Below are positions 1 to 39,831 of a stretch of 39,831 nt of DNA, one piece after another. Position 1 is the stretch's first letter. Every line of letters begins with the position of its first letter. Origin of the DNA: a virus. The position numbers were made by a program, and so were the translations under genes. The notes under the pieces are model-generated. The model was not told where the DNA came from and searched no databases. It saw nothing but the letters and a program-made list of their open reading frames with translations. The stretch is from the IMG/VR virus record IMGVR_UViG_3300021478_000071, positions 1-39,831 of that record, one strand, 5' to 3'.

Positions 1-149
1 CGTCGATCAACTCGTTGATGTCCTCGGAAATCGCAGCCTGAAAACAAATGCCTTTGAAAAACGCGCCAGGCAAGAAACAGGCATGACTGCCAGCACTTTT
101 TTTGCCCTGCTCAAGAAAGCTTCAAGCACCAATAAACTTACCAAAAGTT
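1..149. repeat. Left copy of the terminal direct repeat (circular-genome overlap)
   Basis: Bases 1-149 match bases 39683-39831 except for one position (C at 127, T at 39809). The reading frame of the RepA-like ATPase continues through both copies, so this is an assembly overlap of a circular or circularly permuted genome rather than a duplicated gene. The difference is synonymous (Ser AGC/AGT). Confidence 0.93.
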
Positions 150-220
150 CAACCAGCGAAGAATGGGAAATCATCTGCCAAAAATCAACCAACTCCGATC
201 ACTCCGATCACTCCGATTAA
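2..220 (+). CDS. C-terminal end of the RepA-like replicative ATPase (continues from 38835)
   Basis: This is the 3' end of the gene that starts at 38835 and leaves the window at the right edge. Joined across the circle the product is about 355 residues. The visible part encodes a basic helical C-terminal domain (VDQLVDVLGN, then ALLKKASSTNKLTKS) that may bind DNA, and ends in an unusual tail with the repeated tripeptide Asp-His-Ser. That tail is written by three direct copies of the heptamer CTCCGAT, so the gene end overlaps the putative iteron origin. The stop is TAA at 218-220. Frame agreement with the right-hand copy was checked codon by codon. Confidence 0.88.
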   Translation, partial: VDQLVDVLGNRSLKTNAFEKRARQETGMTASTFFALLKKASSTNKLTKSSTSEEWEIICQKSTNSDHSDHSD

Positions 221-330
221 CCCCTAAATCGGAGTACTCCGATGAACTCCGATTTGGGCCCCCCAAGACCCCAAATCGAAGAGTTTAATCGGAGTGGACC
301 CCTCCGGGGTATCGGAGTTCGGCTTCGGAG
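193..330. repeat. Iteron-like cluster of CTCCGAT heptamers, candidate replication origin
   Basis: The heptamer CTCCGAT occurs in direct orientation at 193, 202, 211, 237 and 247 and inverted (ATCGGAG) at 228, 288 and 311, with a degenerate TTCGGAG at 324. The first three copies are spaced exactly 9 bp apart. Copies 228 and 237 form a perfect 16-bp palindrome (228-243). A 9-bp stem (250-258 with 270-278) and a CCCC-TCC-GGGG hairpin (299-309) lie in the same stretch. The cluster sits directly behind the RepA-like helicase gene and ahead of the packaging genes. That is what one expects of an iteron origin bound by a replication initiator, although an operator array is possible. Confidence 0.7.
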
Positions 331-354
331 TAAAGAAAAAAAATCATGAATCTT

Positions 355-393
355 AAAAAAAAGCGCCTCAAGAGTTTCTTTCTCCTGAGGCGC
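355..393 (-). terminator. Leftward rho-independent terminator
   Basis: Read on the minus strand, an 8-bp perfect stem (GCGCCTCA with TGAGGCGC, loop of 15) is followed by eight T residues. It would stop leftward transcription just before it enters the iteron region. No gene on the minus strand is seen to its right, so it may limit antisense or origin transcripts. Confidence 0.6.
381..391 (+). repeat. Dispersed motif TCTCCTGAGGC, intergenic copy
   Basis: One of four exact plus-strand copies of this 11-mer (381, 942, 9385, 11917). Here it forms part of the right arm of the leftward terminator hairpin and is outside any gene. Confidence 0.6.
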
Positions 394-400
394 CCCAACT

Positions 401-429
401 TTGACAATGCAATTCGATCTACTGATGAA
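401..429 (+). promoter_or_regulatory. Weak promoter candidate ahead of the packaging genes
   Basis: A perfect -35 hexamer TTGACA (401-406) is followed at 17 bp by GATGAA, a poor -10. It lies 63 bases before the small terminase start and just after the leftward terminator. The position is sensible but the -10 match is weak. Confidence 0.28.
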
Positions 430-491
430 CTCGTTAACTTACCCAACTCTTTCCTACCACTCCTGAGCCTCTTTTGCTACCATCAAAAATC

Positions 492-974
492 ATGCCAGGC
501 GGCAGACCTACCGTCCTCACTCCTGAAGTAAAACGCAAAATAGCCGACTGTTTCCTCGTGGCCTTTACCGATGAGCAAACCGCTCATATCGTTGGCATTA
601 ACGAGAAAACTATCCGCCGTATGCGGGCTGGCGAGTATTGTCCAGAAGTAAAAAAAGCCGAGTACGAACGCGAGTTCAAGTACCGCATGAAAATCTGGAA
701 TGCGAAATACTTACCGGCCGGCATTTGCTGGATGTTGGAGCGTAAATATGCCACCCAGTTCGCCAAGCCAGAGGTCCAACTCCAGATCAACACCACAAAC
801 CAGACCGTCAACAACACCCTGATCATTACCGCCGAAGCAGCACATAGTAATGCCGAACGTGTTAAACCTCTCGACGCCAAGATTACTCAGTTGCTCAAAG
901 ACAAGCGACCAGGCCACAACGGCAATGGTGCAAAATCTTCTTCTCCTGAGGCAAAAAACGGTGCCGCCAAATGA
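492..974 (+). CDS. Terminase small subunit (DNA-recognition protein)
   Basis: The product is a 160-residue basic protein that should recognise phage DNA and hand it to the large terminase. It opens with MPGGRPTVLTPEV, typical of phage small terminases, followed by a helix-turn-helix (DEQTAHIVGINEKTIRRMRAG, about residues 28-48). It also has the diagnostic segment WMLERKYATQF, comparable to the W-LER--P--F stretch of this family. I prefer the ATG at 492 over an upstream TTG at 474 because the family usually begins with this MPGGRP sequence. The C-terminus is low-complexity and contains the in-frame dispersed motif (SSSPEAK). It overlaps the next gene by ATGA. No clear Shine-Dalgarno sequence precedes it. 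Confidence 0.75.
   Translation: MPGGRPTVLTPEVKRKIADCFLVAFTDEQTAHIVGINEKTIRRMRAGEYCPEVKKAEYEREFKYRMKIWNAKYLPAGICWMLERKYATQFAKPEVQLQINTTNQTVNNTLIITAEAAHSNAERVKPLDAKITQLLKDKRPGHNGNGAKSSSPEAKNGAAK
937..955 (+). repeat. Dispersed 19-base motif, copy in the small terminase
   Basis: The 19 bases here are identical to 9380-9398 in the scaffold gene (cttcttctcctgaggcaaa). Here they encode SSPEAK near the C-terminus of the small terminase. Confidence 0.65.
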
Positions 975-1207
975 GCAATTATTTCCAAGATTTTGAGCAG
1001 CAGATTCAGATCGACAAGATTCATGACCGGCAACTTTCGGAGAAAGACGTCGAGCGGCTGCAAAAGAGGGTGCTTGAATTTATTGACATCAACATCGCTA
1101 ACCGAAAGTTGATTACCGAACTGGCTGAGGTGCTGGATCGGCCCGCAGGCAAGACCTGGCAATATAAAGAGCATCTCGTCCAGCGCGCCCGGGAGGCGAC
1201 ACAATGA
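971..1207 (+). CDS. Small hypothetical protein sharing a C-terminal module with the next gene
   Basis: The gene encodes a 78-residue, largely helical charged protein of unknown function. It starts with an ATGA overlap on the small terminase stop, which implies translational coupling within the packaging operon. The C-terminal half contains KLITELAEVL and ends HLVQRAREATQ. Both are closely matched in the following gene (KLITEL and NLVQRARKATK), also at the DNA level, so the two appear to be related by duplication of this module. It has no cysteine cluster, unlike its neighbour. Its position between the terminase subunits suggests a packaging or early small-protein role, but this is only context. 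Confidence 0.7.
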   Translation: MSNYFQDFEQQIQIDKIHDRQLSEKDVERLQKRVLEFIDINIANRKLITELAEVLDRPAGKTWQYKEHLVQRAREATQ

Positions 1208-1512
1208 GTGGCATGGCCGATGTGTACGAACCTGGGGTCTGTCCGCTCTGCGGAGGCAAGGACGGCATCCATATCTGGGCAGGGACTGGGAGATGTCCTG
1301 CAGCACCAATGACCCAAGAAGCAGAGCTCAAGCGGCTCAAAGCTGAGAACGAGAGTTTGATTGAGCAGTTTAAGCGCATCCGCGAAACCTGTTACTCTAA
1401 AGACAAGTTGATCACCGAACTCTGCGATGCGCTGGAGGAGGAATATGGGAGCTGCCTTGGAGACGGGCATCCACAAAATCTGGTCCAACGGGCCCGGAAG
1501 GCGACTAAATGA
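1204..1512 (+). CDS. Small protein with N-terminal zinc-ribbon-like motif and coiled coil
   Basis: The product has 102 residues. The N-terminus holds a zinc-knuckle-like group (CPLCGGKDGIHIW, then GRCP; cysteines near residues 13, 16 and 31). Next is a short heptad-rich coiled coil (EAELKRLKAENESLIEQFKRI). The C-terminal module, KLITEL through NLVQRARKATK, matches the preceding gene. The start ATG overlaps the previous stop (ATGA), and the stop overlaps the next start in the same way. No function can be named. The zinc-binding head suggests nucleic-acid or protein binding. Confidence 0.7.
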   Translation: MSGMADVYEPGVCPLCGGKDGIHIWAGTGRCPAAPMTQEAELKRLKAENESLIEQFKRIRETCYSKDKLITELCDALEEEYGSCLGDGHPQNLVQRARKATK

Positions 1513-1730
1513 GCGCCTGTAAAATCCTCTACACGCCAATGACACGGGATCTCTGTCTTTTGCATCAAAAGAGATTGGAAGTCCCCGAATTTGCTAAATG
1601 GTGGGCAAGGTACGTTCACATGAGCTTGGGCATGAAGAGCGCCAAATCCGTGAAATTACAGTACTCGCGAGAGGAATTAGCCGAAGCATGTGATAGGGCT
1701 TTTGTTGCTCTTCCACCTGAATTACTTTGA
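1509..1730 (+). CDS. Small hypothetical protein before the large terminase
   Basis: The gene encodes a 73-residue protein coupled by an ATGA overlap to the gene before it and by a one-base TGATG overlap to the large terminase. It is rich in aromatic and basic residues (FAKWWARYVHMSLGMK) and ends in a predicted helix (SREELAEACDRAFVALPPELL). I recognise no family. The tight coupling on both sides supports it as a real gene of the packaging operon. Confidence 0.65.
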   Translation: MSACKILYTPMTRDLCLLHQKRLEVPEFAKWWARYVHMSLGMKSAKSVKLQYSREELAEACDRAFVALPPELL

Positions 1731-3181
1731 TGCCAGCCACCGCCACTAAGCGCACCCGAGTTCTAGACGATGTGCTCTCCTTCGCCCAGGTCGGTCTAGG
1801 CCTCGAGCTTTACGACTGGCAACTTGAGTGTGATATCGCGATAGATAAAGGTGCCCAGTACGATCGCATCAAGGTCGCCCTGGTCGCTCCGAACGGTTCA
1901 GGCAAAACCCAACGCATTGTGGCGGTCAGTGCGTTGCGCTGGCTCAACCGCTTCCCGCGCGGTCGCGTGATCATCACCAGTGCAGACGCTAAACAGCTCG
2001 ACGCCCAACTGATGCCGGCCATCACCGAGCACAAGCACAAGTTTCCAGGCTGGGAATTTATCCAGCGGATGGTTCGCCATCCGGCGGGCGGCTTTATTTT
2101 GGCGTTTACTACCGACGAAAGCTCACGCGCGGAAGGCCATCACGCGACCAAAGATAGCCCGCTCTTGATCATCGTCGATGAGGCGAAATCCGTTGAGCCC
2201 GAGATCTTCCAGGCGTTCGATCGCTGCAGCTACAACGTGCTCCTTTACATCAGTTCGCCCGGCATCAAGCTTGGCCGCTTCTATGAAGCGTTCACGACGC
2301 ACAGGGAGCAGTTTTTGCTGTGCGCCCAGGTCGGCCTGACCGATTGCCCGCATATCTCTAAAGCCAGGATTCAGGACGTCATCGATACCTACGGGCAGGA
2401 TTCTCAGTTTACCCGCAGCACGCTCTATGGCCAGTTCATGGACCAGGACATCGATTCGCCGATGGTCGTTGATTTCCAGGCCTTGCAGGAAGTTTTGTAC
2501 AATCCGCCTGGTGCTCTAATTAGCCGGCACGAGTACGCGGCTTTCTGCGATTTCGCCGCCGGTCGCGACGAAAACGTGCTCGCTATCCGGAGCGGCAACA
2601 AACTGCTGGAACTGATCAGCTGGCGTGAGAAGAATACCATGGGTGCCGTGGGTCGGTTCATCATGGAGTTTAGGCGTCACTCGCTTCGCGCGGAACAGAT
2701 CTGGGGCGATAACGGCGGCATGGGTCACGTGATGATTGACGCGCTACAGGACGCCGGCTGGGCCATTAACCGCTTTGATTTCGGCGCCGCGGCCAGTCGC
2801 TCAGACATCTTCATCTCCCGAGGCGCGGAGATCTGGGCCAACATTGGTAAGCGGATAGAGAAGCACGAGGTCGTCTTGATCAATGATCCGACGTTGGTCA
2901 GTCAATTGACTACGCGCCAGTACAGCTACGACGCCAAAGGTCGGATGCGGCTTGAGGACAAAGAATCGATGGCGGCGCGCGGGCTCAAATCGCCTGACCG
3001 TGCGGATGCGGTCTGCGGCGCGTTCGCGCACGGCCAACGGAGCTTTGCGGCGTTCGCACGGGAAAAGGATCCGTTCGAGCAGCTTGAGAAATATTACGAC
3101 GGGCTGCCGAAAGATGACATGGAATCCGACGACGGGGCAACCAAGATCCAGCGTGAGCTGGGCGGATTTGCTGGGTATTGA
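1730..3181 (+). CDS. terL: Terminase large subunit (packaging ATPase-nuclease)
   Basis: This 483-residue enzyme pumps DNA into the prohead and cuts it. The ATPase half shows Walker A APNGSGKT (residues 53-60), Walker B LLIIVDEAKS (about 145-154) and an ISSPG coupling motif. The C-terminal half has the RNase H-like nuclease pattern of the Terminase_6 C-terminal family: FCDFAAGRDEN (about 272), WGDNGGMGHVMIDAL in the middle and SPDRADAV near residue 423. Length is normal for the family. The ATG at 1730 shares its A with the previous stop codon; an in-frame TTG lies just upstream. It is the last gene of the packaging operon before the accessory island. Confidence 0.93.
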   Translation: MPATATKRTRVLDDVLSFAQVGLGLELYDWQLECDIAIDKGAQYDRIKVALVAPNGSGKTQRIVAVSALRWLNRFPRGRVIITSADAKQLDAQLMPAITEHKHKFPGWEFIQRMVRHPAGGFILAFTTDESSRAEGHHATKDSPLLIIVDEAKSVEPEIFQAFDRCSYNVLLYISSPGIKLGRFYEAFTTHREQFLLCAQVGLTDCPHISKARIQDVIDTYGQDSQFTRSTLYGQFMDQDIDSPMVVDFQALQEVLYNPPGALISRHEYAAFCDFAAGRDENVLAIRSGNKLLELISWREKNTMGAVGRFIMEFRRHSLRAEQIWGDNGGMGHVMIDALQDAGWAINRFDFGAAASRSDIFISRGAEIWANIGKRIEKHEVVLINDPTLVSQLTTRQYSYDAKGRMRLEDKESMAARGLKSPDRADAVCGAFAHGQRSFAAFAREKDPFEQLEKYYDGLPKDDMESDDGATKIQRELGGFAGY

Positions 3182-3398
3182 GAGAAATGATATCGTCCTT
3201 TTTAAGGGAGACTACCTCCTTTTATGTACTCGGGACGCGCACACTGATAATCCTTCCAGAGTCGTGAGACTACCGTGCAGGGAGAATTCGGCGAGAATAG
3301 CCTAAGGTAGGGGAAATAGCCTCGGTAACCTGAGCGACAGATCCGAGGCGTCTCTTTGCGGTCTATTGAAAATCGATGGCAGTCAATGCTATTGAATA
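3182..3398. other. Non-coding, possibly structured stretch before the HNH gene
   Basis: I see no credible gene here. The stretch contains a 6-bp stem CCTCGG/CCGAGG enclosing TAACCTGAGCGACAGAT. It also has the stretches GAATTCGGCGAGAAT and GGTAACCTGAGCGACAGAT, which loosely resemble the P and Q core strands of group I introns, although no matching R/S strands were found in order. Together with the HNH gene behind it, this could be an intron remnant or an inserted homing cassette. Confidence 0.35.
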
Positions 3399-3428
3399 TG
3401 TTCCACGCATGTTTCACATTGTGGAACA
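3399..3428. repeat. Inverted repeat TGTTCCAC-N14-GTGGAACA at the HNH start
   Basis: Perfect 8-bp arms with a 14-base spacer. The right arm ends immediately before the HNH start codon. A second inverted repeat at 5496-5531 has the same TGTTCC and GTGGAACA arms at exactly the same 22-base offset but a different spacer, which points to a functional site such as an operator or RNA hairpin. Confidence 0.6.
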
Positions 3429-3737
3429 ATGTCAGAAAGTAACCTGTGTAAATGCGGAAATCTTCGAGCATCGAATCACCGGTACTGTCGAGCATGCAAA
3501 GCCAAATACATGCGCGAATGGCGGAAGACGCACCCTTTAACACGCAAGCAACGTAGACGAATGAATTGTCGCGCCTACGCTCATGTCTATCGGAACAGAG
3601 GTCATCTCAAAAAACAACCATGTCGCGATTGTGGTTCACCAATTTCCGAAATGCACCACGAAGATTACAAGCAACCACTAGAGGTTGTATGGTTCTGCCG
3701 ACCATGCCATCTAATTGAACACGAGACAGCACATTGA
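3429..3737 (+). CDS. HNH homing-type endonuclease with N-terminal zinc finger
   Basis: This 102-residue product is a small phage HNH nuclease that nicks or cuts DNA. It begins with a zinc finger (C7, C9, C20, C23), followed by a basic linker. The HNH core has CRDCG (C65, C68), HHEDY (H76, H77, D79) and WFCRPCHLIEH (C90, C93, H94, H98), so metal-binding and catalytic residues look intact. The base composition is more AT-rich than the genes around it. It lies next to the large terminase, a common landing site for HNH genes. It is flanked by structured non-coding DNA on the left and by a truncated-looking ORF on the right, suggesting insertion. The start directly follows the inverted repeat. Confidence 0.82.
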   Translation: MSESNLCKCGNLRASNHRYCRACKAKYMREWRKTHPLTRKQRRRMNCRAYAHVYRNRGHLKKQPCRDCGSPISEMHHEDYKQPLEVVWFCRPCHLIEHETAH

Positions 3738-3855
3738 CTGCGCCAAGTGGCGTCTGTCCCAGGCGCGCTACTGTCTGGAGCATCAAGACAAGCGGCAGGC
3801 GTTCGGGTATTTGATCAAAGCCATCCGGCACATCACTCGCGCTTTGAGGGCCTGA
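3715..3855 (+). CDS. Short zinc-finger-like ORF, possible remnant or 3' exon
   Basis: An open frame from a TTG at 3715 encodes up to 46 residues and overlaps the end of the HNH gene. The convincing part is CAKWRLSQARYCLEH followed by a basic tail (KRQAFGYLIKAIRHITRALRA). It looks like the second half of a CxxC...C-x2-H zinc finger whose first cysteine pair is missing. It stops just before a rho-independent terminator. It may be the end of a gene interrupted by the HNH cassette, the 3' exon of an intron-split gene, or a small gene with a TTG start. Confidence 0.35.
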   Translation: MNTRQHIDCAKWRLSQARYCLEHQDKRQAFGYLIKAIRHITRALRA

Positions 3856-3861
3856 AACGGA

Positions 3862-3903
3862 AAGTCTCCGAGACATTGCACCCGCAAGCTCGGAGACCTT
3901 TTC
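3862..3903 (+). terminator. Rho-independent terminator after the HNH region
   Basis: A 9-bp perfect GC-rich stem GTCTCCGAG/CTCGGAGAC (3864-3872 and 3889-3897, loop of 16) is followed by CTTTTCC. It lies directly after the short zinc-finger ORF and would end the packaging-region transcript before the accessory genes. Confidence 0.72.
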
Positions 3904-3962
3904 CATGCCTCACAATAAGACAGTCTAGTGACGGCGCTGCTTAGAACCGAGTTTGATTTGGT

Positions 3963-3993
3963 TTCAATCCAAACAGCATCCAATAGGATTGAA
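3963..3993. repeat. Inverted repeat TTCAATCC-N15-GGATTGAA upstream of the secreted protein gene
   Basis: Perfect 8-bp arms separated by 15 bases, about 50 bases before the start of the beta-helix gene and after the terminator. The position suggests an operator or a hairpin in the leader. Confidence 0.45.
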
Positions 3994-4041
3994 CACGTTT
4001 TAGAGTGGACTTCCAGCTTTTGTTTGACTAGAGCGGAAAAG

Positions 4042-4815
4042 ATGAAAATCAAAACCATGTTTCTAGCGCTCGGACTTTTGGCCTTAGGCGCAAGTTCTCT
4101 CCATGCCGGCGCGGCCTTTAACTTCGCCGAAGCCACCAAAATCACCTCGGTACCCTATGTCATTAATGCCCCAGGCAATTATTACCTGGTCCGGGGATGC
4201 ACCTACTCTGGCGGCGGCACCGCTGGGGCAGTCGCCATCGTGATCAATGCCAGCGAGGTGGTGCTCGATCTCAACGGAGAAACCCTAAAAGCTGATGGAA
4301 TTGAGAAGGTGTCCAATGTCGGAATCGGTATCGCAGTCATTAACCAGGAAGATGTGACGATCCAGAACGGCGACATCGACAGCTTTGGCGCCTATGGCGT
4401 GCTCTTTGCCGGGAGCGACGGCCGAAGGGAGCACAACTTCAAAAACCAGTGCGAAAACGTGAGATTCAACGGCGACCAGGTCGGCGTGTTCACAGTTTCT
4501 GGTTCATTGGTTGATGTGGAAAACTGTTTCTTTGAGGGCGGCTCGATCGGGATTTACGATGTGGCCACTCTGGGCGGTGACCGGTTCCAGAAAGACAGCT
4601 TTCAAAGCCAGACCGGGGTCGAAGCGCTCAACGAAGGAATCGGGATCGTTTCCGTAGGCGGGATAGGCGTCCTGTCCGAGGATAACCTCTTTGCCGACGA
4701 AGCAACGGTCGGGATTTATTTTACCGATCGGGACGACCGTTTAAGGTTCAACACCTTTATCAACGACCCGGTCAAATTCATTGGCGGCACCTCGGCTGGT
4801 TTTGCTGATAATTAA
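4042..4815 (+). CDS. Secreted right-handed parallel beta-helix protein
   Basis: The gene encodes a 257-residue exported protein. The ATG at 4042 gives a classical signal peptide (MKIKTMFLALGLLALGASSLHAGAA, cleavage after the small-residue stretch). The upstream GTG at 3928 would bury it. The mature part has repeated short beta strands with glycine and asparagine turns (GNYYLV, VVLDLNGETL, VTIQNGDIDSFGAYGVLF, VENCFFEGGSIGIYD, STAGI-like turns), typical of pectate-lyase-type beta-helix folds. No catalytic residues can be assigned. The wording of the N-terminal repeat resembles secreted proteins of Verrucomicrobiota. It lies in an accessory island with its own terminator upstream, next to a lipoprotein, and may alter the host envelope during lysogeny. 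Confidence 0.78.
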   Translation: MKIKTMFLALGLLALGASSLHAGAAFNFAEATKITSVPYVINAPGNYYLVRGCTYSGGGTAGAVAIVINASEVVLDLNGETLKADGIEKVSNVGIGIAVINQEDVTIQNGDIDSFGAYGVLFAGSDGRREHNFKNQCENVRFNGDQVGVFTVSGSLVDVENCFFEGGSIGIYDVATLGGDRFQKDSFQSQTGVEALNEGIGIVSVGGIGVLSEDNLFADEATVGIYFTDRDDRLRFNTFINDPVKFIGGTSAGFADN

Positions 4816-4817
4816 GC

Positions 4818-5288
4818 ATGGCCAAGCCTGCTCTCCCCTCCCTTCTGGCGGCCGCACTCACGTTGTTGGCCGCCAGTTGCTCTAAAGCGCCCGAAGCCTT
4901 GGTCAACCTGTCGCCGGAAAAGGTCGAAGCACTCCAACGCCGACCGCCCGAAGCCTCGACCACGCCGTTTGCCGAGCGTTTCGAAACCTCTATTCAGACT
5001 CCGACCCCGAAGGCCAGCACTACGCCTCACGAGTTGTTCGCTAATCCCGCCGCCAACGATGCCGCAGCAGAGTATGCGACTGCGCTCAATGAGGCCCGCC
5101 AGTACAGCACAAAAGTTCCGCCGCCTACCGGCGCCCAGGCGATCGGGGATCCCGCCAGCGCCACCGGTTATCTCAATGGGATAGGAACAAAGATTCGAGC
5201 GCTCCACCAAGCGCAAAGCCAGGTTGAAGCTAATCTGGCTCCAGAGGAAAAAGCGCGGTGGGAAGCCTACCGTAAAAGCATCCAATAA
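4818..5288 (+). CDS. Phage-encoded lipoprotein
   Basis: The 156-residue product has a type II signal peptide: MAKPALP, a hydrophobic core and the lipobox LAASC, with Cys about residue 21. The mature part is Pro/Thr/Ala-rich, predicted disordered then helical (LHQAQSQVEANLAPEEKARWEAYRK). It starts two bases after the stop of the secreted beta-helix gene, so the two are surely co-expressed. A strong hairpin follows its stop codon. Phage lipoproteins of this size are often superinfection-exclusion or lysogenic-conversion proteins, but nothing in this sequence proves that. A structural role is less likely because of the lipobox. Confidence 0.78.
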   Translation: MAKPALPSLLAAALTLLAASCSKAPEALVNLSPEKVEALQRRPPEASTTPFAERFETSIQTPTPKASTTPHELFANPAANDAAAEYATALNEARQYSTKVPPPTGAQAIGDPASATGYLNGIGTKIRALHQAQSQVEANLAPEEKARWEAYRKSIQ

Positions 5289-5290
5289 AC

Positions 5291-5335
5291 GGAAAGCCGC
5301 CGGCACCGGCACACGCCGGGCGGCGGACGCTTTCC
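5291..5335 (+). other. Large GC-rich hairpin after the lipoprotein gene
   Basis: Arms GGAAAGC (5291-5297) and GCTTTCC (5329-5335) are complementary and enclose further GC-rich pairing (CGCCGGC with GCCGGGCG). It begins two bases after the lipoprotein stop. There is no T tract, so it may stabilise the 3' end or terminate with a factor rather than act alone. Confidence 0.5.
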
Positions 5336-5362
5336 ACTCATGGGATAATCTTAACCTTGTGT

Positions 5363-5396
5363 GTCGGTTGCCGCCGACCAAATTTCAAAAGGCAAC
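5363..5396 (+). other. Overlapping alternative hairpins in the 5289-5594 intergenic stretch
   Basis: GTCGG (5363-5367) can pair with CCGAC (5374-5378), or GTTGCC (5367-5372) can pair with GGCAAC (5391-5396). The two are mutually exclusive. This may be chance in GC-rich DNA or an attenuator-like element. The rest of 5289-5594 holds the inverted repeat at 5496 and a near-copy of the dispersed motif at 5544-5552, and no convincing plus-strand gene. Confidence 0.25.
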
Positions 5397-5424
5397 GGCA
5401 TCCAACAGCATTCAAAGCGATCGC

Positions 5425-5496
5425 CTAGAGTTTGGCAAGCAGCGGGATCAAAAACATCAAGGCATGGGCCCAAAGGATGATTTCGCTGGCAGACAT
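5425..5496 (-). CDS. Possible 23-residue hydrophobic peptide on the minus strand
   Basis: An ATG at 5496 opens a 23-codon frame: MSASEIILWAHAL then MFLIPLLAKL. It is a single hydrophobic helix with a lysine near the end, resembling small membrane peptides in general. Its start codon is preceded by GGAACAAA from the inverted repeat, as the HNH start is preceded by GGAACA. It runs against all surrounding genes. Short length means it could be chance. Confidence 0.2.
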   Translation of the reverse strand: MSASEIILWAHALMFLIPLLAKL

Positions 5497-5531
5497 TTTG
5501 TTCCGATTTGTTCTACTTTTGTGGAACAAAA
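5496..5531. repeat. Inverted repeat TTTTGTTCC / GGAACAAAA, partner of 3399-3428
   Basis: Perfect 9-bp arms (5496-5504 and 5523-5531). The TGTTCC and GTGGAACA segments lie at the same 22-base offset as in the copy before the HNH gene, while the spacer sequence differs. It lies 64 bases upstream of the gene at 5595. Confidence 0.6.
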
Positions 5532-5594
5532 GCTTAACATCTTTCTTCCTGAGGCGTAAAAACCGTTCAACCGTATCCAATCGCATTACTCTAT

Positions 5595-5957
5595 ATGGAC
5601 GAGACTTCTCCCCCGCCTGAGGCAACTAAACAAGTCTTTACGCCGGCCAGCACCGTCGATGAACTGATTAAAACGGCTTATTTCGTGGCCGCTGGTATCG
5701 ATGTTCCGACCGTGGACGCGGTCAGCCCGCATCAACTCAATCTTCATTATCCGGCGGACGGATCGCTGGTTAGTATCCGGATCGAAGGCCGACCGGGCGC
5801 CTGGGGCGGGATCGGGCCACACGGGACGCCTGAGGACGAGACGGCGCGCAACGAGCATTATGACGCGATGTTGGCCGCGGCGACGGCGCCTGTTGAGCCG
5901 CCACTAGAAGAGCCTGTTGCGCGCGAGAATCCGGTTTACCAGGTCCAACGACAATGA
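5595..5957 (+). CDS. Hypothetical protein at the start of the head gene cluster
   Basis: The gene encodes a 120-residue protein with no recognised family. The N-terminus carries PPPEATKQV (written by a near-copy of the dispersed motif). A central segment STVDELIKTAYFVAAG is helical, followed by strands (LVSIRIEGRPG) and an acidic, proline-rich tail. Its stop overlaps the next start (ATGA). It is the first gene of a tight run leading to the portal gene, so a minor virion or assembly role is likely by position only. No Shine-Dalgarno sequence is visible. Confidence 0.65.
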   Translation: MDETSPPPEATKQVFTPASTVDELIKTAYFVAAGIDVPTVDAVSPHQLNLHYPADGSLVSIRIEGRPGAWGGIGPHGTPEDETARNEHYDAMLAAATAPVEPPLEEPVARENPVYQVQRQ

Positions 5958-6232
5958 GCGCAGATCTGTTGTTTGCTGATCCGCGGGACGCGCCGCCGCC
6001 GCAAGAACTGAACTGGGGCTCGACGTTGGCTGAGTTTTTTGGGTCCAGCCTTTGGTTTAGTGACGAATTGATTGACCCGGCTAAGCCTCCCCGGTTCATT
6101 CGGATGTACGCCGACCGCTGGCAGATCAACTGGCAGCTCTCAGGGATTCCTGACCCTGAGGCGCAAACAGTAGTTGACGTGTTCATCACGGTGCGCCCGA
6201 TCGCGCCAGCCACCATCACCGTCAAGGTTTAG
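5954..6232 (+). CDS. Hypothetical head-region protein
   Basis: The product has 92 residues and no known domain that I can name. It is acidic and aromatic in the first half (STLAEFFGSSLWFSDELIDP) and ends in a beta-rich stretch (TVVDVFITVRPIAPATITVKV). It overlaps the previous stop by ATGA and is followed four bases later by the next gene. Conserved order ahead of the portal suggests a small head protein. Confidence 0.65.
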   Translation: MSADLLFADPRDAPPPQELNWGSTLAEFFGSSLWFSDELIDPAKPPRFIRMYADRWQINWQLSGIPDPEAQTVVDVFITVRPIAPATITVKV

Positions 6233-6236
6233 TTCT

Positions 6237-6488
6237 ATGGCTACCACTGGCACTACTCTTGAAAGAGCTTCTTTCGCCAACCAAGCCGGAGGCCGGGTGA
6301 ACCTGACCTTGGTTTCTACCGTGGGCGTTGCGGTCGGTGACACCATGACCGTCACCAAGTCTGACGGCTCGACCTTGACCGGAACCGTTAAGAAATTCAT
6401 TGGTTCGACTGGTCTTAAGCTTGGCGTCACACAAGTGAGTAAGCCTTCCGGCTTACTGTTGCTGCCCAAGGGATCGACAGTTGCGTAA
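6237..6488 (+). CDS. Small beta-rich hypothetical protein preceding the portal
   Basis: The 83-residue product starts MATTGTTLERASF and is rich in Thr, Val and Gly with alternating beta pattern (VNLTLVSTVGVAVGDTMTVTK, SGLLLLPKGSTVA). It resembles a small beta-barrel such as an SH3- or OB-like decoration domain, which is only a guess. ATG 6237 is chosen over an upstream in-frame start at 6174 because the latter lies within the preceding gene. The portal ATG follows its stop immediately. Confidence 0.6.
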   Translation: MATTGTTLERASFANQAGGRVNLTLVSTVGVAVGDTMTVTKSDGSTLTGTVKKFIGSTGLKLGVTQVSKPSGLLLLPKGSTVA

Positions 6489-8561
6489 ATGGCTGACGAC
6501 GATAAAAACGAGCTTTATTCGAAAATAGTGGATGACCTCGAAGACCGGTCATCCTGGGAAAGTCGTCAGATTCTCTGGGGTCGAATGCGCAACCAGGGTG
6601 TGCGCCGGCAGCGTAAGCCGTGGAATGGCGCGGCCGACACGCACGTGCCGCTAGCGGACACGATCATCAACAAACTCAAAGCCTACTATATCCAGTGGAT
6701 CTTTGGGCCTGAGCTGCTAGCCAGTTTCTTTAGCCTTGAGGAGCAAGGCGATTCTTATACTGATTCGGTCAGTCAATGGTTTGATTATCAAGTACGGGAA
6801 CGGTCGAATTTTCCGACGATGGCAATTTGCGCCATCGATTCCTTGCTCCAGAACGGGATGGGTTTTCTGAAGCCGTACTGGGACGCTGGTAAAGAGCAAC
6901 TCTCGTTTGCCTCGATTCATCCCTATTTTATTATTGTTCCGCCCTACACCCAACAGCTGCACGAAGCTGATCGCGCGGTGCATGTCATGCACATGAGCGA
7001 GGACGAGTACCGGAGGAGCGCAAAAGATCGTGGGTACAATACGGACGAAGATTTTATTGATTCGATCAAAGGCGAGGGGACTAAACCTAAACCGCAATAC
7101 GTGCAATCCCGGTATGTGGCTGAAGGCCTGACTTACACTAGGTTTAAAGATTTGATTATGCTTTGGGAGGTGTATGTGCGTCAGGACGATAACTCGATCG
7201 AGGTTCAGACCTTTAGTCCGTTGCAACCGGACGAGCCTGCGCGCGACCCGTTCAGGCTACCGTATCAGCACCGGCAAATTCCCATTATCCAGTTGCCATA
7301 CGAGTTGATTGATCCAGGTTTTTTCTCTTCCCGAGGCGTGACCGAGCTCGTCCAGATGTACGAAGCGTCGGCAACCAAGATGTGGAACGAGAAGCTCGAT
7401 TTCATGTCGATCGCCAATCGGCCGGTATTGAGCACCCAGGGCGGGAGCATCAACGCACAGAATATCCGATGGGAACCGGGGGCGGTCTACGACTCGATCC
7501 TCCAACTGGTGCAGCAACCGCCGCCTCCGGTTGATTTCGATCAAGAGATTCAGTCTAACCGGAGTTTTGCCGAGCAACGAGTGGGGATACCGGACTTTGG
7601 TATCGGCGATCAGACAAACTCTGGCGGCCAGAATAAAACTGCGACCGAGACCAACGCTATTACCCAGGTGATGCAGCAGAGTAACGATTTGCGGGCACGC
7701 GTCACTAAGGATTCAATCAGCAGAGTCTACGAGCAAGCGTGGTCGATCCTGCGCCAGTATAAGAAGGATGATCTGGATTATTTTTGGCGCAAAGAGCGGA
7801 TCACACTGGACGATGCGGCGTTCGACAACGCTTATGTCCTGAGGCCGAACGGGAGTGTAGACGGGTACAGTCGCGAGAAAGAGATTCAAAAACTAATGCA
7901 GTTGCGGCAATTGGCTATTCAGCCGCCTAGCCCGTGGATCAAGATACCTGAGATCGATAGAAAAATCATCGAGCTGATGGACGCGAGTTGGATCATGGAT
8001 CTGTTCGAGGAACCGCAGGACATCCAGGCTGGTCAGCAAGAGCAGCAAGCGATCGAGAACTCGGTGATGATTGACGGATTTCTGCCGCAGGTCAAACCGA
8101 GCGACGATCATGTGGCGCATTTACAGGTGATGGAGGGGTTCATTGGTTGGACCCAGAATCCGGCCAACGGGGTAAAAATTCCGCCGACCGTGATGCCGAC
8201 CTTTATGCAGCACGGGACGATGCACGTACAGGCTGCGAGGGCAGATGCGCAGTACATGAAAGCGCATGGGCCTGAGATCGCTCAGTTTGCCAACCAGATT
8301 GCGGCTATGCAGAAACAGATGGCCGCGCAACAGCAGCAGCAACAGGCCGCGCAACAGCAGGCGGGTATGGCGATGGCTAATCTGCGCGGAGGCGGGCCCC
8401 CCGTGACTGGGATGACTCCACCTGGCATGACGGCAGGTGGCCCGGCACCGGTGGCGCCGCCCCAACCGCCGCAGCCAGGGATGCCCGCGGGCGCTGGGCC
8501 GCAAATGCCTCCGATGGGTTTGCCGCCCAATCCTACTAACGGGAGCATGCCGGCCTTATGA
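6489..8561 (+). CDS. Portal protein (head-tail connector)
   Basis: This 690-residue protein should form the dodecameric ring through which DNA enters and leaves the capsid. Size, gene order (terminase upstream, scaffold and capsid downstream) and sequence style (RKPWNGAADTHVPLADTIINKLKAYYIQWIF, LRARVTKDSISRVYEQAWSILRQYKKDD) fit large podovirus-type portals. The last 120 residues hold a glutamine run (about residue 615 on) and a Pro/Gly-rich tail, probably a flexible extension or barrel. It starts right after the previous stop and overlaps the next gene by ATGA. Confidence 0.82.
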   Translation: MADDDKNELYSKIVDDLEDRSSWESRQILWGRMRNQGVRRQRKPWNGAADTHVPLADTIINKLKAYYIQWIFGPELLASFFSLEEQGDSYTDSVSQWFDYQVRERSNFPTMAICAIDSLLQNGMGFLKPYWDAGKEQLSFASIHPYFIIVPPYTQQLHEADRAVHVMHMSEDEYRRSAKDRGYNTDEDFIDSIKGEGTKPKPQYVQSRYVAEGLTYTRFKDLIMLWEVYVRQDDNSIEVQTFSPLQPDEPARDPFRLPYQHRQIPIIQLPYELIDPGFFSSRGVTELVQMYEASATKMWNEKLDFMSIANRPVLSTQGGSINAQNIRWEPGAVYDSILQLVQQPPPPVDFDQEIQSNRSFAEQRVGIPDFGIGDQTNSGGQNKTATETNAITQVMQQSNDLRARVTKDSISRVYEQAWSILRQYKKDDLDYFWRKERITLDDAAFDNAYVLRPNGSVDGYSREKEIQKLMQLRQLAIQPPSPWIKIPEIDRKIIELMDASWIMDLFEEPQDIQAGQQEQQAIENSVMIDGFLPQVKPSDDHVAHLQVMEGFIGWTQNPANGVKIPPTVMPTFMQHGTMHVQAARADAQYMKAHGPEIAQFANQIAAMQKQMAAQQQQQQAAQQQAGMAMANLRGGGPPVTGMTPPGMTAGGPAPVAPPQPPQPGMPAGAGPQMPPMGLPPNPTNGSMPAL

Positions 8562-8845
8562 ATTACGTGAAGTTCAAAGAGTGGGATGCGTATTTTTTAA
8601 AGCTTGGCGGGCCAAAGGTTGTAAGGCTTCGGATTATTGATTTACCAGACACCGATGACCCGTTTGTTTACAAGGTAACAGTCGCCGCGAAGCTCGATGA
8701 TGGAAGGGGTTTAGTCAGGACATGGCTGGGGATTGATTCCGAAAGAAAGCTTTTAGCCAGGCTTACGTGCTGGGTTCACGCGGTAACCAAGGGCAAGATT
8801 CCACGACAAACCAGCGTGGTGTTGCCGGAGGCGAGTGCCTTATGA
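8558..8845 (+). CDS. Hypothetical protein downstream of the portal
   Basis: The gene encodes a 95-residue, beta-rich basic protein (VRLRIIDLPDTDDPFVYKVTVAAKLDDGRGLVRTWLGI). No family recognised. It is coupled by ATGA overlaps to the portal gene before it and to the next gene, so it belongs to the head operon. Confidence 0.65.
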   Translation: MNYVKFKEWDAYFLKLGGPKVVRLRIIDLPDTDDPFVYKVTVAAKLDDGRGLVRTWLGIDSERKLLARLTCWVHAVTKGKIPRQTSVVLPEASAL

Positions 8846-9225
8846 GCGCCTGGCTCAGACATTTTCTCTGGACTCTTTTGTCACGTCCGGTCGTTCGCGC
8901 GGTCAACTGGACCGACGAGGAACGCAAAACTTTCGATAGCTTTTGCAGAACTTCATGTGGTATGAAGCTGCTCGAATTCTTGAGGCAATTCGTAGCGTCT
9001 CAGACGTTCAATGCCGTTTTCCGACAATCTACGGAGAGCGCGAACGCTGAAGCTAGGGGTGCCCAGAGAATCCTGGCTCTACTCCATCAGTTGCGCAGTT
9101 TGCCGCCCGATGAGCAGGCGAACGCCTATCTCGATGAAGATGTGGAACCGCTCCCATCGCAACGAGGCGCTATCGATGGCCGGCGCTTCGGCTTAAGCGG
9201 TGGATCCAGCGCCATCGGTAGGTAA
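8842..9225 (+). CDS. Hypothetical helical protein in the head operon
   Basis: The product has 127 residues from ATG 8842, which overlaps the previous stop. An upstream in-frame start at 8767 would intrude on the preceding gene. The middle is helical (MKLLEFLRQFVASQTFNAVF, QRILALLHQLRSL) and the C-terminus is Gly/Ser-rich. The order portal, small helical protein, scaffold, capsid suggests a minor head protein. No function assigned. Confidence 0.62.
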   Translation: MSAWLRHFLWTLLSRPVVRAVNWTDEERKTFDSFCRTSCGMKLLEFLRQFVASQTFNAVFRQSTESANAEARGAQRILALLHQLRSLPPDEQANAYLDEDVEPLPSQRGAIDGRRFGLSGGSSAIGR

Positions 9226-9231
9226 AATAGA

Positions 9232-10077
9232 ATGCCCGAAATCATCGCATCATCGTCAGGTGCAATTACTGACGCTTCGCCGAGCTCTTCAGATAGCATT
9301 GGCGATAGCGCAGCGACTACGCACCGTATTGGCGACTCAGAGAATGGTCAGCAAAATCCCGAGCAGACCAATGGAGAGCCTTCTTCTCCTGAGGCAAAGA
9401 CTGAGGGGCGCCAGCATAAGCGTTTAAGTCCTTACGAGCGCGTCAAACGTCAGAAAGCCGCTTTGCAGCAGCGCGAAGCCAGTCTGAAAGCGCGGGAGGA
9501 ACAGATTGCGAATGCTGAGCGCGAAAAGAGCGCGCCGCAAAAGCCGCCTTACACGGTGGCTGAGCTTAAGCAGTATCGACAATCTTGGGAAGATGAAGGT
9601 CGAACCGATCTGGTCGAGAAGGCTGATAAAGAGATTCAGCGGCTCGAAGCACTCGAAAAACAAGATCATCAATCAGCGGCCTTTGTTCAGGAATGGAAGA
9701 CGGCTGAGAAAGAGCTTTTCGAGGCTGACCAGGAATTCATGCGGCCTAATACTCGGCTCGATTCGAAACTGCGTGAAATCATGGGTAGTGCGGACGGGCA
9801 GATTTATCGAGGGCATCCGCGGGGAATCGTCGCGGCCTATCATCGAGCCAAAATGGAACTTCTCGAAGGCGATTACAAGGCCGTCACAGGGGAGAACCAT
9901 CAATTAAAGGCAGAGCTTAAACGGCTGACTGGCCTGACTTCGATTGGGGGTGGGGCGCCTGGCAGAATCGGCAACGGCAATCGCGTGGAGAATTTGAACG
10001 ACTTCGCCAAGTTGTCCAGTGCCGACATGCTAAAGCATCTCAAGAGCAAACGAAGCGGCCAGATGCCATGGCTCTAA
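9232..10077 (+). CDS. Scaffolding protein for capsid assembly (probable)
   Basis: This 281-residue, highly charged protein lies directly before the major capsid gene, the standard place for a scaffold. The first 60 residues are Ser/Thr/Gly-rich and disordered. A long helical and coiled-coil part follows (RVKRQKAALQQREASLKAREEQIANAEREKS through RLEALEKQ and ELFEADQEFM). A second helical block is near residues 195-235, and the C-terminal end is basic (MLKHLKSKRSGQ), as in scaffolds whose C-terminus contacts capsid protein. It contains the dispersed motif in frame (SSPEAK). No protease domain is visible. Confidence 0.7.
   Translation: MPEIIASSSGAITDASPSSSDSIGDSAATTHRIGDSENGQQNPEQTNGEPSSPEAKTEGRQHKRLSPYERVKRQKAALQQREASLKAREEQIANAEREKSAPQKPPYTVAELKQYRQSWEDEGRTDLVEKADKEIQRLEALEKQDHQSAAFVQEWKTAEKELFEADQEFMRPNTRLDSKLREIMGSADGQIYRGHPRGIVAAYHRAKMELLEGDYKAVTGENHQLKAELKRLTGLTSIGGGAPGRIGNGNRVENLNDFAKLSSADMLKHLKSKRSGQMPWL
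9380..9398 (+). repeat. Dispersed 19-base motif, copy in the scaffold gene
   Basis: Identical over 19 bases to 937-955. Encodes SSPEAK in the disordered N-terminal part of the scaffold. Confidence 0.65.
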
Positions 10078-10093
10078 AAGTAAGTGAAACTTT

Positions 10094-11119
10094 ATGGCAA
10101 CAGTTAACCAACCGATTTACGGCGCCGTAACTTCAACCGATAAGGCGTCGGAATATCGGATTTATTTTAGTAAAAAACTTCTCGAACACCAGATAGATAA
10201 ATTACAGCTCTATCAGTTCGCCTATCAGGCGAATATTCCACAAGGGCAGGGATCGAAAACGATTCGAATGTTCCGAGCGCCGCCGGCCTCGGTCGCTAAC
10301 GTCATTACACTGACTGAAGGCACACCGCCGACTAACGCGCCGTACAAGCTGATCTTCGAGTTTATTACTCGGACTCTGCAACAGTACGGGGGCTATGCGC
10401 AGGTGTCAGATATCGTCGATGAGACGGAGTTCTTGGACACGGGCAACGCGCTGACCGATAAATTCGGTGAGGAGGCTGCGCTTTGGTGTGATGGGTTGAT
10501 TCGCGATACGTGTATCAATGGAAATACCGAGGAGCCGACCAAGTTCGGCAAGATGTACGCCGGCACGGCAGTGGATTACACAACGTTATCAGCGTTGACT
10601 GGGGCGACTGGTCGCTTTAGCGGTGACGATCTGATTGATGCGGTCACTAAGTTGAGGGTCCAGAAAGCCAAGCCGTTCGACGACGGGACCTATGTGGCGG
10701 TTGTTTCTCCTGAACAGGAGAGGGATTTAATCGAGGAACAGGGTAGCGCATGGGTGTACGCCAGTTCGTTTAACAAGCCGGACCAGATCTGGAAAGGCGA
10801 GATCGGGACGCTTTCTGGCATCAAGGTGATGCGCGGGACTAACCCGATGTATCAAACCAGTGGTGGCACCGAGGGCACCAGTGTGCCTGGGGGAGCGATC
10901 ATTGCCGCGCTGATCTTTGGTAAGGACGCCTTTGCCGCGCCGGCACTCGAGGGCGAGAATCCGCCTTCCCCAAGTGTGTACACGATCACCACGCCTGACT
11001 CGGCTAATCCGTTCAACCAGTTTATCACGTATGTGTGGAAGACCTTCTACAACGCTGTTTGCCTCAGTACATGGAACGGGATAGTGCTACAGACCAAGAC
11101 GGCTTATACCGGGACGTAA
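10094..11119 (+). CDS. Major capsid protein, N4-gp56 type
   Basis: The 341-residue product has the features of the N4-gp56 capsid family with an HK97-like fold: an N-terminal region with YRIYFSKKLLEHQIDKLQLYQFA, then a strand pair with TIRMFRAPP, EFITRTLQQYGGYAQVSDIVDET and a central helix EEAALWCDGLIRDTC. The C-terminal segment (NPFNQFITYVWKTFYNAVCLSTWNGIVLQTK) is also typical of the family. Length is normal. It must be the most abundant phage protein, yet no Shine-Dalgarno sequence precedes its start. A hairpin follows the stop. Confidence 0.85.
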   Translation: MATVNQPIYGAVTSTDKASEYRIYFSKKLLEHQIDKLQLYQFAYQANIPQGQGSKTIRMFRAPPASVANVITLTEGTPPTNAPYKLIFEFITRTLQQYGGYAQVSDIVDETEFLDTGNALTDKFGEEAALWCDGLIRDTCINGNTEEPTKFGKMYAGTAVDYTTLSALTGATGRFSGDDLIDAVTKLRVQKAKPFDDGTYVAVVSPEQERDLIEEQGSAWVYASSFNKPDQIWKGEIGTLSGIKVMRGTNPMYQTSGGTEGTSVPGGAIIAALIFGKDAFAAPALEGENPPSPSVYTITTPDSANPFNQFITYVWKTFYNAVCLSTWNGIVLQTKTAYTGT

Positions 11120-11142
11120 TCGATAACCTTATTAACCTAGCA

Positions 11143-11170
11143 GCAGCACTGCTGCAATTGGCGGTGCTGC
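11143..11170 (+). terminator. Weak terminator-like hairpin after the capsid gene
   Basis: A 7-bp stem GCAGCAC (11143-11149) and GTGCTGC (11164-11170) is followed by ATTTCTATT. The T tract is poor, so it may instead protect or attenuate the capsid mRNA. Confidence 0.35.
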
Positions 11171-11192
11171 ATTTCTATTGGAGGCGAAACAA

Positions 11193-11543
11193 ATGGCAGC
11201 ATTAATTGGAGTTTCGGTTTCCCCGAAGGGCGGGTACACATGCAAGGTGCCGCTGGATTTACTCAGCGAGGACGGCACACCGCCCGCGCAGGGCGATCAG
11301 GTTTCATATTCAGTGGATGGCACGGTGCAATCGACTGATGCGGAGGATGCGACGGTAAAGATTACGGCGGTCAACGGTCAACCGGTTGCTGAATCGCCGG
11401 CTGACGAAGCCTCCGAAGATCAAGGGCCGCCGCAACCAGGCGGCCAAACACCGGTGGCAGCGTCAGGGCCAATTAGCCCGGCTACAGCAGCATTGGGTGC
11501 GGCACTGCGGAAAAGGTCTAAAGGACAGCCGATGCCGTTTTAA
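11193..11543 (+). CDS. Small head-associated protein with beta-rich domain
   Basis: The gene encodes 116 residues from ATG 11193, one of the few starts with a good ribosome site (GGAG, nine bases upstream). An upstream TTG at 11178 would overlap that site. The first half is a beta domain (YTCKVPLDLL, DQVSYSVDGTVQSTDAEDATVKITAVNG). The rest is Pro/Ala/Gly-rich and ends in a basic tip (LRKRSKGQPMPF). Location right after the capsid gene suggests a decoration or head-completion protein, which is inference. Confidence 0.62.
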   Translation: MAALIGVSVSPKGGYTCKVPLDLLSEDGTPPAQGDQVSYSVDGTVQSTDAEDATVKITAVNGQPVAESPADEASEDQGPPQPGGQTPVAASGPISPATAALGAALRKRSKGQPMPF

Positions 11544-11552
11544 GGTTTTGCT

Positions 11553-11651
11553 ATGCCAAAAGATGGCGATCGATACCCGGAGAATCCGGATTTTGTCTGG
11601 GTAGAGGCACTGGGTAAATGGGTTTATCGCAATGGTTCAGATCATTGTTAA
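11553..11651 (+). CDS. Very small hypothetical protein (32 residues)
   Basis: The short frame encodes MPKDGDRYPENPDFVWVEALGK followed by a WVYRNGSDHC end. The composition looks natural, and the frame overlaps the next gene by about 20 bases. I know no family. It could instead be the leader of the following gene. Confidence 0.4.
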   Translation: MPKDGDRYPENPDFVWVEALGKWVYRNGSDHC

Positions 11652-11805
11652 ATCGAAGGAACCGGAGAGCGCGCGGCGTTCGAGAGAGGCCGCGCAAGCT
11701 CAACGTCGGCATTACTACAACCGCGAGATCAATCAGGGTGCGCGGTTCAGGAGTAAGGCTGGCACCAAGGAGCAGATAAGAAAGGCGCTTGATGAGGCAG
11801 ATTGA
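11632..11805 (+). CDS. Small basic hypothetical protein (57 residues)
   Basis: The product is strongly basic and helical, with RRSREAAQAQRRHYYNREINQ and a C-terminal helix (KEQIRKALDEAD). It overlaps its neighbours on both sides by 14-20 bases, the compact style of this operon. The basic helix suggests DNA or RNA binding. No family recognised. Confidence 0.45.
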   Translation: MVQIIVKSKEPESARRSREAAQAQRRHYYNREINQGARFRSKAGTKEQIRKALDEAD

Positions 11806-12265
11806 ACTGACGCCGAAAGTTGAGCACTTGGCCGAGATGACAAAGCTCTATGGTTTGTTCGATCTGGATGTTTCTACCGCGCGTCCAACGATCCAGTGGG
11901 AGAAGAGAAATCTTCATCTCCTGAGGCTCCCATTCGATTTGCAGAGCGCTTATTTTCCGGAGTTCTGGCTCAAACGGGTATTGGTCAACCGGCGTACAGC
12001 CGAGGCCTTGTTGCGCGTATTGAAAGAAATGTCGGAGCTTTGGACACCGGCCGCGTTGTCGGCCTACGGTCTAAACCAGTTCGTTCGCTGTTATTCATTC
12101 GGCGGCAAAGAGCCAAATCTGTTCTGGTACGGTGCGGCTTGGGAATTATCTGGCCAGGTCGGTGGCGAGGTTTTGTCGGAAGCGGTCAAGATCTTTCAGA
12201 GGCACGGCTGGACCTATTGTTGGTTAGCTGACAAACATCGGATTCGCGAGTTTGAGTATTTCTAA
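11792..12265 (+). CDS. Protein with possible degenerate M15 peptidase-like fold
   Basis: The gene encodes 157 residues. I do not recognise it with certainty. The C-terminal half, YSFGGKEPNLFWYGAAWEL followed by AVKIFQRHGWTYCWLADKHRIREFEYF, can be laid over the layout of M15 D-Ala-D-Ala peptidases (S-H-x-x-G-x-A-x-D, a helix, G-x-x-W, then D-x-x-H-F-E). Most of the zinc ligands are changed, so it may be an inactive relative or a coincidence. It lies just upstream of the holin and endolysin genes. The ATG at 11792 is preferred to a TTG three bases before it. A frame-shifted copy of the dispersed motif lies at 11917. Confidence 0.45.
   Translation: MRQIELTPKVEHLAEMTKLYGLFDLDVSTARPTIQWEKRNLHLLRLPFDLQSAYFPEFWLKRVLVNRRTAEALLRVLKEMSELWTPAALSAYGLNQFVRCYSFGGKEPNLFWYGAAWELSGQVGGEVLSEAVKIFQRHGWTYCWLADKHRIREFEYF
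11917..11927 (+). repeat. Dispersed motif TCTCCTGAGGC, out-of-frame copy
   Basis: Same 11-mer as at 942 and 9385, but here read in another frame (encodes HLLRL rather than SPEA). This shows that the repetition is at the DNA level and not only due to a repeated peptide. Confidence 0.6.
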
Positions 12266-12273
12266 AGAGCTTT

Positions 12274-12375
12274 ATGCCGCGCAGGTTCTGGTGGCTTTTA
12301 CTTTTTTTGTCTTTGATTGGCGGGCTGATTATTTTTGTGTTGGCTGAGTTAATTTCCTGGTGGGTGATGGACTAG
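12274..12375 (+). CDS. Small single-span membrane protein (33 residues)
   Basis: MPRRF then a hydrophobic stretch of about 24 residues (LLLFLSLIGGLIIFVLAELI) and WWVMD. The basic N-terminus should stay in the cytoplasm. It sits between the M15-like gene and the holin, so it may be an accessory lysis protein such as a pinholin, antiholin or spanin-like piece. The frame ends three bases before the holin ATG. Confidence 0.5.
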   Translation: MPRRFWWLLLFLSLIGGLIIFVLAELISWWVMD

Positions 12376-12377
12376 AA

Positions 12378-12602
12378 ATGAACGAACCACGATGGCGGAC
12401 GGTACTTTGCTGGGGAGCGACGGTGTTTTTTTTAGGCGTGCCGCTAATGGTTTTTGCTTTGCATGAGTTAAACATGTTGCAGGCAACTGAATACAGGTGG
12501 CTCGGGCAGAGTTATCAGTCGATCACGGCATTGGTTTTTGGCTTATCTGGGTTACGAAGTTTTGATCACTATGTAGAAACGAAAAACGGTGACAAACGAT
12601 GA
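12378..12602 (+). CDS. Probable holin
   Basis: The 74-residue product has two hydrophobic segments (LCWGATVFFLGVPLMVFAL near residues 10-28 and QSITALVFGLSGLRSF near 46-62) and a charged C-terminus (VETKNGDKR), the architecture of class II holins. The second segment with GLRSFDHY resembles phage holins that I know. It overlaps the endolysin gene by four bases (ATGA), the usual holin-lysin coupling. The ATG at 12378 is chosen; an in-frame GTG at 12360 lies inside the upstream gene. Confidence 0.62.
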   Translation: MNEPRWRTVLCWGATVFFLGVPLMVFALHELNMLQATEYRWLGQSYQSITALVFGLSGLRSFDHYVETKNGDKR

Positions 12603-13249
12603 ACCTACTTAAAACGGTTAGTGGCGTGAAGGTCTACAAGGAAGGTAACGCTCTTCTGTATAAGACTGGTGCGACAGTGAATGGCGACGGGAGTCCGCAT
12701 TGCTATCATCCTGACGACGGGGAAGGGCTCGATTACCTGGCGAACGCCGGCAGCCCTGGCAATTGGTGGGGAATCTATACTGACTCGAGTGACCGGCCGG
12801 TTGTGCAATCGATCTATCATCCGGCCCCAGGCTATTACATTTCTACGACCGCATTGGTTAATCCTGCGTATCCGGAGAATCATCCTGACGCCTATATCGA
12901 TTCGGAGCGTTACCCGTTTTGCGTGGTCCCTGGAATGTTCGGGCAAGGTTGGCAACTGGGTGACGTCGGGTTTTGCCTGAACGAAAAGACCGATGACAAC
13001 ATGTATTGCGCGACGTGCGATATCGGACCGCAGAACCATATCGGCGAGGTCTCGATGCTGTTGGCTAAATGCCTGGGCTTGAGCCCGGACCCGAAGCAAG
13101 GCGGGACAGAGTCGGGCATTGTCTATGTGGTCTTTCCCGGCAGCGATCCTGGGTACAAGCCTTGGGACAAGAAGTGTGAGATTGCCATTAACACCTTTGA
13201 TGCCTGGGGCGGCATGGAACGTTTGGCAAAACTTTTGGACAAATTTTAA
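12599..13249 (+). CDS. Endolysin candidate, glycoside hydrolase family 75-like
   Basis: The gene encodes 216 residues. The pattern NGDGSPHCYHPDDGEGLDYLANAG, GNWWGIYTD, then PGYYISTTALV resembles GH75 (fungal-type chitosanase) proteins and bacterial and phage relatives. Downstream aspartates in GDVGFCLN and the GPQNHIGEVSM segment may be catalytic, but I cannot assign them. There is no signal peptide, so it would be released by the holin encoded immediately before it. Length fits a single-domain lysin. The substrate (peptidoglycan or another glucosamine polymer) is not certain. Confidence 0.62.
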   Translation: MNLLKTVSGVKVYKEGNALLYKTGATVNGDGSPHCYHPDDGEGLDYLANAGSPGNWWGIYTDSSDRPVVQSIYHPAPGYYISTTALVNPAYPENHPDAYIDSERYPFCVVPGMFGQGWQLGDVGFCLNEKTDDNMYCATCDIGPQNHIGEVSMLLAKCLGLSPDPKQGGTESGIVYVVFPGSDPGYKPWDKKCEIAINTFDAWGGMERLAKLLDKF

Positions 13250-13288
13250 CCTCCAGTAACCAAACCCCTAAAATAAGGAAATAACATA

Positions 13289-13813
13289 GTGGCCCTCGTA
13301 CACGTTGAAATTTGGTATTACTCCGGCGAGCCCGGAGCCCCCTCACTTCCCGGTCACCCGGCTCATCCGATTGCTCCTGGTTCCCCAGGTAGCCCGACTC
13401 ACCCGATCCAGCCGCCGAGTCCCGGCGCGCCTGATCAAGGGTTACCGACTCCTCCATCTGGTGGCGTGATTGCTCCTCCGATCGTGTTGCCGCCTGAGGT
13501 GTGGCCGCCGATTCTGGTTACTCCTCCGGTTGATCCAGGCTGGGGTAATCGCCCTCCTGGGCATCCCGCTCATCCGTTACCTCCGTCTCCTGGGCATCCC
13601 GACCAAGGTTTGCCGCCAAGCCCAGGGCATCCCGATACTGGCCCAGTTTATCCTCCTGGCCATCCTGATGCAGGGTTGCCGATTCAGCCAGGGCACCCAG
13701 CCCATCCGTTGCCGCCGCAACCTGGACATCCGAGCGGACAACCGTTGCCACCGACTACGCCTCCGCCGACAGCCGGCACTCCGTTACCTCCGGCACCGGC
13801 ACCGAAACGATAA
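13289..13813 (+). CDS. Proline/glycine-rich PGHP repeat protein
   Basis: The 174-residue product begins at a GTG with a fair Shine-Dalgarno sequence (AAGGAA). After a short strand (ALVHVEIWYYSG) it is almost wholly made of Pro-Gly-His-Pro units (PGHPAHP, PGHPDQGLP, PGHPDTGP, PGHPDAGLP, PGHPSGQPLP). Similar low-complexity proteins occur in other podoviruses near lysis or tail genes. Function unknown. The histidines could bind metal or make the chain pH-sensitive. It is followed three bases later by a secreted-protein gene. Confidence 0.68.
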   Translation: MALVHVEIWYYSGEPGAPSLPGHPAHPIAPGSPGSPTHPIQPPSPGAPDQGLPTPPSGGVIAPPIVLPPEVWPPILVTPPVDPGWGNRPPGHPAHPLPPSPGHPDQGLPPSPGHPDTGPVYPPGHPDAGLPIQPGHPAHPLPPQPGHPSGQPLPPTTPPPTAGTPLPPAPAPKR

Positions 13814-13815
13814 AA

Positions 13816-14163
13816 ATGAAAGCGCTCTTAATCGGAGCAATGATGTTTGGAGCAGCCCAGGTGGTCCTGGGCTCTCCATTCTTGGTCTGCGATCCGGTGC
13901 CAGGGAATCTAGATCAGTTTACTAAACCCGTTTCTTACGTAATTACGGGTTTGTCTTCTACACCGTTAAACACGCCGGCCGTCGTCAATGGCGATGGCAC
14001 TGTTCAGTTGCATTACGATTTGGCTCAGTTGGCGCACGGGACGTACACGGTTACGGCGAGCGCAGTCAATTCACTGGGAGGGGTGGGACCGGCGTCCGAT
14101 CCCCCTTTTCCTTTCACATCAGGGTTACCGGCCATGCCCACCGGATTGCGTATCGTCCCATAA
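13816..14163 (+). CDS. Exported protein with Ig/fibronectin-like beta domain
   Basis: The 115-residue product starts with a signal peptide (MKALLIGAMMFGAAQVVLGSP). One beta-sandwich-like domain follows (YVITGLSSTPLNTP, GTVQLHYDLAQLAHGTYTVTASAVNSLGGVGPASDP), whose GTYTVTASAVNSLG strand and turn are typical of fibronectin type III or Ig-like domains. It is an exported protein encoded among lysis and tail genes. It could act on the host surface or, if the signal is not used, as a minor tail protein. The next 56 bases hold no clear gene. Confidence 0.6.
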   Translation: MKALLIGAMMFGAAQVVLGSPFLVCDPVPGNLDQFTKPVSYVITGLSSTPLNTPAVVNGDGTVQLHYDLAQLAHGTYTVTASAVNSLGGVGPASDPPFPFTSGLPAMPTGLRIVP

Positions 14164-14219
14164 CTATCGGACGTTTTGTGTTTATGGGTTGGATGGAAAT
14201 ACCATGGAGTAAAAAATAG

Positions 14220-14384
14220 ATGAGCACGATTTTGATTATCTTGCTTGTCCTTGTCCTCTTCGGCGGATTCGGGGGCTATTACGGCTACAGCCGCTGGGGC
14301 TATGGCGGCGGAATGGGTATTTTAGGGCTCGTTTTGATTATCATTTTGATCGTCTATTTATTGGGAGGGATTCACTTCCGGTGA
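14220..14384 (+). CDS. Small glycine-rich membrane protein, DUF3309-like
   Basis: The 54-residue product has two hydrophobic stretches ([14 protein letters not shown] and [17 protein letters not shown]) joined by a Gly/Tyr loop ([12 protein letters not shown]), the pattern of DUF3309 small proteins common in bacteria. It could be a lysogenic or lysis-associated membrane peptide. It ends four bases before the first tail fibre gene. Confidence 0.58.
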
Positions 14385-14388
14385 CAAA

Positions 14389-16218
14389 ATGGCTGCGCCA
14401 GCTACTCCAGAGGTTGCGACCGATGTCAGTTTTTCCAATGCGGAAACTGGTCGGATGCCGACTCCCAACAAGCTCAACCTCCTTATGGAGAGAGCGGTTC
14501 TCCAGCCGGGAGCGATTGGTAATAAGCCTCCTACTTCTGGTGTTGCTACCGGCGATTATCTTCTGGTCCAGAAATCGGACGGCAAGCTCTACAAGTGCCC
14601 GGCTACGGCTGTTGGTGGCGGTGCGCAAGGTCCAAAAGGCGATCCAGGCCCGCCTGGACCGACTGGACCCACTGGGCCTCAGGGACCGGCTGGCCCAACT
14701 GGTTTAACCGGTCCTCAGGGGCCTCCAGGTGCCGCCAGCACCGTGCCTGGCCCGCCTGGATCCACTGGTCCTGCTGGTCCTGCTGGGCCGACAGGTTCGA
14801 CTGGAGCGCAGGGAATTAATGCCCTGACCGCTGTTTCATCAGCATTTGCTGTTCCGCCGGTTGGCTCTACAGTCGTCGTAACCGTCGTTGAGGCGAGTTG
14901 GGTTGTGGTCGGCCAGATGGTTTACGTAGACCAGGCTGGCGGCGGTGTTGGCCTGGCCGGTGCCTTGCAGGTCACGGCCAAGACCGGCAATCAGCTGACC
15001 CTTCTCAATCCCACTCCGCCTACTGGAGGAACGGTTCCGACTTCGCGCCTGGTCTCGACGATCAATTCTTTGACGGGCGGTGGTGATCTGTCTACTGATC
15101 GCATCTTGAGCCTGGTCAACGATGTGGCTACGCCAGGCAACGGTCAATATTACGGATACCGCAACAGCGCCCGCGGCTGGTTTTATCCGCATCTCATGCC
15201 GAGCGGAGACACCAGCGGGGTTACTGATACCGCCAATATCCAGGCGGCGGTCAATGCCGGCGGTAAAGTGCGCCTGATTGCCGGAAACTGGTACGTCAAT
15301 TCGGTAACAGTCAGTAATCCGGTGACGGTTTCAGGTGACGGGAAATGGGGCACGGTCATCAATTGCGTATCAGCGTCTCCGGCTTTTGTTACTTCCGGCG
15401 CCTATGGGATCAGGTTTGAGCATTTGCTTTTTAAAGGTTGGACGGTTGGGCTTAGGTTTCAAGCCACTACCGGAGCTGAATGTTCCATTCATAATTGCAA
15501 TTTCAGTGCTGGAGTCAGCACCGGCTACGCCATTCAGTTGTTCGCGGCTAACGATTTTAATCTTACTGACACCACTATTTCGAGTGTGTCGTCGGTGGGA
15601 ATACATTTGGTGGGAGCCTCGACGGATTACGGGGCAGTTAATATATCTAATTGTCTGACTATAGGCTGCACCAACGGATTACTGCTTGATGCCAGTAATA
15701 CTTATCTTGAAGATATTAACATAGTTAATTGCTCATTTGATGCTGGTGGGGCAGCCGGAACCGCAAACGGGATAGCGTGTCTTGCCGCCAACAATGGAAC
15801 CATCAAATGGCTCTCTATTACTAATTCTTTTGCCGGAGACGCTACTGGTAATGCTTTGGTTTTACAGGCATCGACCGGCGGCAAAATATCGCAAGTGCTG
15901 ATCAATGGTTGCTGGTTTAGCGCGAATTCGGGACACGGTATGGTTTGTTCTGGAAATATCACTGATTTACAGGTTGGCACCAGTTGTGCGGGAGGAAATG
16001 TGGGTTCGGGAATTTTTATAGACACCGGCGTTGCGGCGCAAATAGTGGGCTGCAAACTTGGCAATCAGGTGTTGTTGGGAAACAATGGGCGCTACGGGAT
16101 TGAATGGGCTGGGAGCAACACTGGCTCGGTAGTGGTGGCCAACAACCTGACCGGCAATGGTTTGGGTGCGCAATTAAATCCGCCGAGCACTGGTTCGGTC
16201 AATGCCAATAATCTATGA
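14389..16218 (+). CDS. Tail fibre/spike with collagen-like stalk and beta-helix
   Basis: The product has 609 residues. The N-terminal 75 residues are probably the virion-attachment part ([20 protein letters not shown]). A collagen-like Gly-X-Y stalk spans about residues 80-145 ([18 protein letters not shown] and similar). A beta-rich linker follows, then a long right-handed beta-helix (about residues 270-609) with asparagine-rich turns ([23 protein letters not shown]). Beta-helix trimers are typical of receptor-binding or polysaccharide-degrading tailspikes. No catalytic site can be named. It overlaps the next gene by ATGA. Confidence 0.8.
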
Positions 16219-17171
16219 GCACCACAGGCCTTGCTGTTCCCGGCACCTCGATTCCTAGCGGCGCCTTGGTTTCACCCGGAGGCAGCCAAGGGATACAAGG
16301 GGCTGGGGGAACGGCTGGAGGAACTGGGCCGCAGGGGCCTAAGGGTGACACTGGCAACACTGGAGCCACAGGGCCTCAAGGACCGACGGGATCTACAGGA
16401 AATACGGGGCCTCAGGGTCCGCAAGGGCCAGCGGGGCCACAGGGGCCTCAGGGGATACCGGGAACTGGTACGGGCGACATGCTCAAAAGCGTTTATGATA
16501 CCAACGCTGACAATATCGTTGATCAAGCCGCAGCAGTGCCATGGGCCGGGATCACTGGCAAGCCTGCGACCTTCCCTCCCGATGCCACCGCGGAACTGGT
16601 TGCTCGCAAAGGAGCGGCGAGTGGGTACCCGTCGCTGGATGCCAGCAGCTTGGTGCCGATTGCGCAATTGCCCGCACCCACTAGTGGCAACGCTAGTACC
16701 ACACAACTAGTCAAAGGTAATGACACGCGGCTCTCGGATGCCCGCACACCTACTGCTCATGCCCCGTCGCATTCCGCGGGAGGCTCTGATCCGCTTAGTC
16801 TGAACAATCTGACTAGCACGGCTTGGACAGTTTTTACCGCTACTTTAGTACCTGGAGCAGGAACGATTACCACTCAAACCAGTAATTCGGCGTATCTGCT
16901 GATTGGAAAAACGGTGATTTTTAATATCAATGTGACAGCTACCAATATCGGCACCGCTTCGGGCAACACCTCGATTAGCGGTCTGCCGGTCGCGGCCAAA
17001 CGTACGGTAGTATTTTACTTGAGGGAAATGGGTGTGAATGGCCTGGGCTATTCATTTACTCTCAACGCTTCATCGACCAGTGGCCAGTTACAGACGGCGG
17101 CTGGCAACGCTAACCCGGCCTGGGCCGCTAATGTCAATTATGCCGGGTTCGGAGTTTACGAAACAGTATGA
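16215..17171 (+). CDS. Second collagen-like tail fibre protein
   Basis: The product has 318 residues. A Gly-X-Y stalk spans about residues 25-90, followed by common tail-fibre sequence ([20 protein letters not shown], then [20 protein letters not shown]). The C-terminal part is a beta-rich tip ([12 protein letters not shown] and so on). The [16 protein letters not shown] motif recurs in many phage fibres. ATGA overlaps on both sides place it in one unit with the spike and collar genes. Confidence 0.78.
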
Positions 17172-17977
17172 GCGAACTTATAACCACAGAGACTTTCACG
17201 GACGGGCAGCAGAATATCAATGCCGCCAACATGAACGGCATCATCGGCATGGCTACCGTTCAGCCCGATATCATCGCCAACAAGCCGGCCAGCGCGACGA
17301 TGGATGTCGCGGATCAGTTTTTGGTTTTAAAAACCGATAACACCTTGGCTAGGGGGCGATTCGATACCATCGTCAACTCGACCAGTTCCGCTCTGCCGCT
17401 GGCCGATTCGGTTCGCAACGGGATGCTGAAACAGGTCAGCGGCAAGACCACTGATTTCGTGGATGGGACCAATAACTGCCAACCAGTTTCCAACATTATT
17501 CCAGTCGGCACGGTGTGGGATTATCTAGGTGCTACGGCTCCTGCCGGCTGGCTTCTGGCCCAAGGTCAAGCCGTTGATCGCACTATTTATTCGGCGTTGT
17601 ACGCTTTGCTGGGAACGACCTACGGCGCCGGCGACGGGAGTACTACTTTCAATCTGCCGGATTTGCGTGGCCGAATGACCATGGCCGCTAGTGCTACTCA
17701 TGCCTTAGGCACTAACGGAGGCGCAGAAACTAAAGTCATCGCGATTGCCAATCTGCCGAGTCACACTCATCCGATCACCGACAAATCGCATTCTCATACG
17801 GTGCCGATCGGCGTACAAGCTATTGCCGCCCCAGGGGCTAGCGGATCGATGTGGAATGGGAGTACGGCGACCAATTCGGCATTTACTGGAATCACGGGCA
17901 CTTTAGGGGCGGGCGGCGATACCGCGCTGGATGTCCTTAACCCTTACTTTGTCAGTAATAAAATTGTGAAAGTTTAA
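17168..17977 (+). CDS. Tail collar domain protein
   Basis: The product has 269 residues. The phage tail-collar domain spans about residues 110-170: GTVWDYLGATAPAGWLLAQGQ, then YGAGDGSTTFNLPDLRGR. Next come the conserved HTHPITDKSHSHT stretch and a C-terminal end in LNPYFVSNKIVKV. Such proteins form short fibres or fibre tips at the tail. It has no collagen repeat, unlike the two proteins before it. Confidence 0.82.
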   Translation: MSELITTETFTDGQQNINAANMNGIIGMATVQPDIIANKPASATMDVADQFLVLKTDNTLARGRFDTIVNSTSSALPLADSVRNGMLKQVSGKTTDFVDGTNNCQPVSNIIPVGTVWDYLGATAPAGWLLAQGQAVDRTIYSALYALLGTTYGAGDGSTTFNLPDLRGRMTMAASATHALGTNGGAETKVIAIANLPSHTHPITDKSHSHTVPIGVQAIAAPGASGSMWNGSTATNSAFTGITGTLGAGGDTALDVLNPYFVSNKIVKV

Positions 17978-17981
17978 GCCA

Positions 17982-18998
17982 ATGGCCACCGTAATTGATA
18001 TCGTTCGCTACGCGGCTGAGACGGTAGGCGACGTTTCCGATGAGATGCTGGATTTTGGTCGGAGAGCGATCCGGATGAAGTACCAGACTTTTTACAAGGC
18101 GCACCTCTGGCGGGAAAGCTTGCGGGTAATCAATTCAGTTCTCGACCCGAGTTTGAACGGCGTCTTTTTTTTGCCGTACGACACCGAGGAAGTGATCTTT
18201 TTTTCGATCTCCAACGGTGCTGGTTTTGTCCGGATGAATTACCGTGAGCGCGATTGGGTGGAGCGGCACGCGATCTGGCAATCAAGCGTTCCTGGCGGGA
18301 TTCCAACTTTTCATCGGGCCGAGAATCTGGCTTGGCCATATTTTAATCCAGGCCAGTTTACGTTTACCTCCTACGATACCGGGATTTTTACGCTCTTCAT
18401 CGGTGGGTTAAATTCTGACGGCTCCAGAGTCAGCGAGACTTACAAGATGCAGGCCATTGTTAACCCTGGCGATAAATCAGTGAATCCGGCTATCGTCACT
18501 ACCACCCACTCGTTCGTGCAAATCAGTGATCTCTCCAAAGGCATCACTTCCCAGCCGCTTTTGGTGCAGCCGCAGTTCCCGGTCGGCGGGGCGCCGGTCT
18601 CCATGCCGCCGGGTCAGACTGATTTGGCCTTTACTCAACTGGTACTGACGCCGACTCCGATTCTTTTTGATTCCAACCACAACCCGCTTTCGGTTCCAGT
18701 CAGGTTGCAGGTCAAGCTCAAGGCCGACACTTTGGGCAGTGATTTTGCGGTGCCGAGAATCAGCCATATCACCGATGGGTTGACCGAGTTTGTGCTGGCG
18801 GCGATGTACAGGAAAGCTCATCAACTGACTAAGTCGGATAGTTGCGAGCAGAAAGCGATTCAACACATTCAGGCAGCGGTTAACGTCGAAAAAAACCAGT
18901 CGGAGATGCGGCAGCAGGTGGTGCCGGTAATTTATGACACCGGCTCGTATGTAGGTCGCGGAGCTGAAGTGAGCAGTTCTTACCCGTGGGGATGGTAG
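17982..18998 (+). CDS. Tail adaptor/tubular protein (probable)
   Basis: The product has 338 residues. The N-terminus (VIDIVRYAAETVGDVSDEMLDFGRRAIRMKYQTFYKAHLWRES) resembles the helical start of gp11-type or other podovirus tail adaptors. A beta-rich middle follows, and near the end a helical region (LTEFVLAAMYRKAHQLTKSDSCEQKAIQHIQAAVNVEK) typical of connector-adaptor proteins. It abuts the next gene with no gap. Identification rests on position and pattern, not on a unique motif. Confidence 0.55.
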   Translation: MATVIDIVRYAAETVGDVSDEMLDFGRRAIRMKYQTFYKAHLWRESLRVINSVLDPSLNGVFFLPYDTEEVIFFSISNGAGFVRMNYRERDWVERHAIWQSSVPGGIPTFHRAENLAWPYFNPGQFTFTSYDTGIFTLFIGGLNSDGSRVSETYKMQAIVNPGDKSVNPAIVTTTHSFVQISDLSKGITSQPLLVQPQFPVGGAPVSMPPGQTDLAFTQLVLTPTPILFDSNHNPLSVPVRLQVKLKADTLGSDFAVPRISHITDGLTEFVLAAMYRKAHQLTKSDSCEQKAIQHIQAAVNVEKNQSEMRQQVVPVIYDTGSYVGRGAEVSSSYPWGW

Positions 18999-20549
18999 AT
19001 GCTATATAATCCACAGTTGGATGATGAACCGCTGGCCGACGGCAGCGTGCCGATTAGCGGAGTCAATAATGCTATGCCGCCTAGCGCCATTGATGCGGCT
19101 TTGGCAGAACTGGCGGACAATCGATTAGCTGAACCTGACGGACTCAATCGCCCGAGGCCGGGCGTGATTCAGCGCATCAAGACACCGGTATCTTTTGATT
19201 CAATTCATCATGTCGGAACTGGCAAATTTCTTTGGCACGATGCCGCCAACTGGTTTCTCTATGATTCACGCGCTCAAACTAATGTGGCGGTCCCAGGCGG
19301 CCCGGTCTTCGCTCACGGCGATCAGGTTTATTCGGCGCTGTGCGATCAGGTGCTCTACTTCACTAAAGGCACTTATCTCTACAAGTTTGATCCATCGACT
19401 AACATTTTCACCCAGACGATCACGCCGGCGCCGTTTAATACTCGCACCTTTTACCCGCTCTGGGCCATGGCCCGATTGATTGTGGCCATGGACAATAATC
19501 TGTATGTCTCCAATATCTTATCGCCTGAGGTCTGGAATGTTGCTTTGCAATCGGTGACGCTGGATCCGGTAGTCAGCGACGTGATTACCGGCCAGGTCAA
19601 CTGGCAGCGTCAGACGCTGGCGGTCTTTCGGAACGGCAGCACTTGGATTATCGAGACAGGGCCAAACCTGGATGTGGTAGACTGGGAGATCAACCGGGCC
19701 AGCGCCACGGTAGGTTGTTGCAGCCATGGAACCATTGTCCAGTGTGGGGTGGACGTGTTTTTTCTGTCGGAAACCGGGAACGGCGTTTATGCGCTTTCCC
19801 AGGTGCCGACCTCGGACCAGATGGGAGTCTGGCAACCGATTTCCGCGCCGATCAAACGTTACATCGACCGAATAAACTGGTCAGCGGTCGCTAATGCGCG
19901 CGCCACCTACTGGAACGATCTGTACATCCTTTCGGCGCCAATTGACGACTCAACTTTCAACAACGCTATCTTTGCCTATAGCGTCACGCTGAACGCCTGG
20001 CAGGGAGTATGGACCTTTGATTTCGATCTAAACAATATAGGCTACGGATTCAGGGACTCGGCCCGTGACCGGACCAATCCTAATCACACCTTGCTCCTTT
20101 ACGGGACGATTGATGGGTTTATCTCTGAACAGACTTACCCGGTTGAACGGCAATATTACGATATCGACATCAATTCCAAACCGATTCCGGTTACCAGTCG
20201 GATGCGGTCACGCTCTTTTACCTTTGGCCAGAGTTCCAACCGGATTCAGCCTTATTCGGTTTTGATCCAGTTTCTGGAATCCAATGATCCGGTAGGCATC
20301 ACGGTCATCGCCGACCGAACAGTAAAATTGAGCGACTACAACTCGCCCACTGGTGCGTCCAGTTTATCACTGCCGATTTCCGGATTCCCGTTTGACTTGA
20401 CCGAGCAAGGTTATTTCAACCTGGCCTTAGGCTTGAGTTTTCTGGGGATCTGTAACGAGGTCCAGTTGGAATTGGAGGGCGTCGGCAACTGGAGTCTGTA
20501 CCAGCTTAAACTGGCCGCTTTTATGGCGGCCCCGCAACTGGCCATATGA
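18999..20549 (+). CDS. Tail hub / tubular B-like beta-propeller protein (probable)
   Basis: This 516-residue, beta-rich protein has repeated blade-like segments (VYSALCDQVLYFTKGTYLYKF, TWIIETGPNLDVVDWEINRA, VDVFFLSETGNGVYALSQV), similar to phage stabilisation (P22 gp10-like) and tail tubular B proteins. Length and position after the adaptor fit the nozzle of a short tail. It starts immediately after the preceding stop and overlaps the next gene by ATGA. Confidence 0.6.
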   Translation: MLYNPQLDDEPLADGSVPISGVNNAMPPSAIDAALAELADNRLAEPDGLNRPRPGVIQRIKTPVSFDSIHHVGTGKFLWHDAANWFLYDSRAQTNVAVPGGPVFAHGDQVYSALCDQVLYFTKGTYLYKFDPSTNIFTQTITPAPFNTRTFYPLWAMARLIVAMDNNLYVSNILSPEVWNVALQSVTLDPVVSDVITGQVNWQRQTLAVFRNGSTWIIETGPNLDVVDWEINRASATVGCCSHGTIVQCGVDVFFLSETGNGVYALSQVPTSDQMGVWQPISAPIKRYIDRINWSAVANARATYWNDLYILSAPIDDSTFNNAIFAYSVTLNAWQGVWTFDFDLNNIGYGFRDSARDRTNPNHTLLLYGTIDGFISEQTYPVERQYYDIDINSKPIPVTSRMRSRSFTFGQSSNRIQPYSVLIQFLESNDPVGITVIADRTVKLSDYNSPTGASSLSLPISGFPFDLTEQGYFNLALGLSFLGICNEVQLELEGVGNWSLYQLKLAAFMAAPQLAI

Positions 20550-21010
20550 TAAAGCCGCTGGTTCATCATCCGGAATACGTGGAACTGATTCATATTCTGG
20601 AGCCATTATTACGCCGATACCCACCGCTGGTTCGGATGCGTTTTGACGATCTGACCGATTGGATGGCCTGGTACTGGAATCGGGGTACCATGACTTGTGT
20701 GATCACGGGGAGAGGAGAGCCGCTGGGAGTCTGCCTGATCAAGCTGTTTCGAGAGTTGGAGCAATTCATGGATCATGACGCGCACGAGCCTTGCGGCAAA
20801 TTCGCTTTTATTGAGCTCTCGATTGCTCAAGATGGCAGGATTATGGGTCAGATGCTAGAAGAGATGGAATCTCGCTGGGGACCTCAGGAAATAGTGATGT
20901 GGGACCGGGGGGCGAGAACAGAAAACGGAGTTCCAAGGATGTATCGTTGGAATCAATTTAGGAAATTAGCGAGGAGACTTTCTCAATATGGGATCACCGA
21001 AAACGCCTGA
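20546..21010 (+). CDS. Acyltransferase-fold-like virion protein
   Basis: The product has 154 residues. The order of strands and helices (CVITGRGEPLGVCLIKLFREL, FAFIELSIAQDGRIMGQMLEEMESRW, EIVMWDRGARTENGVPRMYRW) resembles GNAT-like folds found in T7 gp13-type internal virion proteins. No clear acetyl-CoA signature is visible, so activity is doubtful. Position at the start of the ejection-protein genes supports a virion role. Confidence 0.45.
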   Translation: MIKPLVHHPEYVELIHILEPLLRRYPPLVRMRFDDLTDWMAWYWNRGTMTCVITGRGEPLGVCLIKLFRELEQFMDHDAHEPCGKFAFIELSIAQDGRIMGQMLEEMESRWGPQEIVMWDRGARTENGVPRMYRWNQFRKLARRLSQYGITENA

Positions 21011-21512
21011 AGTAATTCATCCTGGTGAAGCCGCTCAAGCCGCCATGGGCACCGCGGCCGCCGGCGAGATGATGTCGGTAGCTAACCAGCCGGTGGACCA
21101 ATATGGGAACCTGCTGAACACTATCGCGCTGGGGCCAGCGGCCATGCAGACTCAGCAAGCGTTGGCAGGCCGGGCGGCTAAACAGGGCGCTCAGCAGCAG
21201 ATGGACATCCAGAGTTCCGTCGATCCGCAAGCGTATGCCCAGCGGCAGATGCGGATGAACGCGGCCAATGCCCGATTAGGAAAACTTTACAATGTTGACC
21301 CGACTGCCTTCAGGTATAACGCCCCAAGCAATACTTATGCGGTTCCAGGCACGGCTGATTTGCCGAATCTGGCCGCGTTAAAGGCCAATGCCGCTGCTGT
21401 GGCCTCGAATCTCTCGGTCGCTGGGGTAAATAAAGCAGGGGCGGACCCGTGGCTTACTCCGCCGAGCAGCCCGCAGACTCTTCCGAATCAGACCGCCACC
21501 AGTTACTTATAA
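20988..21512 (+). CDS. Ala/Gln-rich internal virion protein
   Basis: The product has 174 residues rich in Ala, Gln and Asn (AAQAAMGTAAAGEMMSVANQ, RAAKQGAQQQMDIQ), mainly helical, with no known family. It overlaps the previous gene by 23 bases and is followed by a longer protein of the same style. By composition and place it is a likely internal (ejected) virion protein. Confidence 0.55.
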   Translation: MGSPKTPEVIHPGEAAQAAMGTAAAGEMMSVANQPVDQYGNLLNTIALGPAAMQTQQALAGRAAKQGAQQQMDIQSSVDPQAYAQRQMRMNAANARLGKLYNVDPTAFRYNAPSNTYAVPGTADLPNLAALKANAAAVASNLSVAGVNKAGADPWLTPPSSPQTLPNQTATSYL

Positions 21513-21513
21513 A

Positions 21514-23025
21514 ATGGCTGATACCCAATATAGCGGTCAAGATATTGCGGCGGCTTACAAAGCGATCTACGGCAAAGATATTGGTTCGGTTGGATCCGGG
21601 CTTTCCGGCCAATTAAATGCCAGTCAGCTCAGCCAAGAAGTTCAGCAGAATAAACAATCCCAGTATGCCGGTGGCGCTTTAATCCCGGTTCAGGGCGGTG
21701 GAACGATTCCGGTTTCCCAGCTGATGTACATGTATCAGCAGGGCAAAGGCGGCACACAGGCTGCAACGACCGACGCATCAACTCAGGCAGCCGCCGCCCC
21801 AAGCTATCTGACCGGACAAGGAAACGCCTCTATGGCTACCAACAGTATCGACAGCTCAACGACCGGCCAACCGCAGGTCACGCCGCAACAAGCTATCCAG
21901 TACTTTGTCACGCACGGCGGAAGCCCAAATGTGGACGCCAACACGGCGATGGCTTATTTCGCGCAAGCTAACCCGAATTTCGGGCAGAGCGGTGTTTCGG
22001 CCCAGGACGCCGTTAACTATTTTATTCAGCGCGGCGGGAATCCGAATGTGGACGCGGCCACCGCAGTCTCGTTCTACGAGCAGGCCCATCCAGACGAATT
22101 AGCCAAAGGTGTGGCTCAGGCTGCCATGACGCCCGAACAACGGGCACTTGGCCAGATAGCGCAGACCGATCCGCAAAGCGAGGCGCTTCGGCAACAGGTG
22201 GCAGGCTCCTACGCCGACCCTGGCAAGGCGGCGACTGCTGCTGATTACCAGAGTTATCTGGACACTTTTAAAGCGGTCGATCCTGAAGAGTTTGCCCAAC
22301 GGCAGGGATTGGCCACCTCGATGGATTCTTACCTCAAGAGCGCACAGGACCAGTACGCTTTAGGGAGTCAGCTCGATCCGATCACTCAGATGCAGGTTGA
22401 ACAGCAGGCCCGCAAAGCACAGGCTGATCGCGGCAATCTGTACGGCGCCGGGCAAGCGGCAGTCGAAGCGATGACGATCGGGCAAGCCGGGCAAGCTTTG
22501 CAGCAACAGCGATTAGGCAATCTGCAAACGGCTCTTGGCGGTCAGCAAAGCTATCTGGGCGCCGGCCTTGGGATGGGCGACACCGCCATGCAGCTCTATC
22601 AACAAGGACTCCAAAATAAGGCTAACCAGCAGCAGAGCGCGTTATCGTATCTGGGCAGCGGGCAGACACCGTATCAGACCGGAGCTTCTTATCTATCTGC
22701 AGCCGAACAGAATGCCGCCAACGCAGCTCAGGGCGGCCCGCAGTATAACCCGACCAGCTTAGGGCAGGGCCAGCTTGGGACCGCTCAGCAAGCGCCACAG
22801 TACGGTTTGGATGTCGGCCAGCAAGCGCAAAACTGGTATAATTCGCTTAGTGCGTATTCAGGAGCTGGCACGCCGGCCAAAAATCAAATGGCAGGCGCCG
22901 CAGCAGGCGCCTTGGGAGGTGCAGCTTCAGGGGCATTGTCAGGTTCAGCAGCAGGGCCATACGGAGCGTTGATTGGCGCTGGAGTAGGGGCGGTAGCGGG
23001 AGGTGCTAAAGGGTACTACTCATGA
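21514..23025 (+). CDS. Internal virion protein with duplicated motif and glycine-zipper end
   Basis: The product has 503 residues, Gln/Ala-rich. Two tandem units of 38-39 residues begin near residues 126 and 164 (QYFVTHGGSPNVDANTAMAY and NYFIQRGGNPNVDAATAVSF). The C-terminus is a glycine-zipper membrane stretch (AAAGALGGAASGALSG, AAGPYGALIGAGVGAVAGG), as in proteins that form a channel for DNA ejection across the envelope. No enzymatic motif is seen. Confidence 0.6.
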   Translation: MADTQYSGQDIAAAYKAIYGKDIGSVGSGLSGQLNASQLSQEVQQNKQSQYAGGALIPVQGGGTIPVSQLMYMYQQGKGGTQAATTDASTQAAAAPSYLTGQGNASMATNSIDSSTTGQPQVTPQQAIQYFVTHGGSPNVDANTAMAYFAQANPNFGQSGVSAQDAVNYFIQRGGNPNVDAATAVSFYEQAHPDELAKGVAQAAMTPEQRALGQIAQTDPQSEALRQQVAGSYADPGKAATAADYQSYLDTFKAVDPEEFAQRQGLATSMDSYLKSAQDQYALGSQLDPITQMQVEQQARKAQADRGNLYGAGQAAVEAMTIGQAGQALQQQRLGNLQTALGGQQSYLGAGLGMGDTAMQLYQQGLQNKANQQQSALSYLGSGQTPYQTGASYLSAAEQNAANAAQGGPQYNPTSLGQGQLGTAQQAPQYGLDVGQQAQNWYNSLSAYSGAGTPAKNQMAGAAAGALGGAASGALSGSAAGPYGALIGAGVGAVAGGAKGYYS

Positions 23026-23056
23026 GGCATCTAAAGGAGCATTGGAAGGAGCAATT

Positions 23057-23227
23057 ATGCCAAGTAAATCAGCAAGTCAAAGACGATTAATGGGTGCGGC
23101 ACTGGCCGCGAAACGCGGGAAGAAATCTTTTCCTGAGGCACAAAAGATCGCCGGCCAAATGACTGAGCAGCAACTGAAAGATTTCGCTTCCTCTCCTAAG
23201 GCAAAAAAAACCAAGAGCTACCTTTAA
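23057..23227 (+). CDS. Small DUF3008-like basic protein
   Basis: The product has 56 residues: MPSKSASQRRLMGAALAAKRG, then AQKIAGQMTEQQLKDFA, the pattern of the DUF3008 family of small phage and bacterial proteins. A proper ribosome site (AAGGAG) lies before the ATG, and an upstream in-frame GTG at 23003 falls inside the preceding gene. Two dispersed-motif-like stretches lie in it (SFPEAQ and SSPKAK). Function unknown, probably DNA-associated in the virion. Confidence 0.68.
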   Translation: MPSKSASQRRLMGAALAAKRGKKSFPEAQKIAGQMTEQQLKDFASSPKAKKTKSYL

Positions 23228-23233
23228 AAGCGT

Positions 23234-24364
23234 ATGCCATCAAAGTATAGACCCTATTATCCGAGCGTCAGGCGAGCGCCGCAGCAAAGCAATGACTATG
23301 CGAGCGCATTTTCGTCTGGTCAGACGATGGGTAAAGATTTCGGCGGTGCAATCGCAGAGTTAATACAGAAATCAAAGCAGGACGCCATCGCCAACCAGCT
23401 GATGAACACCGATGAAGCGCCTCGCGCGGCGTTAGTCGATCCAGGTAGTCAGACCGTGACCACCGGCGATTCGAGCGGCTCTGGTCCTGGCCCAACTCAG
23501 GATCTGGGGACTTTGCCTCCGGATTCCAGTACCTTCACTAATCCTTCGACGGGCAACGTTGAGCCGCTTCAGGGGCAGGAGAGTCAAGACGATCAGTTGC
23601 GCCAGGCAATGGTCGCTGCCCGATTGTCAGATTCTACGCCCACGGTAGGATCACTTTCAGCAACTTCTGGCCCAACTACTTCCCGTGTCGCCAATGTGAT
23701 TCCCGCCGGTGTCAGCACCGCTGGAACGGCACCTCATACTGGTGGCACGATGGAGATGGAGTTGCGCAAAGCGATGCTGGCCCAGCAACTTCAGAAAGCA
23801 CAATTGGCAAAAGCTACCGCACCCGAGCCGCCTGAGGATCCCATGGTTGTTGCTCAACGCCGTGCGACTTTAGCGAGGACTTTGGCTGAAACCGCTCAGA
23901 TCGGGAAGGATAAAACCAAGCAGGATAAAAACCCGCCGGCGGTAAACATCGGCAGCGAGCCGGTGATTGATCAGAACCAGTTGAACAGGCATATCGACGG
24001 GATTTACGGTAATAATGCCGCTAGCAGCATGGCCAGCAGCATTAACGAGCCGCAGACACTTCCTGATGGAACCCCTAATCCAAAAGCGCCGGTAGTTTCT
24101 GGTGATTCCGTATCGGTGCCAGTTGGAGCAAATAAAAATATCACTATGCCTTTGGCCGAAGCACAGACCTACGTGAAACAGGCTAACGCTATACGGCTCA
24201 AGCAGGGCCTGCCTGCTTACCGGGTGCCTGGCGAAGATCAGAGTGTAGGCGCAACGGCTGCCAATCCTTACATCGCCCACAACAATTTGGATGTTTATTC
24301 CAGAGCGCCTGGAACCTGGATAAGATTACCGAACGGCAAGGTCGCACAAGTGCCACCACGATGA
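23234..24364 (+). CDS. Hypothetical virion protein, low-complexity
   Basis: The product has 376 residues. The N-terminus is basic and helical (MPSKYRPYYPSVRRAPQQ, then SGQTMGKDFGGAIAELIQKS). The middle is Ser/Thr/Pro-rich and disordered. A coiled helix (EMELRKAMLAQQLQKAQLAKA) and a small globular end (QTYVKQANAIRLKQGLPAYRVPG) follow. No family recognised. Gene order places it among the ejection proteins. Confidence 0.58.
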   Translation: MPSKYRPYYPSVRRAPQQSNDYASAFSSGQTMGKDFGGAIAELIQKSKQDAIANQLMNTDEAPRAALVDPGSQTVTTGDSSGSGPGPTQDLGTLPPDSSTFTNPSTGNVEPLQGQESQDDQLRQAMVAARLSDSTPTVGSLSATSGPTTSRVANVIPAGVSTAGTAPHTGGTMEMELRKAMLAQQLQKAQLAKATAPEPPEDPMVVAQRRATLARTLAETAQIGKDKTKQDKNPPAVNIGSEPVIDQNQLNRHIDGIYGNNAASSMASSINEPQTLPDGTPNPKAPVVSGDSVSVPVGANKNITMPLAEAQTYVKQANAIRLKQGLPAYRVPGEDQSVGATAANPYIAHNNLDVYSRAPGTWIRLPNGKVAQVPPR

Positions 24365-24367
24365 CCT

Positions 24368-27300
24368 ATGGCTTTGACGTTGGACGAAGCAATCAGACGG
24401 CAACGAGTTGCGGATGCGCTCTCGTCACTTGATCTGGGTCCAAGCGATCTTCCAACAGACTCAAGCTTAGACCAGGACACCGCGGCGGAAGCGCAGGCCG
24501 AATCAGAAACCAACCAGCAGCTGGCAGAAGCCACAACTGCTAGCAAATCGGATACGCCGGACGTTCCCAAACATGTCGAGGACGCTTACGGCGACTGGAA
24601 GAAATGGCCGACTGTTTCTCCTTCTAAGGCGATGGAACCGGTCACCGCTGAGTCGGTTGTTGAGCCTTCGCCATCGCTGGATCAGCCATCAAAGATTCCA
24701 ACCATGGCGCCCGCAGTGCCTTCGCCATTGCCTGAATCGACTACTGAAAAGGAAACTACCCAGCCAGGTCCGTTTGAATATTTCCCATTTCTCGGACCAC
24801 GATCTTACGAGCAGCAGGCCGTGCGGGAGATTCTAGGTCAACCAAAGCTGGAGCCGATCACCGAGGAGTCTGTCGGCAAGCCTGAATTAAGACCGCCAGG
24901 CCATGTAGATTTAGGTGTTCCCGGTCATGAGGATCTAGGCCCCCCGCCTGCGCCGGATACGTTGGATCAGGTTGAACGGGCTACCTTGGTGAAATTGCCC
25001 GCTAAGCCCGCGCCGGACACGCTGACGCAGGTGGAGAAGGCCCTGCCAGCGGGGCAGCCCGCCACAGACACTTTGCCGCAGGTCGAGAAAGCTCTTCCAA
25101 CTGGTCTTAAGGCGCCTGGAACACACACGGAGCTAGCGCCTCCTGGCCAGATGGACCTGAGGGAAGACACGGACAAGGTGTCAGCGCCTGAGGCGAAACC
25201 GCCAACAGTCCAACCTGTTACTGGCGAGCTGGCTCAAGGTCCGCCTGGCACTCACCCGCAGGGCACTCAAGACGAGCCTTACTGGCCGAAACGCCCCGAA
25301 CAAATCAGCCAATTGCCGCCTGGATCTGTCTACATTGACCCAACGGATGGGTCGATAAAGACCACGCCTGGAACAGCGGCTGCGCCAACGACAACTCAAC
25401 CAGCGACTGCGCCAACTGCAGCAGAACCCGCGGTTAAGCCTGTTGCAGGCGATTGGAGAACCTGGACCACGGTCGATGGCACACCGGCTGGGCCGCAGGC
25501 CGCGGCAAAACCAGCGCCTCAGGCGGATATTCAGGCAGGTGGCGGGACTGGTTTATCACAAGTGCGAAGCCGTTTCGCTCAAGAATTGACAGATAATTCA
25601 TCCCTTCGGAATCGGTTAATAGCTTCTATTCAGGCTGAAGTCGGTGACCAGGGGCCAGAGGCAAAATTAGCCTATACCGAGAGCGTCATGAATCGGGCAA
25701 TAGCCCGTGGCCAAACCTTATACGATACAATTTCTGATTTAAATTATTATCCAACAACTACAACTTCGAAACTTAGCCGAAAAATCTCATCGGATGAGAG
25801 CGCTTATGTAGACCCTATTATTCAACGTGCTTTAGGCGGTTCCAATCTAGCCAATTTTGCTACAGGAAACGAGTCTGGCAATGTACATTCACACGGCGCA
25901 CAGGTAACTTATAATCCGCAAACCGGCGAGCGTTTTGTACTGGAAAATCCCGATGTTGGATGGGAGAAAGGCATAACCGCGACCCGATCGCAACAACAGC
26001 CGGCAAAAGAAGCTTGGGAATCCTGGCCGACGTTGCCTCAGGCCGATGCCGATAAAGCGATTCAGGAGGCACAGGTTGGCACCTTACAAAATATTGCCAA
26101 TAAATCGACTAACCTGATCGGACTTTACAAGCAGCTTGATCAACCGGTTGAGAATATTCAGGATCCTATTCGTCAAGAATTTCAAGGCCGCATCAAAGAT
26201 CAGATTATCAAGTTGATGCAGGAACGGGAGCCGAACCTTTCTGCAGATGACGCCTGGAAGAAGGCGCAGTCTGATATTGGTCCGCTCGAGGTTGGCGCGG
26301 ATTTTTGGAATAAGTTCGTCGGCAGTTTCCAACAGTTTCAGCCGCTCTTGCAACAAGCCTTCAGTGTCAAAAATGAGCAAAGTCACGTAAACGCTTTTCT
26401 GGATCAGGCATTACCTAATGGGAGCGATGCTGATAAACAGGCGCTTTTAACAAAACTCTATAATACGCCGCGTGAACAGCGGGGCGCTCTGGTTCAATCG
26501 CTGATTCCCAATCCGCAAACAGGCGTTCCAGGCGCGGATCCCAACGAAATCGTTTCCGCTCTGGACCGGTTAAGCAATCCTGATTACGCCAAGGAACAGG
26601 ATAAAGCGATGGCAAAAGCCAAAGAGGATTTTCGGGCCAGGATGTTGACTGATCCGCGGTTACCGGGGACCGGCGCAGAAAAGGCGGTGGATGCCATCGC
26701 GCAAATTCCCGAAATGCTGGCTGCGGCAGGTTTCACGCCGGCACTGGCTGCGCAGGTTAGCCAGCAGGTGCGCGATCAGATGAAAGCCGAGCATCCAGAG
26801 TACAGTGAGGATGAGCTGGACCAAAAAGCGGCTTACTCGACGCTGGTGCAGATTGTTGGCCAGGAAGCGGCTGGCCGTATTATGGGCGCCGGGATGGGTG
26901 CCATTATCAAAGGTGTGAAAAGCCCGGTCCAACGCGCTATTGCGCAAGCCTTAGGCAATATGGCGGTGGGTGGCGTCACATCAGCGGGCGCGCAGGCTGG
27001 CTCCAATATTGCGACTGGCAAACCGGTTGGTGAAGGCGTTTTAGGGGCAGGCGAATCGGGCCTTATTCAAGGTGGCGTGGTGGGCGCCGTGCATGGGGCG
27101 GGTGAATTGGAACCTCGGCCTGCCGAACCGCAGCCAACGACCGGCAAGGAAGGTGCGCCGATTCGCGGCGCGGAAGATAAAACGCTGGAGCAACCGCCGG
27201 CGCAACCAGTTACTGCACAGAGTGTCCTTGGGCCGGATGTGCCTGATACCAGCATGAGGTGGCATGATCCGACTCAGCCAATCGTCACCAGAGGCACGGA

Positions 27301-28594
27301 GCGAACTACCTTCACTCCGGCAGAGCTGGCAGAGCAGGCCGGAACGGTTACGGGCAAAACGCCGGAAGAACTCCGGGCAGCGGCGGAACAGCTGAAACCG
27401 CCGACCGATTTCAATCAGCGCGCCGCTTGGTTTCTTGGGGATGAAGGGACGCAGGAGACGCAACAAGCTCAAAGAGCGCAAGCCCCGAGTCCGTCGCCAA
27501 CTTTAGCAGAGGCTATACAACAACAAAGAGCGGCTGCGACAGCTGCGAGTTTGGGCGCAACCCCTCCTCGCCAAGGGGGCGTTATGTCAGCCCCATTAGG
27601 CAGTGCTCAAATTAAGGTTCGTAATATTGCTACTGGGAAATCGGATGCTGTTCTGATCGCTAGAGATGATACTGCTTTCACCGGAAAAAAGGCAGCATTT
27701 GGAGATACTCAAGTTCCACCATATCAAGTTCACGGGCCATTCCCAATAGAAGGGCACACTGTCCATGCTCCCGGCGATATTCATGGATTCAGGACGGACA
27801 CCGAAGTTTATCAGGCGATTAAAGCGGCGGCGGACAAGCATGGATGGACAATCGAAAGTGATCCCAAGTACAAATATGCAGAGCCGTGGATCGATAAATT
27901 TAAGAGGGCGACGTCACCGCCTGTTCGAGTCGGTGAAGCTGATCCTTACGTTTCAAAAATAGCCAATAGGTATACTGCAGAACGCATGGCCACTGGCGAG
28001 CTTGGTCCGATCGATCCCAGTGAAGGGAAATCTACTGAGCAGATGGTAATGCAGGGTTTGAAGATGAGCCCAGAGCAGAGAGAAAGGCTGATCGATAATT
28101 TTACCAAAGGTAAAGGCGGTGATCTCGATACTCAAGGCGCGGCCATCAGGTCTAAGGAAACTCTTTTAAGTGTGCAGTCCAAAGATGCCTCTAGGGCGGC
28201 AGAGGCTGATCCAACTAACTCCCAGTTACAGGCTCAAGCTAAAGCGGCATTGGATGAATTGACAGCTTTCCATAATGGACCAATCAAAAAATTCAAGAAA
28301 GACTGGAGCAATGCCGGCAGGAGTTTGCAACGGGAGATCCCGCTGGATTACACGACGCTGAACGGAATGAAAGAAGCTGTTCTCAAAAGCACTAATAAAG
28401 AAGCGCCTCTCTCTGCTGAGCCAAAATTAAAACAGATGGCTAATTCGGTAAGCAAAGCCGCAAATGCGGAACGCGCGGCAATGAATAATTTGGGTAAAGA
28501 AATCGAGGCTCGAACGCGCGGAAATCCAGTGACTGATGAGAGTGTTCGCACTCGGTTAATGGAGATAATGAAAGATTTTCCCTGTCGAAATTAA
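24368..28594 (+). CDS. Giant internal virion protein with cell-wall hydrolase domain
   Basis: The product has 1408 residues. The first 390 are Pro-rich and disordered, with three DTLxQVE repeats (about 195-245). Residues about 400-525 resemble SleB-type hydrolases (LIASIQAEVGDQGPEAKLAYTESVMNRA, with the Glu at AEVG as likely catalytic acid), so it should open peptidoglycan during DNA entry. A glycine-rich membrane stretch spans about 825-915. A C-terminal region from about 1070 holds a possible small enzyme-like domain. Short W-x2-W motifs (DWKKWPT, DWRTWTT, AWESWPT) recur near residues 76, 362 and 548. The segment TLDEAIRRQR at the N-terminus recurs as TLAEAIQQQR near residue 1044. Confidence 0.68.
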   Translation: MALTLDEAIRRQRVADALSSLDLGPSDLPTDSSLDQDTAAEAQAESETNQQLAEATTASKSDTPDVPKHVEDAYGDWKKWPTVSPSKAMEPVTAESVVEPSPSLDQPSKIPTMAPAVPSPLPESTTEKETTQPGPFEYFPFLGPRSYEQQAVREILGQPKLEPITEESVGKPELRPPGHVDLGVPGHEDLGPPPAPDTLDQVERATLVKLPAKPAPDTLTQVEKALPAGQPATDTLPQVEKALPTGLKAPGTHTELAPPGQMDLREDTDKVSAPEAKPPTVQPVTGELAQGPPGTHPQGTQDEPYWPKRPEQISQLPPGSVYIDPTDGSIKTTPGTAAAPTTTQPATAPTAAEPAVKPVAGDWRTWTTVDGTPAGPQAAAKPAPQADIQAGGGTGLSQVRSRFAQELTDNSSLRNRLIASIQAEVGDQGPEAKLAYTESVMNRAIARGQTLYDTISDLNYYPTTTTSKLSRKISSDESAYVDPIIQRALGGSNLANFATGNESGNVHSHGAQVTYNPQTGERFVLENPDVGWEKGITATRSQQQPAKEAWESWPTLPQADADKAIQEAQVGTLQNIANKSTNLIGLYKQLDQPVENIQDPIRQEFQGRIKDQIIKLMQEREPNLSADDAWKKAQSDIGPLEVGADFWNKFVGSFQQFQPLLQQAFSVKNEQSHVNAFLDQALPNGSDADKQALLTKLYNTPREQRGALVQSLIPNPQTGVPGADPNEIVSALDRLSNPDYAKEQDKAMAKAKEDFRARMLTDPRLPGTGAEKAVDAIAQIPEMLAAAGFTPALAAQVSQQVRDQMKAEHPEYSEDELDQKAAYSTLVQIVGQEAAGRIMGAGMGAIIKGVKSPVQRAIAQALGNMAVGGVTSAGAQAGSNIATGKPVGEGVLGAGESGLIQGGVVGAVHGAGELEPRPAEPQPTTGKEGAPIRGAEDKTLEQPPAQPVTAQSVLGPDVPDTSMRWHDPTQPIVTRGTERTTFTPAELAEQAGTVTGKTPEELRAAAEQLKPPTDFNQRAAWFLGDEGTQETQQAQRAQAPSPSPTLAEAIQQQRAAATAASLGATPPRQGGVMSAPLGSAQIKVRNIATGKSDAVLIARDDTAFTGKKAAFGDTQVPPYQVHGPFPIEGHTVHAPGDIHGFRTDTEVYQAIKAAADKHGWTIESDPKYKYAEPWIDKFKRATSPPVRVGEADPYVSKIANRYTAERMATGELGPIDPSEGKSTEQMVMQGLKMSPEQRERLIDNFTKGKGGDLDTQGAAIRSKETLLSVQSKDASRAAEADPTNSQLQAQAKAALDELTAFHNGPIKKFKKDWSNAGRSLQREIPLDYTTLNGMKEAVLKSTNKEAPLSAEPKLKQMANSVSKAANAERAAMNNLGKEIEARTRGNPVTDESVRTRLMEIMKDFPCRN

Positions 28595-28597
28595 TTT

Positions 28598-30220
28598 ATG
28601 CCAAACCCCTGCTACTCTGGATCGAACCCAATCGGGAAACTGACCGATCAGGAACGTCTGGCGATGTGGAAATGGACCAAGGAAAACGCCATTGACCACG
28701 GGATGCTGCTTGAGCAAGTTCGCGACACCTTCAACAACCACTACTTCGGAGGAAACGCAAAACCTGAATGGGTCAACGAATTCCTGGCCGCCCGAAAAAC
28801 GCCTTTCAAACGACTCGCCGATGCGGCTTGGGCCGCGCAAGCCAATCGCAGAAATATCCAGAGCCAAGCTAAACACTTGGTCAGCGGTCAGAACGCGAAT
28901 ATTCTGGAGCGCGGTTTTAACGCAGTGATCGCCGGCCCCAGGTACATCACAGTTGGAGGGGGATTGCACGGTGTAGTGTTCCCCTTCACTCATGGTGGCG
29001 CGCTATTGCTTAATCCGTTGAGATGGAAAGTGTTTGCCAGGATGGTCGTCAATACCTGGAAGAATATCAGTCCTGCCGAGGCCGAAATACTGAGGGACAC
29101 CATGGCCAGAAGCCCTCGCTTTACCTTGGGTCACAGGCTGGGGCTGGACTTAAGCACGCATGGAACTGAAACGGGCGGAGGCAATGTCTCTGCTCGGACC
29201 TGGAATGCCTTGATTGAGACACGGTTCCGTTTATGGGATGCAGCCATGGATCGACATACCAGGGCTGGAATGTCCGTTGAGGATATTGATTCGATTGGCA
29301 AAGAATTTGCGGTCTGGGCTAATCACGCAACGGGGAGTGGGAAAGGCTTGCTTACTTCCAACAAATATATTTCTTCAGCGTTCTTCGGCCCGAAACTGAC
29401 GCAGTCTTACTGGAATCGGATAGTCGCCGACCCGGTCAAAACACTTGGCACCTGGACTAATTGGCGTAACGCAACAGCGGGTGAAAAAGTGGTTGCCATG
29501 CAGCGATTGAGAGGTGCCATGACGGCGGCGACTACTTACGCGGGGATGCTGGTGGCTAATCAGGCGCTGCTGGCGGCAACCGGCCAAAAAGATAAAACAA
29601 ATTGGAACGACCCTTCCCAGAGCGATTGGCTGAGCTTTAAGTGGGGCGGATTCAAATGGGGATTGCCAGGCGCGATGCGTTCGGAGATTAACCTGATCGG
29701 TCAGATCATCGCTGCTCAGATGATGAAGCCGGAAGACTTGGCCAAGGTAGGTATGCCTGGCACTCAGGGAGCGACTGGAGGCAGATTACAAACCTTGAGG
29801 GAATTATATGTAGCACGACAGCTTCTTCAGTACGCCGAAAACAAAGCGACTCCGGTCTTTGGGTTGGGAAAAGAGTTGATCTCTGGGCACGATTTTATGG
29901 GGCGTCCATTACCTGTGCCGTGGGTGAATCAGAAAGGCGATGTAAAACATCCAGCTTACGGCACGTTCCTTCCCGGACCGTTCAAAGGTTTTGGTAGCAT
30001 AGAATACATGCTTTCGCATTCCCCGATCCCTTTGAGCGCCGCCGCCGGGTACGTGTACGATCAGTTGCGCAAGGCTGGGTCAAGTGTAACGGATGCTTCG
30101 ATGTGGATACGGGCGGCGATGGTTGGCGGCGTTTCCGCGACAACGGGTGTCGATCCCAAAGAAATCAAAGATCCCGCGCAACACCGTACCAGGTACGGAC
30201 AGGCACAGGTTGGGCATTAG
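28598..30220 (+). CDS. Large internal virion protein, last gene of the late operon
   Basis: The product has 540 residues. It is helical, with several moderately hydrophobic segments (GFNAVIAGPRYITVGGGLHGVVF, MTAATTYAGMLVANQALLAA) and many Trp residues. In related phages such a region often forms the end of a single giant ejection protein. Here a stop and a new start lie three bases apart after the 1408-residue gene, so it may be a split of one ancestral gene. It overlaps the convergent minus-strand gene by four bases. Confidence 0.58.
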   Translation: MPNPCYSGSNPIGKLTDQERLAMWKWTKENAIDHGMLLEQVRDTFNNHYFGGNAKPEWVNEFLAARKTPFKRLADAAWAAQANRRNIQSQAKHLVSGQNANILERGFNAVIAGPRYITVGGGLHGVVFPFTHGGALLLNPLRWKVFARMVVNTWKNISPAEAEILRDTMARSPRFTLGHRLGLDLSTHGTETGGGNVSARTWNALIETRFRLWDAAMDRHTRAGMSVEDIDSIGKEFAVWANHATGSGKGLLTSNKYISSAFFGPKLTQSYWNRIVADPVKTLGTWTNWRNATAGEKVVAMQRLRGAMTAATTYAGMLVANQALLAATGQKDKTNWNDPSQSDWLSFKWGGFKWGLPGAMRSEINLIGQIIAAQMMKPEDLAKVGMPGTQGATGGRLQTLRELYVARQLLQYAENKATPVFGLGKELISGHDFMGRPLPVPWVNQKGDVKHPAYGTFLPGPFKGFGSIEYMLSHSPIPLSAAAGYVYDQLRKAGSSVTDASMWIRAAMVGGVSATTGVDPKEIKDPAQHRTRYGQAQVGH

Positions 30221-30645
30221 TAGTACTCGTGCTCGGATTCGCGGCCATTGTCATCGTTAGGAGGATCTATTTCGTCTCTCTCGTTCTGGAGAGCGGCCAT
30301 TGTCGTGTCTATTTTATCAAGGCGCTCAGCTCTGATTTGTTCTTCCGCTGTGGGTGGGATGGGTTTTTCCGGTGGATCGGTGAGATGTCGGTAACCCATA
30401 TAACCGAATGCCGCAATGCTGATACACGCCATTATGATGCAATTTAGTTTTCCTTGCCGCCTTTCGCGCGCGGCTTCGCTAGCGTCTACAGCCCGACGAT
30501 AGTTGTGTGCCAAGCAAGTGAAGCAAGTATATCCGCCGCCTTTTGCTTCAGATCCCAAGAAAGGAGGATCGATGGAGATCGGCTTTAGGCACTGTAGACA
30601 AATCGGCTTAGGCGGGGAGGTGAATGGAATCGTGCCGTTTTTCAT
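30217..30645 (-). CDS. Zinc-ribbon protein with one membrane span
   Basis: The product has 142 residues. An N-terminal zinc ribbon (CLQCLK with YTCFTC, about residues 16-42) is followed by a basic stretch, a transmembrane segment (CIIMACISIAAFGYMGYRH) and an acidic tail with a short coiled helix. It is the last gene of the leftward operon that begins with the integrase. It may be a membrane-bound lysogenic protein, but the function is unknown. Confidence 0.6.
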   Translation of the reverse strand: MKNGTIPFTSPPKPICLQCLKPISIDPPFLGSEAKGGGYTCFTCLAHNYRRAVDASEAARERRQGKLNCIIMACISIAAFGYMGYRHLTDPPEKPIPPTAEEQIRAERLDKIDTTMAALQNERDEIDPPNDDNGRESEHEYY

Positions 30646-30652
30646 GCTTCGA

Positions 30653-30838
30653 TTATGAGCGTTTTTGCCTTCTTTGTTTCAGGCATTGGTGCAATAAAGG
30701 GTCTTCTATCATATCAACAATTAGGGCAACCTGATCGTAAAAGGTGAGCTTTTCGGAGTTTGCGCCTGACTCAAGTTGAGTAGCGATACCTTCCAAGGCA
30801 TCGGCGATCCGTCGCAGTTGAATGTCTGTTTCGCTCAT
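30653..30838 (-). CDS. Small hypothetical protein in the lysogeny operon
   Basis: The 61-residue product is mostly helical (RRIADALEGIATQLES) with a basic C-terminus (KQRRQKRS). It is coupled by ATGA overlap to the upstream gene and followed seven bases later by the zinc-ribbon gene. No family recognised. Confidence 0.58.
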   Translation of the reverse strand: MSETDIQLRRIADALEGIATQLESGANSEKLTFYDQVALIVDMIEDPLLHQCLKQRRQKRS

Positions 30839-31020
30839 TTGAAGTGCAGCAGGAAATAGACTGCAGCCAGGGTGATCGAGAAATAGGCAATCTGGATTCC
30901 GACACTCCAGCGCAGGCTTTTGAGTTCTCGATTCAGGATAAAGTTTTCCAGTCGTTGCTCGAGACTGAGCAAATCGCGCTTGAGGTCTTGAAGGTCTTCT
31001 TTAGTGGCAGGTTCGCTCAT
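30835..31020 (-). CDS. Small coiled-coil membrane protein
   Basis: The 61-residue product has MSEPATKEDLQDLKRDLLSL as a charged coiled coil and a C-terminal hydrophobic span (GIQIAYFSITLAAVYFLLHF), like many short phage or bacterial tail-anchored proteins. The ATG at 31020 is preferred over one at 31041 because of the usual MSEPATKED start. It lies between the integrase and two other small genes on the minus strand. Confidence 0.6.
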   Translation of the reverse strand: MSEPATKEDLQDLKRDLLSLEQRLENFILNRELKSLRWSVGIQIAYFSITLAAVYFLLHFK

Positions 31021-31065
31021 TCGGATATGACTGGGTAACATTGAACGGCCAGTTGTTCAAAAACT

Positions 31066-31944
31066 TTAGGCAAAGGCGTCATTGATGTGCCTGTCTCTGG
31101 GTTCCAAATGCGCGTAGTGGGTCTGAACGACTTGGTAGCCGTCCCCGAGCCAGTTGGAAATCTTGAGCAAACTCGTTCCGGCTGTGGCGTGCAAACTGGC
31201 GAAGGTCCGTCTGGTGTCGTGGAACGTAATATGGATACCCTTGCTTTGGATGTACCGCTCGAACCGTTTTCGGAAAGTAAACCGGTAGCGCTTGGTGCCG
31301 TGTGCTTGAGCGCCGACCATGTAAGGCACCCGTAAACCGTAAACTCGCAGGAAAGCGGCAAAATCGTCGGTCAACGGTACCGTTCTGTCGGTATCGTCCT
31401 TGGTGCTCCACTCTTCGCATCGGGTGATGTGGAGAAGCCCTTCAGCCAGATCGAACCATTCAGGTCGGGACATCACCACCTCATTAAAGCGCAAGCCGGC
31501 ATGAAACCCAGCATACAGGCAATACTTGAGTTCGGGATCTTGGCATTCCTCGATCAGGCGTTTAACGGTGAGTTTGGAAACAAAGACTTTGCGGAAAGGT
31601 TTACGGAAACGCGGAACATCGACGGCGCTAGCTGGGTTGTCGAACCGGATTGCTCGCTTAACACACCAATCCAGGAAGACTCTGACCCAGGTCATGTAAC
31701 TTGCGGCAGTCGAGATTTTGACCTTCTGGCATTTGAGGTCAAACCAGTTTTGCAGCTCTTCGGTAGAGAGTTCGCGGATTGACCGGAGGCCGGTTTCTCT
31801 TAACCAGGCGCGCAAAATCAGACTGCTATCCCGGTGAAAATTCTTCGAAATGCGTCGGGCTCGATAAGCCAGAAAGATTTCGAGTAACTCTTGCGCGTCC
31901 GGTACAGGGGTGCGCCTTTGGAGGGGGGATTGATGCAGATTCAT
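31066..31944 (-). CDS. int: Tyrosine recombinase integrase
   Basis: The product has 292 residues. An N-terminal SAM-like core-binding domain (about 15-100) is followed by the catalytic domain. Catalytic residues are visible: R152 in AGLRFNEV, K182 in STKDDTD, H242 and R245 in HDTRR and Y277 in THYAHL. At the position of the second histidine (LGH) there is LGD (D268), a non-standard substitution. It lies 67 bases from the tRNA-derived attP, on the minus strand, and leads an operon of small genes, so expression is probably linked to lysogeny. Confidence 0.88.
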   Translation of the reverse strand: MNLHQSPLQRRTPVPDAQELLEIFLAYRARRISKNFHRDSSLILRAWLRETGLRSIRELSTEELQNWFDLKCQKVKISTAASYMTWVRVFLDWCVKRAIRFDNPASAVDVPRFRKPFRKVFVSKLTVKRLIEECQDPELKYCLYAGFHAGLRFNEVVMSRPEWFDLAEGLLHITRCEEWSTKDDTDRTVPLTDDFAAFLRVYGLRVPYMVGAQAHGTKRYRFTFRKRFERYIQSKGIHITFHDTRRTFASLHATAGTSLLKISNWLGDGYQVVQTHYAHLEPRDRHINDAFA

Positions 31945-32010
31945 CGATTTTAGAGAATTGCAGTTTCGGACATTCAGGGGGCGGCTTTAGCCTTTTTTTA
32001 GGCCAGACGG

Positions 32011-32057
32011 CTTGATTCACACGCAAGAAGTCGCAGGTTCGAACCCTGCATCGCGCA
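32011..32057 (+). other. attP core: 3' half of tRNA-Val(CAC)
   Basis: The sequence matches the anticodon arm, variable loop, T arm and acceptor 3' strand of a tRNA. The arm CTTGA-TTCACAC-GCAAG has U33, anticodon CAC and A37, with one mismatched pair (A31 with G39). The variable region is AAGTC. The T arm is GCAGG-TTCGAAC-CCTGC, and the acceptor end ATCGCGC plus discriminator A. The 5' half of the tRNA is absent, as expected for a phage attachment site that restores the host gene on integration. It lies beside the integrase gene. Confidence 0.75.
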
Positions 32058-32120
32058 TGATGTTTAAGCCGTTATCGCTCATAGACTTAAAACAGTTTAC
32101 GCAAGCGCTCTTTTACCACC

Positions 32121-32324
32121 TTAGTTTTGTGGTTCAGAGGCTTCAAAAGCCAATCGAGCTTGACGCACAAATCGGCGTATGACGCTCGAAACGCTTCGGT
32201 CCTCCTTTTCGGCGAGCATATCTAAAAAATCATTGTCCTTTCGGTCAGTGATATAGAGTGCTCGGTTATAACCCGGACGACGCCGTCTTTCGCCAGGGAC
32301 TGTTTCCTTTTTGGGTTTGCGCAT
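32121..32324 (-). CDS. Ribbon-helix-helix regulator (CopG-like)
   Basis: The 67-residue product begins with basic residues (MRKPKKETVPGERRRR), then a strand YNRALYITD and two helices (KDNDFLDMLAEKE and SVSSVIRRFVRQA), the plan of CopG/Arc family DNA-binding proteins. Longer versions from GTG (32357) or TTG (32393) are possible. The promoter candidate at 32409-32436 would start transcription close to the TTG, so the start is unsettled. It lies divergent to a second small regulator gene, as lysogeny-control pairs do. Confidence 0.62.
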   Translation of the reverse strand: MRKPKKETVPGERRRRPGYNRALYITDRKDNDFLDMLAEKEDRSVSSVIRRFVRQARLAFEASEPQN

Positions 32325-32408
32325 AAAGCCCGCTAAATTATCCGCTAAAGAATTCACGTAAATGTAACGTGCGTTATTTTTCGGATGCGTCAACTCAAAA
32401 TAAAGGAT

Positions 32409-32436
32409 TTTATTCGTAATCTGTATGTGTTGTCAA
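32409..32436 (-). promoter_or_regulatory. Leftward promoter candidate of the regulator gene
   Basis: On the minus strand a perfect -35 TTGACA (32431-32436) stands 16 bp from AATAAA (32409-32414), a 4-of-6 match to TATAAT. It is in an AT-rich stretch between the divergent regulators. Transcription would enter the ribbon-helix-helix gene. Confidence 0.5.
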
Positions 32437-32475
32437 ATATCTTATAGAAGTGTTCTGACGGTTATATTTCTGTAG

Positions 32476-32493
32476 TAACTTCTTTACAAGTTA
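32476..32493. promoter_or_regulatory. Palindromic operator candidate
   Basis: TAACTT-N6-AAGTTA is a perfect 6-bp inverted repeat in the divergent region, 27 bases ahead of the rightward regulator gene. A dimeric ribbon-helix-helix repressor could bind it. AGAAGT and ACTTCT pairing (32446 and 32479 area) adds a second overlapping inverted repeat. Confidence 0.45.
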
Positions 32494-32519
32494 AAACCAC
32501 TCTTTTAGATTTGGCTTTA

Positions 32520-32747
32520 ATGAATGAGAAAGCTCTTCCTCTTTTCCTGCGGATCAGTGACCTGGCAGAAGCGGCGAAAAGGCATCCGATTGCGATCGAG
32601 CGGATGCTTTATAAAGATGTGATTGTCCCCGACGCTGAAATCCAACACGGCCGCAGCCGGCAACCGCTTTTTGCAAAAAGTCGCTTAGCTGAACATCTTA
32701 AAGCAATTCAAAAATACCAGGAATCAATAGACAAGGCTCTAGCCTAA
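32520..32747 (+). CDS. Small MerR/excisionase-like DNA-binding protein
   Basis: The 75-residue product (from ATG 32520) contains a short winged-helix or helix-turn-helix pattern (LRISDLAEAAKRHPIAIERMLYKDVIVPD, then FAKSRLAEHLKAIQ) as in excisionases and MerR-like adaptors. The upstream in-frame TTG at 32511 is less likely. It is transcribed away from the ribbon-helix-helix gene and towards the replication genes, so it may be an excisionase or early-gene regulator. Confidence 0.55.
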   Translation: MNEKALPLFLRISDLAEAAKRHPIAIERMLYKDVIVPDAEIQHGRSRQPLFAKSRLAEHLKAIQKYQESIDKALA

Positions 32748-32751
32748 GACC

Positions 32752-32994
32752 CTATGAACTTTTCCTGCGAATCCTGGGCGGCACTTTGGGCAACAGCGTT
32801 TTTCCGTCGCCTAAAGGCGGGGTTCGCGCTTGAAAATAAATGTCCTGTTGTACCAGCCAGCAGATGTACTGCGAGCGGTTCATCCCCTTGGCGGCCGCGG
32901 CCTGGTTCATCGGTTCCTCTAGCTCGAATGGGCAAGTAAACGAGAGGCTGACATGGGTGCGGATCGGTTCAGGCTGTTTCGGTTTACGCGGCAT
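32752..32994 (-). CDS. Second ribbon-helix-helix-type protein
   Basis: The product has 80 residues. MPRKPKQPEPIRTHVSLSFT is a basic arm plus strand, followed by helices (PFELEEPMNQAAAAKG and NRSQYICWLVQQDIYFQA) in the RHH arrangement. The C-terminus is basic. ATG at 32994 is chosen because longer upstream extensions run into the divergent gene. It is convergent with the excisionase-like gene (4-base gap). Confidence 0.58.
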   Translation of the reverse strand: MPRKPKQPEPIRTHVSLSFTCPFELEEPMNQAAAAKGMNRSQYICWLVQQDIYFQARTPPLGDGKTLLPKVPPRIRRKSS

Positions 32995-33030
32995 ATCTTT
33001 AAAATAGTATTCGGTAACATCGACAAGTAA

Positions 33031-33198
33031 ATGAGAAAAAATCAAGCAAAAGGGCTGCGAACGACCGCCAAATACTCGATCACGGTCCCTAAGGAGTTGG
33101 TGCCGGAAATTCATCGGAGAGCTTTCGAAACCGGACACAATGTGTCCAGTTACCTGAGCTTCCTGATCAGGCAGGATACTCAGAATTGGCGAAAATAA
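33031..33198 (+). CDS. Third ribbon-helix-helix-type protein
   Basis: The product has 55 residues: a basic arm (MRKNQAKGLRTTA), strand YSITVPKELV, then helix EIHRRAFETGHN and helix SSYLSFLIRQDT, a compact RHH domain. It starts 36 bases from the divergent RHH gene at 32994, so these two could share and compete for a small operator region. Confidence 0.6.
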   Translation: MRKNQAKGLRTTAKYSITVPKELVPEIHRRAFETGHNVSSYLSFLIRQDTQNWRK

Positions 33199-33239
33199 AA
33201 CTTTATTCGGATAGTACTGGGTCGTATTCAACAGCATCC

Positions 33240-33335
33240 ATGCTAACTGAATTCACCCAACAAATTTCACCGTTACTCCTGCTGCTGGCTGGGCCGCTGG
33301 TCGGAGCAATAATCTGGAGCCTGATCCATAAATGA
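33240..33335 (+). CDS. Very small membrane peptide (31 residues)
   Basis: MLTEFTQQISP followed by one hydrophobic span (LLLLLAGPLVGAIIWSLI) and a short basic end. Its stop overlaps the next start (ATGA), which supports it. No function can be named. Confidence 0.42.
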   Translation: MLTEFTQQISPLLLLLAGPLVGAIIWSLIHK

Positions 33336-33511
33336 ATGTCTGGTCGCCATCCGCCTGGAAACTTATCGGCCGCTCGGTTTTTGCCATGACCAACGTCAAT
33401 CTGACGCATGATCAAATCGAGCAGTTTATCGATATCCACGACCTCTGGAGGGAAACGCCAGAGATCATTGCTTATAACATAACCAAAGAAATCTTGCATG
33501 AACGAAACTGA
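33332..33511 (+). CDS. Small hypothetical protein (59 residues)
   Basis: The product has WSPSAWKLIGRSVFAMTNV, then an acidic helix (HDQIEQFIDIHDLWRETPEI). It is coupled by ATGA overlap upstream and overlaps the next start by 14 bases. No family recognised. It belongs to the rightward early operon. Confidence 0.48.
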   Translation: MNVWSPSAWKLIGRSVFAMTNVNLTHDQIEQFIDIHDLWRETPEIIAYNITKEILHERN

Positions 33512-33668
33512 AACTCTCTACGATCCGTTCGCTGAACTACTAGCCATCTTGAGCGAGGAGGATCTGATCAGGCTGCGCCGCCGCGCGAAGGTGCGCGGGC
33601 TCTCGCGATTAGTTGATTTTTTGTCAGGTGAGCTAGGTGCTAAGGAAATGACCAATGAACGACGCTAA
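33498..33668 (+). CDS. Small hypothetical protein (56 residues)
   Basis: Mostly helical (DPFAELLAILSEEDLIRLRRRAKVR, then LSRLVDFLSGELG). It overlaps its neighbours on both sides, the last 14 bases overlapping the Sak4-like gene. Unknown function, position suggests a recombination or replication accessory. Confidence 0.48.
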   Translation: MNETETLYDPFAELLAILSEEDLIRLRRRAKVRGLSRLVDFLSGELGAKEMTNERR

Positions 33669-34503
33669 CCACACACTTATTGCCGAGGAACCGCCGGCCA
33701 AGCCGGCCAACCCGTTTGCGGAGCGTGCGGCGCAAGAAGAAGCCAAACCAAAAAAGGCTAGTCTTCTTTCTACCATCACCGTTAACAAACGGTTCCGACC
33801 GGTCTTCTTCTGTCTCTACGGACCGCCCGGCGTAGGAAAGAGCACGTTCGCTAGCGAGATGCAAAACCCGATCTTTATTCAACCGGAGCGCGGGCTCGAT
33901 CAAATCACTGTCCCGAAATTTCCAGTTCCGAAGACTTTCGTTGAATTCTTTGGGCAACTCAACGCTTTGGATAAAGAGGAGCACGGCTACCAGACCATTG
34001 TCATCGATACCGCGGATGCGTTGGAAGTCTTAATCTGGCAACGGGTATGTGACGAAGGCAAGTGCAAAAGCATTGAGGAGTTTGGAGGCGGGTACGGCAA
34101 GGGCTATACGCGGGCCCGCGAGATCTGGACCGGCGTATTGAAGCAGCTGACCGAGATGAGCGAACGGTTCAACGTTGTGCTATTGGCGCATTCGCATATC
34201 CGCTCGATTAATGATCCTGCTTTAGGCACACCATACGACACCCACGAGATCAAGGTTCACGCCAAAAGCGCGGAGATCATTAAGCAGATGGTCGATATGC
34301 TGCTCTTTGTCCAGATCGAAACGACGATTGCCAAAGACTCGCCTAAGGCCAAGAAGGGCAGGGGGATAGTCAGCGAGGACCGGATCATGCGGACGGCGCC
34401 TGGGACAGGCTACGAGGCGAAAAACCGGTATCAGCTTGATAACCCGATGGAGTTTTCCTGGGAAGCCTTACAGGCAGGTATTAATAAATTCTACAATCAC
34501 TAA
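33655..34503 (+). CDS. Sak4-like single-strand annealing ATPase
   Basis: This 282-residue RecA-fold protein is of the phage AAA_24 type. Walker A GPPGVGKST (residues 56-64) and Walker B TIVIDTAD (about 114-121) are intact. VVLLAHSH follows as the sensor-like strand. Such proteins (Sak4) bind single-stranded DNA and help strand annealing in phage recombination. The next gene encodes an SSB-like protein, the usual partner. The first 40 residues are disordered. Confidence 0.78.
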   Translation: MNDANHTLIAEEPPAKPANPFAERAAQEEAKPKKASLLSTITVNKRFRPVFFCLYGPPGVGKSTFASEMQNPIFIQPERGLDQITVPKFPVPKTFVEFFGQLNALDKEEHGYQTIVIDTADALEVLIWQRVCDEGKCKSIEEFGGGYGKGYTRAREIWTGVLKQLTEMSERFNVVLLAHSHIRSINDPALGTPYDTHEIKVHAKSAEIIKQMVDMLLFVQIETTIAKDSPKAKKGRGIVSEDRIMRTAPGTGYEAKNRYQLDNPMEFSWEALQAGINKFYNH

Positions 34504-34509
34504 CAAGTT

Positions 34510-35031
34510 ATGACTGAAAAATATCAATTCGAAGAACCGCCTCCGCGGCCTGAGTTCGTGCTTTTGCCTGAGGGAGATTATTCTTTTATCGTCACAGAGG
34601 CTGATGAACCGTCTAAAAACGCAAATGGCAATTGGGTGCTGCACCTTACGCTATCCATTCAGCCTAGCGGAACGCCGGTTTGGGCTAATCCATGGGCTGG
34701 CACTGATCGGCTTGGCGAAAAACGGAACCAGATCGCCGAATTCCTGATCTGTATTAATCGCAAGCCTAAAGAAGACGAGGACGTTGACTGGGACAGTCTG
34801 GTTGGCGCGAAAGGCAAATGCCGGATCGTGCAGAGAGAAGAAAAAAGAGAAGGAGCATATAAAGGGAAACTTCGAAACGAAGTCCACTATTTCTACACGC
34901 CTAAGGCGGTAAAAACTGGGGCGCCTCAGGAAGAGAAGCAGCAGAGCTTTTCGCAGAGCGATTTTCAAAAAGCGCGCAAACAGCAACAGGTGAGCGCAGG
35001 TGAGCCTGAACCTAGCGACATCCCGTATTAG
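34510..35031 (+). CDS. SSB-like ssDNA-binding protein, DUF669-like
   Basis: The 173-residue product has a beta-rich core (EGDYSFIVTEADEPSKNANG, WVLHLTLSIQ, WDSLVGAKGKCRIVQREEK) like DUF669 proteins. A glutamine-rich linker then leads to the acidic C-terminal tip EPSDIPY, closely similar to the DDIPF tip by which SSB recruits partners. It follows the Sak4-like gene, as in other phage recombination modules. An inverted copy of the dispersed motif (GCCTCAGGAAGAG) lies at 34924. Confidence 0.7.
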   Translation: MTEKYQFEEPPPRPEFVLLPEGDYSFIVTEADEPSKNANGNWVLHLTLSIQPSGTPVWANPWAGTDRLGEKRNQIAEFLICINRKPKEDEDVDWDSLVGAKGKCRIVQREEKREGAYKGKLRNEVHYFYTPKAVKTGAPQEEKQQSFSQSDFQKARKQQQVSAGEPEPSDIPY

Positions 35032-35034
35032 TAT

Positions 35035-35136
35035 ATGGATGAAAAATTCTGGCAATGGTTCCGGGGCCAATACCGGATGTACCGCTACCGATGGCACCGG
35101 GACGGCCGAGGCAACGTTATTCTGGAGGCTCTATGA
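35035..35136 (+). CDS. Very small basic/aromatic protein (33 residues)
   Basis: The short frame reads MDEKFWQWFRGQYRMYRYRWHR then a DGRGNVILEAL end, very rich in Trp, Tyr and Arg. It overlaps the next start by ATGA, which supports translation. A role is not known. Confidence 0.4.
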   Translation: MDEKFWQWFRGQYRMYRYRWHRDGRGNVILEAL

Positions 35137-36248
35137 GCGACGAACGAAAAGGTCTGCCGTCAGGTTCTAAGTGGCGACAATTCGAGTTGTGTTCTGGCTC
35201 GTATCAGCTGGAGAAGGAAGCTCAGCGCCTCGGCCAGAGTGTCGAGCGACCTACCCGCTGGAGCGCAGATGGCTCACTTGGGCACGCGGCGCTGGCCGGC
35301 GAGAAAGTCGAGTTACCAGAAAGCTTAGCGACGACCGTTGGCTTCTTGAATGAGCGCAGCCATGAACAGCTCGAGCGCATTTTTCAAGGTACCGAATATC
35401 TGACCTTAAGGGAGAAACGGCTCTGGTTGTATATCGATGATAAACCGGCGCTATCCGGCCAATTCGATCTGTGCGCCTACACACCGAAGGTTGCGCTGGT
35501 GCAAGATGTAAAGTTTGGGTGGGACGAGCCTGACCCCGCGGAACAAAACTCTCAGCTCAAGGTGTTGGCGGTCCTGGTGGCGATGCACATCCCGGTCAAC
35601 GAGGTCATCGTCCAACTGATCAGCGGTCCATACGGCGTCACAGAAGCCCGCTTCGGGTTGGCAGAGCTCTCGGTGGCGTACAACGAGATCGTCGCTACCT
35701 GGCGGGCAATCAACGCGCCTGACGCGCCATTTAATCCATCGCTTGAGGCCTGTAAACATTGCAAGGCGGTCTTGGTCTGTCAGGCGGTCAAAGACCAGAT
35801 TGCGCCCGTAGCGAAGCTCCAGTTGAGCGAGTTGCCGGTTGAGCCTGAGCGCGCCGGCCGGCTGCTGGATGAGATCGCCGTTTTGCGCAACCACTTTGAG
35901 AAGATCGAAGAGTTTTACTATGAGCGGCTGGCCAATGACCCGAGTGCGGAGATCAAGGGCTATGCGCTTCAGCCCGGAACTTTGGTGCGCTCGGTGACCG
36001 ACTGGGATACGGCCAGGGAGAGATTATCGGAATTTATTCCTCCTGAGGCGTTAAAAGGGGCGGCCAACTATCGGCTGGGCGATTTAGAGAAGGCCTTAGG
36101 GAAAACGTTGAAGCTCAAGGCGCCTCAGGCCAAGGAGCGGATGAACCAGATTCTGGACGGGCTGGTGGTCGAGAAACAGAACGCCTCGAGCCTGAAACGG
36201 GTAAAAGGCCAGCCGAAACTCAAAGAGTTAGCAAACAGCGAAGAATGA
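35133..36248 (+). CDS. RecB/Cas4-like nuclease with four-cysteine cluster (DUF2800-like)
   Basis: The product has 371 residues. The PD-(D/E)XK core shows H51 in LGHAAL, D112 in GQFDLC and D125-V-K127 in QDVKFGW. Cysteines C20 (ELCSGSY), C207, C210 and C216 (ACKHCKAVLVC) are placed as in the iron-sulfur cluster of AddB and Cas4 exonucleases. It should resect DNA ends for the Sak4/SSB pair. The start ATG 35133 overlaps the short gene before it. A near-copy of the dispersed motif lies at 36033 in frame (IPPEAL). Confidence 0.72.
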   Translation: MSDERKGLPSGSKWRQFELCSGSYQLEKEAQRLGQSVERPTRWSADGSLGHAALAGEKVELPESLATTVGFLNERSHEQLERIFQGTEYLTLREKRLWLYIDDKPALSGQFDLCAYTPKVALVQDVKFGWDEPDPAEQNSQLKVLAVLVAMHIPVNEVIVQLISGPYGVTEARFGLAELSVAYNEIVATWRAINAPDAPFNPSLEACKHCKAVLVCQAVKDQIAPVAKLQLSELPVEPERAGRLLDEIAVLRNHFEKIEEFYYERLANDPSAEIKGYALQPGTLVRSVTDWDTARERLSEFIPPEALKGAANYRLGDLEKALGKTLKLKAPQAKERMNQILDGLVVEKQNASSLKRVKGQPKLKELANSEE

Positions 36249-36394
36249 AAAAAACGGTTAACTGGCCGATCCGCTTTACTTGCCTGACTGCAGAAGAAAT
36301 ATCGGACCACGCGCTTCTGTGCGTGGTTGTTTATTACGGAGGGTACTGCGGATTTCAATCCTTTATGATAAAACAGTTCAGCAGGAAAAAATGA
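36245..36394 (+). CDS. Small hypothetical protein (49 residues)
   Basis: The product has a basic start (MKKTVNWPIRF), a cysteine-containing mid part (CLTAEEISDHALLCVVVYYGGYCGF) and a basic end. It overlaps its neighbours on both sides by four bases. A membrane or zinc-binding role is equally possible. Confidence 0.45.
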   Translation: MKKTVNWPIRFTCLTAEEISDHALLCVVVYYGGYCGFQSFMIKQFSRKK

Positions 36395-36558
36395 AAACCA
36401 AAAACAGGCTCTACCACCGTAAAAGACGGATTGATAATACTGAGGTAAGGAAACGCCGCCAGAACGGCTTTGCTTCTCTACAGAATTACCGTATCGATAG
36501 CTTTTTATCTGGCCATAAATTAAAAACATACGGTGCTTATGGCAACCCAAAAAAATGA
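36391..36558 (+). CDS. Small basic hypothetical protein (55 residues)
   Basis: Very basic (MKTKNRLYHRKRRIDNTEVRKRRQNG), probably DNA- or RNA-binding. It overlaps the preceding gene by ATGA and the following one by about 20 bases. No family recognised. Confidence 0.45.
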   Translation: MKTKNRLYHRKRRIDNTEVRKRRQNGFASLQNYRIDSFLSGHKLKTYGAYGNPKK

Positions 36559-37285
36559 GTTTAAAAGCCTTAAGCAAATTCCTATTCCAGTTGGACAGTC
36601 TGCTAAGCCTGTGGAGTCTCGGCAAAGAATTAAGATCTACCAGGAGCGAGGAACAGGTCGGGTGGTTGATGATCCCCGTTTGGAGATTAAATGGAAGCCA
36701 ATCGATAAAATCGCCGCTCGAGTAGTAGCGCCTAGTAACGAATATAACCAGCCACCTAGACCACCCCCAAAATTCAAACCCAAAAACCATATGCCAGAAA
36801 AGAGTGAACCGATACAAAACCCAGGTCCAGTCAAGATTAAAACTAAAACCATGCTGGGTCCTGACGGTTATAGAGAAACCCTATATGATAGGGACTCCAC
36901 TAATGCAGCCATGTTAGACCATCACGAAACTGATGTTAAAAAGAAGATCAAAAGCACTGAGGAATTGACTGAGCGCGCTCGGGAACTGACGGCCACTATT
37001 GATTATTTGGTCACTGAGCTTAAAGGTCCTTGGGTTGAATTCCAGGAATTTGTTAAGGGAGCGATAGGCACAGTACGCGAACAGCGTATTGCTATGGGAA
37101 GCGAAACTAGGCTCTTAATGGGGTCTCTCAAGGAAGTTCGCCAGTTTTTTCTAGAAGAAACTTACGAAAGAGAAAGAGATCGTCTCCAAGAATTTATTGA
37201 CCTTTGTGAACGACTTCAACGACTCAAGGAAAGCGGGTTTTTAGATACCGTCGCCGACACTCTTTTAAAGTTGGACACTAAATAA
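36539..37285 (+). CDS. Hypothetical protein with C-terminal coiled coil
   Basis: The product has 248 residues. The first 110 are basic and proline-rich. The rest is a long helical coiled coil (TEELTERARELTATIDYLVTEL through EETYERERDRLQEFIDLCERLQRL). The ATG at 36539 is preferred over a GTG at 36533. Base composition is slightly AT-richer than the surroundings. It lies inside the replication operon, so a replisome or recombination partner is possible, but no function can be named. Confidence 0.55.
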   Translation: MATQKNEFKSLKQIPIPVGQSAKPVESRQRIKIYQERGTGRVVDDPRLEIKWKPIDKIAARVVAPSNEYNQPPRPPPKFKPKNHMPEKSEPIQNPGPVKIKTKTMLGPDGYRETLYDRDSTNAAMLDHHETDVKKKIKSTEELTERARELTATIDYLVTELKGPWVEFQEFVKGAIGTVREQRIAMGSETRLLMGSLKEVRQFFLEETYERERDRLQEFIDLCERLQRLKESGFLDTVADTLLKLDTK

Positions 37286-37302
37286 GGGGGACTCTCTCGC
37301 CC

Positions 37303-37728
37303 ATGGGAATACGATATTTGAGCGATAACATCTTGCGGTTGATGAATCCAGCCGATCGCTCGAAAGGCAACGCCGGCCTGACCGCGGGCGAAGCGCAAAC
37401 CAAGTTCATCCAACGCAGCGAGCGCGAAGAACAGCGTCTGTTCAGCCAATGGCTGCTCAGTCGCGAGTTCGAGAGAGTCTTGACCTTCAACTGGTCGAGG
37501 ACCGACAAGAAGGCGACTCAGCGAATCGGCTGGCCTGATTTCCAGGTTTTGTACCAAGGCCATACTTTGTTTCTGGAGTTCAAGTTGCGCGACGGCCGGT
37601 TCAGTCCTGAACAAATCCAGATCATCGAGCGTCTGACTGAAGCCGGGTTTTTAGTGGCCAAGCCCGAGAGCGCGGGCGAAGCAATCGAGACAACTAAAAA
37701 ATGGATGGCTTCATGTGGCTCGTGCTGA
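37303..37728 (+). CDS. VRR-NUC domain nuclease
   Basis: The 141-residue product has the VRR-NUC signature: GWPDFQVL (D79), LFLEFKLRDGRFSPEQ (E92, K94) and the C-terminal LTEAGFLVAKPES. This family includes phage structure-specific and Holliday-junction-type nucleases. A helical N-terminus carries EREEQRLFSQW (motif-I-like Glu). It ends in SCGSC. It completes the recombination set ahead of the primase and helicase genes. Confidence 0.78.
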   Translation: MGIRYLSDNILRLMNPADRSKGNAGLTAGEAQTKFIQRSEREEQRLFSQWLLSREFERVLTFNWSRTDKKATQRIGWPDFQVLYQGHTLFLEFKLRDGRFSPEQIQIIERLTEAGFLVAKPESAGEAIETTKKWMASCGSC

Positions 37729-37856
37729 TGTACGTCTTAATCGTGGTCTGGATAGCGGGCGGCTGCCTGATGATTTGGGGCCTACTCAACGCGCCGCATT
37801 ATCCGGACGATTACGATGACGAGGAAGAAATCGACGACGACGATGGCAGTCAGTAG
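37701..37856 (+). CDS. Small membrane protein with acidic tail (51 residues)
   Basis: The product has one hydrophobic span (WLVLMYVLIVVWIAGGCLMI) and a long Asp/Glu tail (PDDYDDEEEIDDDDGSQ). It overlaps the end of the VRR-NUC gene in another frame and ends 11 bases before the primase-like ATG. An acidic tail of this kind can mimic DNA, but this is speculation. Confidence 0.45.
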   Translation: MDGFMWLVLMYVLIVVWIAGGCLMIWGLLNAPHYPDDYDDEEEIDDDDGSQ

Positions 37857-37867
37857 CCTTGAACGCC

Positions 37868-38860
37868 ATGGAAAGCCAGATCGAGCGCATCAAGGCGAAT
37901 CTGTCGGTTTTAGAGGCCTGGCGAATTCTCGATTTACCAGGTGAACCACATATCGGCGACCAACGTTCGCCGTTTCGTAAGGACAAGCGCGCCAGTTTTA
38001 CCATTTTCCGCATCAATGGGGCGACCAAGTGGTTTGACCATGGAATTGGTGAGGGGGGGGACTCAATCGACCTCTGGCGCGCCGCCAGTGGCCTCTCTAG
38101 CGCGAAAGAGGCGATAGTAGACATTCTACAGCGGATCCCCGCCTTAAATGTCTCAGAACCGATCCTGGAGCGTTTCAGCAAACCTGAGCCGATTCTTTGG
38201 CCTGATAATCTCCAGAAGCCGACCGAAGCCGAATGCCGCACTTTAGGGAAACTGCGCGGTTTGTCTCCCGAGGCGTTCTTTCTCGCCGGCCAACTCGGTA
38301 CCCTGCTAACAGGTGATAAACGTGGGCAACGCATTTGGATGACTTGCGACCGTAAAAGGCGAACCGCGGCGATGCGCCGCATAGATGGCCTGAATCTCGA
38401 CCTGATCAACAAGAAGTCAGCCAGTCCAAAAAACGCTAAACGCGATTGGATCATTGGCACACAGACCAGTAATCCGTGCTTGGACGAGTTAAAAAACATC
38501 ATCCTGGTTGAGGGCGAAGGAGACTACTACGCAGCGCTACAACTTTCCATTACAAGCGAAGTCAATTTCAAGGTGCTGGCCATTCTGGGTGCGAACCAGA
38601 AAACTTTTCATGAAGATTGCCAAGCTCAGTTTATCCATGCTTCAGTGTTGATTCTCCCCCACAACGATCGGACTAAAGTTGGCGAGGAAGCTGCAAAAAA
38701 ATGGACCACTTTATCCTATTGTTGGGGTGCCTCAAAAGTCGCCATTCAACCTTTGCCTGTCGTCTGCGACGACCTTAACGATTTTTTGATTCAACGACCT
38801 AGTGACGGCCACAAGCTGTTGAGAGATTTCCACGATGGATCAATCCGGAGACAGAGATGA
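37868..38860 (+). CDS. Primase-like Toprim protein with degenerate zinc finger
   Basis: The product has 330 residues (from ATG 37868; a TTG at 37859 is also in frame). The N-terminus follows the CHC2 zinc-finger layout of DnaG (SPFRKDKRASFTIF, then FDHGIGEGGDSIDLW), but the zinc ligands are replaced (Ser34 for the usual Cys, none in the second half). A Toprim core follows: VEGEGDYYAAL (about 214-224), VLILPHNDRTKVGEE and CDDLNDF. It may prime replication with the RepA-like helicase next to it, whose start it overlaps by 26 bases. Activity despite the lost finger is uncertain. Confidence 0.72.
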   Translation: MESQIERIKANLSVLEAWRILDLPGEPHIGDQRSPFRKDKRASFTIFRINGATKWFDHGIGEGGDSIDLWRAASGLSSAKEAIVDILQRIPALNVSEPILERFSKPEPILWPDNLQKPTEAECRTLGKLRGLSPEAFFLAGQLGTLLTGDKRGQRIWMTCDRKRRTAAMRRIDGLNLDLINKKSASPKNAKRDWIIGTQTSNPCLDELKNIILVEGEGDYYAALQLSITSEVNFKVLAILGANQKTFHEDCQAQFIHASVLILPHNDRTKVGEEAAKKWTTLSYCWGASKVAIQPLPVVCDDLNDFLIQRPSDGHKLLRDFHDGSIRRQR

Positions 38861-39831
38861 CATCCCTGAGACAAAGCATCCAAAATCAGAGTTTCCCCCA
38901 ATTCATGATGGCGATACCATCAAAAGAGAAAACATAGTTTTGCCTAGGCAAATTCTTTCAGGTCTTCTCAGTTTGACCGAGAAACTCGAACTAGCCGGCG
39001 GTTCTAAAAGCTTTAAAACCTGGTCCTTAATCGACATGGGTCTTTCAGTAGCAGCTGGTTATGCCTTCTGGGGACATGTGACATTCCAAACTCATGTCGT
39101 CTATCTCAACATGGAATTGTCCAAACCGTTCTTCGAAGCCCGCCTTTGCGAAGTCGCTGAAGCCCGCCAGATTGCCATTCCATCAATATTCCACGTCATC
39201 CATCTGCGGGGCGAGAAGCTCCATGATCCCTTACGTTGGGGCCGGTTCATCGGATATCTGGAAACCATGCTTCACCGTATCCCTTCGCCTTTGCTCATCA
39301 CTGATCCCATCTACAAAATACTCGGTGGCCGCAGCGAAAACTCAGCCGGCGATATCAATGTCATCATGGATCAGCTCGAAGATCTGGTTCAGCGCACTAA
39401 AGGCGCCAACGCTTTCGGCCATCACTTCACCAAAGGCAACCAGGCCAACAAAGAAAGTATCGACCGCGCCTCAGGCTCAGGAGTGTTTCAACGCGATCCA
39501 GACACACTTCTGAGCATGACTAAACATGAAAACGAGAATTGCTACACCGTCGAGTCAATCGTGCGCAATCATCCTCCAGTCGAGGATTTCGTTCTGGAAT
39601 GGCATTACCCGCTTTTCGTCCGACGCGGTGACCTCGATCCGCAGGACTTGAAGAAACCTAAGAGCCGTGAGCCAAAATATACCGTCGATCAACTCGTTGA
39701 TGTCCTCGGAAATCGCAGCCTGAAAACAAATGCCTTTGAAAAACGCGCCAGGCAAGAAACAGGCATGACTGCCAGCACTTTTTTTGCCCTGCTCAAGAAA
39801 GCTTCAAGTACCAATAAACTTACCAAAAGTT
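38835..39831 (+). CDS. RepA-like hexameric helicase/ATPase (continues at base 2)
   Basis: The visible part (332 residues, finishing at bases 2-220 for a total of about 355) is a RecA-fold ATPase of the RepA/AAA_25 group. Walker A GGSKSFKTW (residues 55-63), YLNMELS (about 90-96), Walker B LLITDPIYKIL (153-163) and the GHHFTKG motif (196-202) are present. Such proteins load or act as the replicative helicase at iteron origins in plasmids of the RSF1010 kind. It follows the primase-like gene and is followed, across the circle, by the CTCCGAT repeats. Confidence 0.78.
   Translation, partial: MDQSGDRDDIPETKHPKSEFPPIHDGDTIKRENIVLPRQILSGLLSLTEKLELAGGSKSFKTWSLIDMGLSVAAGYAFWGHVTFQTHVVYLNMELSKPFFEARLCEVAEARQIAIPSIFHVIHLRGEKLHDPLRWGRFIGYLETMLHRIPSPLLITDPIYKILGGRSENSAGDINVIMDQLEDLVQRTKGANAFGHHFTKGNQANKESIDRASGSGVFQRDPDTLLSMTKHENENCYTVESIVRNHPPVEDFVLEWHYPLFVRRGDLDPQDLKKPKSREPKYTVDQLVDVLGNRSLKTNAFEKRARQETGMTASTFFALLKKASSTNKLTKS
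39683..39831. repeat. Right copy of the terminal direct repeat
   Basis: Matches bases 1-149 with one mismatch (T39809 for C127). Evidence of a closed circular or permuted genome. Confidence 0.93.

Follow-up and report, generated by a model that had tools for sequence, protein, structure and literature searches.

The window, which is the whole stretch of 39,831 nucleotides that was analysed, has a 149-bp terminal overlap, 1-149 recurring as 39683-39831 with a single silent mismatch, at 127, and is thus a circularly permuted genome. Genes for an integrase, a large terminase, a major head protein and recombination together identify it as that of a temperate phage, about 39.7 kb in size. Both repA and the primase gene are located towards the end of the window; it is the circular permutation of the contig that brings the end of repA to position 220. 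The features of the locus are as follows.

37859..38860, plus strand: DnaG-like (Toprim) primase gene, upstream of repA and overlapping its start
38835..39831, plus strand: repA, first part, encoding an AAA_25 (PF13481) RecA-fold helicase of the RSF1010-RepA type; the gene resumes at position 1 past the contig junction
1..220, plus strand: repA, last part, encoding a C-terminal winged helix plus NSDHSDHSD, the tail specified by the iterons
192-199, 201-208 and 210-217, plus strand: three direct ACTCCGAT iterons in 9-bp register, overlapping the last repA codons
228..243, no strand: 16-bp palindrome ATCGGAGTACTCCGAT, in which a minus-orientation iteron (228-235) meets a plus-orientation one (236-243) head to head
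236..295, no strand: central imperfect palindrome, a long potential hairpin bounded by inverted iterons
246..253, plus strand: iteron
275-282: degenerate iteron
288..295, minus strand: iteron
298..310, no strand: small hairpin ACCCC-TCC-GGGGT, between two minus-orientation iterons
311..318, minus strand: iteron
324..331, minus strand: ninth iteron, with one mismatch to ACTCCGAT
331..360, no strand: AT-rich tract (87% AT) adjoining the array, a candidate unwinding element
492..974, plus strand: gene for the terminase small subunit (TerS), neighbour of the array

The sequence-only reading had placed the array directly behind repA and a primase-like gene. The adjacency holds across the permuted junction, but the repA stop at 220 falls within the array and the first three iterons are in the repA frame (...NSDHSDHSD*). 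The primase of a relative, L003, matched the NCBIfam dnaG model at 1e-6, and the window primase, which is 43% identical to it, matched weakly (0.23).

The iteron array of the window

The same reading had counted at least eight exact copies of CTCCGAT/ATCGGAG, three of them in 9-bp register and two forming a 16-bp palindrome. These counts were confirmed: eight exact copies, at 193, 202, 211 (plus), 228 (minus), 237, 247 (plus), 288 and 311 (minus), together span 193-317, the three direct copies are in register and the palindrome at 228-243 is perfect. The heptamer is one base short of the true repeat unit, which is the 8-mer ACTCCGAT. More specifically, three direct copies are followed by the head-to-head pair, a direct copy, a GC-rich centre (39% AT at 254-276) and three inverted copies. 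With 8 copies, the array is the densest 150-bp block of the locus, other blocks holding at most 3. Elsewhere in the window, the heptamer occurred as five scattered single copies, against 5.5 expected by chance for the whole window. GC skew, proposed earlier as a check on an origin, was of no help, as the cumulative skew climbed near-monotonically with gene direction and gave no clear switch at the array.

The nested inverted repeats resemble REP or MITE-like elements, and the array might thus be a host-type dispersed repeat inserted by chance. However, outside the array the word is no commoner in the window than chance predicts, and the corresponding site in each relative carries a word of its own, as described below. 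We give this explanation next to no credence.

Arrays after repA in related phages

Relatives were gathered from IMG/VR phage contigs by large-terminase and RepA-alignment searches. A search with a single RepA sequence found none, whereas an alignment of four RepA sequences did retrieve relatives. Genomes were also sampled around two Verrucomicrobiota MAGs; 43 of 388 and 23 of 286, respectively, contained a RepA homologue (E ≤ 1e-15).

The loci were scanned blindly with a repeat score, defined as the count of the most frequent 7-mer, on either strand, per 150-bp interval. Over 76 Verrucomicrobiota-type loci, the score peaked sharply 0-150 bp past the repA stop (mean z of 1.9 at +50) and was flat elsewhere within 2 kb on either side. 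The block 3' of repA outscored every other block of its locus at 32 of the 76 loci and reached p 0.05 at 35, against about 4 expected; about half of the loci were without a standout signal by this simple measure. At least four copies of one 7-mer were found at 51% of repA 3' ends and at 2% of the 3' ends of 652 other long ORFs. Close relatives with the same genes but without the repeats, named beforehand as the outcome that would count against an origin, were not found.

Eleven further records from Firmicutes and the gut, namely Streptococcus, Enterococcus, Paenibacillus and Bacillus phages and related records, were chosen by protein similarity to the same AAA_25 helicase. In 8 of them, the block 3' of repA was again the most repetitive of its locus, so that the earlier remark that an iteron origin is less usual in temperate phages of this size was only partly right. 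The array was also present where terS is not the neighbour of repA.

A search of related phages for conserved CTCCGAT repeats after repA had been proposed as a check. The array does lie at the same place, but the word is usually a different one. The words following the repA stop include AGTCCGAT (L007, L008), AGTCCAAT (L009), ACTCCA(G) (L006, L014), AGTGCAC (L002, L003), AGTGCA (L013), TTGGCGGT (L004), AGTATCA (L011), GTGCCAA (L022), ACTGCCAA (L021) and GTCTCA (L107, L111, L137), with others besides. The Streptococcus phages L139, L144 and L149 have near-identical RepA tails and a common word, ACGAAAA. In the close relatives L007-L009, the repA stop codon precedes the array, and the three direct copies have their counterparts in non-coding DNA; in L007, these three are likewise spaced by 9 bp, 3' of the repA stop codon. 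Indeed, 9 bp is the commonest spacing between same-orientation copies. Copy orientation was 76% uniform in the first half of the arrays and 47% in the second, in keeping with arrays that begin with direct copies and end with inverted copies.

Several further observations were made on these genomes. In the first 150 bp past the repA stop, L107 and L022 have a common spacer, roughly CAATGTTCACAAGG, and the words GTCTCA and GTGCCA, respectively. On sequence grounds, this is a replacement of iterons inside a kept backbone. In L023, from an Acidobacteriia MAG, the end of repA is a long stretch of 9-base repeats, GAGACTCCT, which stay in frame and encode ETGETGETS..., and this looks as if iterons had been amplified within the gene. 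Finally, the octamer CCTGAGGC occurs 19 times in the window (for example at 384, 945, 5548, 9388 and 36042), against 1.3 expected. It is also common in L002, L003, L004 and L009, and was not found in L006, L007, L008, L013 and L014. In several relatives, genes end in this octamer as CCTGAGGCAAAAAA, directly before the next start codon.

Covariation of the repeat word with the RepA tail

To identify the protein that reads the word, motif similarity was compared with protein similarity in nine phages that also carry related TerS. Motif similarity followed that of the RepA tail, taken as the last 75 residues (rho of 0.78, Mantel p of 0.0002), and not that of the TerS N-terminus (rho of −0.10, p of 0.67). 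Automatically chosen motifs yielded a rho of 0.63 (p of 0.0004) for the RepA tail and of −0.05 (p of 0.59) for TerS. Both the RepA tail and the word pair L006 with L014 and L007 with L008, whereas TerS pairs L006 with L007 and L008 with L014. Similarly, the TerS N-termini of L003 and L004 are 83% identical while their words are unrelated (GTGCAC versus TTGGCGGT). Between the window and L007, the same base change is found at eight homologous copies, converting ACTCCGAT to AGTCCGAT. An identical change in eight copies points to a common reader, as single mutations would not otherwise yield it.

These data bear on whether the array instead serves DNA packaging, as a cos or pac site that the adjacent TerS would bind. 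The small terminase subunit and then the large one lie 3' of the array in the window, TerS is the next recognisable gene there and in several relatives, and TerS proteins carry N-terminal helix-turn-helix domains. However, the match between repeat and terminase small subunit that characterizes a phage cos or pac site was not found in the nine-phage set: motif similarity is unrelated to TerS similarity and follows RepA. Moreover, the Firmicutes arrays persist though small genes and a RusA-type resolvase come after repA, and the 3.5 kb downstream yielded no TerS-like ORF in L010, L011, L013 and L016. A packaging site is therefore highly improbable.

In wider sets, the covariation was less marked. 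Among 39 loci, the effect of the tail beyond ATPase similarity was weak (partial r of 0.11, p of 0.008), and over all 73 loci it was no better than that of an upstream control region (partial r of 0.05). A scan of residues peaked at the recognition helix with a family-wise p of 0.30, not significant after correction. As the array is physically linked to repA, some of the covariation could stem from linkage alone.

Binding of a repressor in place of an initiator had been put forward as an outcome contrary to an origin. The word tracks the C-terminal winged helix of RepA, which fits an initiator. Nevertheless, RepA itself might bind the repeats mainly to regulate its own operon or the late genes, with replication starting elsewhere. 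Such a role would predict the same covariation, and the array does sit between the early replication genes and the late genes. By contrast, regulation would be an odd role for a helicase with a primase gene upstream, and a search of positions 1-1000 for a promoter-like site found none. Further, the spot directly after an initiator gene is a known origin position, in staphylococcal pathogenicity islands (SaPIs) and phage-inducible chromosomal islands (PICIs) according to PMC6092414 and PMC7581432, and likewise in plasmid pRN1, whose origin directly follows the replication gene (PMC4234260). We consider it very unlikely that regulation is the main role of the repeats.

Structure of the array and its surroundings

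Compared with shuffled sequences, the DNA of the window array folded with a z of −10.3 (185-400) or −8.1 (192-331), and its RNA with a z of −9.3 (185-400). Foldability beyond a z of −1.64 was found for 66% of arrays and 4% of control regions. Hairpins comparable to the central palindrome of the window, bounded by iterons, are present in relatives. Many arrays, including those of L010, L022, L107 and L112, also contain a small hairpin with a TTTA-like loop between CCC and GGG, such as ATCCCTTTAGGGTAT, with inverted iterons on its flanks. At 360-396 of the window lies a hairpin, GCGCCTC...GAGGCGC, that resembles an intrinsic terminator for minus-strand transcripts; a similar hairpin occurs in L002 at about 735-767.

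The strong predicted RNA folding and the location at a gene end would suit a segment whose only function is to terminate transcription or to form a structured RNA at the 3' end of repA. The hairpins are, however, without a T-run after them on the plus strand, the sole strong terminator-like site reads the minus strand (396-360), there was no match to an Rfam family, and comparable arrays are absent from other gene ends (2% of 652). Such an element would also leave the direct copies, the changing words and the covariation with a DNA-binding domain unexplained. We judge this explanation extremely unlikely.

The RepA protein

AAA_25 was the sole Pfam family found in RepA, and RSF1010 RepA was the only PDB sequence matched by the family profile. 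A model of the L009 RepA (mean pLDDT of 82) comprised a RecA-fold core and a C-terminal winged helix of three helices and two strands (pLDDT of about 90). Predicted alone, the C-terminal domain had the same secondary-structure elements. The best fold match of the core was RSF1010 RepA (1olo, 1g8y; Z of 20.2), tied within 1 with T7 gp4 and other RecA-fold motors. A fold search with the winged helix alone yielded weak, generic winged-helix matches, none below an E of 0.001. According to the literature, AAA_25 proteins had no known function as of 2022 (PMC8965321).

Discussion

The place of the array in relatives and the covariation of its word with the RepA tail support the earlier proposal of a candidate replication origin. 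We estimate a probability of roughly 85% that the array is a replication origin and that RepA binds its iterons through the C-terminal domain, which loads the helicase. The origin would comprise 192-331 and probably also the AT-rich tract to about 360.

In the proposed mechanism, each ACTCCGAT would be a single site recognised by the winged helix at the C-terminus of RepA, whose gene lies directly upstream. Several RepA subunits would occupy both the direct copies at the repA stop and the inverted ones that surround the central palindrome. Opening of this palindrome, of the AT-rich tract (331-360) or of both would follow; the RecA-fold motors would then close around single-stranded DNA to form hexameric helicases, and primers would be laid by the DnaG-like primase encoded next to repA. 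We infer binding, melting, loading, priming and origin function itself; the steps after binding, that is, opening, hexamer loading and priming, are modelled on the precedents of RSF1010, SaPI and pRN1.

Among plasmids, the IncQ/RSF1010 oriV is served by a RepA helicase, a RepB primase and a RepC initiator. The window resembles this system in having a dedicated primase, iterons and hairpins at the putative origin and a RepA-type RecA-fold helicase core (Z of 20.2). However, RSF1010 has a separate RepC initiator, whereas the predicted iteron-binding domain of the window appears to be fused to the helicase, and the window primase is DnaG-like. The iterons of IncQ/RSF1010 are 20 bp long and directly repeated; those of the window, by contrast, are 8 bp long and in both orientations. 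Classical iteron plasmids have a Rep_3-type initiator and direct iterons of 17-22 bp. The window departs from these as well, with an AAA_25 protein as the candidate initiator and 8-bp units in both orientations.

The window also resembles the rep-ori of SaPIs and PICIs (PMC6092414, PMC7581432). There, the origin with its short iterons is immediately 3' of the helicase-initiator gene, an arrangement found in the window; the iteron sequence differs between elements, and a primase gene lies alongside. In SaPI Rep helicases, the C-terminal domain recognises iterons directly downstream of their gene, according to PMC7581432; in the window, such recognition is predicted from the winged helix and the covariation. 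SaPI-type Rep proteins are DUF927 or D5/Primase_Cterm helicases, whereas the window motor is a RecA-fold AAA_25/RSF1010 RepA, and PICI iterons flank an AT-rich region, whereas the inverted iterons of the window surround a GC-rich palindrome with the AT-rich tract outside. Moreover, SaPIs and PICIs are satellite islands without virion genes of their own, and the window is a full phage that encodes a terminase large subunit and a major head protein. Because of its helicase family, the lack of an AT-rich centre and its being part of a phage, we did not place the window in the SaPI/PICI group. The best explanation is the logic of the SaPI/PICI rep-ori on an unrelated RecA-fold helicase.

Two other systems are similar in part. 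In pRN1 (PMC4234260), a stem-loop origin lies directly 3' of the replication gene, its structure is kept while its sequence varies, and the replication protein has a C-terminal winged helix; unlike the window, pRN1 is without iterons and has an SF3 helicase and an archaeo-eukaryotic primase-polymerase. In the lactococcal phages TP901-1 and Tuc2009, the initiator binds repeats beside or within its own gene, but, as summarised in PMC8965321, this initiator is a replisome organizer rather than a helicase and the repeats are inside its gene. Among the papers searched, none described this type of origin in Verrucomicrobiota.

More broadly, we lean towards the view that AAA_25 proteins of this kind are self-loading initiator helicases, in which a motor of the RSF1010-RepA type is joined to a winged helix reading iterons 3' of its own gene. 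They may define a class of origins, independent of the SaPI/PICI lineage, whose words and winged helices change in step and which occurs in phages and islands from Verrucomicrobiota and Firmicutes at the least. If this is true, AAA_25 would gain a role, and origins could be located by a simple rule in many phages and islands known only from uncultured material. The evolution of origin specificity and of plasmid and phage compatibility could also be studied on dozens of natural pairings of a winged helix with its target word.
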